A DNA stretch of 64,000 bases from Clostridiales bacterium CHKCI006 (GTDB lineage Bacteria > Bacillota_I > Bacilli_A > Erysipelotrichales > Coprobacillaceae). Below are positions 1 to 64,000 of the stretch, piece after piece (position 1 is the stretch's first letter; the number at the start of each line of letters is the position of its first letter). The translations under genes were made by a program, and so were the position numbers. Below the pieces are notes generated by a model. It searched no databases. It was not told the DNA's origin and saw only the letters and a list, made by a program, of their open reading frames with translations. The DNA is taken from NCBI GenBank assembly GCA_900018345.1, contig FCNA01000026.1, positions 1 to 64,000 of the forward strand, in the 5' to 3' direction.

Positions 1-1
1 C

Positions 2-322
2 ATTTGTCCACCAGAGATTAGAGATAAGAGATTAGATATTAGAGATAAGAGTATAGAGAATAAAGAGAGTGAGAGCGCCCGCGCCTATGGCCGTTACCAG
101 AATGTTTTTCTGACGGACGAGGAACTGGCAGACCTGCAGGCCAGCTTTCCCACCGTATGGGGCCAGTACATCGAAAAGCTGTCCGAGTACATGGCTTCTA
201 CCGGTAAGCGGTATCAGAGCCATGCCGCTACCATCCGGCGCTGGGCCGGTGAGGTCGCGAAGAAAGAGGCCCCGCCCTCTCGCAACCGGGATTACAGCGT
301 AAAGGAGGATGAAACCGTATGA
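2..322 (+). CDS. Replisome organiser-like protein, C-terminal part (5' end outside window)
   Basis: The frame is open from the first bases of the window to a TGA that overlaps the next start codon (ATGA). The visible residues begin with a charged low-complexity stretch rich in I/R/D/K/E, then a compact domain running from about AYGRYQNVFLTDEEL to the stop. This arrangement, a repeat-like charged linker followed by a short domain just before a DnaC-like gene, is typical of the replication initiators (HTH/DnaD-like) of Firmicute integrative elements. The N-terminal HTH domain is not in the window, so the family call is an inference from the tail and from the neighbour. Coupled translation with the DnaC-like gene suggests an initiator-loader pair. 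Confidence 0.6.
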   Translation: MCPPEIRDKRLDIRDKSIENKESESARAYGRYQNVFLTDEELADLQASFPTVWGQYIEKLSEYMASTGKRYQSHAATIRRWAGEVAKKEAPPSRNRDYSVKEDETV

Positions 323-1182
323 TGGAGATTACCGCAGAAATCCGGGCGCTGATCGACAAGGCAGCCGCCGGTATAGAACTGGCCGGGGACGAGTACATAG
401 ACCCGGCAGACGGCCTCATTCACTGTAAGAAGTTCGGCGGCCAGAGGCAGACCGTTGTGCCATGCTTTGGGAAACCGGGCTTCTTCATGCCCCGTTGTAT
501 CTGCCAGTGCCAGCGGGAGGCCGAGGAACAGCGCAAGGCCGCCGAGGAACGGCAGCGCCGCATAGAGCGTATCAAGCGCCGGAAGGCCCAGGGCCTGCAA
601 GACCGCTATCTGTACGACTACACCTTTGCCAACGACAACGGCCAAAATCCTCTGATAGACAAGGCCCGCGCCTATGTGGAGAACTGGAAGGAGGCATACA
701 AAAACAACACCGGCCTGCTGCTGTTTGGGGATGTGGGAACCGGCAAGTCCTTTTTCGCCGGTTGTATCGCCAACGCCCTGCTTGACCGGGATGTGCCGGT
801 GCTGATGACGAACTTTCCCACCATCCTGAACCGCCTGACGGGGATGTTCTCTGAGGACAGGGCCGACTTTATCGCCAGCTTTGACGAGTACGACCTGCTT
901 ATCATTGACGATTTGGGTGTGGAGCGCAGTACCGAGTATGCGATGGAGCAGATGTTTTTCGTCATTGACAGCCGCTACCGCAGCCGCAGGCCCATGATAA
1001 TCACCACCAACCTGAAGCTGGCCGAACTCAAGAACCCGCCTGACCTGGCCCACGCCCGTATCTATGACCGTATCCTGGAACGGTGCGCCCCGATCCTCTT
1101 TGCCGGGAAGAACTTCCGGGAGGAAAACGCCGGAGCCACCAGGCAGGCGGCGAAAGGCATTGTGAACCGTAAGCATGAGTAA
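319..1182 (+). CDS. DnaC/IstB-like helicase-loader ATPase
   Basis: A 287-residue AAA+ protein of the DnaC/IstB type, expected to load the replicative helicase onto the element's origin. It has a Cys-rich N-terminal segment (PRCICQCQ around residues 55-65), a charged helical stretch, a Walker A motif (GDVGTGKS near residue 140) and a Walker B motif (LLIIDDLG near residue 195). The start overlaps the stop of the upstream initiator gene, and an AAAGGAGG ribosome-binding site lies about ten bases ahead. The gene is GC-rich, unlike the chromosome further right, which fits element origin. Its stop overlaps the untranslated lead into the TnpW gene. Confidence 0.85.
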   Translation: MMEITAEIRALIDKAAAGIELAGDEYIDPADGLIHCKKFGGQRQTVVPCFGKPGFFMPRCICQCQREAEEQRKAAEERQRRIERIKRRKAQGLQDRYLYDYTFANDNGQNPLIDKARAYVENWKEAYKNNTGLLLFGDVGTGKSFFAGCIANALLDRDVPVLMTNFPTILNRLTGMFSEDRADFIASFDEYDLLIIDDLGVERSTEYAMEQMFFVIDSRYRSRRPMIITTNLKLAELKNPPDLAHARIYDRILERCAPILFAGKNFREENAGATRQAAKGIVNRKHE

Positions 1183-1225
1183 TTTTTTGCCGGACGATAC
1201 AGCCCCGCCCGGAGAAAGGAGCGCC

Positions 1226-1417
1226 ATGAGCGAAGAAACCCGTACCATGCAGACCGCAGACACCACCCCGGCCAGAGCGTCGGAGGACGCCCCCGCGCTG
1301 GTAAAGAAAATCAGCAAGACCACCTACAAGGTGCGCGTCCATTTCAGCAATACCAGCACTGAAACTATGAGCGACAAAATCAAGCGTATGCTCAAAAACG
1401 AGATACAGCAGATGTAA
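1226..1417 (+). CDS. TnpW-family small transposon-encoded protein
   Basis: A 63-residue protein ending in KNEIQQM whose C-terminal half (KISKTTYKVRVHFSNTS) matches my memory of the TnpW family of small proteins carried by Firmicute integrative elements. Its function is unknown. An earlier in-frame ATG exists at 1175, but the one at 1226 has an AGAAAGGAG ribosome-binding site and gives the usual family length, so I chose it. The gene follows the DnaC-like loader and is closed by a strong hairpin, so it is the last gene of this operon. Confidence 0.7.
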   Translation: MSEETRTMQTADTTPARASEDAPALVKKISKTTYKVRVHFSNTSTETMSDKIKRMLKNEIQQM

Positions 1418-1419
1418 GT

Positions 1420-1456
1420 ACAGCGGGCCGGGAGCTTTTCACTCTCGGCCCGCTGT
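1420..1456 (+). terminator. Rho-independent terminator after tnpW
   Basis: An 11-base perfect GC-rich stem, ACAGCGGGCCG paired with CGGCCCGCTGT, followed by CTTTGTG. It lies directly after the TnpW stop and before the convergent PIN gene. Confidence 0.7.
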
Positions 1457-1467
1457 CTTTGTGTCAG

Positions 1468-1869
1468 TTAGGTATTCAAAAACTCTGCCGGTGTCATAAT
1501 TGCCGGATTTTTCACGCCGGACTCTAAGAAATCCTTATCGCCGGTCAGCAACACATCGGCTTTCGCTTCAATGGCCGCCCGCAAAATAGGGCGGTCATTG
1601 ACATCTCTGATTTGTGTTTCGGTCATATCTTCCTCTGTCGGGACGGGAACCAATTCCAGAGTAAGCAAAGCAACAGAAAGAAATTTGTCCAGCGCCGCCA
1701 GCCGGTTTGGGAATTTCTTGTTGAATATCCGCTTCATTTCGTCCACATTCTGCTCGCAAATCAAGCCGTGATTCGGGTAAGAGACCGCTTTCACATACGC
1801 TTGATAAGGCGTTCCGTTTGCACTCAATGCGGCAGAAATAAGGACATTGGTATCAATCAGAACTCTCAT
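1468..1869 (-). CDS. PIN-domain toxin (putative RNase)
   Basis: A 133-residue PIN-domain protein, the toxin half of a type II toxin-antitoxin pair. It opens with MRVLIDTNVLISA, the first acidic strand of PIN nucleases. It has central acidic residues (DVNDRPILRAA) and a late LLTGDKDFL motif, together supplying the Mg2+-binding acidic cluster expected to cut RNA. The length is normal for the COG1569-type PIN subfamily. Its ATG overlaps the stop of the AbrB-like antitoxin by four bases, so the two are translationally coupled and the antitoxin is made first. The target RNA cannot be told from sequence. Confidence 0.85.
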   Translation of the reverse strand: MRVLIDTNVLISAALSANGTPYQAYVKAVSYPNHGLICEQNVDEMKRIFNKKFPNRLAALDKFLSVALLTLELVPVPTEEDMTETQIRDVNDRPILRAAIEAKADVLLTGDKDFLESGVKNPAIMTPAEFLNT

Positions 1870-2141
1870 CCTTTTTCGTCCTCATTTCTCAATTCCTTGA
1901 CGAGCGCCATAACATCATCTTCCGAGGTCAGGCCGGTGCGTTCTGCTTCTCCGGCCATTTCTTGCTGAAGCATCTGCATAGCGTAAACAGCAGAATTGAC
2001 AATGCGGACAGTGTTTCCCTCAACGATGAAAGTGACCCGATCACCACTTGACACACCAAGCACATCACGGACATCCTTTGGGATTGTGATTTGCCCTTTT
2101 GCCATGACTTTGGCATTGTCCACAAACGCATTTGCTAACAT
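1866..2141 (-). CDS. AbrB/MazE-type antitoxin
   Basis: A 91-residue protein with an N-terminal SpoVT/AbrB swapped-hairpin DNA-binding fold (KVMAKGQITIPKDVRDVLG, then GDRVTFIVEGNTVRIV), followed by an acidic helical tail that would bind and block the PIN toxin. I start at MLANAF because AGAAAGGTGG lies nine bases ahead; a longer in-frame extension to 2201 would run through the promoter. It precedes the toxin gene with ATGA overlap. A palindrome over the probable transcription start suggests it represses its own operon. Confidence 0.85.
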   Translation of the reverse strand: MLANAFVDNAKVMAKGQITIPKDVRDVLGVSSGDRVTFIVEGNTVRIVNSAVYAMQMLQQEMAGEAERTGLTSEDDVMALVKELRNEDEKG

Positions 2142-2171
2142 GATTTTGCACCACCTTTCTGAAATATGGAA

Positions 2172-2221
2172 AGTAGGGATTTCCCTACTCTTAGTATACA
2201 CAGAACGAGCGAAAAAATCAA
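2172..2221 (-). promoter_or_regulatory. Promoter and operator of the PIN/AbrB operon
   Basis: On the minus strand, TTGATT (2216-2221) and TATACT (2193-2198) are 17 bases apart, a good sigma-A promoter. Just downstream, an 8-base inverted repeat with a two-base centre, AGTAGGGA and TCCCTACT (2172-2189), covers the expected start site and is a natural binding site for the AbrB-like antitoxin. The operator role is inferred. Confidence 0.65.
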
Positions 2222-2321
2222 CGAGAACTGGTAAAATTCAGAGCCGGTAAAACCGCAAAATTGTAGCTTTTTTGTGAATTTGATTAAAAAGTCCTTGACA
2301 ACTCGTTTCGGGACGAACGAT

Positions 2322-2697
2322 TCAATAGCTTTTGACCGCTGGAGCGCTGTGCAGATGGTGCAGAACCTGGAGAACATGGCTTCACAGTGATTCCTTTCGT
2401 TCAGAACTTTAAGGATATGTCCCCACGACCAAGGAACTGATGAAGCTGGTGCTGGAGCAGAGAATCGCCCATGACGGGCATCCGTTACTCCGGTGGATGA
2501 TGGATAATATCTTCATCCATACCAATTCGATGGGAAATATCAAAGCGTACAAGAAAAAATCCACAGAGAAGATTGACGGGGTAATCGCTAATTTCATGGA
2601 TTTTGACCGGCCGATCCACTGTGGCAATGATACGATAGCTTCAAATGATGACAGTCGAGACCTTTTGTTTATCAGACAGTGCATTTTTTGTCGATAA
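2322..2697 (+). pseudogene. Phage terminase large subunit, C-terminal remnant
   Basis: In shifting frames the sequence reads IAFDRWSAVQMVQNLE, then a KDMSP block, then KLVLEQRIAHDGHP, LRWMMDNIFI, STEKIDGVIANFM and DRPIHCGND. This succession is the C-terminal nuclease region of HK97-type phage terminase large subunits. At least two frameshifts (near 2390 and 2425) and a lost N-terminal ATPase half make it non-functional. A portal remnant lies downstream at 4164, the normal phage gene order, with an ATPase gene lodged between the two. Confidence 0.7.
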
Positions 2698-2701
2698 TTA
2701 T

Positions 2702-2756
2702 AAGTTTATGCTTTCAATAGCATAAACTTTATTTATCTAGAAATTTGTGCTATGAT
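2702..2756 (+). promoter_or_regulatory. 11-base inverted repeat and promoter of the AAA/DUF4143 gene
   Basis: AAGTTTATGCT (2702-2712) and AGCATAAACTT (2719-2729) form a perfect 11-base dyad with a six-base spacer. It sits 22 bases upstream of an extended -10 element, TGC TATGAT (2748-2756); the -35 is weak. An AGGAGG ribosome-binding site precedes the ATG at 2780. The dyad may be an operator; there is no T-tract consistent with a terminator for a gene to its left. Confidence 0.6.
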
Positions 2757-2779
2757 AGGAGTGACAGGAGGAATGCGCC

Positions 2780-4099
2780 ATGATAGAATCACACGAACTG
2801 AAAAACCGAGATCCGTATGTGAAAAAGCTGATCAGTCTTCAAGATACGGAACCGGTGAAGATCATCACCGGTATCCGCCGCTGCGGCAAATCCAGCCTGT
2901 TGAAGCTGATGATCCGGCATTTGCGAGAAACTGGCATCCAACAGGAACAGATCGTGGAGATGAACTTTGAATCCCACGATTATCGGAGCATGACCTCAGA
3001 TGAGGTATACCACTATGTAAAGGAGAAAGCTGTTCCGGACAAGCGGATGTATCTTTTCTTTGACGAGTTGCAACGGATAAATGCCTGGGAGGATGCGGTC
3101 AATTCCTTCCGGGTAGATTTGGACTGCGACATTTATGTCACCGGTTCCAATGCCTACCTGCTATCCTCCGAATATTCCACCTATCTCTCCGGCCGTTGTG
3201 TGGAGATCAAAATGTTGCCGCTCTCATTCAGGGAGTTTCTGGATTTCCACAACTTTGAAGTGAGAAAAACCAGCAGCGCCTTGGGCGGGACCCGCCGACA
3301 GGTATTTGATCAAAACGGCGAACGCTATGGCCTGCGGGAAATCTTTGACGCCTATATGCGTTTTGGCGGGATGCCTGGGATTGCGGATATCGGGTTGGAT
3401 CAAGAAAAAGCATTGTCCCTTCTGGAAGGCATTTACTCCACCGTGGTAGTTCGGGATATTCTGGAGCGGGAAAAGCGTCGCGGCCAGCGACAAATCACTG
3501 ACTCCGTCCTTCTGCGTAAAATCGTCCTGTTCCTTGCGGACAACATCGGCAGCAGCGTCTCCGTCTCCTCTATTGGCAATACGCTGATGAACGAGGGTCT
3601 GCTGGAGGATGGCAAACGCAGAGGAACTCCCAGCACCCATACGGTGCAGGCCTATATTGGGGCCCTGCTGGAAAGCTATTTCTTCTACGAGATCAAACGG
3701 TTTGACATCAAAAGCAAGGAATACCTGCGCACTCTGGGCAAGTATTATATCGTGGACATCGGGCTTCGGAACTATCTGCTGGGATTCCGCAACCGTGACA
3801 GCGGTCACGCTATTGAAAATATAGTCTACTTTGAGCTGCTCCGCCGGGGCTATGATGTGGCCATCGGGAAGATCGACAATCAAGAAGTGGACTTCATTGC
3901 CACCAATGCTGATGACAAACTCTATATCCAGGTAACGGAATCTATGCAAAGCGAGGATGTCCGCAAACGGGAGCTTGACCCGTTGCAGAAGATTCGGGAT
4001 AATTACACAAAGTTAGTGTTGTCACTGGATCCAGGGCTGGATGCCTCCTATGATGGTATCAAGTCCCTGAACCTTATGGACTGGCTGCTGAGCAGCTGA
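2780..4099 (+). CDS. AAA family ATPase with DUF4143 domain
   Basis: A 439-residue protein of the widespread AAA_14-DUF4143 family. Near the N-terminus is a Walker A motif (GIRRCGKSSLLK, about residue 36), followed by a Walker B-like strand (YLFFDELQ) and a sensor block (YVTGSNAYLL). The C-terminal third has the DUF4143 pattern, including EVDFIATNADDK, which resembles a PD-(D/E)xK nuclease core. The cellular role of the family is not established. The gene stands alone with its own promoter and sits exactly between terminase and portal remnants, so it looks like cargo inserted into an old prophage module. Length is normal and the frame is intact. Confidence 0.85.
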   Translation: MIESHELKNRDPYVKKLISLQDTEPVKIITGIRRCGKSSLLKLMIRHLRETGIQQEQIVEMNFESHDYRSMTSDEVYHYVKEKAVPDKRMYLFFDELQRINAWEDAVNSFRVDLDCDIYVTGSNAYLLSSEYSTYLSGRCVEIKMLPLSFREFLDFHNFEVRKTSSALGGTRRQVFDQNGERYGLREIFDAYMRFGGMPGIADIGLDQEKALSLLEGIYSTVVVRDILEREKRRGQRQITDSVLLRKIVLFLADNIGSSVSVSSIGNTLMNEGLLEDGKRRGTPSTHTVQAYIGALLESYFFYEIKRFDIKSKEYLRTLGKYYIVDIGLRNYLLGFRNRDSGHAIENIVYFELLRRGYDVAIGKIDNQEVDFIATNADDKLYIQVTESMQSEDVRKRELDPLQKIRDNYTKLVLSLDPGLDASYDGIKSLNLMDWLLSS

Positions 4100-4163
4100 T
4101 TGCCAGTCAAAACAATAACTACATTTTTTGAAGAGCATCTATCGAAAGATAGGTGTTTTTCTT

Positions 4164-5115
4164 ATGCCCATTTTCAGGAAGAATGATGATTCGGTATAAG
4201 TATCTTTTCTGTTCCTGAGATAAGCTCCAGAACCGCACTGCGGGCAGCGCATACAGCTTTTTCTTTGGCGAAAACGACGACACCTCCACCATCACAAGAA
4301 AGACGGAGACAAAGAGAAAGCTATTGATCATTCGCTGTATCTGCTCCTGCTTGATGAATCAAATCCGGAAATGAGTTCCCTCGCGTTCCGGGAGACGTTC
4401 ATAATCCACCTGCTCCTGTAGGGCAAATGCCTACACCCAGAGCGTCGCAGTGACAAGGGAGAAGTCATCGTCCTCTATCTGCTGCTGCCTGAACGGATGA
4501 CGGTAAACCGTGACAGGGACGGGAAGTTCTACTACGAATACACCATCATCATAGATGACGCGCCACAGTCAACAGCAGCCTTGTCCGGCTGAATCCTTCC
4601 GATGTGCTGCATATCCCAAGGCTTAGTTTTGACGAACTGGTAGAGTATTCCCCTAATGTAATGGCAAAGAAGGCAATCGGGCGATTGCCTGTGAGGAATA
4701 CGGGGCGAAGTTCTTTGACAACGACGTCGCTCCTGGCGGCGTGCTGGAGGAGAGCATGAAGTACATGTCCATCGGCATTTCCCCGGAACAGGCGCAGTTT
4801 CTGAAAAACAGAAAATTTCAGACCAATGAGATTGCTCGGATTCTCCGGTTACCACCCCACACGGTAGGCGACCTGGTAAAGTCGAGCTTTTCTACTATTA
4901 GACAACAGTCTCTAGAGTTCGTTAGATACACGCTAGACACCTGGCTAATCCGCGAAGAGCAGACCATTCACCGGTCGCTCCTCCTACCGGATAAGAAAGC
5001 ACAATATTTCATCAAGTTCAATCTGAAGAATCTGCTTCGCGGCGACTATCAGAGTCACATGAAAGATATGCCATACTTGTTCGTGAAGAGTTCAGTTGCC
5101 TTGAATTTATCATGA
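4164..5115 (+). pseudogene. HK97-type phage portal protein, decayed
   Basis: Pieces of a portal protein appear in order across several frames: a possible start MPIFRKNDDS at 4164, LLDESNPEMSSLAFRETF near 4355, LPERMTVNRDRDGKFYYEY near 4490, SDVLHIP/LVEYSP pieces near 4600, CEEYGAKFFDND near 4700, and an open stretch from 4741 with GGVLEES and LLLPDKKAQYFIKFN. The last block, [10 protein letters not shown], is a portal hallmark, and the sequence breaks off soon after. Multiple frameshifts and stops rule out function. Together with the terminase remnant it marks a dead prophage. Confidence 0.7.
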
Positions 5116-5167
5116 ACAGGGACACGATCAACTGGATTCTGAAAAAACTGAATACAGGAGGTCGAAT

Positions 5168-5278
5168 ATGGAGCATTTACCAAAGAAAATCCATCAAAAC
5201 GGCATCAGCTACACGCTGGTGGGAGACTACTACATCCCCGATCTGAAGCTGGTGGGAGGATTTCTCGGTCAGCTTTGA
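5168..5278 (+). pseudogene. TnpV-like protein, truncated to its N-terminus
   Basis: A 36-codon frame behind a strong AGGAGG begins [17 protein letters not shown] and continues GDYYIPDLKL, which matches the N-terminus of TnpV-type small element proteins (usually over 110 residues). Family identity ends at about residue 28, where the sequence runs directly into a different gene fragment read in another frame. This is a deletion junction rather than a short natural gene. Confidence 0.6.
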
Positions 5279-5663
5279 CGCTAAAGGCCATGACCCGCCC
5301 CGCAGGAGGCCGATCAAGCGAAAAATCAGCGAGGAACTGCGCTACCGGCAGGCGGAGCAGAAATGTTTCCGGGTGCTGTGCGATTACCTGCACCTGCTGG
5401 AACGCTGGGAGAAGGAATATGCTCCGCAGACGCCGGAGGAAGCGTGGAACCCGCTGTTTGTGGAGGCACTGCAAAAGAAGCCGTACACGGAGTATCTGCT
5501 GGATATTCTTTTATCCGGCAGTATGGAGGAATGGGCCTGCGTGGTCGCTGAATACGGAAAAGAGGTGATGAAGATTGAGCAGCGAATATCAGAATTTACC
5601 GCCAGCCACCCGACAGGCCGCCATGAGCGCAGCCGAAGCCTTAGCGCCGGAACAGAGCGTTGA
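5247..5663 (+). pseudogene. Fragment of an element protein preceding VapE
   Basis: This frame opens at the TnpV deletion junction without a start codon and runs to 5663. It encodes a helical segment including KRKISEELRYRQAEQKC, YLHLLERWEKEYAP and YTEYLLDILLSGSMEEW. I remember similar sequences directly upstream of VapE genes in integrative elements but cannot name the family. Its 3' end overlaps the VapE start region. A GTG at 5373 could in principle restart it, but no ribosome-binding site is obvious. Confidence 0.45.
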
Positions 5664-6981
5664 CGAGGTGCGGGAAAGCCTGTCCGTCACGGAGAAAGGC
5701 CAGCCCGCCAACACCATCGGCAACTGCCGGACGGTGTTCTGCCATGACCCGCTGCTGCGGGACGCTATCCGGCTGAACCTCCTGACTGACCGGGTGGACA
5801 TCGTGCGGGATTTGGGCTGGCGCAGGAACACCAGCGCCTTGACGGATACGGATGTGAAGTATCTGCTCCTCTATTTTGAGCAGAACTACGGCCTGACCAG
5901 CGAGAAGAAAATGACGGCGGCGCTCTCCATCGTGGCGAATGAGAACTGCTACCATCCCATACAGGATGTGCTGAACGGCCTTGTGTGGGACGGGACGCCC
6001 CGCATCCGCTCCTGTCTCCATCACTTCTTAGGTGCGGAGGTCAGCGACTATGTGGAGGAAATGCTGAAACACTTCCTGCTGGGTGCTATTCGGCGGGTGT
6101 TTTCTCCCGGCTCCAAATATGAGGAAATGCTTTGTCTGGTGGGCGGACAGGGGGCTGGCAAGTCCAGCTTCTTCCGTCTGCTGGCGATCCGGGACGAGTG
6201 GTTCAGTGATTATCTGAAAAAACTGGACGATGACCGGGTGTTTTTGAAGCTGCAAGGCCATTGGATCATCGAGATGTCGGAGATGCTGGCCACCAGCAGC
6301 GCCAAAAGCATTGAGGAAATCCGCTCGTTCATCAGCCGCCAGAAGGAAAACTACCGGACGCCCTATGAAGCCCAGCCCAAAGACCGGCTGCGGCAGTGCG
6401 TGTTTGGCGGTTCTTCCAACACGCTGGACTTCCTGCCCCTTGACTGGACCGGGAACCGGCGTTTCCTTCCCATCATGATTTACCCGGAGAATGCGGAGGT
6501 TCACATTTTGGAGGACGAGGACGCTTCCAGAGCCTACCTGTTGCAGGTCTGGGCGGAGGCCATGACGATTTACCGCAGCGGCCACTATTCCATGAAATTC
6601 AGCAAGTCCATCCAGCGGCAGCTTGTGGAGGTGCAGAAGGATTTCATGCCGGAAGACACCGAGGCCGGGCAGATACAGGGCTTTCTGGAACACTACACCG
6701 GCAGCATGGTCTGCTCCAAACAGCTTTTCAGGGAGGCGCTGGGCCACACCTATGACGAGCCGAAGCGGTGGCAGCTTCACAATATCAACGAGATCATGAA
6801 CACGGTGGTGACGGGCTGGAAGCCGTTTTCCAATCCGAGGATGTTTGCCGGATACGGCAGGCAGAAGGGCTGGGAACGGGATGTTTCCGGCAACGAACTG
6901 CCCGGCAACGAAGATGGATTTGTGGAACTGAGCGAGGAAGAATGCCGCCAGTTGGAGCTTCCGAAGGAGTGGGTCGCCTGA
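5575..6981 (+). CDS. Virulence-associated E (VapE) family ATPase/helicase
   Basis: A 468-residue VapE-family protein. These are P-loop proteins of phages and mobile elements related to superfamily 3 primase-helicases and are thought to act in element replication. A Walker A motif (GGQGAGKSSFF) lies near residue 190, a Walker B-like WIIEMSEM about 50 residues later, and the conserved blocks SFISRQKENYRTPY and WTGNRRFLPI follow. The chosen start is a TTG with AGAGGTG seven bases ahead; an ATG at 5623 is an alternative that lacks a ribosome-binding site. The product is shorter than forms with a fused primase domain. Followed by a broken small gene and the serine recombinase, a common element module. 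Confidence 0.8.
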   Translation: MSSEYQNLPPATRQAAMSAAEALAPEQSVDEVRESLSVTEKGQPANTIGNCRTVFCHDPLLRDAIRLNLLTDRVDIVRDLGWRRNTSALTDTDVKYLLLYFEQNYGLTSEKKMTAALSIVANENCYHPIQDVLNGLVWDGTPRIRSCLHHFLGAEVSDYVEEMLKHFLLGAIRRVFSPGSKYEEMLCLVGGQGAGKSSFFRLLAIRDEWFSDYLKKLDDDRVFLKLQGHWIIEMSEMLATSSAKSIEEIRSFISRQKENYRTPYEAQPKDRLRQCVFGGSSNTLDFLPLDWTGNRRFLPIMIYPENAEVHILEDEDASRAYLLQVWAEAMTIYRSGHYSMKFSKSIQRQLVEVQKDFMPEDTEAGQIQGFLEHYTGSMVCSKQLFREALGHTYDEPKRWQLHNINEIMNTVVTGWKPFSNPRMFAGYGRQKGWERDVSGNELPGNEDGFVELSEEECRQLELPKEWVA

Positions 6982-7073
6982 AAACGGAGGTCTGTTGCCG
7001 GGATGGTTGCCACCTGGTTGCCGGGTTCGTTGCCGGTGCTGCCGCCCGGCCTGTCTCTCTATGGAGGTAGCCT

Positions 7074-7241
7074 ATGGAAAAAAGCAAAAATCAGAAGAAT
7101 AAAGTCCGGTTTGTGGTGGTGCGGGAGTTCTCCGGGGAGAAGTCCATGTGGGAAGCCTTAGAGCAGCTCATTGAGCGCCAGACCTGCTAACACTTCGAGG
7201 AATGGCGTCATCAGCGGGAAATGGCAGAAAAAGCTGCGTAA
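7074..7241 (+). pseudogene. Small element protein interrupted by a nonsense codon
   Basis: A 56-codon frame begins MEKSKNQKNKVRFVVVREF and continues through SMWEALEQLIERQTC. It is then stopped by TAA at 7188-7190, after which the same frame carries on as HFEEWRHQREMAEKAA to a second stop. I recall intact relatives reading C-E-x-F-E-E-W at this point, so one base change (GAA to TAA) seems to have cut the protein to 38 residues. The family sits just upstream of serine recombinases in related elements; its function is unknown. The start codon follows an ATGGAGGTAG stretch that supplies the ribosome-binding site. Confidence 0.55.
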
Positions 7242-7253
7242 AAACGGTTGATT

Positions 7254-7294
7254 CAGGGACAGGGACAGGGTACTATAATGGTATCGTGTCCCTG
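7254..7294 (+). promoter_or_regulatory. Promoter region with inverted repeat before the recombinase
   Basis: TATAAT at 7274-7279 is flanked by CAGGGACA (two overlapping copies, 7254-7261 and 7260-7267) and its complement TGTCCCTG (7287-7294). The dyad brackets the -10 element, so a repressor bound there would silence the recombinase. A TTGATT at 7248 is 20 bases from the -10, wider than optimal. Confidence 0.45.
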
Positions 7295-7313
7295 TTCATA
7301 GAAGGAGAACGCT

Positions 7314-8966
7314 ATGAGCAGGAAAAAACAAGTCTATGAGAAAATCACCGCTCTCTACTGCCGGATCTCTCTGGATGACGGCGGCGACAATGAGAGTATG
7401 AGCATCAGCAAGCAGAAACTCATGCTCCGGGACTTCGCAGAAAAGCATGGGATGTTCCAGTATGAGTATTATGTGGATGACGGCTATACGGGCCGCAATT
7501 TCAACCGCCCCTCGTTCCAGCGCATGATCGCTGACATTGAGGCGGGAAAGGTCGGCTGCGTGGTCACGAAAGACCTATCGAGGCTTGGTAGGAATTATAT
7601 CGAAGCCGGAAGCTATATCGAAATCTTTTTCCCCAAACACAATGTACGCTATATCGCCATCACGAACGGCGTGGACAGCCTGACCCGTCAGGAGATGGAC
7701 ATCACGCCCTTTAAGAATATCCTGAACGATATGTACAGCCGGGATATTTCCAAAAAGGTGCTGGCGGGACGCATGACCCGTTCCCGGCAAGGAAAGTTCT
7801 GCGGCGGGCAGCCGCCTCTTGGCCTGATGCGCGACCCGGAGGACAAAGGGCATCTGATCCTTGACCCGGAGACTGCGCCGGTGATCCGAAAAATTTATGA
7901 TCTGGCACTGGACGGCTGGGGCTGTATGCGGATCGCAAAGCAGCTTATGGAGGATAAAATCCCCATCACCAGAGTAAAAAGCAATACAGAATGCGACGTG
8001 AACTACTATTCATGGGGGAGCGCAAGGATCAGCCATATTCTGCGGAATCCCTTTTATAAGGGCGCACATCTTGTTTGCCGGACACACCAGAAAGGCATCC
8101 GCTCCAACACTTATGACATTATCCCCCGTGAGGAATGGGAGGTCATTGAGGGCTGCCACGAAGCGATTGTGACGCCGGAGGAATGGGAACAGGTGCAGGA
8201 AATCATTGACCGCAGACCCACCATTATGAAAGGCAACGCCTGCCCTTTCTATAACCTGTTCCACGGGCTTGTCTACTGCGCCACCTGCGGGAAGTCCATG
8301 CAGGTGCGGTATGAAAAGGTCGGCAGAACCGGAAAGAACCGCTTCACCGGCGAAATGCGGGAGCCGATTGACAGGGCATACTATATCTGCCAGACCTACA
8401 ACCGGCTGGGTAAGAACGCCTGTACCAGCCATAAGATTGAAGCAAGAGATTTGTATAATCTGGTGCTGAAGGATATACAGGAATTGGCGGAGCAGGCCAT
8501 GAAGGACGCCGATGCGTTTTACCAGCGGCTCAGCAGCCGGATGGAGCGCCGGTATCTGGTGGACGCTTCTCAGACAGAGAAGGAACGGAAACGGCTGGAA
8601 ACCCGGAATCAGGAAATTGACGGGATGTTTTTGAGCCTGTACACCGATAAGGCCAAAGGCGTCCTGACCGAACAGCGGTTTATGAAGCTGACGGCGGCGC
8701 TGGAACAGGAGCAGGAAGCCAACCAGAAACGACTGCACGATCTGGCGGTGATGCAGAGCCGGGCGGACGCACAGGAAAGCGAAGTCCGAACCTTTATCAA
8801 GGAAATCCGGCGCTATGCCGCCATTGAGGAACTGGACGAGTCCGTACTGAACCGGCTTATCAGTAAAATCCTGATCGGCGAGGTCAAGAAGGTGGACGGC
8901 CAGAAGGTGCAGGAAGTCAGGATCGTGTATAACTTTGTCGGGGAAATCCCGGAGATTGCAGCGTAA
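7314..8966 (+). CDS. Large serine recombinase (TnpX-like, DUF4368)
   Basis: A 550-residue site-specific recombinase of the large serine type that integrates and excises elements. The N-terminal resolvase domain contains the catalytic serine in YCRIS (S19), plus a SRLGRNYIEAG block. A recombinase domain follows (PPLGLMRDP, then DVNYYSWGSARISHILRNPFY). A zinc ribbon (CATCGKSM paired with a later Cys) and a long coiled coil come next, and the C-terminus resembles DUF4368, as in Tn4451 TnpX-type enzymes. The frame is complete. It probably marks one end of an integrative element, but I could not define the attachment core. Confidence 0.92.
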   Translation: MSRKKQVYEKITALYCRISLDDGGDNESMSISKQKLMLRDFAEKHGMFQYEYYVDDGYTGRNFNRPSFQRMIADIEAGKVGCVVTKDLSRLGRNYIEAGSYIEIFFPKHNVRYIAITNGVDSLTRQEMDITPFKNILNDMYSRDISKKVLAGRMTRSRQGKFCGGQPPLGLMRDPEDKGHLILDPETAPVIRKIYDLALDGWGCMRIAKQLMEDKIPITRVKSNTECDVNYYSWGSARISHILRNPFYKGAHLVCRTHQKGIRSNTYDIIPREEWEVIEGCHEAIVTPEEWEQVQEIIDRRPTIMKGNACPFYNLFHGLVYCATCGKSMQVRYEKVGRTGKNRFTGEMREPIDRAYYICQTYNRLGKNACTSHKIEARDLYNLVLKDIQELAEQAMKDADAFYQRLSSRMERRYLVDASQTEKERKRLETRNQEIDGMFLSLYTDKAKGVLTEQRFMKLTAALEQEQEANQKRLHDLAVMQSRADAQESEVRTFIKEIRRYAAIEELDESVLNRLISKILIGEVKKVDGQKVQEVRIVYNFVGEIPEIAA

Positions 8967-8973
8967 ATAGTTT

Positions 8974-9012
8974 GCCCCATCTCTCAACCATTGAGGGATG
9001 GGGCTTTTGTTG
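8974..9012 (+). terminator. Terminator after the serine recombinase
   Basis: GCCCCATCTCTCAA (8974-8987) pairs with TTGAGGGATGGGGC (8991-9004) with one G-T pair and a three-base loop, followed by TTTTGTT. It lies between the recombinase and the convergent permease gene. Confidence 0.8.
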
Positions 9013-9042
9013 TGGATAAAGCGATTTGTCTGAACGATAGTA

Positions 9043-11241
9043 TTATCCCATATAATCCGTTCGCAGTGCTTCTACCAGATCACATTTCAGAATTTTCTTG
9101 CCACCCAGGTAATATGCCAATGCAACAAAGCCAAAAAGTGCCGCGATAAAAAGCAGGATAGGAACAATGGGAGCCACTGCTAAAAATTCCATTGGATTCA
9201 AGTAGCTTGCCGTTATCATCAACCACACAAACACAACCGTAATCGGCAGCGTGATCAGAACGGGGCGGCCCGCTATAACGAGGGCTTCAATCCAAAACAT
9301 TTTTCGCATACCTTCCGGCGTCATGCCAATGGACATATATCTCGCAAATTCTCTTTTCCTTTGCCGAATAAATCCCAGCGTGTTGGAAAATACGTTAGCG
9401 ATCCCGATGAAGGCCAGCAGCACACACAGCGCCCCGATTATCAGTTTGTACCCGTTCAGCATAGCATCGTTGTCTATCTTTTCCTGAACCCGGTTTTCCA
9501 CCTCGAAAGAAATGTCATGCCCCAGCACATTCGTCAGCTCGGTTTCAATCATACTCAGTTCTGTCAGGGTTCTTTCTTTTTCTGAAAGAATGCGGATATA
9601 GGTATCTGGTTCAGCATTTCCAATCGTCTTTTCGATTTGTTTCCATGTGGAAAGGGACACAAATTGAACTAAAGCATAGTTATCATATTCTTCTCTCAAA
9701 ACCGGCGGCTCCTTTGTAAAGCCCAAAACCGGAATCTCCACAGTTGCAGCCGCATCTTCCAGGTTTTGTAAAGTCATCGTGTCCTGGTTCTCTGACAAAA
9801 ACGGAACATATTCTTTGTATCTGAAATTGCTGTTTATGTTGTCCCAAATACGGTTCAAAACAACGCTCCCGTTTTCCGCTGAGGAAACGCCGATCTGCTC
9901 ACAATACGTGGCAAAGCTGCTGTCGTCCATGATTACAATAGGAGCCTGAATGGTATAAATCCCATCTGCCATACTGACATCACTTCCGGCGACTGTTTCA
10001 AGACCACCCAGACTTTTTACTTCTTCGCTGACAGCGTCCGCCCCAATAGAACAAACGGCGTTTGCCTTTTGATAAATCACACTGTCTGTATCAGGCAAAG
10101 CATGGATTTCATCCGTATGAGAGAAGTCCTCGATCTTTGTGTCCTCAAGCGTTGCCATCACATCCCAGGCATCCTGGTAGCGTTCAAAATAGGTATGGTT
10201 TGTACTGATTCCAGAGAGAGTAAAAAAACTCAGCATAAGGGCAAAGCCCAAAAAAGAAAGGGTCAACGACAGCGTGGCGGTTCGCAGAGATTTCTTCTGT
10301 GCTTTCAGTGCATTCCCGGCAAGTTCCCCTTCGGTTCCAAATAAAAGCGCAAGAATACGGGATTTTTTTCTCCGTTTTAGCTGTAATTCTCCCGTGTTTT
10401 TTATAGCTTCCAGTGGGGTCATCTTGCTCAATTTCCTGGCTGGCAGCCAGGCAGAAATCAGTACCGTCAAAAACGAGGTCAGAATCGTGACTGCAAACAC
10501 CAGCGGATGATAGGCAAAGGCAGCTTCATGTCTGCCGACAATACCATCGGCGAGAATATTGACTGCTTGGATGGCTCCGAAGGTCAAAGCGATTCCGACA
10601 ATACTTCCGATCAAAACAGGAAGCACGCAAAGCATCGCCGCTTCCTGTAAAAGACAGGTGCGGATTTGCCCCGGCGTCGCCCCAATGCTGGAAAAGATGC
10701 CAAACTGATGGACACGGGCATTCATAGATACAGCAAACGAGTTATGAATGATTAAAATCAAAGACACCGACACAAGCAGGAGTACAAAGAGATAAAAAGC
10801 CATCAATAAGGGCGGATTGCTGTCCTGCGGATCGTTGATGAAATAACTTGACAGCAGTGATTCATGATACGATACGGAAGTTTCCGGAACACCTAACTGC
10901 TGGGCGATAAGAGGCATATCCTGATACACAGCCCTCATGTTATCAAAGCAAATATCAACTACAAGAGTTTGATCGTCTGATAAATCCTCATTGATTATAG
11001 CCGTTTTTACATTGGCGAAATTCTCAATCTCGGACACTTTATCTTCTTCAAACGCCCCGCTGATGCGTCCCTGCCAGTTTCCTTCTTCTAAAACAACAGA
11101 TTCTATTTCATAATTCCAGAAGTTATAAAACAAACCGCACAGCAAAGAAAGAAACAGAGCAGAAATAAACGCCGCAACCAGAACGGATACGCTGGAAGCC
11201 CGATTCTTTTTGATGAATCCGATCGAATAGTCTTTCCACAT
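9043..11241 (-). CDS. FtsX-family ABC transporter permease
   Basis: A 732-residue membrane protein of the FtsX/MacB-like permease type. An N-terminal membrane segment (residues about 15-40) is followed by an extracytoplasmic stretch. Then come three helices forming a first FtsX domain, a large extracellular region around residues 340-590, and a second FtsX domain with three helices near the C-terminus. I start at MWKDYSIGF because ACGGAGGTAAGAAT precedes it; a longer start at 11271 would overlap the ATPase gene. It is four bases downstream of the ATPase gene, so the two form one transporter. Transporters of this kind next to a two-component system often expel antimicrobial peptides; the substrate here is unknown. 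Confidence 0.85.
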   Translation of the reverse strand: MWKDYSIGFIKKNRASSVSVLVAAFISALFLSLLCGLFYNFWNYEIESVVLEEGNWQGRISGAFEEDKVSEIENFANVKTAIINEDLSDDQTLVVDICFDNMRAVYQDMPLIAQQLGVPETSVSYHESLLSSYFINDPQDSNPPLLMAFYLFVLLLVSVSLILIIHNSFAVSMNARVHQFGIFSSIGATPGQIRTCLLQEAAMLCVLPVLIGSIVGIALTFGAIQAVNILADGIVGRHEAAFAYHPLVFAVTILTSFLTVLISAWLPARKLSKMTPLEAIKNTGELQLKRRKKSRILALLFGTEGELAGNALKAQKKSLRTATLSLTLSFLGFALMLSFFTLSGISTNHTYFERYQDAWDVMATLEDTKIEDFSHTDEIHALPDTDSVIYQKANAVCSIGADAVSEEVKSLGGLETVAGSDVSMADGIYTIQAPIVIMDDSSFATYCEQIGVSSAENGSVVLNRIWDNINSNFRYKEYVPFLSENQDTMTLQNLEDAAATVEIPVLGFTKEPPVLREEYDNYALVQFVSLSTWKQIEKTIGNAEPDTYIRILSEKERTLTELSMIETELTNVLGHDISFEVENRVQEKIDNDAMLNGYKLIIGALCVLLAFIGIANVFSNTLGFIRQRKREFARYMSIGMTPEGMRKMFWIEALVIAGRPVLITLPITVVFVWLMITASYLNPMEFLAVAPIVPILLFIAALFGFVALAYYLGGKKILKCDLVEALRTDYMG

Positions 11242-11245
11242 ATTC

Positions 11246-11926
11246 TTACCTCCGTTTCTGATCGCCGACAATTTTCCCGTCCTCTATGGTAATAACGCGA
11301 TCCGCCTCCAATGCGATCTTTTCATCATGGGTAATCAAAAGAATCGTCTGTTCCAGGTTACGGTTAGATAATTTCAGCAAATCAATAATTTCCTCTCCGT
11401 TTTTCCGATCCAAGTTGCCGGTCGGTTCATCTGCAAGCAACAGCGCCGGGCGATAGATCAAAGAACGGGCGATAGCAACTCGCTGCTGTTGTCCGCCGGA
11501 AAGCTGGCTGGGCAGTGATTCCAGTTTATCTTCGATTCCCAGGGAATGTACAATCTGCTCAAAGTATTCTTGATTGGGTTTGCGCTTGTCCAACAGGAGC
11601 GGCATGAGTATATTTTTTCGGACGGTAAGGGTGGGGATCAGGTTATAAAATTGATAGACCAATCCGACCTTCCTGCGCCGGAAAATGGCTGCCTGGGTTC
11701 GGTTCATGGCAGATAATTCTGTCCCCTCTATCAGGACTTTCCCTTCTGTCGGCTTATCCACGCTTCCCAAAATATGCAGCAGTGTAGATTTCCCCGAACC
11801 GGATGCCCCTACGATTGCTACAAATTCTCCTTTTTGTACAGACAAGTCAATGTGATCCAACGCCACGACCTGATTGTTCCCAGAGCCATATACCTTTCGG
11901 ACATTTTCACATTTTAGTATTTCCAT
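11246..11926 (-). CDS. ABC transporter ATP-binding protein (LolD/MacB-like)
   Basis: A 226-residue nucleotide-binding domain. It has Walker A (GASGSGKST, about residue 38), a Q-loop, the signature QLSGGQQQRVAIARSL, Walker B with catalytic glutamate (LLLADEPTGNLD) and an H-loop histidine (LLITHDEK). The ADEPTGNLD form is typical of partners of FtsX-type permeases. It is followed four bases later by the permease. Its own promoter lies in the 60-base gap after the kinase gene, where an 11-base-periodic repeat suggests control by the adjacent response regulator. Confidence 0.9.
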   Translation of the reverse strand: MEILKCENVRKVYGSGNNQVVALDHIDLSVQKGEFVAIVGASGSGKSTLLHILGSVDKPTEGKVLIEGTELSAMNRTQAAIFRRRKVGLVYQFYNLIPTLTVRKNILMPLLLDKRKPNQEYFEQIVHSLGIEDKLESLPSQLSGGQQQRVAIARSLIYRPALLLADEPTGNLDRKNGEEIIDLLKLSNRNLEQTILLITHDEKIALEADRVITIEDGKIVGDQKRR

Positions 11927-11962
11927 GTCACTTTCTCCTCTCTACTGAATGGTCTTGCGTAC

Positions 11963-11994
11963 AGTATAACAAAGTAAAGTGACATCTCAGTGAC
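11963..11994 (-). promoter_or_regulatory. Promoter with tandem response-regulator-type repeats
   Basis: Read on the minus strand, GTCACT occurs at 11994-11989 and again at 11983-11978, an 11-base period as in OmpR-family binding sites. TATACT lies downstream at 11968-11963. No good -35 hexamer is present at the right distance; the repeats occupy that place, which suggests an activator-dependent promoter for the ABC genes. The first repeat overlaps the kinase stop codon. Confidence 0.55.
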
Positions 11995-13174
11995 TGTACA
12001 TCTTTATTTCAAAACAAGCACCGCCATTTTGCAAGTTACAGGCGGTTATAGTTCCGTTCTGCAATTCAAAAATGGAACGGGCAAGAGCCAGACCAATTCC
12101 AATTCCATCTCCAACCGCACACCGGCCCCGGTAAAAACGATCAAAAAGATGCGGTAAGTCCTCTGTGTCAAAGCCCGCCCCGTCATCCCATACCTGAATT
12201 TCTACATAGAGAGGGTTGCCAGAGTAGCCACAATGGACTACGCCGCCCGGCTTGGAATGTTCCATACAATTCTTGATGAGATTGATGAGGGCTTCCATTG
12301 TCCACTCCAAATCCCCCCAAAATTCAATACAGCCATTTTCTGGAATTTCAACAGTAATATGGTTTTTTCGCAATAAATCGTTCAGATTATCTGCCGCCAG
12401 ATTTAATACCGTATAAAGATCGACCTTTTCCCGTTTGAGCGGCAGCGTTCCAGCATCAATCTTGGAAAGCATAAGCAAGGATTCTTCCAGACGGTTTAAT
12501 CGTTTCAACTGCTGTTTGACCTGTTCTGCGTAAGTCCCCGGAATTTCTTTTTCCATAAGCTGCAACGACAAAAAGGCTGCTGTGATTGGCGTTTTCAGTT
12601 GGTGTGCTATATTAGCCAGGTTCTCTGCAAAATTTTCCTTTGCGGCAACTGCCGTTTCTCTTGTTTGATAAAGCATCGTGACAGTTTTGTATATTTCGTC
12701 CTGCAAATGGGAATATTCATCTTCCTTCGTCTGTATCAATGTCCCGCCAGCACCGATATTAACTTGCTCCAAAAACTCGGTCAAATCATCAATCCTCTTT
12801 CGATTTTTTCTGTGGGACAGAAAGATTCCAGCCCCAAAAGCACAAGCAGTCACAAGGAAAAATAGAATCGGAAAAAGCACTGTATCCAGCGGGAAATCAT
12901 AGCAAAAATCATTAACCCGGTATCCGTATTTTTCCAGATAATCGTTGCCTCTGAGTTCTTGTTCCGTCAATGAATGATAGTCTTTCAGAGCCGCTAATAG
13001 CTGCGGCTCCGCTTCAGGAGAATTTGCCAATATAGTTTCGCATAATGCCGAGGTGTGTTCAAATGCAATCTGCCGGTACGTGTGCAGGAAGAAAGCGGCG
13101 GTAAGTATCATGCCTGCCGCAAGAACAGCAAACGGAAAAATCAGAAGTATTTTTTGTTTCCATTTTTCGCTCAT
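11987..13174 (-). CDS. Sensor histidine kinase
   Basis: A 395-residue membrane sensor kinase. Two membrane segments (residues about 10-30 and 95-115) enclose an extracytoplasmic domain of roughly 65 residues. They are followed by a short linker and the phospho-acceptor helix with NIAHQLKTPITA (the histidine near residue 190). The ATPase domain shows an N-box (LINLIKNCMEHS), a G1 box (DDGAGFD) and a G2 box (GIGIGLAL). Its ATG overlaps the response regulator stop by four bases, behind GGAGG. The pair probably senses a compound handled by the downstream ABC transporter. Confidence 0.92.
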   Translation of the reverse strand: MSEKWKQKILLIFPFAVLAAGMILTAAFFLHTYRQIAFEHTSALCETILANSPEAEPQLLAALKDYHSLTEQELRGNDYLEKYGYRVNDFCYDFPLDTVLFPILFFLVTACAFGAGIFLSHRKNRKRIDDLTEFLEQVNIGAGGTLIQTKEDEYSHLQDEIYKTVTMLYQTRETAVAAKENFAENLANIAHQLKTPITAAFLSLQLMEKEIPGTYAEQVKQQLKRLNRLEESLLMLSKIDAGTLPLKREKVDLYTVLNLAADNLNDLLRKNHITVEIPENGCIEFWGDLEWTMEALINLIKNCMEHSKPGGVVHCGYSGNPLYVEIQVWDDGAGFDTEDLPHLFDRFYRGRCAVGDGIGIGLALARSIFELQNGTITACNLQNGGACFEIKMYSH

Positions 13175-13842
13175 TGTGTGTCCTCCATACGGTAGCCAAA
13201 ACTTCGGATCGTTTTTAGGCAGGCTGGATGATTCAGCTTTTCCCGCAATCTTTTCATTGTGACCGTCAGCGTATTATCATTTACATAATTCCCGCTGCGA
13301 TCCCAAACCTGCTCTAATAACTGGTTTCTGGTGATCGTTTTTCCCTTGTTTTCCATCAGAATCAGCAGAATGCGGTACTCCGGCTGGCTTACAACGATTT
13401 CTTTCTGTCCGTCATAGACAGCCGTTTTTTCCTTATCCAACATTAGGTCATCGCAGAATAGCTTTGTGTCGGTTACGGCTTTGGTTCTTCGCAGCAGCGC
13501 CAAAATACGGGAATACAGAACGGCAAGATCAAAGGGCTTTACCACATAATCATCCGCCCCATTTTGGAAACCGGTAACAATGTCGTGAGAATCGCCCCGA
13601 ATCGTTAAATAAACAATAGGCAGAGTTTTCCATCTTTCACGAATCCAAAGGCATAATTCACTCCCTTGTCCGTCCGGCATATTCCAGTCCAGCAAGACGA
13701 TTGTAGGTAAATGACCGATTAATGCTTTCTTGACATCTGTAATTCTATCAAAAACGGCTACTTTGCAATTCTGCTGTTCCAAATATTCTTTTACAGACTT
13801 GCCAATCGTTTCGTCATCTTCCGCATAATAAACTTCAATCAT
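13171..13842 (-). CDS. OmpR-family response regulator
   Basis: A 223-residue regulator. The receiver domain has the acidic pocket EDD (residues 8-10), the phosphorylated aspartate D52 in LLDWNMPDG, and the conserved lysine in VVKPFD near residue 101. A C-terminal winged helix of the OmpR/PhoB type carries RILLILMENKGKTITRNQLL and NTLTVTMKRLREKL. I start at MIEVYYAEDD, which has AGGAGGAGAAC ahead, rather than at the longer frame start. Its start lies within the last codons of the small HTH gene. Probable target: the 11-base direct repeat before the ABC genes. Confidence 0.92.
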   Translation of the reverse strand: MIEVYYAEDDETIGKSVKEYLEQQNCKVAVFDRITDVKKALIGHLPTIVLLDWNMPDGQGSELCLWIRERWKTLPIVYLTIRGDSHDIVTGFQNGADDYVVKPFDLAVLYSRILALLRRTKAVTDTKLFCDDLMLDKEKTAVYDGQKEIVVSQPEYRILLILMENKGKTITRNQLLEQVWDRSGNYVNDNTLTVTMKRLREKLNHPACLKTIRSFGYRMEDTQ

Positions 13843-14032
13843 GATGTTCTCCTCCTGATTGCCCGGCAGATTTTCTCCGCCCATCCAATGGCTTCGTAGC
13901 ATTCTTTGGGATAAGCCAGACGGTTCCCATTTTTTCCGCTCCTGGGATACGTCCTGCGGAACAGTAGTAATTTATCCAACGGGGTGTTACTCCCCAAATT
14001 TTGCTTGCTTCTTTCAAAGTCATGTAATCCAT
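13835..14032 (-). CDS. Small HTH (excisionase/MerR-like) DNA-binding protein
   Basis: A 65-residue protein with an N-terminal winged-helix of the MerR/excisionase type (YMTLKEASKIWGVTPRWINY, then CSAGRIPGAEKMGTVWLIP). It has a basic tail. The ATG at 14032 follows ACGGAGGTGCTAT; two upstream in-frame codons lack a ribosome-binding site. Its 3' end overlaps the response regulator start by eight bases, so it is first in an operon HTH - regulator - kinase. Proteins like this are common as first genes of element-borne regulatory operons; its target is unknown. Confidence 0.75.
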   Translation of the reverse strand: MDYMTLKEASKIWGVTPRWINYYCSAGRIPGAEKMGTVWLIPKNATKPLDGRRKSAGQSGGEHHD

Positions 14033-14116
14033 ATAGCACCTCCGTACTGCCATATTATAATTCGTACTCTCGAATAAAACAAGTTAAGCAGTACAAGTCA
14101 AGCTAATAATTATCAG

Positions 14117-14164
14117 AATGGCAGCCACAAAAAGGAATTCTTTGATCGTGGCTGCCATTTTTTT
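14117..14164. terminator. Hairpin with T-tract
   Basis: AATGGCAGCCAC (14117-14128) pairs perfectly with GTGGCTGCCATT (14148-14159), followed on the plus strand by a run of T. No plus-strand gene ends just before it, so it may be left from a deleted gene or mark the border of the mobile region. Confidence 0.55.
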
Positions 14165-14220
14165 AATTCATCACTTGACATTGTGGCAAAGAGTACGCCA
14201 TTGTTTGTCAGAACGACTGA

Positions 14221-14436
14221 ATGTCCGCCAACGACATGCAGGCACTAGAGACCCTCGACCACCTTCCCGCTGAAGAGGGCAGCGACCTGTACTTATCAAC
14301 GGGTAGTATGCTCCTGCTTAAAAATGCAGCGGCTTTTGCAAATACCGAATCGGACAGGGCTCCCGCAAAGGCAAAGGCTTGGTGGGAAGAGGATGAGCAG
14401 CGAAGTGAACGAGCTCGCTTGTGTAGAAACGAGTGA
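14221..14436 (+). other. Unassigned 71-codon open frame in element debris
   Basis: The frame begins MSANDMQALETLDHLPAEEG, is acidic, and ends in a charged stretch around WWEEDEQRSERARL. It is GC-rich like the element genes to its left. I do not recognise it, see no clear ribosome-binding site, and suspect a fragment of a larger element gene. Confidence 0.25.
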
Positions 14437-14459
14437 TACGGAGCTTGCGAGGACAAGAC

Positions 14460-14760
14460 GGAAAGAGAAATACAAGTCATTTACTAAGTCAGTATGCTTG
14501 TCCAGAAGTCTATTGCGGTCAATCCCTAGCGCATTTGCAAGCGTCAAAGCTGTACCATGCTTAATGAAGTGTCAATCATTCTCATACAAAACCAGTGTCG
14601 CCAGCACAATGCCAACCTTTTCTACCAATTTCCTTGTGGTGATGCCCTGAAATATCCAGTGATACTTCAGATATTGACCTGATGTAGTACATTTTTCATC
14701 AGTTGTATAGTCAAAAGGTAATCGAATCATCATTTTGCCATTGGAATAGAGGTAAATCAC
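14460..14760 (-). pseudogene. Degenerate XRE-type HTH protein
   Basis: On the minus strand a frame from 14760 reads YLYSNGKMMIRLPFDYTTDEK and RKLVEKVGIVLATLVLYEND before a stop at 14572. The following bases continue in register as HFIKHGTALTLANALGIDRNRLL and then lose similarity. The LVEKVGIVLATLVLYEND block resembles the recognition helix of XRE/Cro-type DNA-binding proteins found on mobile elements. A premature stop and the missing second half make it a remnant. Confidence 0.4.
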
Positions 14761-14951
14761 CGTGTGATTGAGATTATCATCGGTAAAACCACATCACATT
14801 TGCAATACCATTTGGTATGTGATAAATTGTATAAGTCATCTATATATTGACTCATGACCTCATCCTCTTTGTATATTGTTTTATTTACAGACCACAAAAC
14901 AAATATACACCGGATGATTCTTCTTTGCCACTTGGCTAAAGCTTTTCTTGA

Positions 14952-14980
14952 CCCCTAGACAATCTGAGGGGGTTTTTATT
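14952..14980 (+). terminator. Terminator-like hairpin
   Basis: CCCCTAGA and TCTGAGGGG form a stem with one bulged base around CAA, followed by GTTTTTATT on the plus strand. It lies just outside the left end of the IS1595-type element. Confidence 0.5.
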
Positions 14981-14988
14981 ACTAAAAC

Positions 14989-16173
14989 TCATCCTGGATA
15001 AATGTTGGTAAGAAAATGCATTTGGACTCAATCAAACGGAGTGCAAATTCTTTTCTAAAAATCACATATTTTTGGTTCGTGCTATACTTGATTTAGAGGT
15101 GATTGGTATGGATAAATCAAGTAGACAGGCTTTCCTTAATGCCATTCAAGCGCTGATGGACGAATTTCAAGCTGATTTTAACGATCTTAGTGACATTCAT
15201 AATCTGCTGATTTCTAATAAGTTTCAACTGCTATTGGATAAAGCGAATGAGAACGCGACTGCTAATGGTTGCCCACATTGCAACACGACAAACCCCATTC
15301 GCTATGGAAAAACTAAGCAAGTATTACAACGTTATTTGTGTAAAAATTGTGGTAAAACATTTACAGTTAAAGCAGGGACACTCACTGCTTACTCAAAGAA
15401 ATCAACCCATTGCTGGTATCAGTTCATCATCGATTTCCTTCATGAGGAATCTATCCAAAATATCTGTGATGACTGTATGATATGTAAACAGACAGCGTTG
15501 GTTTGGCGTCACAAAATGGCCAATATCTTATCTACAGATATTAAGGATCCACAGCTTAAAGGAACGGTATATTTAGATGAAACATGAGTACACAGATATC
15601 ATCCAGGATATGAAAATGATGAACCTAAACAGCCAAAAAAACGAGGTATAAGCGATCACAAACGCAATATAGCATGTGCCGTCGATGAAAAAGGAAAATG
15701 TGTTATAGAGGTATCCGTGCCTGGAAGGATCACATCAAAAGAATTGATCAGAATATTCAAAAATAAGATTCCCTCCAGCTGTACAGTGGTCAGCGATAGT
15801 TTTAGGTCATATCATCAGCTGATGAAGGAACTCAACGTAAAATGGATGAAGATTCCATCAGGAAAGAAGGAAAAGGAAGGTTATACACTATCACGAGTGA
15901 ATGGCCTTCACTCTGCAATAAAATATTTTGTAAGAACTTATCGAGGAGTATCAGATAAGTATTTGAAACATTATATAGCCATCTTTAAATATAGAAGACA
16001 GCTGTTTAGAATGACTTTCAGAGATAAGATTGATATGACATTCAAACACCTCATGCTCCATAAATGTAACATTAAATATAAAGATATTCGCGGACGCAAC
16101 TCTGCAGACGACATTTATGCTATCACTTCGGAGTGATTTGCAATGTTTATACGACAACACTTTTCTAGGATGG
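14989..16173 (+). mobile_element. IS1595-family insertion sequence (inactive copy)
   Basis: The broken transposase gene is bracketed by imperfect inverted ends: CATCCTGGATAAATGTTG at 14990-15007 against the complement of 16155-16173, which reads CATCCTAGAAAAGTGTTG, with three mismatches in 18. Similarity continues weakly outward for about ten more bases, so the true ends may lie slightly further out. No target duplication is evident. It separates the element debris from the chromosomal backbone. Confidence 0.6.
15108..16136 (+). pseudogene. IS1595-family transposase with an internal stop
   Basis: A frame of about 342 codons interrupted by one TGA at 15585-15587. The N-terminal part has a zinc ribbon (CPHCNTT and CKNCGKTF) typical of this family. 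After the first catalytic region (VYLDET, where the stop follows immediately), the same frame continues with VSDSFRSYHQL and NGLHSAIKYF, then the hallmark RGVSDKYLKHYIAIFKYRR. The ATG at 15108 follows AGAGGTG. One nonsense codon is the only visible lesion. Confidence 0.75.
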
Positions 16174-16250
16174 GGGTTCTTACTAAAAATGGCATAGCTA
16201 CAAAGCTACGCTGTATTCACACAACAATATTTCATTGAGATACAAAAGTC

Positions 16251-16282
16251 ATGGGGCACCTTCCTTACAGAGAGTGCCCCAT
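16251..16282 (-). terminator. Terminator of the lipoprotein gene
   Basis: ATGGGGCAC (16251-16259) and GTGCCCCAT (16274-16282) form a nine-base stem just past the lipoprotein stop. On the minus strand it is followed by GACTTTTG, a modest T-tract. Confidence 0.55.
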
Positions 16283-16293
16283 ATGCGCATTTT

Positions 16294-16725
16294 TTATTTA
16301 CAGGTCATATCCTGATCTTCAAAATAGCTGATTAATTCATCTTTAGTCATTTCGCTGGCATCATCCGCCCCAATCAGACCGACATCGACTAATTGTTCAA
16401 CATCTGCATTAATGGTAATGGTCACCGTTTTTCCTTTTACTTTGAGGTCCATGGACATGCCTTCTGAAACCCCCATCATGTCCTTCAATGCATCTTCATC
16501 GGAGGAAAACATACTCTCAATCTGCTCAGCCTGTTCTTCCGAATCAGCCTCCATGCTTCCGATAACCTTCATTGACAACAGCTGGTCATTATCATCGAAA
16601 TTTAAGGTCACTTCTGTATCAAGTCCATCTACCAGCCCGGAACAGGTGGTCCGGTTTTTGCTTCCCTGGGAACTGCAGCCCACCAACAGCAATCCGGCTA
16701 ATACGATTCCAATCATCTTTTTCAT
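16294..16725 (-). CDS. Small lipoprotein, DUF1307/YehR-like
   Basis: A 143-residue exported lipoprotein. The signal peptide is MKKMIGIVLAGLLLVGC, with a lipobox LVGC placing the lipidated cysteine at residue 17. The mature part is acidic and has one further cysteine pair (residue about 28 and the penultimate residue), a beta-rich middle (TEVTLNFDDNDQLLSMKV) and an acidic helix. This resembles the DUF1307 (YehR) lipoproteins, whose role is unknown. GAAGGAGTGATTTG precedes the ATG. It is monocistronic and transcribed away from the LTA synthase gene. Confidence 0.7.
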   Translation of the reverse strand: MKKMIGIVLAGLLLVGCSSQGSKNRTTCSGLVDGLDTEVTLNFDDNDQLLSMKVIGSMEADSEEQAEQIESMFSSDEDALKDMMGVSEGMSMDLKVKGKTVTITINADVEQLVDVGLIGADDASEMTKDELISYFEDQDMTCK

Positions 16726-16934
16726 TCAAATCACTCCTTCTTTCCCATTATACACCCAATTTTAAACAAAATCCACCTTTTCTAAGCGTTTACATCGCTT
16801 GTATTGTCAAAATGACGGCACAAGATGAACATCATCCAATAATAGGGAGAGAGGAGGGAGAAATGTTTTATTTTGAAACTTCCTTAACTTTTCCTTAAGA
16901 AACGCTTAAATTTACATTATCTTAACAAATTTTA

Positions 16935-16964
16935 TTGACGAATATCGTCGTAGAATGCTATCAT
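16935..16964 (+). promoter_or_regulatory. Promoter of the LTA synthase gene with internal dyad
   Basis: TTGACG (16935-16940) and TATCAT (16959-16964) are 18 bases apart. A dyad, GACGA-ATA-TCGTC (16937-16949), overlaps the -35 and spacer and could be a repressor site. Confidence 0.5.
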
Positions 16965-16988
16965 GGCATCAACCAAGGAGGCGTTAAA

Positions 16989-18830
16989 ATGCAAGCTATG
17001 GTCAAAAGATTTTTCGCATGGCTGATTAAATATCGAAGCCTGTATATCATCAGTTTACTCACTCTGCTTTGTGTGGAACTGTTGAACCATCCGTCATTGA
17101 ATTTGATTGAATATGGGGCATGGATCCTGACCCATTTACAGATGATGATCATGAACTATATCCTTTATTTAAATATTGCTGTTGTTCTTTTCCTGATCAT
17201 CCGACGCATGAGCATTGCCAATATGATCCTCTCAGTCGTGATGATCGTGATCGGTATCTGCAACTATTTTAAACTCTGTATGAAAGGAGAGAACGTGGTC
17301 CTCTGGGATGCGTTAAATCTGCAGGCTGCAACCGATGTAATGAGCGAACTGTCTTTCGATATCACCTGGCAGATCATCTTAACCGTGGCCATCGGCCTTG
17401 GGATCGTGATCTGGCAGATCATCGATTTCCGTAAGGAAACCTGGGTCAAACCGAAATTTCGTTATCTGGTCGTCGCACTCGTCATCTTCTCCACGATGAC
17501 GATCGGTGTTGTCTCCAACAATAATGTCCTGAAAGGACTGAATATTACCAATTCTGACTGGAATCAGGACAAGAACTATCGTGAAAACGGCTTTCTGCTC
17601 TGTTTTTTTATGAATTTAAAAAATATGATGGTTGTTGAGCCGGCGAATTACTCAGCCAAGACACTCGAGGAAATCAACCGTCGGATCGATGCTATCGCAA
17701 CACCGGAGCCTGTCGATGTCGATCATCCCAATATCATCGTCGTGATGGATGAATCCTTTGCGGATATCACGATTGCCAACGATGGCTTAAGTTTTGATGA
17801 GCCACTCACGCCTTTTATCGATTCGTTGAACGATAATGTCCTTAAAGGCAATCTGCTGGTCTCTATTTTTGGAGGCGGTACAGCCAATACTGAGTTTGAA
17901 TTTCTGACCGGTCATTCAATGGCACACCTGCCCGAAGGCAGCGTCGCTTATGACCATTATATTGATGATCATTGTGACAGCATGGTACAGACCCTCAAGG
18001 ACGAAGGCTATGATACGCTGGCCATCCATCCGTATCTCGAAACCTTCTGGAGCCGCGACGAGGTCTATCCTCTAATGGGCTTTGATGACTTTATCAGTGA
18101 AGATGACTTTGCCAAGGATGCCAAACGCATCAAGGGCTATGTCAGTGACGAAGCGGTCTATGAGCAGATCGTAGCGAGCTACGAACAGCAAAACAGTACG
18201 AGCGCCAATCCTTTATTCACCTTTGTGGTTACGATGGAAAATCATACGCCTTACTCCGACACCTCCAACGGGACGGTCGGTATTCAGGGTGATGACAAGC
18301 TCTTTAATGCCGAAGGGAAAGAAGAGGCAAGCATCCATGCCCGCGGCGTTCAGGACGCTGATGCCATGTATCAAAAACTCGTCACTTACTTCTCGACGGT
18401 GGACGAACCAACGATCGTCGTCATGTTTGGTGATCACCATCCTTTCATCAGTTCCATCATCAATAATGATGCCGATCATTTAGATGAAGTCAATAAGTAT
18501 AAAACACCATTTGTGATCTGGGCCAATTACGAGATTGAGACCCAGACAGATATGACGGTCTCCTCTTCGGCTTTAGGTGCCTACACACTGCTGAATGCAG
18601 GGATCGATCTGCCAAACTATTTTAAATATAACTATTATGCTTCCACGCTCTTAGCCGGCTACAACAGCTACTTCATCCTCGGTAAGGACGGCACGTTCTA
18701 TACCTGGCAGGATGAACTGCCCGCCGATATTCAGCAATTCCTGGATGATCATGAGATCCTTCAGTATGACCTGATGTTTGGCGAAGGCTATGACCGGGAC
18801 TATCTTTGGCAACAGGCTGCTCCATCGTGA
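16989..18830 (+). CDS. LTA synthase family protein (membrane sulfatase-fold enzyme)
   Basis: A 613-residue polytopic protein: about five N-terminal membrane helices, then an extracellular alkaline-phosphatase/sulfatase-fold domain. Such enzymes polymerise or transfer glycerol-phosphate from phosphatidylglycerol on the outer face. Visible landmarks are NIIVVMDESFAD (metal-binding start), GGGTANTEFEFLTG with the expected nucleophilic threonine, TMENHTPY and VVMFGDHHPF (metal-binding). I start at the ATG at 16989 behind AAGGAGGCGTTAAA; the longer frame would overlap the promoter. The gene is monocistronic with a strong terminator. Whether it is the main LTA synthase or a primase-like paralogue cannot be decided here. 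Confidence 0.88.
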   Translation: MQAMVKRFFAWLIKYRSLYIISLLTLLCVELLNHPSLNLIEYGAWILTHLQMMIMNYILYLNIAVVLFLIIRRMSIANMILSVVMIVIGICNYFKLCMKGENVVLWDALNLQAATDVMSELSFDITWQIILTVAIGLGIVIWQIIDFRKETWVKPKFRYLVVALVIFSTMTIGVVSNNNVLKGLNITNSDWNQDKNYRENGFLLCFFMNLKNMMVVEPANYSAKTLEEINRRIDAIATPEPVDVDHPNIIVVMDESFADITIANDGLSFDEPLTPFIDSLNDNVLKGNLLVSIFGGGTANTEFEFLTGHSMAHLPEGSVAYDHYIDDHCDSMVQTLKDEGYDTLAIHPYLETFWSRDEVYPLMGFDDFISEDDFAKDAKRIKGYVSDEAVYEQIVASYEQQNSTSANPLFTFVVTMENHTPYSDTSNGTVGIQGDDKLFNAEGKEEASIHARGVQDADAMYQKLVTYFSTVDEPTIVVMFGDHHPFISSIINNDADHLDEVNKYKTPFVIWANYEIETQTDMTVSSSALGAYTLLNAGIDLPNYFKYNYYASTLLAGYNSYFILGKDGTFYTWQDELPADIQQFLDDHEILQYDLMFGEGYDRDYLWQQAAPS

Positions 18831-18842
18831 GCAGCTTTTTTA
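18816..18842 (+). terminator. Terminator of the LTA synthase gene
   Basis: GCTGCTC (18816-18822) and GAGCAGC (18829-18835) followed by seven T. The stem overlaps the last codons and stop. Confidence 0.85.
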
Positions 18843-18851
18843 TCATCCTGG

Positions 18852-18912
18852 TTGACTTTGAAAGAAAAGAGCATATAATACTTAAGTAAGTTAACATTTA
18901 AGTTGATTAACT
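18852..18912 (+). promoter_or_regulatory. Promoter and MarR-type operator
   Basis: TTGACT (18852-18857) and TATAAT (18874-18879), 16 bases apart, are followed by a 24-base dyad with arms AGTTAA (18889-18894) and TTAACT (18907-18912) around an AT-rich centre. The dyad covers the transcription start and leader of marR, a natural autorepression site. Confidence 0.65.
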
Positions 18913-18934
18913 ATTTAGGAAAAGAGGTGCGAAT

Positions 18935-19411
18935 ATGAACGAAATGGACATCATTCATCAGCTGATGCGCATGCTGTATCTTTATAAAAAAGAGACCGTG
19001 ATGGAAAAGAAGCATCAGTCTGAGCTTTCTCGACGTGATCTGATGCTCTTGGAGGTCATCCAGCACATGAATCAATGCCATCCCGTCAAGATGAGTGATA
19101 TCAGTCACTATCTGGACATTACCCCTGCAGCAGTCAGTCAAAGTGTCCGTGATTTTGAAAAAAAAGGCTGGGTCAAACGCGTCACCCCCGAGAATGACCG
19201 GCGCAGTGTCTATGTCAATATCACCGCTGACGCCGTCCAGTTACTGAAGCGGTATGAGGCGCATTTAAAGGAAAACCTGAAGACATTTATTACCACTTTA
19301 GGGCCTGAAGACGCCCAGGCCTTTGTACGTATTGTCGAGAAAGGACTGCAATTTATGAAAGAACACCAGCATTTACACATTGAAGAGATGAAAGGAGATT
19401 CCAATGTTTAA
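18935..19411 (+). CDS. MarR-family transcriptional regulator
   Basis: A 158-residue regulator with the MarR winged-helix core: MLLEVIQHMNQCHPVKMSD, then ISHYLDITPAAVSQSVRDFE as the recognition helix, and the wing ENDRRSVYVNIT. Helical ends supply the dimer interface. AAAGAGGTG precedes the ATG. Its 3' end overlaps the first exporter gene by eight bases, so it is the first gene of a three-gene operon and very likely represses the operon until an exporter substrate is bound. Confidence 0.92.
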   Translation: MNEMDIIHQLMRMLYLYKKETVMEKKHQSELSRRDLMLLEVIQHMNQCHPVKMSDISHYLDITPAAVSQSVRDFEKKGWVKRVTPENDRRSVYVNITADAVQLLKRYEAHLKENLKTFITTLGPEDAQAFVRIVEKGLQFMKEHQHLHIEEMKGDSNV

Positions 19412-21665
19412 ACTTAGAAAGTATGTCCGTCCTTTTCTAGGTTCCATTCTAGTTATCATCGCCCTACTTTTCGGACAGGCGATGTGTGAACTAGCCATGC
19501 CGGATTACATGTCCGATATTGTCAATGTCGGTATCAATGCCGGAGGAATCGAGAATGGTGTCTTCGACGCGTTAAGCGAAACGCGTTACGACCAATTAGC
19601 TTTATTGATGAATGAGGAAGAAAAAACGATCTTCCAGAACAGCTATACGCTGACAACACCCCAGAGCGCTACCGAAAGCGAACGTGAGAAATATCCAGCC
19701 TTAGCGAATGAGAACGTCTACATCCTCAATGACCTTTCCAGCCAGGAAAAAGAAGCGCTGAATCAGGCACTCAGTCAGGCTGAAGCGATGGTGATGAGCC
19801 TTGAACAGCTGACCGCCAATACTGATCCAGCCAGTCTCAATGAACAGCAGCAACAGATCCTGACAGTCCTGGAAAACCTGCCTGAAGGAACGACCATCTT
19901 TGATGTCCTGGCAAAGATGCCTCAGGAGACCTTAGATACCTTGCGCGAACAATTTGCCAGCTATACCGAAGTGATGGGACAAAGTACCCTGGATACCGCA
20001 AATGCGTCCTTAGTCAAGCAGGAATATCAATCGTTGGGCATGAATACTGACCATATCCAATATCGCTATTTGTTTGAAAACGGTGCGAAAATGTTATTCG
20101 TCGCCCTGGCCTCAGCCGCCTGTGCGGTGGCGGTAGGCTTTTTAGCCAGCCGGGTGGCTGCCGGTTTCTCCCGCGACCTCAGAAGAGATGTCTTCGGGAA
20201 AGTGGAAAGTTTTTCCAACGCAGAGTTTAACCAGTTTTCCACCAACACGTTGATCACCCGGACCACCAATGACGTGCAGCAAATCCAGATGGTGCTGGTC
20301 ATGATCTTGCGGATCGTCATCTATGCCCCTATTATTGGGATTGGTGCGATCATCAAAGTCCTGCAATCCGATGCCAACATGACCTGGATCATCGCGCTGG
20401 TTGTCGTGATCATTTTAGGGATCATGCTCAGTGCCTTTGTACTGGTCCTGCCTAAATTCAGGATCCAGCAGAAATTATTAGATAAACTCAACTCCGTTGT
20501 GCGTGAATTTCTGGAAGGAATGCCCGTCATTCGTGCTTTCAATAACCAGCAAGAAGAACAACAAAAATTCCGTCAAGCCAATAACGATATCATGAGAACG
20601 GCTTTATTTACCGGTCGTGCCATGGGTTCTCTGATGCCATTGATCATGCTGGTGATGAACTGCTCCTCCATCTTAATTGTCTGGGTCGGTTCCCATCAGA
20701 TTGATGCGGGCAGTCTGCAGGTCGGCGATATGATGGCCTTTATGCAGTATGCCATGCAGATCATCATGGCCTTTATGATGATCACGATGATCTCGATCAT
20801 GCTGCCTAGAGCCAGTGTGGCTGCCGGACGTATCGTCGAAGTCCTGCAGACCAAACCGGCCATCCTCGAAGCTAAAGACCCTGTGGCCTTCGACCCTGCC
20901 AGGAAAGGACAGGTTTCCTTCCAGCATGTCAGCTTCCGCTACCCGGGAGCTGAAGAAGAAGTACTCCACGACCTCAGCTTTACCTGTGAACCCGGCAAGA
21001 CGACCGCTTTTATCGGCAGTACCGGTTCAGGTAAATCCACGATCGTCAATCTGGTTCCGCGTTTCTTTGATGTCACGGAAGGAAAGATCCTGGTTGATGG
21101 TGTAGATCTTCGTGAAGCCGATATCCATGATCTCAGAGATCGGATCGGTTATGTCCCCCAAAAAGCCAGTCTGTTCAGTGGAACGATTGAAAGCAACCTG
21201 CGCTATGCCAATGAAGATGCCACCGATGAGCAGTTAAAAGAAGCCGCTAAGATTGCCCAGGCATTGGATTTCATCGAAGCCAAACCGGACGGTTTCGCAA
21301 GTGAGATTGCCCAGGGCGGAACCAATGTTTCCGGTGGACAGCGTCAGCGTCTATCGATTGCCCGAGCGCTCGTTAAACAGCCTGAGATCTTTATCTTTGA
21401 TGATACCTTCTCGGCCCTGGACTTCAAGACCGATGCCCAGTTAAGAAAAGAATTAAATCAGCTTTGCGAGAAGAAGCAATCCACCGTTCTCTTAGTGGCC
21501 CAGCGTATCTCCTCCATCATGCACGCCGATCAGATCATCGTCATCGACAATGGTCGCATCGTCGGACGCGGAAAACATCAGGAGCTTTTAGAAAACTGTG
21601 ACGTCTACAAAGAAATTGCTTATAGCCAATTGTCAAAGGAGGAACTCGAAAATGCCAGGTCCTAA
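19404..21665 (+). CDS. ABC exporter half-transporter, degenerate-site subunit
   Basis: A 753-residue half-transporter with an N-terminal exporter domain (TMD1) and a nucleotide-binding domain. Between the first and second membrane helices is an unusually long, glutamine-rich extracellular insert of roughly 170 residues. The NBD has Walker A (GSTGSGKST) and an intact signature (VSGGQRQR), but Walker B reads IFIFDDTFSALD, with aspartate where the catalytic glutamate belongs. This is the classic degenerate subunit of a heterodimeric exporter; the partner is the next gene. Likely a drug or lipid exporter of the LmrCD/BmrCD kind. GAAAGGAG precedes the ATG. Confidence 0.9.
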   Translation: MFKLRKYVRPFLGSILVIIALLFGQAMCELAMPDYMSDIVNVGINAGGIENGVFDALSETRYDQLALLMNEEEKTIFQNSYTLTTPQSATESEREKYPALANENVYILNDLSSQEKEALNQALSQAEAMVMSLEQLTANTDPASLNEQQQQILTVLENLPEGTTIFDVLAKMPQETLDTLREQFASYTEVMGQSTLDTANASLVKQEYQSLGMNTDHIQYRYLFENGAKMLFVALASAACAVAVGFLASRVAAGFSRDLRRDVFGKVESFSNAEFNQFSTNTLITRTTNDVQQIQMVLVMILRIVIYAPIIGIGAIIKVLQSDANMTWIIALVVVIILGIMLSAFVLVLPKFRIQQKLLDKLNSVVREFLEGMPVIRAFNNQQEEQQKFRQANNDIMRTALFTGRAMGSLMPLIMLVMNCSSILIVWVGSHQIDAGSLQVGDMMAFMQYAMQIIMAFMMITMISIMLPRASVAAGRIVEVLQTKPAILEAKDPVAFDPARKGQVSFQHVSFRYPGAEEEVLHDLSFTCEPGKTTAFIGSTGSGKSTIVNLVPRFFDVTEGKILVDGVDLREADIHDLRDRIGYVPQKASLFSGTIESNLRYANEDATDEQLKEAAKIAQALDFIEAKPDGFASEIAQGGTNVSGGQRQRLSIARALVKQPEIFIFDDTFSALDFKTDAQLRKELNQLCEKKQSTVLLVAQRISSIMHADQIIVIDNGRIVGRGKHQELLENCDVYKEIAYSQLSKEELENARS

Positions 21666-23481
21666 CCACGGTCGTGGTGCCCGCAGCAATGAAAAAGCCA
21701 AAAACTTTAAAGGTACCATGCTTAAACTCATTCAATATTTAAAACCTTATTATATACAGATCTTCTTTTCACTCATCTTTGCGGTCTTCTCGACCATCTT
21801 CATGGTCGTCGGACCTAAGATCCTCGGTACTGCAACTACAGCCCTCGCCGAAGGCTTTATGAATAAGGTCAGAGGCGTTGGCGGTATTGATTTTGGTCGG
21901 ATCGGCCAGATCCTGATCTTCCTTGTATGTATCTACTGTGTTTCCGCTTTATGCAACTTTATTCAAAGCTGGCTGATGGCCGGTGTTGCCCAAAAAGTGT
22001 CCTTTAACTTGCGTCAGGAAATGGCTAAGAAGATCGACACTCTGCCATTTCGCTATTTCGATGGCCAGACGCATGGGGAAGTGCTTTCCCGCTTTTCTAA
22101 CGATGTCGATACCATCCAACAGACCATGAACCAGTCACTTTCCCAGATGTTGACCTCCGTTGTTCAGCTGATCGGATTTTTGATCATGATGCTCTCCATC
22201 AGCTGGCAAATGACACTGATGGCATTGCTGGTCGTGCCGCTCTCTTGCTTGTTGATCACCAATGTCGTTAAGCATTCACAGAAATACTTCATGGCGCAAC
22301 AGAAATCATTGGGTGATGTCAACGGTCACATCGAAGAGATGTATACCAGTCACACGGTCATGAAAGCCTTCAATGGAGAAGAAAAAAGTATCCGTGAATT
22401 TGATGCCTACAACCAGCAGCTCTATGATTCGGCCTGGCGTTCCCAATTTCTAAGTGGGCTCATGCAGCCCATCAGTGCCTTTGTCGGTAACTTAGGCTAT
22501 GTTGGAGTTGTCATTTTAGGTGGTTATCTGGCCATCAATGGTGTCATCGAGATTGGTGATATTCAAGCCTTCATCACCTATGTCCGCAACTTCAACCAAC
22601 CCATCAGCCAGGTCGCTCAGACCATGAATGTCTTACAGTCTACAGCTGCTGCGGCTGAACGTGTTTTTGAATTTTTGGAAGAAACAGAAGAAGTGCCTGA
22701 AACAGAACAGCCAATCGAAATTTGGGATGCCGACGGCCAAAGCAAGATTGAAGGTCAGGTCACTTTCGATCATGTCCGCTTCGGATATCAGCCAGATAAG
22801 ATCATCATTCATGATTTCTCAGCCAATATCAAGGCCGGTCAAAAAGTTGCCATCGTTGGTCCGACCGGTGCAGGCAAAACGACCATGATCAAGCTATTGA
22901 TGCGCTTCTACGAACTCAATGGGGGCTCTATTGCCATCGATGGTATCCCAACGACTTCTCTGCGTCGTGCCGATCTGCGCTCTTTATTTGGGATGGTCCT
23001 GCAGGATGCCTGGCTGTTTAATGGGACGGTCATGGAAAATCTGCGTTATGGACGATTGGAAGCGACTGATGACGAAGTCATGCAGGCAGCCGATGCCGCC
23101 TATGTTGATCATTTTATTCGAACCCTCGATCACGGCTATCAGACCATGATCAACGAAGAGAGCAGCAACATCTCGCAGGGACAAAAACAGCTGTTGACCA
23201 TCGCCCGGGCCTTCCTGGCAGATCCAAAGATCCTGATCTTGGATGAAGCGACCTCCAGTGTCGATACAAGAACGGAGATCCTAATTCAAAAAGGCATGGA
23301 TAAGCTGATGGAAAATCGGACCAGCTTCATTATTGCACATCGTCTTTCCACCATCCGCGATGCCGATTTGATCCTTGTCATGAGAGATGGTGACATTGTC
23401 GAAGTCGGTAATCATGAATCATTAATGAAACAAAATGGCTTCTATACACAGCTCTATAACTCGCAATTTGAAGAAGTCTAA
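21652..23481 (+). CDS. ABC exporter half-transporter, catalytic subunit
   Basis: A 609-residue half-transporter pairing with the preceding gene. It begins with a basic tail (MPGPNHGRGARSNEKAKNFKG) and then six membrane helices. The NBD has Walker A (GPTGAGKTT), Walker B with catalytic glutamate (ILILDEATSSVD), but a weakened signature (ISQGQKQL). One good and one poor ATP site are thus shared between the two subunits, as in BmrCD-type exporters. The ATG at 21652 has AAAGGAGG ahead and overlaps the upstream stop by 14 bases. Confidence 0.92.
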   Translation: MPGPNHGRGARSNEKAKNFKGTMLKLIQYLKPYYIQIFFSLIFAVFSTIFMVVGPKILGTATTALAEGFMNKVRGVGGIDFGRIGQILIFLVCIYCVSALCNFIQSWLMAGVAQKVSFNLRQEMAKKIDTLPFRYFDGQTHGEVLSRFSNDVDTIQQTMNQSLSQMLTSVVQLIGFLIMMLSISWQMTLMALLVVPLSCLLITNVVKHSQKYFMAQQKSLGDVNGHIEEMYTSHTVMKAFNGEEKSIREFDAYNQQLYDSAWRSQFLSGLMQPISAFVGNLGYVGVVILGGYLAINGVIEIGDIQAFITYVRNFNQPISQVAQTMNVLQSTAAAAERVFEFLEETEEVPETEQPIEIWDADGQSKIEGQVTFDHVRFGYQPDKIIIHDFSANIKAGQKVAIVGPTGAGKTTMIKLLMRFYELNGGSIAIDGIPTTSLRRADLRSLFGMVLQDAWLFNGTVMENLRYGRLEATDDEVMQAADAAYVDHFIRTLDHGYQTMINEESSNISQGQKQLLTIARAFLADPKILILDEATSSVDTRTEILIQKGMDKLMENRTSFIIAHRLSTIRDADLILVMRDGDIVEVGNHESLMKQNGFYTQLYNSQFEEV

Positions 23482-23531
23482 CGGCGCTCATTGGAGCGCT
23501 GTTTCATTTACGAAAAAAGTCACAATTTAAC

Positions 23532-23560
23532 TTGCTTTCGACACAAAGTGTCACTATAAT
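23532..23560 (+). promoter_or_regulatory. Promoter of the YitT-family gene with spacer palindrome
   Basis: TTGCTT (23532-23537) and TATAAT (23555-23560) are 17 bases apart. GACAC-AAA-GTGTC (23540-23552) fills the spacer and may be an operator. This promoter position rules out the longer upstream start codons for the gene. Confidence 0.6.
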
Positions 23561-23600
23561 GGAAGGGCCAAGTTTAAAATTAAAGGAGCTCCCGTACGTT

Positions 23601-24482
23601 ATGGTTTATGCAGAAGCAACAAAACAGAAAAGAATTCATAAGCACTTAGTCTCACTGATCTGTGTGATTCTTTCGGCCCTGATCATGGCCGCCAATATTA
23701 AATCCTTTGTGCGCGCCGGAGACCTGTTTCCTGGTGGGTTTACAGGCCTGACCGTGCTGATCCAACGCATTGCATCTGAGTATTTTCATTTTGAAATTTC
23801 CTATACCCTGGTCAACGTGACTTTAAATGCCATCCCGGCCGTCATCGGTTATAAGACCATCGGTCGTAAGTTTACTTTCTATTCTCTGCTAATGGTCTTT
23901 TTGTCCGGTTTATTTGTAGACTTTTTTCCTAATATTGCGATTACTTCAGACCGCTTGCTGGTCTCAGTTTTCGGTGGCATGATCAATGGTGTCGCCATCT
24001 GTGTTGCCCTGCACGGTAAAGCCAGCAGCGGCGGGACGGACTTTATCGCCGTTTACTTATCTAATAAATTCAATGCCTCCTCCTGGGGAACGGTCTTGGC
24101 GCTGAATGCCATCATGCTTTCTGTTGCCGGTGTACTCTTTGGCTGGGAAGCCGCCCTCTACTCCATCATCTTCCAGTTCGTTTCCACAAATGTGATCAAC
24201 TACTTGCATAAAGACTACTCAAAAGCCACTCTGAATATAATCACGACCAAACCGGATGAGATCATCAATCCGCTGATGGCTTATACACACCATGCGATTT
24301 CCCGTTTTGAGGGCGTGGGCTGTTATTCTAAAACCCCGCGTACCCTCTTATATATAGTGGTTTCTGAAAGCGAAGTCAAGGATGTCGTTCACTTCGTTCG
24401 TCAATATGACCCTCAAGCCTTTATCAATATCCAGCGTTCCGAAGGACTGGAAGGACGCTTCTATCATGAACCGATCGAATAA
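23601..24482 (+). CDS. YitT family membrane protein (DUF2179)
   Basis: A 293-residue protein with about five or six membrane helices (ICVILSALIMAANI, then FTGLTVLIQRIA, LVNVTLNAIPAVIG, and others) and a C-terminal soluble DUF2179-type domain (residues about 205-293, TLNIITTKPDEII to FINIQRSEGLEGRFY). YitT-family proteins are widespread in Firmicutes and their transport substrate is not established. Motif KASSGGTDFIAVYL is typical. I start at ATG 23601, the first start after the promoter; AAAGGAG lies twelve bases ahead, a slightly long spacing. Monocistronic. Confidence 0.85.
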   Translation: MVYAEATKQKRIHKHLVSLICVILSALIMAANIKSFVRAGDLFPGGFTGLTVLIQRIASEYFHFEISYTLVNVTLNAIPAVIGYKTIGRKFTFYSLLMVFLSGLFVDFFPNIAITSDRLLVSVFGGMINGVAICVALHGKASSGGTDFIAVYLSNKFNASSWGTVLALNAIMLSVAGVLFGWEAALYSIIFQFVSTNVINYLHKDYSKATLNIITTKPDEIINPLMAYTHHAISRFEGVGCYSKTPRTLLYIVVSESEVKDVVHFVRQYDPQAFINIQRSEGLEGRFYHEPIE

Positions 24483-24489
24483 TCATCCT

Positions 24490-24520
24490 GGAATCATCGC
24501 TTGCGATGGTTCCTTTTTTT
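24490..24520 (+). terminator. Terminator of the YitT-family gene
   Basis: GGAATCATCGC (24490-24500) pairs with GCGATGGTTCC (24503-24513) with one wobble pair, followed by seven T. Confidence 0.85.
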
Positions 24521-24726
24521 ACCCTTTCACCTAAAAAAACTCAAAATACAGACAGAGCAGAGAAACGTTTTGCAGCTGGTCCCAACTCACTTGATGAAGC
24601 ATAAAAAGAACCGACACATATTTCCTTTATTTCTACAAAGCGAATCACACATTTATATTTATACAAAACCGTATTCCCTTTCTTCTGGAAATGCGCTATA
24701 ATAAGTAAAAAATAAGGAGGTTCATT

Positions 24727-26163
24727 ATGAGTGTATTAGATCAAAGTAAAAGCTACTTCAAATATTTTGAAGAGATTACCAAAATTCCCCATGGCTCTTA
24801 CAACGAGAAAGCCTTGGCGGATTACATTGAAAACTTTGCAAAAGTTCGCGGCCTACAATATAAGCGTGATGAGATGGACAATGTGATTGTCTATAAAGAC
24901 GCCACACCGGGCTATGAAGATCATGCCCCTGTGATGCTGCAGGGCCATATCGATATGGTCAATGAAAAGAATAATGACAGTGATCATGATTTCGATAAGG
25001 ATCCGTTAGATCTTTATATTGAGGACGGTTGGTTACATGCACGCGGGACCACTTTAGGTGCCGATGATGGGGTGGCTGTGGCTTATATGCTGGCTTTGTT
25101 GGATGCTAATGATGTCAAGCACCCTGCTTTAGACTGTGTTTTTACAGTACAGGAGGAAGTCGGTCTCTTTGGAGCAGCCAATATCAAGAAAGAAGACATC
25201 CGTGCCCGTCGTATGATCAATATGGACAGCGGCGGTGAAACGCATACGAGTGTTTCTTCTTCCGGCGGACGTCGTTCCATTGTTTCTAAACCATATCGAA
25301 TGCAGGACAACACGCTCATGACCTATCAGTTGGATATTACCGGTCTGTTAGGCGGTCATTCCGGCGGCTGCATTGCCTTAGAAAGAGGGAATGCGAATAA
25401 ACTGGCCATCCGCATCCTGCACGATATGTTGATTCGCGGGGTCAACTTCCAGTTAGTCTGGCTCAATGGCGGCTTAAAAGAAAATGCCATTCCGCGTGAA
25501 TGTACCATTCAGTTTGCGACAGATACCCCTGAAACGCGTCTATCAGAACTGTTGGTTGAATCTGTTGAAAAGATCCAAACTGAGCTTGAATTCAGCGATG
25601 CCGGTTTCAAGGCTGCGCTTCAGATCATTCCAACCGCCCCACAGGCCATGGATACCAAGACCAGTCAGGATATCATCCGGATGATCTATCTCCTGCCAAA
25701 CGGCTTCAAGGCACGTTCGATGAAGATTCAGGGACTGACGACAGTCTCACTGAATTTAGGGGTCTTAAGAACCGAAGAGGGCAAAGTCACCTGCTATTTC
25801 TCTATCCGCAGCCCAATGCCAGGAGCCATTGAACAGCTTTCTGACGAGATTGATGAAGTTGCCAGCATCTTCCAGGCAACAACGGAACATTGTGCCGATT
25901 ACCCAGGTTGGAACTATGAGGAACATTCACCAATGCGTGAAAGCATGCGTCAAATGGTCAAGGAATATTTCAATGCAGACCTTCAGGAACATGCGGGACA
26001 TGGCGGACTGGAAACGGGCGTTTTCAAAGGCGAAATGCCGGATATGGACATTGTCACTTTCGGTCCGATCTCACAAGGTGCACATACACCGGATGAGTGT
26101 CTGAATCTCGAGTCCTTTGAACGCTGCTATGGCGCACTTTGCTACTGGTTAGAACGTTTATAA
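24727..26163 (+). CDS. pepD: Aminoacyl-histidine dipeptidase, M20 family (PepD-like)
   Basis: A 478-residue metallopeptidase of the M20C (PepD) group, cutting dipeptides such as beta-Ala-His in the cytoplasm. The zinc-binding and catalytic set is visible: QGHIDMV (H74, D76), LGADDGVAVAY (metal-bridging Asp), QEEVGLFG (catalytic Glu and ligand), MDSGGE and a late histidine in SQGAHTPDE. A central dimerisation domain is interrupted by GLLGGHSGG. Length fits the family. AAGGAGG precedes the ATG and TATAAT lies at 24697. Monocistronic with a strong terminator. Confidence 0.93.
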   Translation: MSVLDQSKSYFKYFEEITKIPHGSYNEKALADYIENFAKVRGLQYKRDEMDNVIVYKDATPGYEDHAPVMLQGHIDMVNEKNNDSDHDFDKDPLDLYIEDGWLHARGTTLGADDGVAVAYMLALLDANDVKHPALDCVFTVQEEVGLFGAANIKKEDIRARRMINMDSGGETHTSVSSSGGRRSIVSKPYRMQDNTLMTYQLDITGLLGGHSGGCIALERGNANKLAIRILHDMLIRGVNFQLVWLNGGLKENAIPRECTIQFATDTPETRLSELLVESVEKIQTELEFSDAGFKAALQIIPTAPQAMDTKTSQDIIRMIYLLPNGFKARSMKIQGLTTVSLNLGVLRTEEGKVTCYFSIRSPMPGAIEQLSDEIDEVASIFQATTEHCADYPGWNYEEHSPMRESMRQMVKEYFNADLQEHAGHGGLETGVFKGEMPDMDIVTFGPISQGAHTPDECLNLESFERCYGALCYWLERL

Positions 26164-26171
26164 GCAATCGA

Positions 26172-26200
26172 AAAGAAAGATCGCGGGATCTTTCTTTTTT
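26172..26200 (+). terminator. Terminator of pepD
   Basis: AAAGAAAGATC (26172-26182) and GATCTTTCTTT (26187-26197) form an 11-base stem followed by TTT on the plus strand. The symmetric A/T flanks let it also serve the convergent LysR gene. Confidence 0.85.
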
Positions 26201-26209
26201 GATGTCTTT

Positions 26210-27055
26210 TTAAAAAGGCTGATTTGGCATTTCCTGCCAGAAATGTTTGGCAGCCGGGGTCAAAAGCTGTGGATCAAGACAGACCATGACGATTTCGCTT
26301 GTAAAATATGCCTCATCCAGCTTCTTTAAGCACAAATGGGATGGCAGGTCCTCAGGGACAGCCGACATGGGAAGAATCCCGACCCCCATTCCCTCTTTTG
26401 CCAGACTCAGCGTCGTCTGGGCTGTATCACAGCATAAGCGGATCCAGGGTTTCATCCCGCGGGACTGACAGTACGCTTCGATCACCTGCTGCCAGCGTCG
26501 ATAAACTAATAGGGGCATAGGATCAGCAGCCGTAAAAAAAGATTCCCTGCCAACGGCGACCAAATAATCACGCGCCAGGCTCTGACTGACCAGTTGCGAA
26601 TCCGCAAAAGGCGTCCGTACCAGCGCCATCTCCAGTTCTCCCTGATGCAGCTTTTCAAGCAACTGATACGTATTCGCATTAAAGATCTCAAAACGGATCT
26701 GCGGATACTTCTGACTGAATGCCAGTAAATGCGGGGTAAAGACCCTTTCCTCCAAAGAAGAGACTACCCCTAAACGCAGTGTTCCCTGATGCCCGGCTTC
26801 GTAGTTGGCCATATCCAAAACCGTTGCATCACATAGACCTAAGATCGTCTGAGCGCGTTCATAAAAATGACGCCCGGCTTCAGTCAGTATCAAACGTCGA
26901 CTGGAACGATCAAATAACGAACACCCCAATTCCTCTTCCAATAAATGAAGCTGGCGTGTAATGGGTGGCTGGGTCATATGCAATGCTTTGGCTGCCTGGG
27001 TTACCCCTTTTTGCTTGACCACCTCAATAAAATAGATCAATTGCCTGATTTCCAC
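26210..27055 (-). CDS. LysR-family transcriptional regulator
   Basis: A 281-residue LysR-type regulator. The N-terminal winged helix reads IRQLIYFIEVVKQKGVTQAA, followed by ALHMTQPPITRQLHLLEEEL, and the C-terminal effector domain is of normal length. I start at the GTG at 27055 because GGAGGCGGC lies eight bases ahead; an upstream ATG would begin inside that ribosome-binding site. It is divergent from an ABC exporter pair across a 104-base gap, the usual arrangement for a LysR regulator and its target. Confidence 0.9.
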   Translation of the reverse strand: MEIRQLIYFIEVVKQKGVTQAAKALHMTQPPITRQLHLLEEELGCSLFDRSSRRLILTEAGRHFYERAQTILGLCDATVLDMANYEAGHQGTLRLGVVSSLEERVFTPHLLAFSQKYPQIRFEIFNANTYQLLEKLHQGELEMALVRTPFADSQLVSQSLARDYLVAVGRESFFTAADPMPLLVYRRWQQVIEAYCQSRGMKPWIRLCCDTAQTTLSLAKEGMGVGILPMSAVPEDLPSHLCLKKLDEAYFTSEIVMVCLDPQLLTPAAKHFWQEMPNQPF

Positions 27056-27159
27056 ACAGCCGCCTCCTTCCATACCTTTTTGATATCATTATACAAAAAA
27101 AATAATATTTTTCAAATGGCTTCTTTTCGTCTATACTAGAGTCAAAGGAGGGTTATCCA
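27056..27159. promoter_or_regulatory. Divergent LysR/exporter control region
   Basis: An AT-rich gap between the divergent LysR gene and the exporter pair. TATACT at 27132-27137 is a good plus-strand -10 with no clear -35, fitting an activator. The stretch TTGATATCATTAT near 27080 is an imperfect dyad and a candidate LysR site. CAAAGGAGG precedes the TTG start at 27160. Confidence 0.45.
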
Positions 27160-28890
27160 TTGAAATATTTAAAACACGATCTACAGAAATATAAACTTGC
27201 CAGCCTAATGGCACCATTGTTTAAGATGCTGGAAGCCACATTTGACCTAATGGTGCCCCTGGTCGTGGCCCGCATGATCAATGTTGGGATCAACCAAAAA
27301 GATACCGGCTATATTTTAGCCTGCTGTCTGCTTTTGATCCTTATGGCCTTGATTGGTCTGGCGTGCAGCTTTACGGCTCAGTATTTTGCCGCCAAAGCAG
27401 CCATCGGCAGTACGACCGGCTTGCGCCATCGCCTGTTTAAACATATTCAATCCCTGGATTTTGCGTCCATGGATACGATCGGGACATCCACACTCATTAC
27501 CCGGATGACCAGCGACCTCAACCAGGTTCAAAATGGTCTGAATCTCTTTTTGCGCCTCTTTTTACGCAGCCCTTTTATCGTCTTTGGTTCCATGGTCATG
27601 GCTTTCACCATTGATGCCAAACTGGCCCTGATTTTTGTCATCGTGATTCCTTTACTATCTGTGGTCATCTTTGGGATCATGGCCATCACTTCCCCACGTT
27701 ATCGAAAGATTCAGGGACATCTTGATCGCGTGACCGGCTTGACACGTGAAAATCTGACCGGTGTCAGAGTCATCCGTGCTTTCGGCCGTGAAGAAGAGGA
27801 GCTTGCTGCCTTTTCACAAGCCAACGATGTCCTCGTCAGGTCACAGCTGAAAGTTGGACATCTCTCCAGCCTGATGAATCCTGTCACTTACGTCATCATC
27901 AACATCGGTATCGTGGCGATCCTCTATGCCGGTGCCGGCCAAGTGCATGCCGGTGTGTTGCTGAGCGGCCAGATCGTTGCCTTAGTCAACTACATGAACC
28001 AGATTCTGGTAGAGCTGGTCAAACTGGCTAACTTGATTGTTACCATCAGCCGTGCCTTAGCCAGTCTTGGCCGGGTAGAACAAATCTTAGATACCCAACC
28101 TGAGATGCACTATCCAGAAACGATGCCGGTACTTTCCTGTCCCGAAGAAGCCGTCCGCTTTGAACATGTCTCACTCAGCTATGCCAAGGCCAGTCTGGCA
28201 AGCCTGACTGATATCAGCTTTGAAGCCAAGGTTGGCCAGACGATTGGCATCATCGGCGGGACCGGCAGTGGCAAGAGCAGTCTTGTGCATCTCATCGGAC
28301 GCTTTTATGATGCTTCAGCGGGACATGTTTATTTAAACGGAGCCGACATCACCCAATGGCCTCGGGAGCAGCTGCGCAAGCATGTCGCTATCGTTATGCA
28401 GAAGCCCCAGCTTTTTGCCGGCACCATCCGCTCCAATCTGCTCTGGGGAAATCCCGATGCCAGTGAGGCGCAACTATGGGAAGCCTTGCATCTGGCCCAG
28501 GCAGCAGATTTTGTCCAGGCCAAAACCGATGGTTTAGATGAGGTCGTCGAACAGGGCGGACGCAATCTATCCGGTGGCCAGAAACAGCGGCTGACCATCG
28601 CACGTGCTCTCGTCGCTAAGCCTGATATCCTTATTCTCGATGATTCAGCGAGTGCCTTAGACTATGCCACAGATGCCGCTTTACGCCAGGCACTCGCTTC
28701 GCTTACCGGGAAAATGACCGTCTTTATTGTCTCGCAGCGGACATCATCCATCGCCAAGGCAGATCATATCCTGGTTTTAGATGATGGGCACCTGGTCGAT
28801 CAGGGGACCCACCAGCAATTACTGAAGTGCTGTTCGGTCTATCAGGAAATCTATGCCAGCCAGTTTCAGAAAGGAGAGGATCACACATGA
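27160..28890 (+). CDS. ABC exporter half-transporter, degenerate-site subunit (second pair)
   Basis: A 576-residue half-transporter: six-helix exporter domain followed by an NBD. Walker A (GGTGSGKSS) and signature (LSGGQKQR) are intact, but Walker B reads ILILDDSASALD, with aspartate in place of the catalytic glutamate and a changed D-loop approach. This marks it as the degenerate half of a heterodimer with the next gene. The start is a TTG with AAAGGAGG ahead. It is transcribed divergently from a LysR gene that probably controls it. Confidence 0.9.
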   Translation: MKYLKHDLQKYKLASLMAPLFKMLEATFDLMVPLVVARMINVGINQKDTGYILACCLLLILMALIGLACSFTAQYFAAKAAIGSTTGLRHRLFKHIQSLDFASMDTIGTSTLITRMTSDLNQVQNGLNLFLRLFLRSPFIVFGSMVMAFTIDAKLALIFVIVIPLLSVVIFGIMAITSPRYRKIQGHLDRVTGLTRENLTGVRVIRAFGREEEELAAFSQANDVLVRSQLKVGHLSSLMNPVTYVIINIGIVAILYAGAGQVHAGVLLSGQIVALVNYMNQILVELVKLANLIVTISRALASLGRVEQILDTQPEMHYPETMPVLSCPEEAVRFEHVSLSYAKASLASLTDISFEAKVGQTIGIIGGTGSGKSSLVHLIGRFYDASAGHVYLNGADITQWPREQLRKHVAIVMQKPQLFAGTIRSNLLWGNPDASEAQLWEALHLAQAADFVQAKTDGLDEVVEQGGRNLSGGQKQRLTIARALVAKPDILILDDSASALDYATDAALRQALASLTGKMTVFIVSQRTSSIAKADHILVLDDGHLVDQGTHQQLLKCCSVYQEIYASQFQKGEDHT

Positions 28891-30620
28891 AATGGACAAC
28901 CTTAAAGCGGGTCATGACTTATCTTGGACCCTATTGGAAAGATATGGTCGGCAGCCTCTTTTTCGCCTTGCTGACAGTGATCGCTGCCCTTATTGTGCCC
29001 ATCTATTGCGGCAATGCGATCGATGAAATGATCGGTCAGGGACAGGTTCATTGGGAAGGCATCCTCCGTATCATCCTGGCCATTGGTATCGTCACGGCGA
29101 TTGCAGCACTCTCCCAATGGATCATGGCAATCTGTAATAATCATATGACTTTCTGTGTTTCCCGTGACCTCAGAGAGAGGGCGATGAACGAGATCCAGGC
29201 ATTGCCTTTAAGCTATCTTGACCAGCACCCTTCGGGTGATATCGTCAGTCGCCTCATCGCCGATGTGGATGTGTTTGCCGACGGTCTGTTGATGGGCTTT
29301 ACCCAACTGTTCAGTGGGGTACTGACCATTATCGGAACGCTTGGCATCATGCTATCCCTCAATTGGGTGATTACTTTGGTCGTGGTGATCCTGACACCCC
29401 TTTCCTTTTTCACCGCCAGTTTTATCGCTTCACGAACCTATCGTTACTTTCATGAACAGACCATCGTGCGCGGCCAACAGACATCCCTGATCAATGAACT
29501 CATCGATGGTCAAAAGGTCGTCCAGGCTTTCCATCATGAAGCAAAGAGCCAGGAAGATTTTGACCGTATCAATGAAAAACTGCGCGATGTCAGTATCAGG
29601 GCGGTCTTCTTTTCCAGTCTGACCAATCCCAGCACGCGTTTAGTCAATAATATCGTTTATGCAGCTGTCGCTCTCGTCGCTTCCCTTTATGCTATCTCGG
29701 GGGGCATTACCATCGGGACGCTCAGTGTCTTTTTAAGCTATGCCAGCCAATATGCCAAACCTTTCAATGAAATTTCCGGTGTGGTGACCGAACTGCAGAA
29801 CGCGCTGGCTTGTGCTGACCGGATCTTCCAGCTCTTAGATGAACAAAAACAGATCCCGGATGCGCCCGACGCCAAAAACATCATCAGTCATGGTCAGGTC
29901 AGCCTGGAACAAGTCGCGTTCCGCTACGAACCGGATAAACCTTTGATTGAGGATCTCAATTTAACTGTCCAGCCCGGTCAGCGTATTGCGATTGTCGGTC
30001 CGACCGGATGCGGCAAGACCACACTGATCAATCTTCTGATGCGTTTCTACGATGTCGACAAAGGGGCGATATGCATCGATGGCACCGATATTCGTGATCT
30101 CACGCGTCACTCCCTGCGGCAAAACTACGGGATGGTGCTCCAGGATACCTGGCTGAAGCAGGGAACGATCAAAGAGAATATTGCCTATGCCAGACCGGAA
30201 GCCAGCCTGGACAAGGTCATTGCGGCGGCCAAAGCGGCCCATGCCCACAGCTTCATCATGCGGCTGCCCCATGGTTATGAGACACTGATCACAGAAAACG
30301 GCGGTAATCTCAGTCAGGGGCAGAAGCAGCTGCTTTGTATTGCGCGCGTCATGCTGGATCTTCCGCCGATGCTGATCTTAGACGAAGCCACCAGCAGTAT
30401 TGATACACGCACCGAGATCAAGATCCAGGATGCCTTTGCCAGGATGATGAAAGGCCGCACCAGCTTCATTGTTGCCCACCGGCTTTCAACCATCCGTGAA
30501 GCAGGTGTGATCCTCGTCATGAAAGACGGACATATTATTGAACAGGGCAATCATGAGAGCCTCATGAAGCAAAATGGATTTTATGCTCATCTCTACAACA
30601 GCCAATTCAGTGCCTCTTAA
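28887..30620 (+). CDS. ABC exporter half-transporter, catalytic subunit (second pair)
   Basis: A 577-residue half-transporter. The membrane domain shows six helices. The NBD has Walker A (GPTGCGKTT), Walker B with glutamate (MLILDEATSSID) and a variant signature (LSQGQKQL), complementing its degenerate partner. The ATG overlaps the upstream stop (ATGA) behind GAAAGGAGAGG, so the pair is translated together. It resembles the catalytic subunit of the first exporter closely in layout, suggesting an ancient duplication of the pair. Confidence 0.92.
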   Translation: MKWTTLKRVMTYLGPYWKDMVGSLFFALLTVIAALIVPIYCGNAIDEMIGQGQVHWEGILRIILAIGIVTAIAALSQWIMAICNNHMTFCVSRDLRERAMNEIQALPLSYLDQHPSGDIVSRLIADVDVFADGLLMGFTQLFSGVLTIIGTLGIMLSLNWVITLVVVILTPLSFFTASFIASRTYRYFHEQTIVRGQQTSLINELIDGQKVVQAFHHEAKSQEDFDRINEKLRDVSIRAVFFSSLTNPSTRLVNNIVYAAVALVASLYAISGGITIGTLSVFLSYASQYAKPFNEISGVVTELQNALACADRIFQLLDEQKQIPDAPDAKNIISHGQVSLEQVAFRYEPDKPLIEDLNLTVQPGQRIAIVGPTGCGKTTLINLLMRFYDVDKGAICIDGTDIRDLTRHSLRQNYGMVLQDTWLKQGTIKENIAYARPEASLDKVIAAAKAAHAHSFIMRLPHGYETLITENGGNLSQGQKQLLCIARVMLDLPPMLILDEATSSIDTRTEIKIQDAFARMMKGRTSFIVAHRLSTIREAGVILVMKDGHIIEQGNHESLMKQNGFYAHLYNSQFSAS

Positions 30621-30641
30621 CGCAGCTTTGCTGCGTTTTTT
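30619..30641 (+). terminator. Terminator of the second exporter operon
   Basis: AACGCAGC (30619-30626) and GCTGCGTT (30630-30637) with a TTT loop, followed by more T. Confidence 0.88.
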
Positions 30642-30724
30642 GGTCACCCGCTGAAATTTAGGTTTTTCCATACGGCTCAGCCCCTTTTCGTGTTATACTA
30701 TGGGTAACAGGAAAGGAGATACTT

Positions 30725-31990
30725 ATGTACCCATCAATCGACAAACACCTACAGACCATGCGTCAGAAACTGGCCTTTTCCAAACCCCTCAGTGAGCTCT
30801 ATGAACATTGCTTTTTAACGACATTGAAAACCACCTTAAAACAAACCGATCACGGAACCTATGTCATTACCGGTGATATCCCCGCCATGTGGCTCAGGGA
30901 TTCTGCCTGCCAGGTTCTGCACTATGTCCCACTGACCAGTGAGGATCCTGCCTTAAGCCAAGTGATTGAGGAACTCATCGAGACCCAAATGAAATGCATC
31001 CTCTTAGACCCTTATGCCAATGCGTTCAATGTCGATGCGGTCTATCAAAGGGAGTATTATGATGATACCGCCATGAATCCCTGGATTTGGGAGCGTAAAT
31101 ACGAAATCGATTCGCTCTGCTATCCTTTCTTTCTGGCCCACCACCTCGTCCAGGCTAACCCAACAGCCCCTATCTTTACCCCTACTTTCCACCAGGCCAT
31201 GCGCAAAGTCGTTGAAACCTGGCAAACCGAACAGCATCATACCGACTCTCCCTATCTATTTGAGAGAAAGATGGCTGCCATCTGGAATAAAAAAGATACG
31301 GAGACCCTGCAGCGCCATGGACGCGGTCTACCGGTCAATGATACCGGCATGACCTGGAGTGGCTTCCGTCCATCCGATGATGCCTGTCGCTTCCATTATT
31401 TGATTCCAGCCAACATGTTTGCGACCGTGATCTTAGGCTATTTTTCCCACTGGGCGGATCAGGTCTTTCACGATCCTGCACTCAAAGAGGCCTGCAGTCA
31501 GCTGCAATGGGAGATCCAGTACGGAATCACTTGTTATGGTACTTACCTGCATCCAAAATATGGACGTATCTATGCCTATGAAACCGATGGTTTTGGTAAT
31601 TATCATCTGATGGATGACGCCAATGTCCCCAGCCTGCTGTCCCTGCCTTATCTAGGTTACTGTGCCAAGGACGATCCACTCTATTTAAACACGCGGCGCT
31701 TCATCCTCAGCCAGGACAATCCTTATTTCTTTCGAGGTCAAAAAGCCCAGGGCATCGGCAGTCCCCATACCCCTGATCAGTACATCTGGCATATCGCTTT
31801 ATCCATGCAGGCACTCACCAGTCAGGACCCCAAGGAACAACAGGCCCTCGTAGAGACGATCGTGAATACCACCGCCAAAACAGGGCATACCCATGAAAGC
31901 TTCCATCCTGATGATGCCAAGCTGTTCACCCGTGCCTGGTTTGCCTGGTCTGATTCGCTTTTTGCCTATCTGGTTGCTGAACTTTTTTAA
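30725..31990 (+). CDS. GH125 exo-alpha-1,6-mannosidase
   Basis: A 421-residue glycoside hydrolase of family 125, metal-independent exo-alpha-mannosidases that trim alpha-1,6-linked mannose, for example from host N-glycans. There is no signal peptide, so it acts inside the cell on imported glycans. Family blocks visible: [63 protein letters not shown] and HESFHPDD, with [14 protein letters not shown] at the end. The length is typical. An extended -10 (TGT TATACT at 30691-30699) and AGGAAAGGAG precede the ATG. Monocistronic. Confidence 0.92.
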
Positions 31991-32009
31991 GATAAACGAT
32001 TCATTCAAT

Positions 32010-32038
32010 AAAGGCGACCCTTCTCACCGCCTTTTTTG
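32010..32038 (+). terminator. Terminator of the GH125 gene
   Basis: AAAGGCG (32010-32016) and CGCCTTT (32028-32034) with an 11-base loop and T-tract. Confidence 0.8.
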
Positions 32039-32171
32039 ATGATCTCACACATTTAAAAAAACTTTGATGATATCATGTTTTTTAGTCATTTTTCGACATC
32101 TTGATATTGAATATCGACTATTCTCGACATATAATCAGTTTATTCAAAGATGGAAGAGAGAAAAAGAAAAA

Positions 32172-33548
32172 ATGAATATCGTCATTGTAGGTTTGGGAAA
32201 AGTGGGACAGCTGCTGACGCAATATCTATCCGATGAAGGGCATAATCTTGTTGTCATTGACCATAATGACCAAAAAGTGGAGAACTTTGTGAATCAGTTT
32301 GATGTGCTGGGAATTTGCGGAAATGGTGCCAACTATCATGTCCTGGAAGAAGCGAATGTTCAGGATGCGGATATTGTGATTGCTGTTACTTCTTCCGATG
32401 AGCTCAATATTCTCAGCTGCCTGATGGCAAAACAAATCGGTGCAAAACATCTGATCGCGCGGGTGCGTAATCCTGATTATTCTGCCCAGAAAGATGTCTT
32501 TATCAATCAGTTAGGCTTCGCCATGATCATCAATCCGGAATTAGAGGCTGCCAAGGATATCCGTCGGACGCTGATGTTTTCATCCGCCATAAGAATCGAT
32601 ACCTTTGCCAAAGGGAAAGCAGAGATGATCGAACTCAGAATAACGGAAAAAAACCGACTTTGTCATACCTCTCTCAATGAACTCAATCAATTAACCAGAG
32701 CGCATATTCTCATCGCGGCGATGCGGCGTCAGGAAGAAGTCATCATCCCCAATGGAGAGGATGTGTTCGAGGTCAACGACCATATCCATGTCATTGGTAC
32801 CCACCAGGATTTGATTCGCTTCTGCATCGATACCGGTTTTACCACCAAGAGCCTAAAACATGTCATGATCATCGGCGGAAGCAAGATTGCTTACTACTTA
32901 GCCCAACAGCTCAGCACTTTTGGGATCCATACAAAGATCATTGAACAAAATCATCAACGCTGCATCGAACTGTCACAACAGTTACCTGAAGCCACGATCA
33001 TCGAAGGTGATGGCAGCAATGAAGATCTGTTGATTGAAGAAGAACTGCCCCATCACGACGCGATGGTTTGTCTGACCGGTCTGGATGAAGAAAATATCGT
33101 GCTTGGTCTTGTCGCTAAACAAATCGGTGTGCAAAAGGCGATTGCCAAGGTCAACCATCGGTCGCTTGGTAACAGCATTATCGATCAATTAGGTATCGAC
33201 AGTATCGTCGATCCCAAAAAGATCATTGCCAGTCATATCATTACCTATGTCCGTATCAAATCCAACAACGGACGTACTTCCAGCCTGAAAACATTATACA
33301 AGGTAATCAACGAGAAAGTTGAGGCCGTTGAATTTGAGATCCATGCCAGAACCCCACATCTCAATGAATCACTCAGCGTGATGCCTATTCGCCGCAACTT
33401 GTTGATTGGTGGCATCATTCGTCATGGCAAGCTCATCATTCCAAGAGGAAACGATACCTTTAAAGCAGGGGACCGTGTCATCGTTGTCGCCAATCAGGTA
33501 CCACTAAAGGATATTAGTGATCTTTTCGAGGAGGACCGTCATGAATAA
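32172..33548 (+). CDS. trkA: Trk potassium uptake regulatory protein TrkA
   Basis: A 458-residue cytoplasmic gating subunit of the Trk/Ktr potassium transporter. It consists of two RCK repeats: the first Rossmann domain has the nucleotide motif GLGKVGQLL and NLVVIDHND, and the second opens with IIGGSKIAYYL. Each is followed by a TrkA-C domain. Binding of NAD(H)/ATP would open or close TrkH. I start at MNIVIVGLG (32172); the upstream extension has no ribosome-binding site and no homology. Overlaps trkH by eight bases. Confidence 0.93.
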   Translation: MNIVIVGLGKVGQLLTQYLSDEGHNLVVIDHNDQKVENFVNQFDVLGICGNGANYHVLEEANVQDADIVIAVTSSDELNILSCLMAKQIGAKHLIARVRNPDYSAQKDVFINQLGFAMIINPELEAAKDIRRTLMFSSAIRIDTFAKGKAEMIELRITEKNRLCHTSLNELNQLTRAHILIAAMRRQEEVIIPNGEDVFEVNDHIHVIGTHQDLIRFCIDTGFTTKSLKHVMIIGGSKIAYYLAQQLSTFGIHTKIIEQNHQRCIELSQQLPEATIIEGDGSNEDLLIEEELPHHDAMVCLTGLDEENIVLGLVAKQIGVQKAIAKVNHRSLGNSIIDQLGIDSIVDPKKIIASHIITYVRIKSNNGRTSSLKTLYKVINEKVEAVEFEIHARTPHLNESLSVMPIRRNLLIGGIIRHGKLIIPRGNDTFKAGDRVIVVANQVPLKDISDLFEEDRHE

Positions 33549-34980
33549 AAAAATGATCCTCTACACGCTGGGAAAAATGATGTTTGTAGAAGGCTTACTG
33601 ATGCTGCTTCCTTTTATCACAGGCTTGATCTACCATGAAAAGGAAGGATTCTGCTACCTGGCTGTCGGTGCCTTTGTCGCCGCCGGCGGTGCACTGCTGA
33701 GCTACCGTAAGCCTCAACGCCAGCAGATTCATGCCCGAGAAGGCTTTGTCATTGTCGCTGCTGCCTGGATCTTTCTGTCCTTATTTGGTGCTCTGCCATT
33801 TACTTTAACAGGAGAGATCCCTCACTATATTGACGCTTTCTTTGAGATCGTCTCCGGCTTTACGACCACCGGATCATCGATCCTCACCGATGTCGAGGCC
33901 CTCTCTCACGCGTCCTTATTCTGGCGCAGTTTCTCACACTGGATCGGCGGTATGGGGATCCTGGTCTTTGTTGTCGCAATGTTAAAAGATGCCAACGGAT
34001 CGACCCTGCACATTCTCAAAGCCGAGATGCCCGGTCCAATTGTCGGCAAGCTTGTTTCTAAAATAACCGTTTCCAGTCAGATCCTCTATCAGCTCTACAC
34101 GATTCTTTCCGTTTTAGAAGTCATTTTCCTAATGCTGGGTGGAATGTCTTTCTTTGACAGCCTGATGAATACCTTCGGTACCGCAGGTACCGGTGGGTTT
34201 GCCATCAAAAATGCCTCCATCGCCTATTATCACAGTGCCTATATCGATGGTGTGATTACTGTCTTTATGATCCTTTTTGGCATTAACTTCAACCTGATCT
34301 ATTTCTTCTTTATCAGGAAGTTTAAGGAAGCCTTTGGCAGTGAAGAGCTGCGCTGGTATTTAGGGATCATCCTGGCCTCAGCGCTTGCCATTACACTGAA
34401 TATCTCCCATCTGTATTCAGGTCTGCTTGAGGCCTTCCGCTACGCTATTTTCCAGGTCGCTTCCATCATTACGACGACCGGTTATGTCACTGCTGATTAT
34501 GGTCAATGGCCGCTCTTCTCACAGGTCATCTTAGTCCTGTTGATGTTTGTAGGTGCCTGTGCCGGTTCGACCGGAGGTGGGATCAAGGTCTCTCGTATTC
34601 TGATTGCAATCAAAGGAGCGAAAGCCGAAATGCGTAAGATGGCCCATCCACATCAGGTACTTTCCACCAAATTTGAAGGAAATACTGTGACCGCCTCTCT
34701 CATGAATAATGTATCCAGCTATCTAGCCCTGTACTTTTTGATCTTTGGCATTTCCTTTCTGCTTGTCAGTTTACAAAATTTAGACTTCTATTCCTCTTTT
34801 GGTGCTGTGGCCACCTGTTTAAATAATGTTGGCCCTGGTTTAGGAATCGATGGTCCGGTTGGAAACTTCTCGGCTTTCTCTGATTTTTCCAAGATCGTCC
34901 TTTCCTTCGATATGCTTGTCGGAAGACTGGAGATCTTCCCGATCCTGATGTTCTTCTCACGCTTTATTTGGAAAAAATAA
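33541..34980 (+). CDS. trkH: Trk/Ktr potassium channel subunit TrkH
   Basis: A 479-residue membrane protein with four pore-loop repeats typical of Trk/Ktr channels: GFTTTGSSIL, GTAGTGGFAI, SIITTTGYVTADY and CLNNVGPGLG, each carrying the selectivity-filter glycine. Helix pairs surround each repeat. The protein is the potassium-conducting subunit gated by TrkA. The ATG at 33541 has GAGGAGG ahead and overlaps trkA, so the two are made together. It ends at a pair of opposing terminators. Confidence 0.94.
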   Translation: MNKKMILYTLGKMMFVEGLLMLLPFITGLIYHEKEGFCYLAVGAFVAAGGALLSYRKPQRQQIHAREGFVIVAAAWIFLSLFGALPFTLTGEIPHYIDAFFEIVSGFTTTGSSILTDVEALSHASLFWRSFSHWIGGMGILVFVVAMLKDANGSTLHILKAEMPGPIVGKLVSKITVSSQILYQLYTILSVLEVIFLMLGGMSFFDSLMNTFGTAGTGGFAIKNASIAYYHSAYIDGVITVFMILFGINFNLIYFFFIRKFKEAFGSEELRWYLGIILASALAITLNISHLYSGLLEAFRYAIFQVASIITTTGYVTADYGQWPLFSQVILVLLMFVGACAGSTGGGIKVSRILIAIKGAKAEMRKMAHPHQVLSTKFEGNTVTASLMNNVSSYLALYFLIFGISFLLVSLQNLDFYSSFGAVATCLNNVGPGLGIDGPVGNFSAFSDFSKIVLSFDMLVGRLEIFPILMFFSRFIWKK

Positions 34981-34983
34981 AAA

Positions 34984-35038
34984 GACTGTTCCTGCGAACA
35001 ATCTCAACAATTCCAGTTCACACGAACTGGATTTTTTT
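34984..35038. terminator. Opposed terminators between trkH and the Imm5-like gene
   Basis: Two hairpins sit side by side. CCAGTTC/GAACTGG (35013-35030) followed by ATTTTTTT stops plus-strand transcription from trkH and overlaps the end of the minus-strand gene. GACTGTTC/GAACAATC (34984-35003) is followed on the minus strand by TTTTTATTTTTT and stops the noc operon. Confidence 0.85.
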
Positions 35039-35525
35039 CATCCGGAATCGCTATGATCTCTAATTCATGAAACAAAGAGACAAAGAGCGCCTGTGCTCTG
35101 GCATCATAGGTTTCTGGTTTTTCCATCTCGCCTAGCTCCTGATAGGCGACTGCAGCCGCCAGATAAAACACATACCCGAGTGCATTGGTCGGCGTCTGAA
35201 TGGTCTTGCAAGCTGTCAATAGCGCTCTGGCAGCAGCCGTCACGATCGGATCCTTCAGTTCCCGAACCGTTTTTGTCGCTTCTTGAAAGATGCCTTTTAA
35301 CTCTTTGAGGGTCTGCTCCTGTCTTAGATAGGCACAGCTTTGTGCATATAGTCCATCTAAACTCGTTACTTCATGCGCATGAAGAATGGGCAGGGCATAT
35401 TTTCCAGCCATCTTGACGGCCCATTGATTGAGCGTGGCATGACTCTGGGTTTCAATCAAATGCATGAGATCAATGATGGCTTGATCATCGGCACGTCCCA
35501 GCATTTTTCTTAATTTTCCAGCCAT
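35004..35525 (-). CDS. Imm5-like putative immunity protein
   Basis: A 173-residue all-helical protein. Blocks such as LRKMLGRADDQAIIDLMHLIETQS, VTAAARALLTACKTIQTPTNA and YLAAAVAYQELGEMEKPE resemble what I know as the Imm5-like group of putative polymorphic-toxin immunity proteins; the true biological role is unproven. It overlaps the end of noc by one base and is the last gene of the rsmG-noc operon. No toxin gene lies nearby, so the immunity label rests on family resemblance only. Confidence 0.6.
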   Translation of the reverse strand: MAGKLRKMLGRADDQAIIDLMHLIETQSHATLNQWAVKMAGKYALPILHAHEVTSLDGLYAQSCAYLRQEQTLKELKGIFQEATKTVRELKDPIVTAAARALLTACKTIQTPTNALGYVFYLAAAVAYQELGEMEKPETYDARAQALFVSLFHELEIIAIPDEKNPVRVNWNC

Positions 35526-36307
35526 CAGTTCTTTTTTCCTTTCTTATGTTTTTGTATTTTTAAGGTCATCACGTAGAAATCTTCCTGATCCTCTTCTTCC
35601 ATATCGACTTCGATCCCTGTCTTACGGATCATTTCCAGCGCCTGATGAATTGTATTAATGGCAATGCGTACATTCTGCGTAATGACACGCATTTTTGTCT
35701 TTGCTTTCGGTGGTTTCTTCTTCGCGATGATCTTTTCCGTCTGGCTGACCGTCAACTTTTCGTCGATGACCTGCTGGGTCAGATCCGTCATTTCCTTTGC
35801 ATCCTGCATGCTAAGCATCGCCCGGGCATGACGCTCAGTGATCTTGCGTTCCCGTAAAGCTTCTTTGACCGTATCCGGAAGTTTCAACAGGCGCATTTTA
35901 TTCGCTATTGTCGATTGGGTCTTCCCTACCCGCATCGCCAGTTGGGCCTGGGTCATGCCGGTCATCTCCAATAAGGTATGATAGGCCTCTGCTTCTTCGA
36001 TCGCCGTCAGGTTCTCACGCTGAACATTCTCAATCAGAGCCACCTGAGCCGATTGCTCATCATTATATTCCTGCAAAAGGCAGGGCACGCGCTGATAACC
36101 CGCCAGACAGGCAGCCTTAAAACGGCGCTCACCTGCCACAATTTCATATTTTCCATTCATTGATGGGCGTATGACAATGGGCTGAATGATGCCATTTTCA
36201 CGAATGGACTGAGACAACTCCTGCAAAGCATCTTTATCAAAGACCGTACGCGGCTGATGCGGATTTGCCATGATCTTTTCTACTTCTATTTCCAGTAATG
36301 TCTGCAA
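35525..36307 (-). CDS. noc: ParB/Spo0J family protein, probably nucleoid occlusion factor Noc
   Basis: A 260-residue ParB-family CTP-dependent DNA clamp. The N-terminal CTPase domain has EKIMANPHQPR, IVAGERRFKA (the GERR CTP-binding motif) and ALIENVQREN (the ENxQR motif). A central helix-turn-helix (MTQAQLAMRVGKTQSTIANK) reads its DNA site. The C-terminal part is long and ends in a lysine-rich tail. No parA is adjacent and rsmG lies directly upstream, an arrangement typical of noc near the chromosome origin; ParB itself usually follows parA/soj. The two cannot be separated with certainty here. Confidence 0.8.
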   Translation of the reverse strand: MQTLLEIEVEKIMANPHQPRTVFDKDALQELSQSIRENGIIQPIVIRPSMNGKYEIVAGERRFKAACLAGYQRVPCLLQEYNDEQSAQVALIENVQRENLTAIEEAEAYHTLLEMTGMTQAQLAMRVGKTQSTIANKMRLLKLPDTVKEALRERKITERHARAMLSMQDAKEMTDLTQQVIDEKLTVSQTEKIIAKKKPPKAKTKMRVITQNVRIAINTIHQALEMIRKTGIEVDMEEEDQEDFYVMTLKIQKHKKGKKN

Positions 36308-36322
36308 TCTACATCCCTCCCA

Positions 36323-37027
36323 TCATAATGGATTTTTCTTAATTTTCGCAAAAAGGCGCGGATAAGCCTTAGGGGTTGCTTTTTCTTTATATATGTAGAG
36401 ATTCACCCGTTTCTCTTCCGTTCCCGGCAGTGTAAAGGCATGCATATGTTCCAGCCGGCCGCCTAATTTCTGGACCCCGTGACATGCCTCCTGCCACTCG
36501 ACTTCCCCCTGGCTGCCTTTGAGGGCAATAAACCAACCGCCTGGTTTAACCAAAGGCAAACAGAGCTCATCTAAGATCTGCAGACGCGCCACGGCCCGGG
36601 CAGTGACGATATCTGCCTGCTCTCGATGACCGGCTGCATACGCTTCGGCTCTGGCTGCCACCGCTTCGACCTGTTCTAAAGCCAGCGCATCAATCAGATG
36701 ATTTAAAAAAGTAATTCGTTTATTTAAAGAATCCACGATCGTCACACGAATGTCCGGATAGACGATCTTGAGCGGTATGGAAGGAAATCCTGCTCCGGCG
36801 CCAATATCCATCAGATGCTCATGGGAAAGCGGATGATCAAAAGCCAAAGTCAGCGAATCATAGAAATGTTTCAGATAAACATCCTGCTTTTGGGTAATAT
36901 GCGTGAGATTCATCTTTTCATTCCATTCCACTAAAAGGGTATAATAAAGTTCAAATTGCTCAAGCATACGACTGGTCAATTCGATACCTTGAGCTTTCAA
37001 AGCGTCAATAAATGCCTGAATATCCAT
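36323..37027 (-). CDS. rsmG: 16S rRNA (guanine527-N7) methyltransferase RsmG
   Basis: A 234-residue SAM-dependent methyltransferase that modifies G527 of 16S rRNA. The SAM-binding loop is MDIGAGAGFPSIPLKIV, followed by VDSLNKRITFL, and later VTARAVARL. N-terminal helices EWNEKMNLTHITQ are typical of GidB/RsmG. I start at MDIQAFIDALKAQG (37027), which has a GGGATGG site; the longer frame would cross the promoter of the divergent HD gene. It leads the rsmG-noc operon, suggesting proximity to oriC. Confidence 0.95.
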   Translation of the reverse strand: MDIQAFIDALKAQGIELTSRMLEQFELYYTLLVEWNEKMNLTHITQKQDVYLKHFYDSLTLAFDHPLSHEHLMDIGAGAGFPSIPLKIVYPDIRVTIVDSLNKRITFLNHLIDALALEQVEAVAARAEAYAAGHREQADIVTARAVARLQILDELCLPLVKPGGWFIALKGSQGEVEWQEACHGVQKLGGRLEHMHAFTLPGTEEKRVNLYIYKEKATPKAYPRLFAKIKKNPL

Positions 37028-37137
37028 TCTGTCACCATCCCTTAGACTATTATAACGAATTTTTATTGGAATAACCATCTTTTTTATCAGCCGAAAAGAA
37101 AATATGCTATAATGAAGAAAAGAAAGTAGGGACATCA

Positions 37138-37731
37138 ATGACCAGTAAAGAGAGATTTTTGGAGATATATCAGACAAATATTCAAAGAGATGGAGCTGAC
37201 CGTTTGCTCAGTTTCCTGTTATCCAGCCACTCGGATTTCTTCAGTGCTCCTGCCAGTTCCCGTTATCATGGAGCCTATGTGGGTGGTCTGGTTGATCATA
37301 GCCTCAATGTTTACGATTGCCTCAAAGATTATTTGGCTCGACCTCGGGTCCAGGAAGTCTATGATCTAAAGAATTATAGTGAAGAAACGATAGCCATCGT
37401 CGCCTTGCTGCACGACCTCTGTAAGATCAACTGTTACCACCCCGGCTTTCGCAATGTCAAAAACGATGCGGGTATCTGGGAAAAAGTGCCCACCTTCGAG
37501 TTTCGTGATGAGATTCCCTATGGACATGGCGAAAAATCCGTCTATATCATCAGCGGCTATATGCGGTTAAGCCGGGAAGAGGCCTTTGCCATCCGTTACC
37601 ATATGGGCTTTTCAGGCACGGAGGATACACGCAATGTCGGCGCTGCTTTTGAAAAGTTTCCGCTTGCTTTTGCCCTTTCGACCGCCGATATGGAAGCTAC
37701 TTATTTTCTGGAGAGTCAACATAAAAAGTAG
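37138..37731 (+). CDS. HD-domain phosphohydrolase-like protein
   Basis: A 197-residue HD-superfamily protein. The metal-binding set is GGLVDHSLNVYD (H54), ALLHDLCK (H92, D93) and a later aspartate in STADMEATYF, so a metal-dependent phosphohydrolase acting on a nucleotide-like substrate is likely, but the substrate is unknown. Similar proteins occur in both Firmicute chromosomes and phages. TATAAT lies at 37108-37113. Its last 35 bases overlap the convergent O-antigen-ligase-like gene. Confidence 0.8.
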   Translation: MTSKERFLEIYQTNIQRDGADRLLSFLLSSHSDFFSAPASSRYHGAYVGGLVDHSLNVYDCLKDYLARPRVQEVYDLKNYSEETIAIVALLHDLCKINCYHPGFRNVKNDAGIWEKVPTFEFRDEIPYGHGEKSVYIISGYMRLSREEAFAIRYHMGFSGTEDTRNVGAAFEKFPLAFALSTADMEATYFLESQHKK

Positions 37732-39136
37732 AAGCACCTGAACAAGCCAGTAAACCAAAGAAGACAAACAATAAGGGTGTACTGGAAGGCTGCGCAATAT
37801 TCGTTAGATCTTGCATCAGATAACAGAGGATCGCCAGGCAGAGCGCCAGATGCTTGCCCTTGGCTAGATTCTCTTTTAATATCTCGCCAAACATCCCTAG
37901 ATACGTCCCCAGCCCTAATATTCCTGTCGTGACTAATAACTGCAGATAAACATTATGCGCGGCATCGAGGACCAGATCCCCAAACAGGGCTGCCTGCTCG
38001 GTCAAGGAAGCAAATGTTTCCGGTCCGGTTCCGATCAACCACTCCTTGATTCCCGCAGAAGCATAAACCTTCCAGGTATAGATCCAGGTCATGCCACGAT
38101 AGCTGGCCCAGCTCTTCCCAAAACGAAGATAATCATTCAGTGCTCCTAGATCAAGGAAGCGTCCTAGCGTATTCACAAAAAGCAAGAACAAGACACCAAG
38201 TAGCACACAACTGCCTAAAATCTTCCAGTACCAGTGAGCCAGATGTGTCCTTGCCATGCCTAGATACAATAACCCCAGACAAAGAAGCATCAGGATCAGA
38301 AAGACCGGATGAAAGACCGTCAAGAACAGCGTAGAAGTCTCCATGTAATGCGGGAAAAAATAACTTGCATTGACCACGATGCTCATCCCGACCAGCCCCA
38401 TCGCCACGAGCGCTAAAAAACGCCGCAAGGCCAAAAGATGCGTGCCAAGAAAACCAATCGCTAACAATAGAACAACCCCCAATGCGACTAGCCCACTATC
38501 TGTATTCGCACAGGCCAGACCTAGCATTCCAAGCAATGCACCGATCCCGGCGAGTCTTTCTTTGCCCTCCCCCATAGCAAAATGGATCGCTAAAAAAGGA
38601 ACCATCAGACAAAGATAAGCCGAGTAGAAATTAATATTTCCGACGGTCGAAATAAAAGCAAAATAATTGTCAGGTGACATCTGCGTATAAATCCCTAATG
38701 GATCGATCTGATAATAATTGAGACAGGCTAAAACAGCAGTTCCACCGACCCCAACCACAGCGGGAAAGATCAACGATCGATCAACGGTGGCATGTCGGCT
38801 CAAAGCAAAGTACAGCCCGCCATACATCAGATAAGTCAAAAGTCCCTGCAGCCTGCCATTTTGCCCGCTCCAGCTCGCAAAATAATCTATTGAGAAAAGC
38901 GTTGAGCAAAACATCACCAATAAAAAGGCAAGCACAAAAAAATCCAGACGCCGAAAGGTCCAGCGGACATCACGACGAATATCATCAATGATCACAGCCA
39001 TCAAATAGATGAAAGTAACACCAAAAAAGAAGTAATGCTTCGTCGCTAAAATATCGAATAAATGATCATGGATCACCAAAGGAAACAGAGCCAACATTGC
39101 CCATAAATAGATTTGTGAGACTCTTTTGATCAACAT
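37697..39136 (-). CDS. O-antigen ligase/Wzy-like membrane protein
   Basis: A protein of about 479 residues with some twelve membrane helices and a large extracellular loop. The loop contains SWASYRGMTWIYTWKVYASAG and, next to it, GTGPETFASL, the signature region of the O-antigen ligase/Wzy superfamily (Wzy_C). In Gram-positive bacteria such proteins polymerise or attach surface polysaccharide or act on polyprenyl-linked glycans. The third codon ATG (39136) has a better spacing from GAGGGGGG than the first (39142). No other glycan genes surround it. The 3' end overlaps the convergent HD gene. Confidence 0.8.
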   Translation of the reverse strand: MLIKRVSQIYLWAMLALFPLVIHDHLFDILATKHYFFFGVTFIYLMAVIIDDIRRDVRWTFRRLDFFVLAFLLVMFCSTLFSIDYFASWSGQNGRLQGLLTYLMYGGLYFALSRHATVDRSLIFPAVVGVGGTAVLACLNYYQIDPLGIYTQMSPDNYFAFISTVGNINFYSAYLCLMVPFLAIHFAMGEGKERLAGIGALLGMLGLACANTDSGLVALGVVLLLAIGFLGTHLLALRRFLALVAMGLVGMSIVVNASYFFPHYMETSTLFLTVFHPVFLILMLLCLGLLYLGMARTHLAHWYWKILGSCVLLGVLFLLFVNTLGRFLDLGALNDYLRFGKSWASYRGMTWIYTWKVYASAGIKEWLIGTGPETFASLTEQAALFGDLVLDAAHNVYLQLLVTTGILGLGTYLGMFGEILKENLAKGKHLALCLAILCYLMQDLTNIAQPSSTPLLFVFFGLLACSGASTFYVDSPENK

Positions 39137-39261
39137 ATCCATCCCCCCTCTTCTTTTATTTTACTAGATATCTTTTTGTTTTTAAATCTTTTTACGGCCA
39201 TTTTACTTACTATTTAGATGTATTTGTATTATACTTAAATTATCGGAAGGAGGCATACCGA

Positions 39262-39804
39262 ATGAAAGTATGTATGATTATCACAGATGGTTTTGAAGAA
39301 ATCGAAGCCATTGGTACTTTAGCCATCTTAAGCCGTGGTGGTGTTGAAGTGGATGTTTATTCTTTACTTGATAAAGATGCAACCGGACGCTTTGGCGTTA
39401 CCTGTACCAATCTAAAACCTTTTTCAACCATGACGATGGATGATTATGAAGCCATCATCATCCCAGGCGGACCTGAATGGAAAGCACTCGAAGCAAGCCA
39501 GGAAGTACAAAACTGGTTAAAGGCCTTCAATGAAGCAGGCAAATATGTTTGTGCCATCTGCGCCGGACCAACGATCTTGGGTCGTGCCGGTTTCTTAAAA
39601 GGCAAGAATTATACTTGCTTCACTTCTATGAATGATGACTTTGGCGGCACTTACCATCAACAATATGTCGTTAAAGACGGAAACATCATCACTGGATGTT
39701 CAGCAGCTGCCAGCATTGATTTTGGCTTTGCCATTTTGGAAGCTGTTGCCGGCAAAGAAGCAGCGGATAAGACCAAAGCAGAAATCTACTACAACTACAA
39801 GTAA
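39262..39804 (+). CDS. DJ-1/PfpI family protein
   Basis: A 180-residue DJ-1-fold protein. The nucleophile elbow is CAICAGPTIL, with C100 the reactive cysteine, and the supporting glutamate is in FEEIEA (residues 11-16). Further conserved blocks are IIIPGGPEW and SAAASIDFGFAILE. Members act as protein deglycase-like or redox-stress proteins; the precise activity is debated. AAGGAGGCATACCG precedes the ATG. Monocistronic. Confidence 0.92.
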   Translation: MKVCMIITDGFEEIEAIGTLAILSRGGVEVDVYSLLDKDATGRFGVTCTNLKPFSTMTMDDYEAIIIPGGPEWKALEASQEVQNWLKAFNEAGKYVCAICAGPTILGRAGFLKGKNYTCFTSMNDDFGGTYHQQYVVKDGNIITGCSAAASIDFGFAILEAVAGKEAADKTKAEIYYNYK

Positions 39805-39828
39805 AAAGCTCGTCTGAGCTTTTTTATT
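39804..39828 (+). terminator. Terminator of the DJ-1 gene
   Basis: AAAAGCTC (39804-39811) and GAGCTTTT (39816-39823) followed by TTTATTTT. Beyond it, 39829-39961 holds no recognisable gene. Confidence 0.85.
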
Positions 39829-39961
39829 TTGCCGCAAGAACACCCTTCTTTTCCTGGAAAACAACATCTCTTTTTATCTCTAAGACACTTTTCTCAATCC
39901 CACATGACCTGGAACCAATGGATCACTAAAAACAGCCATGCCTTAGCATGACTGTCTATGT

Positions 39962-40218
39962 TTATTCATCGATATTAACGATCTCGTATTCTCTTGTACC
40001 TAAACCTAACTGAGCAGCAGCTTCCACAATCTCGGACCATTCAGTTTCTTAACCAGATCTCCGATCAGTTCCGGATGAAGATAGTTATGTCCGCCGGGTT
40101 CTCCGGTCGAGATCTTAACGCCGACCTTCCCTCTGAGCTCTTTGCCTAAGCTCTCATATATTTTAACGAGACTCTCAGGTGTGATTGTTTTGGTGAAATA
40201 TACTTTTGCTTTTTCCAT
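39962..40218 (-). pseudogene. DUF362 protein with a large internal deletion
   Basis: The first 61 residues (MEKAKVYFTKTITPESLV to HPELIGDLVKKLNG) match the N-terminus of DUF362 ferredoxin-like proteins, which normally exceed 350 residues. The frame then shifts, and the following bases encode SEIVEAAAQLGLGTREYEI to a stop, matching my memory of the C-terminus of the same family. The middle, including the 4Fe-4S cluster cysteines, is missing. No ribosome-binding site is evident. Confidence 0.65.
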
Positions 40219-40314
40219 GTAAAAACATTATTCAGTTGTCAGATGTAGAGAATTGGTCTACATTTTTATTCTAATCTTTTTTTCATTAACGAAGCAATAG
40301 AAACCTTTTTCTTA

Positions 40315-41106
40315 TTACCACTCAATACTTTCCATATCATCCGGTACATACACCTTACCCGAAAAGACCTGCTTGGCTTCATCTGTATAAAGGGCTTTGC
40401 GGCTAGCTAACTGTGTATCTTCAGTATGATAAAGCACTAAATGAGAAACTCCTAATTGTTCTGCAAGCGTACCGGCATCTTTGGCCGTGCTATGATGGAT
40501 CTGATAGGGATGATAGATCTCACGATCCCGGTACAGACAAAAAGCCTCACACATGAGCCAATCACTATGCACGACCACCTCATGATTGACTGGCTGATAT
40601 GGCTCATCCCCTAAACAACTCAATGTTTCACCATCCGGGAAAGTCAGTTTAACCCCAAATTGCTTGGTCTTGCTTGAATGGATGTCAAAAAACTGTAACT
40701 CATGATCCCGGTGATATACCTTTTGTCCGTCAGTCACCTCACAAAAGACCACTTTTTGCATAAGGGCCTGGTACATACCAGGTGTAAACGTATGTGATAA
40801 GATCAACTGCAGGGTCTTGATGACCTCATCATGTCCATAAACAGGCAGCGGCTGGGTGCGCTGGCTCATGACCAGGGCACGCATGACCCAGACTGCCCCA
40901 AGAATATGGTCCGTATGCGTATGTGTGATAAAGAAAGCATCTAATTGAGATAAATCCACATTGGCTTCATCCAGACGATTTAATATCGTATTTCCTCCAC
41001 CGGCATCTACCAGCAAAGTGAATGTCTCATCCTGCAGGACAAAACAGGTATTATAACATTTTTTGACCATGGCGTGTCCTGTTCCTAACATTGTCAACTT
41101 TTTCAT
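40315..41106 (-). CDS. MBL-fold metallo-hydrolase (RNase Z-like)
   Basis: A 263-residue metallo-beta-lactamase-fold enzyme. It carries the zinc motif FITHTHTDHILG, a leading LLVDAGGGN strand, a CLGDEPYQP aspartate and further histidines in DWLMCEAF, STAKDAG and LVLYHTED. The layout resembles RNase Z/arylsulfatase-like hydrolases but lacks an obvious RNase Z exosite arm, so the substrate is open. I start at ATG 41106 behind AGGATAGGTG; the GTG nine bases upstream lies within that site. Monocistronic. Confidence 0.85.
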   Translation of the reverse strand: MKKLTMLGTGHAMVKKCYNTCFVLQDETFTLLVDAGGGNTILNRLDEANVDLSQLDAFFITHTHTDHILGAVWVMRALVMSQRTQPLPVYGHDEVIKTLQLILSHTFTPGMYQALMQKVVFCEVTDGQKVYHRDHELQFFDIHSSKTKQFGVKLTFPDGETLSCLGDEPYQPVNHEVVVHSDWLMCEAFCLYRDREIYHPYQIHHSTAKDAGTLAEQLGVSHLVLYHTEDTQLASRKALYTDEAKQVFSGKVYVPDDMESIEW

Positions 41107-41191
41107 GACGATCACCTATCCTTCGAGAATAAGTATAATCAGTTTTGGAAGGCTTGTCCACGTCTATTTTGAGATGTCTGAAATAACTTGC

Positions 41192-42288
41192 CTACCATCC
41201 TTTGAACCCATCAAAGGCCTGAGAGATCTCTTTTAAATGATCCGTGATCTTGATGTGCTGTGGGCAATGTCTTTCGCACTGATGACATTCGATACAGTCA
41301 CCGGCTCGTCCATGTGTCTGTGCCAGGTTAAAATAATAAACGATCTGAGTTGTCGAATGTCCTTCCTGAAGCAGACTCAGGTATTCAGGAATCGGGATAT
41401 GCTTCGGACAGGTTTCGGTACAGTAATGACAGGCCGTACATGGAATCATGGAAGACTGCTGAATGATCATAGCAGCTTTCGCACAGGTCGCTTTCTCTGC
41501 TTCGGTCATGGGCACAAAGTCTTTCATAAACAAGAGATTATCACGCATCTGTTCAAGACTGTTCATACCGGAAAGAACCATCATGACCCCCTCGTGACTG
41601 GCCGCAAAACGCAAGGCCCGCTCGCCAATGAGGCCTGTGGATCCATTTGGGCAAACAAGGCCTTTGCCTCTTCAGGTAATTTCATGAGCGTCCCACCCTT
41701 GATAGGCTCCATGACAATCACCGGTTTTCCATGTTTTCTGGCCACCTCATAACATTTGCGAGACTGAATGCTTTCATTGTCCCAATCCAGATAATTGATC
41801 TGCAGCTGAACCACGTCCAATTCAGGATGTTCTGTCAGCGTTTGATCCAATAATTCGGCACTGTCATGCCAGCTCATGCCAATCTTTTTTACCAGACCCT
41901 GCGCTTTCTTTTCCTGAAGAAAAGCAAAGCTGTCCAGTTTTTGGCTCTTCGCTAAATTATACACTCCCTGATTATGCAGCAGATAATAATCAAAATAGCC
42001 ACACCCTAAACGTTCCAGCTGCTCATCGAAGATACGTGCCTGTTCTTCTTTAGAGTGCATGAACTCATTGGAAAGCTTAGTGGTGATCGTATAAGATTCG
42101 CGCGGATAACGGTCGACCAAAGCAGCTTTCAGTGTCGGTTCACTGAGCCCTTTAGCGTATTTATACGCCGTATCAAAATAAGTAAACCCATTTTCCATAA
42201 AGAGATCGACCATCTCTTTGACTAAAGATAAATCCACCTGGTCACCACGAAATGGTAAACGCATCATACCAAAACCAAAGTTTTTCAT
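41192..42288 (-). pseudogene. Aldo/keto reductase with C-terminal 4Fe-4S domain, frameshifted
   Basis: A gene of about 365 codons in two frames. The 5' part (MKNFGFGMMRLPFRG to MDPQASLA) has the AKR barrel with FTYFDTAYKYA (catalytic Asp/Tyr) and KIGMSWHDS. At about 41630 the frame is lost, and a second frame continues ALRFAASHEGVMMVLSGM, then two ferredoxin motifs (CTACHYCTETCP and CIECHQCERHCP). The disruption lies in a GC-rich stretch (TTGGCGAGCGGGCC) that looks like a small insertion. ATG at 42288 has AGAGGGAAAAC ahead. All catalytic parts are present, so this may be a recent mutation or a sequencing error. Confidence 0.8.
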
Positions 42289-42314
42289 GTTTTCCCTCTT
42301 TTCTCTGACTGAGT

Positions 42315-42373
42315 GCTTTTGCCCTGGCTTCAATCATCAATGATGAATGGGGAAAATAAGCCCTGGCAAAAGC
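42315..42373 (-). promoter_or_regulatory. Long leader hairpin upstream of the aldo/keto reductase
   Basis: GCTTTTGCCCTGGCTT (42315-42330) and AAGCCCTGGCAAAAGC (42358-42373) pair over 16 bases with two central mismatches; the loop holds a smaller ATCATC/GATGA dyad. It lies 27 bases upstream of the start codon, so it would form in the mRNA leader. The rest of the gap to 42643 contains no gene I can support. Confidence 0.4.
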
Positions 42374-42643
42374 CTCTTCCTATGTTCTTCATCTGGATCC
42401 CCTGATCTTATTGTAGCGAAAAAAAGAAGCCGTAACCATTTTGATTTCTTAACCACAGCATTAGTTTTACTTATTTAATGCCTGGTTATTGGTATTCATT
42501 TCCTGTTTTTACGCTATGTCTACTTTGAAGAGTACATCAGACAGACTCATTCAGAAGCATGGTTTCGGTAAGGGCGGCACTTGCCAAATTGTGCAGCTTG
42601 ACCCAAAATGGCATGTGGCTGGCATGCCGATGATATGTTTCGC

Positions 42644-43540
42644 TCATTCATCTAACTGTTGGATGACCTTTTTGAGCAGTGCTGCGAATTCTTCAATATA
42701 ATACGTGCTCTGCTTTTTCTCCCAACAGGCAAAATAGTTTCGTGAAATCGGCTTTTGATGACGGTATAGAGGAATGCGTTTCACTCCGGGCACTGTTTCA
42801 GGCATCTGACCTAGCACATCAATTGGAAAATAACCACGATGACTCAATACCATCAAACGCGCTTCTTCAAGAGAATAGGCATAAGCAAAGCGATGAGAAA
42901 GGCGCAAGGTCTGCTCATAAAAGTTTCTTTCACTCTCTTCCTGTCCTTTAGACACCACAAGAATACAGGTTAACTTGCTAAGATCTTCCGTGTCAATGAC
43001 CGTCTGACCGGCTAAAGGATGACGGGCTGAAATTTCGATATAACTGCGACTATGAGTCAGCTCAACGTTTTCATAGTCAGGATCGTAGGCTCGACGCTGC
43101 TCACTGATCTTCATATCAATGCGATGCTCTAAAAGCAACGCAAACAATTCCTCGTGTGTACCACTAATGATCGATATATTGACTTCCGGATATAGTTTAG
43201 AAAACTCGGCAATGCTTGTCGATAACTCTGGGGTACTGAAATTCTTTGGAAACCCAATTCGCAGTTCTGTATCATTATCCAATCCACGGCGAATCGTTTC
43301 TTTTTTCAGTTCCTCTACCTCATCCAGCAGGCTTTGGCCATGGTCATATAAATACGATCCCGCAGGTGTCAAAGAAAAATGACGCCCTTCGCGTTTCAAT
43401 AAATCAACGCCCAGCTCCTGCTCGAGTGCCTTGATCTGCTGCGAAATGGCAGATTGTGAGATAAAGCATTCTTCGGCTGCTTCGGTAAAACTCTGACATC
43501 TGACGACCGTGATAAAATACTTTAATTGTCTAAAAAGCAT
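42644..43540 (-). CDS. LysR-family transcriptional regulator
   Basis: A 298-residue LysR-type regulator with an N-terminal winged helix (FRQLKYFITVVRCQSFTEAA, then CFISQSAISQQIKALEQEL) and an effector-binding domain (TELRIGFPKNFST, then MKISEQRRAYDPDYENVEL). Length and layout are normal. GGGGTGAGCGT precedes the ATG. Its likely former target, an SDR gene upstream, survives only as a fragment, so the present regulon is unclear. Confidence 0.88.
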   Translation of the reverse strand: MLFRQLKYFITVVRCQSFTEAAEECFISQSAISQQIKALEQELGVDLLKREGRHFSLTPAGSYLYDHGQSLLDEVEELKKETIRRGLDNDTELRIGFPKNFSTPELSTSIAEFSKLYPEVNISIISGTHEELFALLLEHRIDMKISEQRRAYDPDYENVELTHSRSYIEISARHPLAGQTVIDTEDLSKLTCILVVSKGQEESERNFYEQTLRLSHRFAYAYSLEEARLMVLSHRGYFPIDVLGQMPETVPGVKRIPLYRHQKPISRNYFACWEKKQSTYYIEEFAALLKKVIQQLDE

Positions 43541-43671
43541 ACGCTCACCCCTTTGTATTTATTTTACTAAAGGTGTTTTTAAAAGTAAATCGTCCTATCA
43601 AAAAATGGTGGATCTCTCCGCCAAATCATCCGTCTTCACGCTGACAGACTAATGATCCTGGTGATGATCGC

Positions 43672-44000
43672 TTAATGGTCCAAATAGAACGCAGTGGCTC
43701 CGCCATCGATCAGGAAATCAGCATCGCTGATAAAGGCGCCGCGCTCACTCATTAAGAGTTCAGCAACGTTGGCAATCTCATCAGCCGTTCCTGGTCGACC
43801 AGCCGGACATTTCGCAAACATATTTTTATAGAAATCCCCTCGTGGACCGTTAAACTCGTCTAAAGTCAACGGTGTTACCACAATGCCAGGTGAAATTGAA
43901 TTTAAACGTACGCGCCCAACGACTGCCTCATACATGACGCGTTTCTCATTGCAGCGTTTGGCTAACTGATATGCATGCAGTGTGTCACGAATATTTTCAA
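43672..44000 (-). pseudogene. Short-chain dehydrogenase, C-terminal remnant
   Basis: Read on the minus strand from about 44000: NIRDTLHAYQLAKRCNEKRV, with the SDR catalytic YxxxK as YQLAK, then MYEAVVGRVRLNSISPGIVV, an EFNGPRGDFYKNMFAKCPAGR block and FLIDGGATAFY. The Rossmann half with the cofactor motif is missing; at about 44000 the sequence changes to relaxase debris. The catalytic pair is kept, but no NAD(P) site remains. Confidence 0.75.
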
Positions 44001-44014
44001 GCTGCCGGACAGCA

Positions 44015-44530
44015 GCGGTTTACTAGAGGAAAAAAACTCGGCACAGAATATACCGCGGAACGAATCAGGGAGTGAATGGTCAGAAGTCCAAAACGGCGCT
44101 TGATGGTTTGTAAGGAATACGAGCTGATCCGGCAACTTATTGACCTGCAAAACGACAGCCGAGTACAAAAGAGAGGTGGTTTTGCTCACTGAACGCAACA
44201 AAATCATCTTAAACAGGCTGCAAAGACACTGATTTTCCTCATGGACAATAACCTGACTTTCCAAGCAGAACTGATTTCCAAAAGCAAAGAGCTGTCGGCA
44301 ACCAACGCGCAGACCAGCGGATCCATCAAGGAGCTGCCAAAACAATATGAGCAGATAACAGCGACAAAAGATAAACTGTATCAGGAATACCGGAACCTGA
44401 ATCAAAAAGTCCGGCAGCATGAAACGGTCTAGACAAATCTGGAACAGCACCTCCTGCCAGAGCCGGAAAAGATTGGGGCAAAGAAAAAGCGTCTTCTATC
44501 CAGATTTGACAGGTATAAATCCGCAAAAGG
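44015..44530 (+). pseudogene. Conjugative relaxase, C-terminal remnant
   Basis: In several frames the plus strand reads RFTRGKKLGTEYTAERIRE, then KEYELIRQLIDLQND, then AAKTLIFLMDNNLTFQAELI and KSKELSATNAQTSGSIKEL. This follows the C-terminal helical tail of MobA-type relaxases of Firmicute integrative elements. Stops at 44076 and 44430 and frame changes destroy it. It marks where an element once joined the chromosome inside the SDR gene. Confidence 0.6.
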
Positions 44531-44562
44531 TTGCCATAATAAAACCATCATAAAATGTACAA

Positions 44563-44594
44563 ACTTGATACCGAGTGTTATAACGGTATCAAGT
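44563..44594 (+). promoter_or_regulatory. Operator of the plus-strand AbiE locus
   Basis: ACTTGATACCG (44563-44573) and CGGTATCAAGT (44584-44594) are perfect 11-base inverted arms around AGTGTTATAA, 22 bases before the AbiEi start. AbiEi antitoxins are known to repress by binding inverted repeats at their promoter. Confidence 0.65.
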
Positions 44595-44615
44595 TGCAAC
44601 AAGAGAGGTGATGTT

Positions 44616-44948
44616 ATGGCCGATTTAGATTCTTTGAAAAAACTTGTCAGAGAAAATGGCTATCTATATACGAAAGACGTACCCAGCGCAGGAATTCGCC
44701 GGGAACAGCTCAAAAAATATCTGGATGAAGGCAGTCTGATTCGGGAAAGCCAGGGAATCTATTCCTTTGCGGACAGTATCAATGACGAATTTGTATTGCT
44801 GCAGAGCAGATGTAAAAAAGGGATTTTCTCTTATGGAACAGCATTATATTTTCATGGTTTGTCTGACCGTTTCCCACAGATAGTTTCCATCTTGAGCAAT
44901 GTTAGTATCCGTTCCATACAACTCAATGTCTATATAAGGTTTACTTAA
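44616..44948 (+). pseudogene. AbiEi-type antitoxin, truncated by insertion
   Basis: The frame starts with MADLDSLKKLVRENGYLYTK behind AGAGAGGTGATGTT and contains the winged-helix N-terminus (SAGIRREQLKKYLDEGSLI, then GIYSFADSINDEF) and GIFSYGTALYFHGLSDRFP of AbiEi antitoxins. After about residue 92 (near 44890) the sequence becomes the complement of an unrelated minus-strand gene, and the frame ends by chance. The missing C-terminal part of the same gene reappears at about 46840. Confidence 0.75.
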
Positions 44949-44966
44949 CTCAATAAATGATAGCAT
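44888..44966 (-). pseudogene. Start of a third gene in the inverted AbiE cassette, truncated
   Basis: On the minus strand GGAGGTGAGAATAT leads to ATG at 44966 and MLSFIELSKPYIDIELYGTD, which then runs into the complement of the plus-strand AbiEi gene near 44888. It follows the AbiEii gene by seven bases and is probably a cassette gene cut at the insertion junction. I do not recognise the family. Confidence 0.4.
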
Positions 44967-44972
44967 ATATTC

Positions 44973-45867
44973 TCACCTCCAGCGTATTACTTTAGTGTCC
45001 CAATTGTATTGCCACTCATCCTCATTCACAATCGCATCGAATACAGGCTCAAGGAAAGTCTGTATTGTCTGAATGACTACCGAAAACGCAAGCGTATCAT
45101 CTTTTATTGTTTTCAAAAAGTATTTCCACCGCTTTTGCATATCCTCACCTTCGGAAAGTGCGACAATACGCTTAAAGCTGTCTTTGTCATATGGCGTACC
45201 CCGATGCTGCAAAGTTCCAAAGATTGCAGCCTGCAATTTTGCGCCCTCAAAGTCGAATGTCCTTGAAAGATAATAGATGTCATAAAAATCTTTCATTCTG
45301 CCTGTCAGCTCAAATCGTTGTAGTATGGCATCAAACTTCTCGGCAATGGTGCTTTCAAGGGAATAAGTTTTGATTACAGGTGCTTCAAAATCTGGAAGCT
45401 GAGTGTTGATGGTTCGTTCTTCGGCACAGGGGACTATAATATCTCCCACGCCTATATCAACATTGAACGGCACACGCACATTTTTTTTGAGCAATAATCT
45501 GTGTGCTGATACCGTGATATTTTCTTTGCAGAGAAATCTCCTCAAAGCCTTTTGCTCGCATTTCTATATAATCGTTACCTGTCGGCGTATCGATAATCTT
45601 ACAAATCAAATCTTTTACATTATCTATTGAATTAGAGTATCCACGGAGCAGAAAATCGACATCAATGGTAGCTCTGCTTTCAAAATTAGTTAGAGTATAA
45701 ATAAACAATCCGCCTTTAAGTATCAGCATATCCTCATACTCAGATTTTGATAACCTTCTCAAAAATTCTTCCTGCACAAAAAGTTGTAAGCATTGCTGAT
45801 AACTGATACCAGAAGCTTTTGCTTTATTTCTCAGCTTTGCCAGAACAGAAGCTGCTATATCTGCCAT
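44973..45867 (-). pseudogene. AbiEii/AbiGii nucleotidyltransferase toxin, frameshifted in an A8 tract
   Basis: The toxin partner of the next gene. The 5' frame (ATG at 45867, overlapping the antitoxin stop as TAATG) reads MADIAASVLAKLRNKAKASG, then the nucleotidyltransferase motif LILKGGLFIY and ATIDVDFLLRG. At a run of eight A (45481-45488) the frame is lost and a second frame carries on with NVRVPFNVDIGVGD, KTYSLESTIAEKFDAILQRF and FYDIYYLSR to 44973. Seven A would restore one reading frame of about 297 residues, a normal length. The toxin is off in this sequence, unless slippage restores it. Confidence 0.8.
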
Positions 45868-46475
45868 TACAACCACACTCCAATCAACTCTTTAACCTTT
45901 TTCTGCACACGCAGTTTTTTTGCATACATCATAAGATTAGGTATATTCTTTTTCGGGTCATTAACATACCCCTGTATTGCTTTATTGAAAATTTCTTTAT
46001 CCATTTTACTCATATTTTTCAGAACATCACAAATTGTTCTGTCACGGTCATAAATTCGCACTTTCGTAAAATCAATTTCACCTGTTGTTTCACCAAGCGC
46101 AACCAAATCAGACTCAATGCGATATACTTTAATGAATGGGTACTCGATATTAGTTCGCAATTTTGAAACATTTCTATCTATGGCAAAATTCCATTCAGCG
46201 GGATTTCTATCGCTGTATTCATAATAGAATAAAGCAGTTTCCATACAAAGAACAGCATCGGGAAACAACCTATTGATAATAACTATTTCGCTGGTTTCGC
46301 AGTTTTCAATCCAATGATAGTAACCTCGTCTTATTCTTTCAATAAAGCCCTCATCCAAAAGCTGCTTAATATCTGCATAATATAGCTTAGCTTCAAGAAG
46401 CTCGGCAGTAGTCATTACATAGTGATGCCGATTGAATAGCTTTTTCACATTTTTAATATCGTTTTCGCGAAGCAT
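45867..46475 (-). CDS. AbiEi family antitoxin (type IV toxin-antitoxin)
   Basis: A 202-residue AbiEi-like protein: an N-terminal winged helix (MLRENDIKNVKKLFNRHHYV, then TTAELLEAKLYYADIKQLL and GFIERIRRGYYHW), followed by the antitoxin domain with LCMETALFYYEYSDRNP and KVRIYDRDRTICDVLKNMSK. Type IV antitoxins neutralise the toxin without direct binding and repress their own promoter. It precedes the toxin gene with a one-base overlap. GAGGTGGACAA lies before the ATG. Confidence 0.88.
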   Translation of the reverse strand: MLRENDIKNVKKLFNRHHYVMTTAELLEAKLYYADIKQLLDEGFIERIRRGYYHWIENCETSEIVIINRLFPDAVLCMETALFYYEYSDRNPAEWNFAIDRNVSKLRTNIEYPFIKVYRIESDLVALGETTGEIDFTKVRIYDRDRTICDVLKNMSKMDKEIFNKAIQGYVNDPKKNIPNLMMYAKKLRVQKKVKELIGVWL

Positions 46476-46525
46476 TTGTCCACCTCTATTTAATTGCCTC
46501 CAATTTGTTTATTTATTGGGTACTT

Positions 46526-46561
46526 TACTATAGTATATGCAATTCTTATATAGAAAGTCAA
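46526..46561 (-). promoter_or_regulatory. Promoter of the inverted AbiE cassette
   Basis: Minus-strand TTGACT (46556-46561) and TATACT (46532-46537), 18 bases apart. A palindrome TACTATAGTA (46526-46535) covers the -10. The octamer TTTACTAT (46524-46531) recurs in the large hairpin upstream, so both may be antitoxin half-sites. Confidence 0.6.
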
Positions 46562-46607
46562 TAGTAAACTGCCCACTTGAAAAGAAAACAAGTGGGCAGT
46601 TTACTAT
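46561..46607. repeat. 19-base perfect inverted repeat
   Basis: ATAGTAAACTGCCCACTTG (46561-46579) and its exact complement (46589-46607) surround AAAAGAAAA. No T-tract follows in either direction, so it does not look like a terminator. It abuts the -35 of the AbiE cassette. Confidence 0.8.
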
Positions 46608-46639
46608 AAGAAAAACAGATGATTTGTCTGCAAGTGAAA

Positions 46640-46835
46640 AACAGAAAATCTGCAAGCTATTTGATATTTAGCTGAGGCTATAACATATAGATTTATTGTT
46701 CACTCTGTCCCTCCAACCTCGATAGAATAAGGCTTTTGGGCACTTTCCACATTATCAGCTTCATCATATTTTTTGACTTTCTCAAATGTTGAAAAGCTAT
46801 GTACCTTAAAGTCGAAAACAGAAAGACCCACAGGT
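46640..46835. other. Unassigned debris between the two AbiE loci
   Basis: A minus-strand frame here ends FEKVKKYDEADNVESAQKPY and IEVGGTE before a stop near 46694. It looks like the tail of an element-encoded protein, but I cannot name it. Confidence 0.25.
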
Positions 46836-47635
46836 TTTTAGACATGCGGTGAAAAGATATTTTTCCTCCAAAGAGCGTGACAACATTCGATTGATGGAAT
46901 ATGCCAAGATATTTCACATTGAAAAAAAGTACAGGAGTATATGGAGATATTATGATGAACCCCCCCCTGAACAACTAAAAGGAGCCATTTGCAATCTGGC
47001 AAAGAAGAAAGGCATCCATACACAGGAAATCCTGCAGTTTTTTATGTTTGAACGTATCATAGATCGTCTTTCTATTTCCCCGTACAAGGACAGATTTATT
47101 TTAAAAGCGGACTGTTGATTTCCGCCATCCTCAGCATAGCAGAACGGACGACAATGGATATGGTCACAACCATAAAAGACTTACCAATGGATGAACAGAG
47201 CATACGGAAAGCGATCCGCGAAATTCTGAGTCAGACCTTGGATGATGGGATTGAATTTCAGCTTTTAGACCTAACGCCGATCCGATAGGATAACGAATAC
47301 GAAAATTTCCGTGTTTCGTCCAAGCCACTTATGGGAAAATGAAAATACATATGAAGATTGATTAACAACTGGTGACGAAATTACACCAAAAGAAATACAA
47401 ATTTCCTATCCCTTCCCCTTTGATGACCGCCGGGTAATGGTGAAAGCCTACACACAGGAAACCACACTGGGAGAAAAATACGAAACGGATTCTGCTGGCA
47501 TTGGAAGAACCAATCGCTCTGCAGGATTTATGGAATAGATTTCAGACACAAAATATATATGCAAGAGAGATTGCATACCCTGCTATCATGGAAAGCGTAA
47601 AAGAGTTTACAAAGAAAATGAATTTCTAGATGAAG
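46836..47635 (+). pseudogene. AbiEi C-terminus and AbiEii toxin, decayed
   Basis: Continuation of the plus-strand AbiE locus. First comes the AbiEi tail (KRYFSSKERDNIRLMEYAKI, then FHIEKK, with VQEYMEIL and a stop in the neighbouring frame), overlapping ATGATG of the toxin. The toxin follows in shifting frames: EQLKGAICNLAKKKGI, FERIIDRLSISPYKDRFILK, TTMDMVTTIKDLPMDEQSIR, FQLLDLTPIR, GEKYET and SVKEFTKKMNF. A C8 run at 46960-46967, several stops and deletions kill the gene. Confidence 0.7.
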
Positions 47636-47880
47636 TAGTGTACCCGCCATCTAGCCTTGTTCATCCCTCCCTTGTCTGCGGATAATGTACCCGGCTTTTC
47701 CAACTCCCAAACGACGATTCGGATCGCATCAATGCTTTCCTTGTTGATACTAAATAAGCCTTTCAGCGTGTAATCCCAATCCACCGGTAGCGAGAGCATT
47801 TGAGAAAGAAGTCCTTTGTTGCGGTTCAATTCAATTTTTCACAACACCAAACGCTTGCTGATGGCAAAAACATGAATTTT
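47626..47880 (-). pseudogene. Element replication-initiator HTH remnant
   Basis: Minus-strand frame NRNKGLLSQMLSLPVDWDYT, then LKGLFSINKESIDAIRIVV and ELEKPGTL. This matches the winged-helix N-terminal domain of replication initiators of Firmicute integrative elements (KGLLSMMLSLP... then a second helix pair). Without its start and C-terminal part it is a fragment. Confidence 0.55.
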
Positions 47881-47899
47881 ATCACATTTTTCTTATGGC

Positions 47900-48195
47900 A
47901 GAAAACCATTCAGCAACTCCCTTTCATTATTTTTTTGAATGGCAGAAACTGAAAGATGGTAAGCATCCGCCAGATCTTTCATCGATATCCCTTGCATAAA
48001 ATCTGAAAGAATCCTTGGATTACGCTCTTCCAGCTCTTTTCGATAGTCTGATCATTCTCCCCAGGATCTATGTTGTCTCTTTTTGGCAGGAATGTAGAGA
48101 TTCCCTGTCTGGACATCCTCTTGTAGCTCTTCAACCAGGCTATCTGATTTACATTCATATATTTCATATGTGGATTCCCTGTGTGTTTGATCAAG
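47900..48195 (-). pseudogene. Degenerate HTH-type fragment
   Basis: In mixed minus-strand frames: MKYMNVNQIAWLKSYKRM, and NPRILSDFMQGISMKDLADA continuing YHLSVSAIQK, the latter a plausible helix-turn-helix as in small Mor-like or sigma-like regulators. Identity is uncertain. The following stretch to 48440 holds no gene that I can support. Confidence 0.3.
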
Positions 48196-48444
48196 CAGCA
48201 AAGCCAGCAAACGTTATTCGCGACTAATCGTCACTCCATGCATGCGTCGCTTTAATCGGCTTTGCATGGAGCCAGGCTTTATGCTTCCTTTTCTATCCCT
48301 TTCATCCTCTGTTTCTTCTTGATTTCTTATCAAATGGTACCATAGGGCATTAAAGTAATCAAAAAATGCACTGTTCACTTGCGCATATGAAGAACAGATC
48401 CAAAGCTTGAGTGACTAGGTCGATTGCCTATCGAACATGATAAA

Positions 48445-48467
48445 ACCTGGAAGCGACGCCTCCAGGT
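48445..48467 (-). terminator. Terminator of the feo operon
   Basis: ACCTGGA (48445-48451) and TCCAGGT (48461-48467) form a stem followed on the minus strand by TTTATC. Confidence 0.7.
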
Positions 48468-48478
48468 CTTCTGTGACA

Positions 48479-48856
48479 CTAGTCACTAATATGCTTAATT
48501 GATTTCACTAAACGTTGCAACGTCTCAGGCTCCAAACTGGTTGATAGAACAAGACTGCATGCTTCTGTATCTTCTCTGCTTAGATGAAGTATGTCTGTAA
48601 AAAGTGGAGAAAAATGATTAAGCAAAGTCGTGTAACACGTTATTTGTTGGTTACCATCAGCAGTGAGGTACAGGCATTTTCTATCATCTTGCCATAATAG
48701 TTTTTTTTCAATCAATAGTCCTATCATACGACTTGCGGTTGCTCTGGCGACGCCTAGCATGACCGCCACATCAATGCAGCGTACCTTTCGTTCATCCTTT
48801 AAAAGCGCGTTAATTGTGAGTAGATAGTGGAGTTGTGTTGTGGTTAAGCGCTTCAT
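48479..48856 (-). CDS. HTH regulator of the feo operon
   Basis: A 125-residue winged-helix protein: MKRLTTTQLHYLLTINALLK, then RCIDVAVMLGVARATASRMIG (recognition helix) and KLLWQDDRKCLYLTADGN (wing). The shape resembles the N-terminal half of DtxR/MntR-type metalloregulators, followed by a helical C-terminus with LHLSREDTEAC that may bind metal. It is translationally coupled to the Cys-rich FeoB-associated gene (ATGA) and is the last gene of the operon. It is a natural candidate for binding the GTTAG/CTAAC dyads found at this operon. Confidence 0.7.
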   Translation of the reverse strand: MKRLTTTQLHYLLTINALLKDERKVRCIDVAVMLGVARATASRMIGLLIEKKLLWQDDRKCLYLTADGNQQITCYTTLLNHFSPLFTDILHLSREDTEACSLVLSTSLEPETLQRLVKSIKHISD

Positions 48857-48996
48857 TTCGAACAGTTTTGGGCTCGTTGGCAGTGGGTGCACTTGCCGCT
48901 ACAGCTACAGCTCGTGCTCCCCTGCTTCATGGAACGAATTGCCAGATAAACAAGTCCCAGAATGACAGCTAAAACGATAAGCGTTCCGAAGTTCAT
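48853..48996 (-). CDS. FeoB-associated Cys-rich membrane protein
   Basis: A 47-residue protein with one N-terminal membrane helix (FGTLIVLAVILGLVYLAI) and a cysteine-rich tail (SCSCSGKC, then THC and NC). This is the standard small partner found after FeoB in Firmicutes, of unproven but probably iron-handling role. It begins six bases after feoB and its stop overlaps the regulator start. Confidence 0.85.
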   Translation of the reverse strand: MNFGTLIVLAVILGLVYLAIRSMKQGSTSCSCSGKCTHCQRAQNCSK

Positions 48997-49002
48997 GCGA
49001 AG

Positions 49003-51102
49003 CTATTCAGCCGCCTTTACTTTTTTAGCCGGTCTGAACAAGAGGAAGAGTCCAATTGCCAGGACAACAAAGGCTAAAGCAGTCATCATAGTGAAATCGC
49101 CAAATACGATCAATGAACCTAATTGATAGAATACAAATGCAACGAGATAAGCGAACAGACATTGGTAACCAATGGCAATCAACGTCCATTTTCCGTTTGC
49201 CATTTCATTGCGGATCGCGCCGATAGCCGCAAAGCAAGGCGCACAAAGCAAGTTAAAGATCAGGAAGGCATAAGCTGAGATTGTCGTGAAATCCTGTGAT
49301 AATGTACCCCAGATTTCAGCGCCATCCTCAGATACCTCTCCGGCAAACTGATAGAGGACACCAAAAGTCGCAATGATATTTTCCTTAGCAACTAAACCAG
49401 TCACTGAAGCGACTGCTGCCTTCCAATCTCCCCAGCCAAGTGGTGCAAAGATTGGGGCGATGATCTGTCCCAGACTAGCTAAGATAGACTCGTTCGCATC
49501 TACCATTTCGAATGACCAGTTAAAGCTTTGTAAGAACCAGATCACAATCGTTGAAACAAAAATGATGGTCCCTGCTTTAACGATAAAGTGTTTACATCTT
49601 TCCCATGTTTGTAATAAAACGTTTTTAACTCTTGGTAAGTGATAAGCTGGCAGCTCCATGATAAATGGAGAGACATCACCGGCAAATAACTTTGTTTTCT
49701 TCAAGATGATTCCGGAAACGACAATGGCGGCAAAGCCAACGAAGTAAGCCGATGGTCCGACCCACCAGGCGCCATCAAATAAAGCTCCTGCAATCAATGC
49801 AATGATCGGCAACTTGGCCGAGCATGGAATAAAGGTTGTCAGCATGATGGTCATGCGACGATCGTTCTCATTTTCAATCGTACGACTGGCCATGACAGCA
49901 GGCACACCACATCCAGTTCCGATCAGCATCGGAATGAAGGATTTACCGGATAAACCAAATTTTCTGAAGATTCGGTCTAAGATAAAGGCAATACGTGCCA
50001 TATAACCGCAATCTTCTAAGATAGCTAATAATAAGAACAGCACCGCCATCTGCGGTAAAAAACCGAGGACCGCTCCGACACCGGCGACAATGCCGTCCAG
50101 AACTAACCCCTGTAACCAATCCGCCGTTCCCAGGCTCACCAGGAAACTTTCAATCGCTGGTGGAATGATCTCTCCAAATAATACATCATTGACCCAATCC
50201 GTCAGCATGGTACCGACAGTGGTAATCGATAGATAGTAGACTGCCACCATCACTAATGCGAAGATCGGTAACGCCAGGAAGCGGTTCGTGACCCAATGGT
50301 CGATCTTATCGCTTGTTTTCATCGTATTTTGCGTATTTTTCTTTAAGCAATGGTCGATGATATCTGCGACAACGCCATAACGCGCCCCCGCCATGATACT
50401 CTTGATATCGTCATCCATGGCACTTTCCGTATGTTCGACGATTGCTTCGATCTGCTGCTTCTGACTGGCACTGATGGTTTCCATCAGCTTATCATCCTTT
50501 TCCAGCAGTTTCACGTTCGTAAAGCGCGAAGCGATATTCGTAATGCCTTCTACTTTTTGAATGGCATCTTCTACCTCTTCTTCAAAAGGTAAGACCGCTG
50601 GTGCTTTGATACCGTGATTTTTCATTTTCTTTAACACATCGACCAGTTCATCGCTCCCTGTCCCCTTAATGGCACTCATGGAGATTACCGGACAGCCAAG
50701 TCGCTTTTCCAGTTCTTTAAGATTGATCTTGTCGCCGTTTTTTTCAACGATATCCATCATATTTAAACACACAACCATTGGCAGACCTAATTCTACCAGT
50801 TGGGTCGTCAGATATAAGTTACGTTCCAGATTGCTTGCATCCACAATATTGATCAATCCTTGTGGCTTGTCCTTCAACAAGTAATCACGCGCAACGACTT
50901 CCTCTAATGTATAGGGTGATAAAGAGTAAATACCAGGCAGGTCCTGAATTTTAATCTCTTTATCTTTTCTTAATGTTCCTTCTTTTTTCTCAACCGTTAC
51001 CCCAGGCCAGTTACCAACATGCTGGCTACTGCCGGTCAAGTCGTTAAACAAAGTCGTCTTCCCACAGTTTGGGTTTCCGACAAGCGCAATATAACAACTC
51101 AT
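49003..51102 (-). CDS. feoB: Ferrous iron transporter FeoB
   Basis: A 699-residue Fe2+ transporter. The N-terminal G-domain has G1 GNPNCGKTT, the switch region NWPGVTVEKKEG, G3 DLPGIYSL and G4 LNMMD, followed by a helical GDI domain. The membrane part carries two Gate domains (AVLFLLLAILEDCGYMAR, GTGCGVPAV, LMIGT-type motifs; then KENIIATFGVLY). The length is typical. Two FeoA genes precede it and a Cys-rich partner and regulator follow, all on one strand. A dyad at 51121 lies just ahead of its leader. Confidence 0.96.
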   Translation of the reverse strand: MSCYIALVGNPNCGKTTLFNDLTGSSQHVGNWPGVTVEKKEGTLRKDKEIKIQDLPGIYSLSPYTLEEVVARDYLLKDKPQGLINIVDASNLERNLYLTTQLVELGLPMVVCLNMMDIVEKNGDKINLKELEKRLGCPVISMSAIKGTGSDELVDVLKKMKNHGIKAPAVLPFEEEVEDAIQKVEGITNIASRFTNVKLLEKDDKLMETISASQKQQIEAIVEHTESAMDDDIKSIMAGARYGVVADIIDHCLKKNTQNTMKTSDKIDHWVTNRFLALPIFALVMVAVYYLSITTVGTMLTDWVNDVLFGEIIPPAIESFLVSLGTADWLQGLVLDGIVAGVGAVLGFLPQMAVLFLLLAILEDCGYMARIAFILDRIFRKFGLSGKSFIPMLIGTGCGVPAVMASRTIENENDRRMTIMLTTFIPCSAKLPIIALIAGALFDGAWWVGPSAYFVGFAAIVVSGIILKKTKLFAGDVSPFIMELPAYHLPRVKNVLLQTWERCKHFIVKAGTIIFVSTIVIWFLQSFNWSFEMVDANESILASLGQIIAPIFAPLGWGDWKAAVASVTGLVAKENIIATFGVLYQFAGEVSEDGAEIWGTLSQDFTTISAYAFLIFNLLCAPCFAAIGAIRNEMANGKWTLIAIGYQCLFAYLVAFVFYQLGSLIVFGDFTMMTALAFVVLAIGLFLLFRPAKKVKAAE

Positions 51103-51120
51103 CTTTTCTCTCCCTTTCCA

Positions 51121-51136
51121 GTTAGTTTTAACTAAC
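51121..51136. promoter_or_regulatory. Feo operator copy 1
   Basis: GTTAG-TTTTAA-CTAAC, a perfect 16-base dyad between feoA and feoB. Same arms and spacing as the two dyads at the operon promoter. Confidence 0.65.
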
Positions 51137-51147
51137 CTTACATTTTA

Positions 51148-51167
51148 AAAAAAGCGTAAGCTTTTTT
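51148..51167 (-). terminator. Hairpin between feoA and feoB
   Basis: AAAAAAGC and GCTTTTTT around GTAA form an eight-base stem over the feoA stop. On the minus strand T follows, so it may partially attenuate transcription into feoB. Confidence 0.5.
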
Positions 51168-51387
51168 ATTCCACTTCGATTGATTCTGACTCAACCTTTC
51201 TTAGTGTCAGTTCATAACTGCGCAGGTTGACTTCCACAGGATCCCCAAACGGAGCCACCTTGCGAACATGAATTTTGGCACCGCGCACAACACCCATATC
51301 CATTAAGCGCTGCTTGATCTGACTGTCCCCATGGACCTTCTTCACTACAACGTTATCACCTGGATGAGCGTCTCTCAGTGTTTTCAT
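51166..51387 (-). CDS. feoA: FeoA family protein
   Basis: A 73-residue SH3-like FeoA protein (TLRDAHPGDNVVVKKVHG, then QRLMDMGVVRGAKIHVRKVA and EVNLRSYELTLRKVE). FeoA binds FeoB and tunes Fe2+ transport. I start at the ATG at 51387, which has GGGGGAGG seven bases ahead; the ATG six bases upstream is too close to it. Second of two FeoA paralogues in the operon. Confidence 0.9.
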   Translation of the reverse strand: MKTLRDAHPGDNVVVKKVHGDSQIKQRLMDMGVVRGAKIHVRKVAPFGDPVEVNLRSYELTLRKVESESIEVE

Positions 51388-51402
51388 CGTCATTCCTCCC
51401 CC

Positions 51403-51612
51403 TTAGATATGTATCTTACTAGCCAAATTACGATCTAAAGCGATCCTTGTTCCTTTCACCTCGATGATCACATTACCGGAGATCTTAGAAATGATCTTTA
51501 CCGGTTCACCCACAACAAAGCCCAGATTCTCCAGGTGCTGCTTTGTTTCTTCTTTTCCTGTGACTTCTTTGATCAAATAGGTTGATCCGATATCAGCAAA
51601 AGAAATTGGCAT
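51403..51612 (-). CDS. feoA: FeoA family protein (first paralogue)
   Basis: A 69-residue FeoA-type SH3-like domain (ISFADIGSTYLIKEVTG, then HLENLGFVVGEPVKIIS and VIIEVKGTRIALDRNLA). The start at 51612 has AAAGGAG eight bases ahead. It is the first gene of the feo operon, 15 bases before the second feoA. Such tandem FeoA genes are common in Firmicutes. Confidence 0.9.
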   Translation of the reverse strand: MPISFADIGSTYLIKEVTGKEETKQHLENLGFVVGEPVKIISKISGNVIIEVKGTRIALDRNLASKIHI

Positions 51613-51633
51613 ACATATCACTCCTTTATAAAA

Positions 51634-51712
51634 GTTAGGTATCGCTAACTACATGTATATCATACTGATATCGTCCCTTTTTGTCAACCACTTTTTGTTA
51701 GCGTATGCTAAC
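51634..51712 (-). promoter_or_regulatory. Feo promoter flanked by operator copies 2 and 3
   Basis: Minus-strand TTGACA (51682-51687) and TATGAT (51659-51664) are exactly 17 bases apart. A dyad GTTAGCGTATGCTAAC (51697-51712) lies just upstream of the -35, and GTTAGGTATCGCTAAC (51634-51649) covers the start site. The arms GTTAG/CTAAC with six-base centre match copy 1. Confidence 0.75.
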
Positions 51713-52120
51713 AGGATAGCGAAAAAAACATAAATTATAACATTTTAAATTTTGCTTTTATCTAAAAATAGTGATCTGAAAGATAGCTTGTCAACCTATT
51801 TGCTTTATTTGACCACACTTGTTACCATGCCTCCAGCAGGAGGCACAAATGATGATGAAAGATTTTTCTGTACAAATAAGTTGTCCTATAGTAATGTTAG
51901 TCTGGAAGCACCGGCACTCTACAGAACACGATGTAACGTCTGGAGATCCTGAGCCCGAACACTTATCAGTCGTCGCTATCCTTCATGCACAAATGATTGG
52001 CAGCTTTAAAGCCTGGATATTTATGAATACACCCACTTTATTAGGGTTCTCACAGGGATAGCAGTCAATGCCGATCTTTCCATCTTTTCAACCCTATTCA
52101 TAACAGAAAGGAGAAAAACA
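51713..52120. other. Gap without a supported gene
   Basis: About 400 bases between the feo promoter and the IS256 fragment. Short open frames exist but none has a ribosome-binding site or a recognisable motif. Confidence 0.4.
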
Positions 52121-52803
52121 GGGGCGGCGAATTTGAAAACGTAGCCATTCTTGTGGCAATTGCGGTCAATGAGGACGGATACCGTGAGGTTCTGGGTGCC
52201 GCCGAGGGCATGAAGGAGGACAAGTCCAGCTGGGTCAGCTTCTTCCAGTGGCTGCGTGGCCGAGGTCTGGACGGTGTGAAACTCATTGTTGGAGACAAGT
52301 GCCTTGGTATGCTGGAGGCCGTGGGAGAAGTATTCCCCGAAGCCAAGTACCAGCGCTGTACCGTCCACTTTTACCGCAATGTATTCTCGGTCACGCCTCG
52401 CTCCAAGGTGAAGCTGGTGGCAAAGATGCTCAAGGCGGTCCACGCCCAGGAAAGCAAGAAAGCAGCCCGGGAAAAGGCCAAAGCTGTGGTGGAAGAACTG
52501 CGCTCCATGAAACTGAAAGAGGCGGCCAAGAAGGTAGAGGATGGCATTGAGGAGACGCTGACCTACTGCGATTTTCCCAGCGAGCACTGGACTCGCATCC
52601 GTTCCAATAACGTTATTGAACGACTCAACCGGGAGATCCGCCGCCGTACCCGTGTGGTGGGCAGTTTCCCGGACGGCAATTCCGCCCTTATGCTGGTCTG
52701 TGCCCGGCTGCACCATGTGGCCGGCACCCAGTGGGGCAACAAGAAGTACATGAACATGAAGCACCTGGAGGCCGCCCTTGAAGATGCCTCCATTGCTGGC
52801 TGA
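52121..52803 (+). pseudogene. IS256-family transposase, C-terminal half
   Basis: An open frame from the truncation point: EFENVAILVAIAVNEDGYRE, then KLIVGDKCLGMLEAVG (second catalytic Asp), YQRCTVHFYRNVF and NNVIERLNREIRRR (catalytic Glu). The first catalytic Asp and the DNA-binding N-terminus are lost, so it cannot transpose by itself. Confidence 0.85.
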
Positions 52804-52875
52804 CTTCACTCATGCCAGACCCTGCAAACCATTTTGCGAAAAATACTTGACACTACCAAAATACTTGACACTACC
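52121..52875 (+). mobile_element. IS256-family element, 5'-truncated copy
   Basis: From GGGGCGGC at 52121 to the element's right end the sequence is nearly identical to 59359-60095, with seven substitutions that I can see in 737 bases. The left half is missing. The right end carries AAAATACTTGACACTACC twice in tandem (52840-52857 and 52858-52875). Confidence 0.85.
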
Positions 52876-52921
52876 TCCTATCCTGGACGCCATGGAAGAA
52901 TGGGGGACAAATTACAAAATA

Positions 52922-52949
52922 AGGATGGCCGGCGAAAGCTGACCATCCT
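52922..52949 (-). terminator. Terminator of the RiPP operon
   Basis: AGGATGG (52922-52928) and CCATCCT (52943-52949) form a stem followed on the minus strand by TATTTTG; it overlaps the peptidase stop codon. Confidence 0.6.
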
Positions 52950-53430
52950 AAATCTGTTTTCCACATTTCTGGAAACAGAATGCCAAGCTAAAATGAATCC
53001 TATTCCAGATTATTAAAATATGCCGTCTTAATGGAATAACATGTATCCATATTTTTTTAAAGAACCAATCAAAAAAATTTCTGTGTCCTAGCCATCGCCC
53101 TTTTCTCTGAATACCATATACCTTCCCACAGATTCGTTCCACAGAAATAGGTCCCTCGACTACACTCTGTGCATCACCAATAGCATAAAAATTTTGCCCT
53201 CTAATTTTCTGAATCCTGTGTAGTACAAATTGTCCCTGTATCCGCTGATACAAAACAATATCCCCAGTTCTAAGTTCATTCTTTTCACACTTTCGGAGAA
53301 TAACGAAGTCTCTTCCTCCACAAAGAAAGGGTGTCATACTATTGCCAGAAACAGGGATTGCAATTTGTCGGTTTTCTTGAAGAAGAAAGAGCATTTCCTT
53401 CAAATAGCTCTCGTTATCTACAACTTTCAT
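52948..53430 (-). CDS. S24/S26-type signal-peptidase-like protein
   Basis: A 160-residue protein of the S26 signal peptidase fold. SGNSMTPFL gives the nucleophile S31; GDIVLYQR and FVLHRI follow, with H71 in the place where bacterial enzymes have lysine, so a Ser-His dyad like that of SipW/ER-type peptidases is likely; AIGDAQSV is the third motif. No N-terminal membrane helix, but a hydrophobic helix near residues 130-150. In this operon it probably removes the RiPP leader or trims the exported product. Its start overlaps the ABC gene by 17 bases. It is the last gene of the operon. Confidence 0.75.
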   Translation of the reverse strand: MKVVDNESYLKEMLFLLQENRQIAIPVSGNSMTPFLCGGRDFVILRKCEKNELRTGDIVLYQRIQGQFVLHRIQKIRGQNFYAIGDAQSVVEGPISVERICGKVYGIQRKGRWLGHRNFFDWFFKKIWIHVIPLRRHILIIWNRIHFSLAFCFQKCGKQI

Positions 53431-55153
53431 ATTCTTCTATAATCCTCCCATTTTCCACTCTATATACACGACTGCACATCGTAAGTACCGACAGTCTGTG
53501 GGTAGCAAAAATACAAATAGAATTAGGATTCTTTTCCCGAATATGCGCCATTATCTGAACTCCTGTCTTTTCATCAAGAGCAGAAGTTGCCTCGTCAAGC
53601 AAAATCACCGGTGCTTTTTTTAATATAGCTCTGGCGATGGCAATCCGCTGTGCCTGTCCTTCTGACAATCCTTTCCCTTTTTCTCCGATATAAAATTTAA
53701 GTCCTCCCGGCAGAGCTTGAACAAAGTCCCAGGCACACGCCATCTTTAATGCATCAATTAACTCATCATTTCCAGCATCCGGCGCAGTCATTCTTAGATT
53801 TTCTTCAATAGTCCCGGAAAAAAGCGTATTTCCCTGGGGTACATAAGCAATACAGTCTCTAGTTGATGCACAAAGTGGTACTATTTTTTTGCTTATTGTC
53901 CTCACTCCAACCTGCCCTTTTGAAGCAGAAACAAGTCCTAATATAATTCGCATCAACGTTGTTTTTCCAGATCCTGAAGGACCAATTAGTGCCACAAATT
54001 CCCCTTTTCCGACTTTCATGGAACAATCCGTCAGTATTGGTTGTCCTGACCGATAAGAAAAAGAAATTTGGCTTAGAAACAGCTCCACTCCTTTTTTTAT
54101 TTCATTTTCTTCCACTTTGCAAAGCCGATCTTCTTTCTTTATTGTTTCCTTTGGCAACTCTGTCACTTCCATCACTCGTCTGGCTGAAGTAGCTGTTGAA
54201 ACAGCTGAGGGTACTAGATGTACCAGTGCTTTAAAATCTGAGGATAGGTTTCTTGACAGTTGCAAAAACAGAGTCATCGTTCCATAGGTAATATACCCCG
54301 TCCAAAGACGATAAATGCCCCACCCCATAGAAATAAAAGAAACTATAAATCCGACAACAGACATTAAAGTTGATGTTTTAACGGAAAATTCATTATAAGC
54401 CATTGAAGTATCCATAGCATCCTTTTGTATCGTTTTCAATTTATCGTCAAAAGAGCCAATTAGGCCAAATGCTTTTAGAATTTGAATATTCTGAAAGGAT
54501 TCTTCCGTAAATTCTGTGATGCGGCTGCTGGCTGCACGCATTTTCTGATTAAACTGCCGCATTCGCCCCAGAAAACTCCGGGACAGAATCACTGTTACTG
54601 GAGCACTGCACAGTGCAATAGCTGCCATCCATGGATCATAATATAAAAGAATAAAGAGACTGCCCATAAATCTTACTGTTTTCGTTAAAAGGGAGGGAAT
54701 CCATCCCAGAATACTTTTTGACACCGTAGTTACATCCCCGCTCAAACGGTTCAGCAAATCTCCACTATGAAATTCTGCAATTTCTTCCCATTTGGCCTCC
54801 ATCACCTTTAGATAAACATCCTCATAAATATCTTGGTATACTTTCAAACTAATACGTGCCAGCATACGGCTCATTACAGCATGAAATCCAATTCCCAGAA
54901 GACCCGAAATTACAAAGATACAGGCTGTTGTCACCAACTGCTGGGGCTGATACTGGGTCACAGCGTCAATCATGTATTTAGACGCAAGGCTTCCTGCCAA
55001 TCCCATTAAAGTTCCTAATATTCCTACAAAAACATAAAACATCACTGCTGCCCGATATTTTATAATATAATTGCTCATCCAGCGGATCTCAGTAACTATT
55101 TCCCGTAGCATAGCATAGTTCAAGCTTGGTGACTTGAACTTTTTTCTACTCAT
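53414..55153 (-). CDS. ABC exporter of the RiPP cluster
   Basis: A 579-residue half-transporter with six membrane helices followed by an NBD: Walker A GPSGSGKTT, signature GLSEGQAQRIAIARA, Walker B with glutamate VILLDEATSALD and H-loop ATHRLSV. It is a complete homodimer-type exporter. No C39 peptidase domain is fused, which fits a separate peptidase gene next door. I start at ATG 55153 (AAGGAAG ahead), overlapping the radical SAM stop by eight bases; the longer frame lies inside that gene. It should export the finished peptide. Confidence 0.88.
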   Translation of the reverse strand: MSRKKFKSPSLNYAMLREIVTEIRWMSNYIIKYRAAVMFYVFVGILGTLMGLAGSLASKYMIDAVTQYQPQQLVTTACIFVISGLLGIGFHAVMSRMLARISLKVYQDIYEDVYLKVMEAKWEEIAEFHSGDLLNRLSGDVTTVSKSILGWIPSLLTKTVRFMGSLFILLYYDPWMAAIALCSAPVTVILSRSFLGRMRQFNQKMRAASSRITEFTEESFQNIQILKAFGLIGSFDDKLKTIQKDAMDTSMAYNEFSVKTSTLMSVVGFIVSFISMGWGIYRLWTGYITYGTMTLFLQLSRNLSSDFKALVHLVPSAVSTATSARRVMEVTELPKETIKKEDRLCKVEENEIKKGVELFLSQISFSYRSGQPILTDCSMKVGKGEFVALIGPSGSGKTTLMRIILGLVSASKGQVGVRTISKKIVPLCASTRDCIAYVPQGNTLFSGTIEENLRMTAPDAGNDELIDALKMACAWDFVQALPGGLKFYIGEKGKGLSEGQAQRIAIARAILKKAPVILLDEATSALDEKTGVQIMAHIREKNPNSICIFATHRLSVLTMCSRVYRVENGRIIEEYESCR

Positions 55154-56315
55154 CTGCTTCTTCCTTCTTTTCCAGCCCCTGAAGCATTTTGATTGCTTCT
55201 GCATATGCCGCCTTTGCTGACTCGGACATCTGACAAAGATAATCTGGCCGCTGGTCAAAACGTCCAGTCTCCGACTGACAGATGGCTGCACAAATATTAC
55301 AAAACTGACTATGTTTACAAGTTTTACATTCATAAGGAAGACGGATTTTAGAAACTTCGTCTTTTATCTGTTTCCAAGCCTTATCAAATCCCAATTTCCG
55401 TACATCTGCCTCCGGATATGTCATTAACCCACAAGGCCGCATTTTCCCATTCCAGGTAATCCAGAAAGAATGACGGCCTGCACCGCATCGGCTTTCGTCT
55501 CCCTGGGCATTCCCCAGATGCTGTATTTCGTAGGGACAACCTGTTCCAGTTTTTAGAAATCTTCGTCCCTTTTCTATAAATTCTTCTCGGCTATCAAACA
55601 GAAGATAATCTCTCTTTACCATATATTTCCCGGCCTCTTCTGCTGAAAGTCTCGCTACGTTCTCACCGCTGTGCCCTTGTTTCAAGCGAATAGGTGGAAA
55701 TAGATATGGAGTCATCTCAATCAGAGAGGTCTGACTTTTATCAAACTCATAAATTTTTTCTATATCATGGCAATTATAGGTTGTCAATACAGTTGTTGTA
55801 CGCACAGAAATCCCCATTGAAATAAGTTTCCGCACTGTATCTGTCACTTTCCTCCATGCTCGTCTTCCGCATAAATTCTCGTAAGTTTCTTCTGAAGCTC
55901 CATAAATAGATACATTGACTCTGGCCGGCGGATACTTTTTGAAACAGTGCTCAATTTCTGAAGTCAACATAGAACCATTAGTATTAATCACCAAGCGAAA
56001 CCCCATCTGACTCAACGCTTCATATAATTCCACAAAGTCCTCACGCACCATTGCCTCTCCTCCAGTTAAAAGCAGATAGAGAAGTCCGGCCTGTTTTGCC
56101 TCCTTTGCGATATCCAGCCAATCTGATACTGATAATTCTTTTTCTTTCCACTCGTCACTGTTTTCTTGTTCATGCACATAGCACATTTTGCAGCTAAAAT
56201 TGCACCGGCCAGTCAGTTCAAATGTTCCGTTTACCGGGCTGCCTGCCCTTGCCGCTTTCTGTGACAAGTACCAGCTGATGGCAGCTTCATGATTAATATC
56301 GTCTCTTTTTTTCAT
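55146..56315 (-). CDS. Radical SAM/SPASM peptide-modifying enzyme
   Basis: A 389-residue enzyme. The radical SAM cluster motif is CNFSCKMCY (C38, C42, C45), followed by LLLTGGEAMVREDF (the GGE SAM-binding motif). The C-terminal SPASM domain shows CGAGRHSFWITWNGKMRPCG and, further on, CKTCKHSQFCNICAAIC plus a last cysteine, enough for two auxiliary 4Fe-4S clusters. Such enzymes install thioether or C-C crosslinks in RiPP precursors. AAGGAGTACTTCAAG precedes the ATG, which lies within the end of the kinase gene. It is the probable crosslinking enzyme for the six-Cys precursor. Confidence 0.92.
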   Translation of the reverse strand: MKKRDDINHEAAISWYLSQKAARAGSPVNGTFELTGRCNFSCKMCYVHEQENSDEWKEKELSVSDWLDIAKEAKQAGLLYLLLTGGEAMVREDFVELYEALSQMGFRLVINTNGSMLTSEIEHCFKKYPPARVNVSIYGASEETYENLCGRRAWRKVTDTVRKLISMGISVRTTTVLTTYNCHDIEKIYEFDKSQTSLIEMTPYLFPPIRLKQGHSGENVARLSAEEAGKYMVKRDYLLFDSREEFIEKGRRFLKTGTGCPYEIQHLGNAQGDESRCGAGRHSFWITWNGKMRPCGLMTYPEADVRKLGFDKAWKQIKDEVSKIRLPYECKTCKHSQFCNICAAICQSETGRFDQRPDYLCQMSESAKAAYAEAIKMLQGLEKKEEADE

Positions 56316-57207
56316 CTTGAAGTACTCCTTCTTTTTCCAGAAATAACTTTAAAAACTCTGCTGCCGAAGCATCTGGTAGACATTCATAGATATATACTGG
56401 TACAGTCCTAAGTATTTCCGCCAGAAGTCTTATCACTATTTCCATTCCCTTAGTATCCCAAATATCCACTGCACACTCGGACAACAGTGCTTTTATCGCT
56501 TCCAGCGGTACTGGAGTCCAAACTCTGTTTTCCCTGCCTTGCCGAAGGATTATCACTGCTGTAAGAGGAATAGTACAATTCAAAGCAATCCCGGAAGTAC
56601 CGCAAAATGGAAGTCCATGGGCCATTCCTCTTCCATTTTCACAACTTAAAATCACGCGGTCTCCATTTATAATTTCTACAATAGGATATCTCCTCTTCCA
56701 CAGGTCAGCCTGAGTTGACTTTCCTGTCCCTGACGGAGCTGAAAAGACAATTCCCTGATTCTGAAAATTAATTAGGGATGCATGAAGAATCACTCTTTTT
56801 CGGTGAACCATTAAATATTCGAACCCAGCCATGGTCAATAGTTGCTTTTCCGTCAGATATATCTCCTCTTTTCTCCCACTTTGAGCATGTATAAATACGG
56901 GAAATACATTCTGGCTTTCCTGTTTCAGCGTGATTCGACTCCCCCATAAAAAATCCCCACCTGTGTCTAGTACTCCCTGATAGCGATATATCTGTCCCTG
57001 CACCTCTAAAATAATACATCTTTCATCCTGATAGCAAATCTTACCATCTTTTGGAAACGAATCCTCTGTTACGTGGAACAAAAGATCCACTCCCTGCTTC
57101 GGCTCGGTTTCAAAAGGTACAGATACTTTTTCCTTCTTCAAAAAGATTGGAGGTTCTAAAAAAAAATTGATTCCAATACCGCCGATACAATATGCATACT
57201 GATTCAT
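56293..57207 (-). CDS. HPr-kinase/PEPCK-like protein of the RiPP cluster
   Basis: A 304-residue P-loop protein of the HprK/PEP-carboxykinase-like group common in RiPP clusters. Walker A is APSGTGKS at residues 157-164; INGDRVIL and LPFCGTSGIALN follow, as in kinases that phosphorylate the C-terminal serine of some lasso precursors (PadeK, ThcoK). The N-terminal 150 residues form a beta-rich domain without known motif. Its ATG directly follows the precursor stop with no gap, and the precursor ends in serine, which makes it the likely substrate. The end overlaps the radical SAM gene by 23 bases. Confidence 0.82.
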   Translation of the reverse strand: MNQYAYCIGGIGINFFLEPPIFLKKEKVSVPFETEPKQGVDLLFHVTEDSFPKDGKICYQDERCIILEVQGQIYRYQGVLDTGGDFLWGSRITLKQESQNVFPVFIHAQSGRKEEIYLTEKQLLTMAGFEYLMVHRKRVILHASLINFQNQGIVFSAPSGTGKSTQADLWKRRYPIVEIINGDRVILSCENGRGMAHGLPFCGTSGIALNCTIPLTAVIILRQGRENRVWTPVPLEAIKALLSECAVDIWDTKGMEIVIRLLAEILRTVPVYIYECLPDASAAEFLKLFLEKEGVLQDEKKRRY

Positions 57208-57495
57208 TTAAGATAACCCGATATATGACTCATTGCCGTTTTCCATCATGATTGGTACATGATAGCAGTAGAAATAACTATCACAAACGCTACAATCACC
57301 AATTAAAACACAATCAAAATCTTCATTGTATGCCGGCTCACCCTTGCCACCTTGCCAATCGTCACCCTCTACCATTTCACAAGGAAATCTATCATCCGAA
57401 ATTCTTGTCGTTGAAATAAACCCACACGTTGCCAGTGCTGACTTAAATGCTAATTTTTCAAAAACAATTTCAGGTTTCTTATACTTTTTTTTCAT
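57208..57495 (-). CDS. RiPP precursor peptide, six-cysteine
   Basis: A 95-residue peptide. The leader MKKKYKKPEIVFEKLAFK has the K-K-Y-x-K-P-E-I pattern I associate with precursors in Clostridia. Cysteines lie at residues 24, 39, 62, 68, 71 and 77; the densest part is C62-C77 (CVLIGDCSVCDSYFYC). Acidic and glycine residues fill the middle and the last residue is serine (ESYIGLS). GGAGGTAAAT precedes the ATG; an in-frame upstream start lacks one. It directly precedes the kinase and radical SAM genes. The core limits are inferred, not known. Confidence 0.75.
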   Translation of the reverse strand: MKKKYKKPEIVFEKLAFKSALATCGFISTTRISDDRFPCEMVEGDDWQGGKGEPAYNEDFDCVLIGDCSVCDSYFYCYHVPIMMENGNESYIGLS

Positions 57496-57689
57496 ATTTA
57501 CCTCCATTTCCGCCCGACTACGTCGATCGGACACAAATATTTAATCAAAATTCAAATTTATTATTATCCTAAGCGATTTTAGAATAATACTAACGAATTT
57601 GTTTTTATCATAAGTAATATCTGCAATATCAATATTTTGTTCGATTAATAACAAATTTTATTTTCACACTTTTCTTTACCTTCTGTTTC
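57496..57689 (-). promoter_or_regulatory. AT-rich leader before the precursor gene
   Basis: A very AT-rich 194-base gap between the PqqD and precursor genes. It probably holds a promoter for high precursor expression; TATGAT near 57610 (minus strand) is a candidate -10, but no paired -35 stands out. Close to the precursor, CCGA and TCGG arms around TCGACGTAG could form a small leader hairpin. Confidence 0.35.
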
Positions 57690-57974
57690 TCATTTTTTCT
57701 TTTCTTCCACAAGCAGGACCCCTTGTCTGTGAACAGATTCTATAAAATCTTCTATATCTTTTCTAGCTGTACCACTGTCAATCTCAAAATCTCTGCAAAG
57801 GGCTTGGGTCAGCTCTTCTTCATCTGCATCATGTTCCTGTAGGTACCGAACCAGAAATGCGCCTGTCTCATTCACAGCAATAATCCCTTGAAAACGTATT
57901 ACTTCCTGGCCGGTAGGCACAATAATATGCTCCCCCAGAATTTCTCTTATAACATACTGCTTTGATATCTTCAT
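57690..57974 (-). CDS. PqqD-family RiPP recognition protein (RRE)
   Basis: A 94-residue PqqD-like protein with the winged-helix RiPP recognition element: YVIREILGEHIIVPTGQEVI, then IIAVNETGAFLVRYLQE and TQALCRDFEIDSGTARKDIE, ending in a charged tail. RREs bind the leader peptide and present it to the modifying enzymes. AGAGGAAAGCATAG precedes the ATG. It sits upstream of the precursor in the same direction, with a small broken frame twelve bases before it. Confidence 0.88.
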   Translation of the reverse strand: MKISKQYVIREILGEHIIVPTGQEVIRFQGIIAVNETGAFLVRYLQEHDADEEELTQALCRDFEIDSGTARKDIEDFIESVHRQGVLLVEEKKK

Positions 57975-57986
57975 CTATGCTTTCCT

Positions 57987-58131
57987 CTAATTCTCTGTTT
58001 CTATCAGTTTTCGCAACATCTTCTCTAACTCTTTCAATACGTCTTCCAAATTTGTTTTAAGAAGACCGGCCTGAGCTTTATCAATTCTTTTCACAGGTAC
58101 GGCTTGAACTTTGATATATTTTTTTTTGCAT
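57987..58131 (-). pseudogene. Small gene at the head of the RiPP operon, frameshifted in an A9 tract
   Basis: GAGGAGATTGGCAGAT leads to ATG at 58131. With nine A in the tract (58119-58127) the frame stops after 16 codons; with eight A it would read MQKKYIKVQAVPVKRIDKAQ and LEDVLKELEKMLRKLIETEN, 47 residues ending twelve bases before PqqD. The C-terminal half is a likely amphipathic helix. Function unknown; it could be a second peptide or a small cluster protein. Confidence 0.4.
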
Positions 58132-58158
58132 ATCTGCCAATCTCCTCTCTTTTTAAAA

Positions 58159-58182
58159 ACCACATAATTCCCATTATGTGGT
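58159..58182 (-). terminator. Hairpin with T-tract ahead of the RiPP operon
   Basis: ACCACATAAT (58159-58168) and ATTATGTGGT (58173-58182) are perfect arms around TCCC, followed on the minus strand by TTTT. It is either the terminator of a lost upstream gene or an attenuator in the operon leader. Confidence 0.6.
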
Positions 58183-58232
58183 AACGCAGTGTAAAAACCA
58201 CTGTTTAATGAAATTATAAGCAAAATAAGGAA

Positions 58233-58507
58233 CTATGTCAAGGGGTTCAGAAGGCTGAAACAAGGCTTAAAAATCTTTCTTGTAATCTGGTTGCCGAACC
58301 TGGATTTCCAGGGTGTAGATTGGTCCAGATTTCTTGTTCCAAGGACCAGTGTTCCGGGATTTCTTCCTGCCCTCATCAGCAGCTTTTCCATATCTTCGGG
58401 CAGATGCTGGCCGTCTGCGTCCATAATTCCCACCGCGCTATATTCCCACAATTCTGCCCGTATATACTGAAGGGCAGTTTTAATAGCCTCACCTTTCCAT
58501 TGGTTTT
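58233..58507 (-). pseudogene. Family 2 glycosyltransferase, internal fragment
   Basis: The minus strand reads GEAIKTALQYIRAELWEYSA, VGIMDADGQHLPEDMEKLL, then LVLGTRNLDQSTPWKSRFGN and QITRKIFK. The DADGQH block is the metal-binding motif of dolichyl-phosphate-mannose-like GT2 enzymes. Both ends are missing: one side joins IS3 debris and the other ends at LLNPLT. Confidence 0.75.
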
Positions 58508-58746
58508 CTCTACTCTCTTCCAAAAGCAACTGGAAGCGCATGGAATACGGCATAAGGTCATCCGTCCTTTTACTCCCCGTCATAATGGGAAGGTAGAACG
58601 CAGCCACAGGAAAGACAATGAACGCTTTTACGCAACACATCTCTTTTATTCCTTTGAGGATTTTGCGAAACAGCTAAAACTCTATAATCGCAGGGATTAT
58701 AATAACTTTCCTATGCGGCCTCTGGGATGGAAAACACCCAGTGGAT
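58508..58746 (+). pseudogene. IS3-family transposase, C-terminal fragment
   Basis: The plus strand reads FSTLFQKQLEAHGIRHKVIR, PFTPRHNGKVERSHRKDNER, FYATHLFYSFEDFAKQLKLY and NRRDYNNFPMRPLGWKTPSG. This is the rve-domain end of IS3-type (IS150-like) transposases, including the catalytic glutamate in GKVERSHR. The start and orfA are absent. Confidence 0.8.
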
Positions 58747-58791
58747 AAGGTACAATAAGTTTCGCAAATTGAAAAGTAGTTAAAAAGAGAC

Positions 58792-60095
58792 ATGGTTTGC
58801 AGCCCTCTGGTAGAATGAAGTCACGACACACCATTCTGAAAGGAGACAGCAAACCATGTCCGAAAAGATTGTACAGCTTAACGAGGAAGTAATCAAGGGT
58901 CAAATCAAAGAACTGGTACGAGGCAGCGTAGAGGAAACCCTCAACGAACTGCTGGAGGTCGAGGCGGAGAAGCTGACCCAGGCGGCCCGGTACGAGCGCA
59001 ATGAGCAGCGTCAGGGCTATCGCAGCGGCCACTACAACCGAAATCTCACCACTACATCCGGGGACGTTACCCTGAAGGTGCCCAAGCTCAAGGGAATCTC
59101 CTTTGAAACCGCCATCATTGAGCGGTATCGCCGCCGGGAGAGTAGCGTGGAAGAAGCCCTCATTGAGATGTACCTGGCAGGCGTATCCGTTCGGCGTGTG
59201 GAGGATATTACCGAGGCCCTCTGGGGCAGCAAAGTCTCTCCCTCTACTATAAGTGAACAAGAAAACGTATGTCCACATCGAGGATTGGCGGAACCGTCCT
59301 CTGCAAGGCGGACGATATCCGTATGTCTATGTGGATGGGATCTATCTGCACCGTAACTGGGGCGGCAAATTTGAAAACGTAGTCATTCTTGTGGCAATTG
59401 CGGTCAATGAGGACGGATACCGTGAGGTTCTGGGTGCCGCCGAGGGCATGAAGGAGGACAAGTCCAGCTGGGTCAGCTTCTTCCAGTGGCTGCGTGGCCG
59501 AGGTCTGGACGGTGTGAAACTCATTGTTGGAGACAAGTGCCTTGGTATGCTGGAGGCCGTGGGAGAAGTATTCCCCGAAGCCAAGTATCAGCGCTGTACC
59601 GTCCACTTTTACCGCAATGTATTCTCGGTCACGCCTCGCTCCAAGGTGAAGCTGGTGGCAAAGATGCTCAAGGCGGTCCACGCCCAGGAAAGCAAGAAAG
59701 CAGCTCGGGAAAAGGCCAAAGCTGTGGTGGAAGAACTGCGCTCCATGAAACTGAAAGAGGCGGCCAAGGAGGTAGAGGATGGCATTGAGGAGACGCTGAC
59801 CTACTGCGATTTTCCCAGCGAGCACTGGACTCGCATCCGTACCAATAACGTTATTGAACGACTCAACCGGGAGATCCGCCGCCGTACCCGTGTGGTGGGC
59901 AGTTTCCCGGACGGCAATTCCGCCCTTATGCTGGTCTGTGCCCGGCTGCGCCATGTGGCCGGCACCCAGTGGGGCAACAAGAAGTACATGAACATGAAGC
60001 ACCTGGAGGCCGCCCTTGAAGATGCCTCCATTGCTGGCTGACTTCACTCATGCCAGACCCTGCAAACCATTTTGCGAAAAATACTTGACACTACC
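58792..60095 (+). mobile_element. IS256-family element, near-complete but frameshifted copy
   Basis: Subterminal inverted ends are visible: ATGGTTTGCAG with TGAAGTCA (58792-58823) against the complement of 60039-60070. The outermost bases present at the right end (AAAATACTTGACACTACC, 60078-60095) have no counterpart on the left, so the left tip is missing or replaced. It lies in the same direction as the truncated copy at 52121. Confidence 0.8.
58856..60041 (+). pseudogene. IS256-family transposase with a small deletion
   Basis: The N-terminal frame from ATG 58856 (GAAAGGAGACAGC ahead) includes the HTH region and GVSVRRVEDITEALWGSKVS, PSTISE. Near 59253 the frame breaks, and the second frame continues KKTYVHIEDWRNRPLQGGRY, YVYVDGIYLHR (catalytic Asp), LIVGDKCLGM (Asp) and NNVIERLNREIRRR (Glu). 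The break fits loss of five bases between two GAAC repeats. Otherwise about 395 codons, a normal length. Confidence 0.85.
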
Positions 60096-60208
60096 ATCAA
60101 ATGACGAAAAGTGGTTAAGTATCAGCTACATGCCCAATAGTCTAACTATCTACATTTCCTTTGACAATAACTGAAAGAGATAACGGAATAGCAAAGTCAG
60201 CCTAGCCA

Positions 60209-60310
60209 GTCAACGGTCAAGATGAACGGCGCATACGCGCCGCCGTTGACAGCCCCGCCCGCCTTTGCAGATAGGCAATCAAGGGGCGACAGCAAGGAGT
60301 GCTGCCGCCC
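60209..60310. repeat. GC-rich nested hairpins of mobile-element type
   Basis: GTCAACGG (60209-60216) pairs with CCGTTGAC (60243-60250) and encloses GGCGC/GCGCC (60228-60241). A second hairpin, GGGCGACAGCA with TGCTGCCGCCC (60284-60310), follows. I associate such a block with conjugative transposons of gut Firmicutes; it might be an oriT or a regulatory RNA region. Confidence 0.5.
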
Positions 60311-60337
60311 ACAGTATTATCAGAGAGGGAGAATTTT

Positions 60338-60622
60338 ATGAGAAATCAGATTGTAAAAGTGACAGAAGTTGTAGTCAGAAGCGCTTTTTACATCATCTCA
60401 AACTATGTATTTGTTAGCATGGGCCTATCGTTTCATACTCAATGGATTTCAATTCTATTTTTGCTTTCAATGGTATGGTCTACTATTGATTACGGAAAGT
60501 CCATAAATGAAATAACCGAAAAAAAGGTAATTGCTGAAATACTATGTATATGTTGCATTGCACTGAGTATAGCGATTGCATATTTTGTGGGATATATTCA
60601 AGGAACATTCGTTTCCATCTGA
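60338..60622 (+). CDS. Small membrane protein of unknown function
   Basis: A 94-residue protein with about three hydrophobic segments (SAFYIISNYVFVSMGLSF, WISILFLLSMVWST, then ILCICCIALSIAIAYFVGYI). The start at 60338 follows GAGGGAGAATTTT. I do not recognise a family. It lies right behind the GC-rich hairpins and is AT-rich, so it may be residual cargo of the element. Confidence 0.5.
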   Translation: MRNQIVKVTEVVVRSAFYIISNYVFVSMGLSFHTQWISILFLLSMVWSTIDYGKSINEITEKKVIAEILCICCIALSIAIAYFVGYIQGTFVSI

Positions 60623-60769
60623 AAATACAGAGCCACAACTTTCCGCTTAATATATCAGCATGGAGCAAGTTATCAAAAAGTCATGAATGCTCGTAGCTCA
60701 CCGGCCCGGCCAGCAAATGAAACTTTTCTATAAATATGTTATAATAAACCTAACAAAGGAGGAAAACAT

Positions 60770-61561
60770 ATGAATCCACTACAAAAAATGCAAATAGCAT
60801 CCGGTACCTTTACTAAGACGGATCAAAAAAAATATCAATTTATTAAAGAGAATCCTGCTGAAACTGTCCATCTTAACATCCAGGATATCGCTAGTAAGAT
60901 CAATGTATCTAAATCCGCTATTCTGCGTTTCACCCAAAGGATCGGCTATGATGGCTTCGCCGAGTTTAAATTTGACTTTAATCGTTTCATTCACAGCGGT
61001 CAGAATCATGAGCGCAATCAGGTCTACCCATCAAAACTAGAGGAAATCATCGACATCTACGAAAAAGGACTGATACTGATGCGTCAGTCCTTGCATGAAC
61101 AGGAAATCAAAGCCATGGTCAGCCAGATGATCAAAGCCAATAAAGTCAAGATCTTTGGTGTCAATAGTACCGGTTTAGCTGCCACTCAGCTGCGCAATCG
61201 TTTTCACAAAGTCGATTTTGATGGTGAAGCCATCACTGACCAGGTCCTGATTCCAGAGATTGCAGCACAGGGTCATGAAAAAGATCTCCACATTTATTTT
61301 TCAACCAAAGGCAGTCAAATCAGCATGCTGACGGCGATTGAAAACTCCGCCAAAAGTCATGTCCCCACCATTCTTATTACTATGGATGCACACTGTAAGA
61401 TGGCTAAATATGCCACTCAGATCATTCTGCTGCCTTCACCCCAGATGATTACATCCGATTATTTTTTAGGTGAACAACCATTCAACTTTATTTTTATTGA
61501 GATTCTGTTGTCTTATCTAGGCGAAGAGCTAAAAAAAGAAGATGAAAAACGTACAGACTGA
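60770..61561 (+). CDS. MurR/RpiR family transcriptional regulator
   Basis: A 263-residue regulator with an N-terminal RpiR HTH (FIKENPAETVHLNIQDIASK, then NVSKSAILRFTQRIGYDGFA, EFKFDFNRF) and a C-terminal SIS sugar-isomerase domain (KIFGVNSTGLAATQL, then YFSTKGSQISML). Such proteins sense phosphosugars and control sugar or amino-sugar genes. An extended -10 (TGT TATAAT, 60737-60745) and AAAGGAGG precede the start. No sugar genes follow, so its target lies elsewhere. Confidence 0.9.
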   Translation: MNPLQKMQIASGTFTKTDQKKYQFIKENPAETVHLNIQDIASKINVSKSAILRFTQRIGYDGFAEFKFDFNRFIHSGQNHERNQVYPSKLEEIIDIYEKGLILMRQSLHEQEIKAMVSQMIKANKVKIFGVNSTGLAATQLRNRFHKVDFDGEAITDQVLIPEIAAQGHEKDLHIYFSTKGSQISMLTAIENSAKSHVPTILITMDAHCKMAKYATQIILLPSPQMITSDYFLGEQPFNFIFIEILLSYLGEELKKEDEKRTD

Positions 61562-61583
61562 TTAATACAATCTGTACGTTTTT
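61546..61583. terminator. Bidirectional terminator
   Basis: AAAACGTACAGA (61546-61557) and TCTGTACGTTTT (61571-61582) form a 12-base perfect stem with T on both strands. It serves the RpiR gene and the convergent kinase gene, overlapping the ends of both. Confidence 0.85.
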
Positions 61584-63915
61584 AAATATAAACATCCAAA
61601 GGAACATTTGTACATGCCTGGATTTCCTTCTGAATCGCCCGCAAACATGAAAGCACATATTTCGGCAGTTCTGGTCCTGTCATATTGACATGGAATTTCA
61701 AGTTACCATTTTGAAGGATAATTTGATTGTTTTCCACTGTAAATGTCCATTTCGGAAAATAGATATATGAAATGGAAAAATAGCCATTCGACTGAGGCGC
61801 GTCATGATAAAAATGAAGTGCACGATGAGAAAAAAGCATCCCTACAGCGATCCCACTTTTGCGCATGCTCTTTTCAGTTTTTTTACGCCAAAAAGGGCTG
61901 CGGCAAGGCATGACATACATGATTGGACTATCACCGTTACTTAATGGGAAAAGGTGAGTATATTGAGGATCAGATTGGACATTACATGGATCAATATCAG
62001 TAGCAAGTTTTACCAGATATTTGTTCAGCAGTTCATCCATCGCTACACTACCGGCATGGTATTGTTCATAAATTGCTGCAACATTAGGATATCCTTCATG
62101 ATAGGCATGACATAAGCTGACCAGCGCCTGACGTGATTTACCTACTTTCTCTAAAGCAATGGCGAGATTTCCTAAAATAAGAGGACGCAAGGTTAAACTG
62201 GAAGACTGGCCGAGTTTATCTTTTTTAAGAGCTGATTGAAAGCTATTGATTGCCTCGGCAGGCTGATCTAATATAATTAATTGAACAATACCTAGATTAT
62301 GATCCAAAACAGCATCCCGATCATCACGCTTCTGTGCTTCACGGTAACATTGCAAAGCCATTTCACTTTGATTTGATTGACGGTATTCCATTCCCATACG
62401 AGTTAAGAGTTGTGCACTTTCCGGGTCAAGTGTATGCATTTTTTCAAGTAAAGCTCTTTTTTCATTGTTATCCTGTGACTCTTGAAATTGAAGATACAGT
62501 TGTCTTAATTGCTGTGTACGGTCATTCTCCACTGTCAAGTACACTTTTCCACAAGACTGACAATAATAGCCATGTGTAAAGACTAAACCTGCGCCCTTAC
62601 CGCAATATGGACAAAAATGCTGCAAAGGTTCTTGGACAGGAACCGACTGTTCAGCCTGCATGTCCTGCATAGATAAAGAAACATGTAAATGGCATGGTCC
62701 CTGTTCCGTGATAGTAATATAAGGAATATCGATGACTAAAGGCCAGCTAGCCCCTGCATCAAGTAGGCGTTTCACTTCTGCTTGAAGACGCTCAAGAGCC
62801 AAAGCATCCCCTTCGAGTTGAATCCCTTGTTTCGTATAAAAAGACCTCACCACAGCTGTTACGATCTCAGAAACAGGTGGCATGGCAGATTTGTCTTTTG
62901 TAGGCATCTCTGTCTTGATAGGATTGTTTTGAAAAGCATTGGTAAACACATTCATGGTGCTCTCATCTTCTTCGCTAAACAGTGTTTCTGTCTTTTCTTC
63001 AGTCATGATCATTTCATTAACTGTTGGAGCCTGATAGGCTTCCAATGCTTCCTTCATCGCTTGGGCACTCGCATAACGATCTGACGGATGAAACGCACAG
63101 GCTTTTTGGATGATCGCATTCAGCTCTCCGATTCCTTCTATTTCTGGAAATACCTCTCCCTTGCGACGCTTATAGATGGCTTCCTCGCGGTCCTGTGGAT
63201 AGTAAGGTTCCGGATAGGCCGGTAAGAACGGCATTCTGCCATGATTTAATAGCTCATACATGGTTAGACCTAAGGCATACAGATCCACATCTTTCCCATA
63301 CTTCTCACCCAGGATCATTTCTGGTGCCATATAGGATTTCGTTCCCTTTTGGGAAAGCGTTGCATTGGTCCGTTCCACTTCACGCGAAATGCCAAAGTCA
63401 CCCAACTTATATTCTCCAAATGGCGTCACAAAAATATTGGATGGTTTGATATCCCGATGGATCAGATGCTGAGCATGACAGAATTCCAGCGCTGTCAGAA
63501 TATCCTGTCCCATCTTTAGAACTTCCTGAATGCTTAACGTTTTTTCCTGCATATGATCGGCTAGACTCTTCAACAGCTCCATGCGGATATAGATGGTCCA
63601 ACCAATCTTATCCGTCTTTTCAACGACTTCATAATCTTCTATTGATACGATGTGACTTGCCGTTTTCATCTTTTCCATCAAACGGATCTCATCCAGATAT
63701 CTTTTGACATCCTGGCGATAATAGTCAACGATCGATGTCTGCGTCAAACCTGAGGATACCATTTCTCTCACTTCGCTCATATCATGCGGAATGTCTATCA
63801 CTTTGATGGCACTATATGCCACCTCTCCCAATACTTCTTTTTTGGCCTTATAGACCTTTCCGAATCCGCCTTCACCTATCAGGGATTCGATTTGCCAATT
63901 TGGCCATATCTCCAT
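61582..63915 (-). CDS. Ser/Thr protein kinase with zinc ribbon and TPR-like repeats
   Basis: A 777-residue multidomain protein. Residues 1-290 are a Hanks-type kinase: glycine loop GEGGFGKV, ATP-binding lysine K38 in SAIKVID, E76, catalytic HRDIKPSN (D155) and DFG (173-175), with GTKSYMAPE. The middle has an alpha-beta segment (ITAVVRSFYTK-like to YITITEQGPCHLHV). A zinc ribbon (CPYCGKGAGL, CQSCGKVYL) follows, then TPR-like helices (LTRMGMEYRQSNQSEMALQC and repeats), and a beta-rich C-terminus. There are no membrane helices or PASTA repeats, so it is cytoplasmic and not PknB. GGAGGTGAGTCACC precedes the ATG. An upstream gene on the same strand ends 18 bases before it. Confidence 0.85.
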   Translation of the reverse strand: MEIWPNWQIESLIGEGGFGKVYKAKKEVLGEVAYSAIKVIDIPHDMSEVREMVSSGLTQTSIVDYYRQDVKRYLDEIRLMEKMKTASHIVSIEDYEVVEKTDKIGWTIYIRMELLKSLADHMQEKTLSIQEVLKMGQDILTALEFCHAQHLIHRDIKPSNIFVTPFGEYKLGDFGISREVERTNATLSQKGTKSYMAPEMILGEKYGKDVDLYALGLTMYELLNHGRMPFLPAYPEPYYPQDREEAIYKRRKGEVFPEIEGIGELNAIIQKACAFHPSDRYASAQAMKEALEAYQAPTVNEMIMTEEKTETLFSEEDESTMNVFTNAFQNNPIKTEMPTKDKSAMPPVSEIVTAVVRSFYTKQGIQLEGDALALERLQAEVKRLLDAGASWPLVIDIPYITITEQGPCHLHVSLSMQDMQAEQSVPVQEPLQHFCPYCGKGAGLVFTHGYYCQSCGKVYLTVENDRTQQLRQLYLQFQESQDNNEKRALLEKMHTLDPESAQLLTRMGMEYRQSNQSEMALQCYREAQKRDDRDAVLDHNLGIVQLIILDQPAEAINSFQSALKKDKLGQSSSLTLRPLILGNLAIALEKVGKSRQALVSLCHAYHEGYPNVAAIYEQYHAGSVAMDELLNKYLVKLATDIDPCNVQSDPQYTHLFPLSNGDSPIMYVMPCRSPFWRKKTEKSMRKSGIAVGMLFSHRALHFYHDAPQSNGYFSISYIYFPKWTFTVENNQIILQNGNLKFHVNMTGPELPKYVLSCLRAIQKEIQACTNVPLDVYI

Positions 63916-63933
63916 GGTGACTCACCTCCACCT

Positions 63934-64000
63934 CTAAAAGTAGTTTTTTAAGCTTGCGAATCCATCAATGATACCACTACCGAAACGCTCCAACTGTTCA
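63934..64000 (-). CDS. C-terminal end of the gene upstream of the kinase (partial)
   Basis: The minus-strand frame EQLERFGSGIIDGFASLKNYF ends in TAG 18 bases before the kinase start. It is probably the first gene of a kinase operon; too little is visible to name it. Confidence 0.45.
   Translation of the reverse strand, partial: EQLERFGSGIIDGFASLKNYF

Follow-up and report, generated by a model that had tools for sequence, protein, structure and literature searches.

Does the HPr-kinase-like gene that follows a small, serine-ending precursor gene in Clostridiales bacterium CHKCI006 act on the very tail of that peptide, in a RiPP cluster that also encodes a radical SAM enzyme? The window, meaning the whole stretch of DNA that was analysed, covers 64,000 nucleotides (positions 1 to 64,000 of contig FCNA01000026.1), and the features on which the question turns are the following.

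52948..53430, minus strand: archaeal-type signal peptidase I-like protein (SpI), candidate leader peptidase; Pfam Peptidase_S24 over cut-off
53414..55153, minus strand: MsbA-type ABC exporter, ATG start placed at 55153 (longest ORF from 55333); Pfam ABC_membrane and ABC_tran
55146..56315, minus strand: radical SAM/SPASM maturase, 389 aa, CxxxCxxC and C-terminal Cys cluster; Pfam Radical_SAM E=5e-25, SPASM weak
56293..57207, minus strand: HPrK-like kinase, 304 aa, with His142, P-loop GTGK163S164T and NGD183R; AlphaFold, PDB fold matches, active-site alignment
57208..57495, minus strand: precursor peptide, 95 aa; direct reading, leader-HMM 38.8 bits
57211..57213, minus strand: Ser95 codon TCT, proposed phosphorylation site; direct reading, Ser kept in 72/78 unique relatives
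57421..57495, minus strand: leader MKKKYKKPEIVFEKLAFKSALATCG; leader alignment A2, match E=3e-10
57690..57974, minus strand: PqqD-like RiPP recognition element (RRE), 94 aa, presumed binder of the YxxP leader; Pfam PqqD E=9e-14

The junction between precursor and kinase genes was read directly. The precursor translates from the minus strand as MKKKYKKPEIVFEKLAFKSALATCGF...NESYIGLS*, so Ser95 is indeed its last residue, and its TAA stop (57210-57208) touches the kinase ATG (57207-57205) with a gap of 0 nt. The original prediction had drawn attention to this abutment. It is real, but has no special meaning and is not conserved: in 35 close same-strand pairs among relatives, the gap ranged from -40 to +100 nt, which rules out the zero-gap junction as a signal and leaves only tight operon packing. 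The radical SAM gene and the end of the kinase gene overlap by 23 nt. In the leader MKKKYKKPEIVFEKLAFKSALATCG, a YxxP motif is followed by an Ala-rich end before a Cys; YxxP is what the RREs of lasso and linear polyphosphorylated peptide (LPP) systems bind. An Ala-rich stretch before Cys is a typical signal-peptidase cut, and the leader is likely removed at such a site, predicted after the Ala-rich end. Pfam and NCBIfam gave no match above cut-off for the precursors.

If the kinase acts on the peptide's end, the serine should matter more than what surrounds it. Kinase relatives were gathered from the family, from 84,980 named genomes (80 loci) and from the order, and a leader profile was built from candidate precursors by using no more than their first ~34 residues, the leader pattern being chosen by eye. 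This leader-only profile retrieved 84 precursors at 20 bits or more in kinase-bearing loci, 78 of them unique. A C-terminal Ser was found in 72 of the 78, and in 56 of the 62 that were divergent (last 30 residues less than 50% identical), counts which apply to kinase-bearing genomes since the loci were collected via the kinase. By comparison, of the 877 long ORFs in these loci 49 (5.6%) end in Ser, and the enrichment, 56/62, has a binomial P of about 3e-63. The six exceptions (tails GINASA, YINSSI, QIFSST, TIFGSY, TNPFSA and ATGYSA) all have Ser at position -2. Thr never substitutes for the terminal Ser, the single Thr-ending tail having a preceding Ser, and the other tail positions are variable. 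The invariant C-terminal Ser that was foreseen for precursor homologues is thus nearly complete. Both codon classes encode it (TCN 67 times, AGY 5 times), which indicates that the amino acid is conserved rather than the DNA. Together with the precursors lying far from any kinase gene, described below, this rules out translational coupling or codon bias as the origin of the terminal Ser. Because this serine is kept in otherwise very different relatives that are accompanied by the kinase, the C-terminal residue is probably the one that the kinase tags.

A partly independent check was obtained by running the leader alignment, blind to kinases, on 311 genomes of the order. Besides one marginal match, 11 genomes contained the leader, and all 11 carry a kinase of the window family, ten being window-type (E below 1e-60) and one, G030, more divergent (E=1e-43). 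A draw of 392 genomes of the phylum added zero new leader-bearing genomes, and no kinase-free genome with the leader was found among the 311 or the 392. Since leader and kinase always co-occur, there is no kinase-free control; radical-SAM loci with no kinase nearby do not provide one either, because their genomes hold a kinase elsewhere. Precursors distant from the kinase also end in Ser, for example three on contig C17 of G282, four on C74 of G041 and one on C35 of G035, and suggest that the kinase may serve precursors in trans. On C74 of G041 (locus L176), one radical SAM gene lies amid the four precursors with no nearby kinase, the kinase being on another contig.

HPrK-type chemistry in RiPPs is not restricted to C-terminal serines. 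PadeK, ThcoK, SyanK and PsmK are related RiPP kinases acting on a C-terminal Ser (PMC9266682), and LppK, the kinase of the LPPs, the nearest linear family to have been characterised, acts on Ser3 of the core rather than on the tail, which took this chemistry beyond lasso peptides in 2026 (PMC13381572). The LPP system (LppA/K/B/S/D/N) has in common with the window cluster an RRE, an HprK-like kinase, an archaeal-type signal peptidase, an MsbA-type exporter, a YxxP leader and the lack of a macrolactam cyclase, and its leaders are cut by the SpI peptidase (PMC13381572). All four proteins of this set have counterparts in the window, with SpI and MsbA models scoring below curated cut-offs. LPPs differ by the Ser3 site, an NTP transferase, the leader YxxPxVLxHQxIxFETxxS, and no reported radical SAM enzyme (PMC13381572). 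The window cluster, in contrast, encodes a radical SAM/SPASM enzyme, its precursor ends in a conserved Ser, and its kinase belongs to a separate clade (GKSTQ, NGDR); its precursor leader has the YxxP of the LPP motif and none of the rest, and an NTP transferase (PF14907) is absent from its core cluster.

The kinase tree, built for 112 kinases by a quick method with SH-aLRT support only, placed the window kinase within a group of 93, mostly radical-SAM-linked (support 97). Its nearest relatives there, from Mediterraneibacter, Lachnoclostridium and gut clostridia, all accompany precursors ending in Ser. LPP-like kinases have a separate place in the tree and their clusters contain NTP transferases; the last residue of their precursors is W, D or I, and a Ser is kept instead close to where the core begins, in keeping with the Ser3 site of LppK (PMC13381572). 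Terminal and core-start serines are therefore split by kinase clade, and it follows that the modification-site rule tracks the kinase group. Such LPP-like clusters, with kinase, NTP transferase, SpI and RRE, short precursors and a Ser near the core start, also occur in the same bacterial family as the window (L048-L057).

An unlikely alternative, though the best placed, is that the HPrK-like protein targets a Ser or Thr inside the core for phosphorylation, and that the terminal Ser is retained for some other purpose, for instance because the exporter, the peptidase or the radical SAM enzyme recognises it. It draws on the Ser3 site of LppK (PMC13381572) and on the core-start Ser of the LPP-like precursors in the genomes examined. 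Against it, towards the end of the precursors no second Ser position is conserved to a degree close to that of the terminal one. Moreover, the LPP-like clusters have the same types of RRE, SpI, exporter and kinase yet no terminal Ser, so that these components do not by themselves demand it.

The preferred reading, modification of the terminal Ser, requires that the neighbour be an active enzyme of the HPrK type. Nothing above curated cut-offs was returned for it by Pfam or NCBIfam, HPrK models included, and PDB sequence searches with the kinase or with a kinase profile gave no HPrK match, only chance matches. Its AlphaFold model (mean pLDDT 93.3, alignment of 56 relatives) had HPr kinase/phosphorylase (HPrK/P) structures 1jb1 and 1kkl as best PDB fold matches (E about 2e-6, probability 1.00), PEP carboxykinases being the next-best solved structures. 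By motif, His142, Lys163, Ser164 and Asp183 align with His140, Lys161, Ser162 and Asp179 of HPrK/P, the active-site residues given for the E. faecalis enzyme (PMC9399212), and H142, G162, K163, T165, N181 and D183 are invariant in 56 kinases that are about 22-39% identical to the window kinase. Going by the modelled structure, the neighbour is an HPrK-fold protein, and it retains the key catalytic residues. It shares the fold and the His, Lys, Ser and Asp active-site residues with HPrK/P, and differs from it in its N-terminal part, in a Gly replacing one Asp, and in its context, a RiPP cluster rather than HPr.

The replaced Asp is the main caution on the reaction. Of the His-Lys-Asp-Asp set, the window kinase has His142, Lys163 and, at 183, the second Asp; Gly takes the place of the first, while ThcoK reportedly cannot do without either Asp (PMC9266682). 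The NGDR motif, in which Gly stands where HPrK has the leading Asp of its DD pair, is shared by nearly all radical-SAM-linked kinases; NDDK is the motif of most LPP-like ones. One could therefore imagine that the protein is not a protein kinase and performs another ATP-driven change at the C-terminal Ser, such as carboxylate activation or nucleotide addition, all the more as a Ser is needed at the very end, where hydroxyl and free carboxylate are both on offer. We regard this as improbable: the protein retains its proton-transfer Asp, its His and its P-loop Lys, all characterised RiPP members of the fold in the literature searched are Ser kinases, and some relatives have an NTP transferase of a kind that acts on phosphorylated Ser. 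That the protein is a non-catalytic chaperone or regulator and the Ser an incidental lineage feature, as its divergent sequence below curated cut-offs might suggest, is hardly credible given the six residues invariant in 56 kinases and a Ser kept in tails otherwise less than 50% identical.

We conclude, with a probability of about 0.77, that the cluster is a RiPP pathway in which the precursor has its C-terminal Ser modified, most likely phosphorylated, by an HPrK-type kinase, alongside a radical SAM/SPASM enzyme acting on a Cys-rich core. Judging from sequence and fold, phosphorylation of Ser95 is the most likely reaction. The RRE (57690-57974) would bind the YxxP leader, the radical SAM enzyme would then alter the Cys-rich core, and the kinase would next move phosphate onto Ser95, after which the signal-peptidase-like protein may cleave past the Ala-rich leader end and the ABC protein export the product; we infer the order of these steps, the number of phosphates and the leader cut.

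Some radical-SAM clusters have a gene for an NTP transferase within 6 kb. In pseudomycoidin biosynthesis, an enzyme of this kind works on the terminal Ser once it is phosphorylated (PMC9266682), which supports phosphorylation as a first step in the clusters that bear one. We lean towards the broader view of a large, as yet unnamed RiPP group in gut Lachnospiraceae, Oscillospiraceae and Erysipelotrichales, made of radical-SAM-modified peptides with a (poly)phosphorylated C-terminal Ser, some of them decorated by NTP transferases, and with one kinase serving precursors elsewhere in the genome. In the window genome, the only solid copy of the NTP transferase (PF14907) is on contig C82, beside a different cluster. 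This contig (G000 C82) holds two further HPrK-like clusters (L031, L032) with GIGKTTQ kinases of a second radical-SAM-linked clade and large Gly-rich putative precursors, and in L032 genes for a radical SAM enzyme and an NTP transferase lie close by. In this second clade (L031, L032, L042, L045-L047), the precursors are less certain and end in S, S, A, Y, Q and H; given such mixed ends, we do not claim the terminal-Ser rule for it. Related kinase loci were also seen in records labelled Bacteroidales (L114, L124), a label that reflects either transfer or a binning error; L114 has three YVAAC-type precursors ending in VKS.

Two other known systems come close to the window cluster. In paeninodin-type phosphorylated lasso peptides, an HPrK-type kinase likewise accompanies a precursor that is phosphorylated on its conserved C-terminal Ser, and an RRE binds the [Y/W]xxP leader. 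The window cluster differs from them by its radical SAM enzyme and by His-Lys-Gly-Asp where His-Lys-Asp-Asp is reported, and no macrolactam cyclase or B2 (lasso) leader peptidase is present, every sizeable ORF in 52948-57974 being assigned to other families. The SynChlorMet cassette (NCBIfam ScmC, ScmE, ScmF) also pairs radical SAM/SPASM proteins with ScmC, to which these kinases are weakly related. The window kinase scored 16.3 bits against the ScmC model (E=0.005, cut-off 125; L073 reached E=8e-8) and the ScmE model gave 75 bits (cut-off 400); with scores far below the ScmC, ScmE and ScmF cut-offs, the window was not assigned to SynChlorMet.

The original prediction was that the kinase phosphorylates the tail of a radical-SAM RiPP and so extends the chemistry beyond lasso peptides. 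The conserved Ser and the HPrK fold support its first half, and the target of the HPrK-type kinase here is very probably the C-terminal Ser of a radical-SAM RiPP; the extension itself was already made by the LPPs (PMC13381572). What is new, as far as the literature searched shows, is the pairing of an HPrK-type kinase with a radical SAM enzyme, and the C-terminal Ser rule across many gut bacteria. Two chemistries that have been studied apart in that literature, modification by radical SAM enzymes and phosphorylation of the tail by HPrK-type kinases, would be joined in one system. The combination of a YxxP...AxC leader and a terminal Ser beside a GKSTQ/NGDR kinase provides a sequence rule for unannotated gut clusters, Ser95 is an easily tested single-residue prediction, and sister kinase groups directed at the core start or at the very end bear on how such a kinase chooses its serine.

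Weak matches of the RRE were to lasso PqqD chaperones and to the PqqD of the HPr-rel-A system, the top NCBIfam match of the exporter was TIGR02204 (MsbA_rel), below cut-off, and the SpI-like protein scored 40.3 bits against TIGR02228 (sigpep_I_arch, cut-off 51.85). The cluster is flanked by two IS256-family copies (Mutator-type transposase; 52117-52858 and 59355-60096), in the same orientation and 98.9% identical over 742 nt, in a composite-transposon-like layout. Erysipelatoclostridium sp. An173, which belongs to another genus, has a copy of the cluster that is 98-99% identical (NZ_NFKR01000070; L033/L058), and the identity continues into the IS flank at 96%. Such a near-identical cluster in another genus, with a shared IS flank, points to recent transfer. 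A plasmid search with the cluster gave no match. The An173 copy is without about 157 nt upstream of the precursor (window 57500-57656). In the window, the left IS256-family copy is truncated and the right one reads as two ORFs. A 78-aa ORF with a marginal PepSY-like match (58223-57987) lies between the RRE gene and a glycosyltransferase family 2 remnant (58233-58640), which is cut by the mobile-element region.
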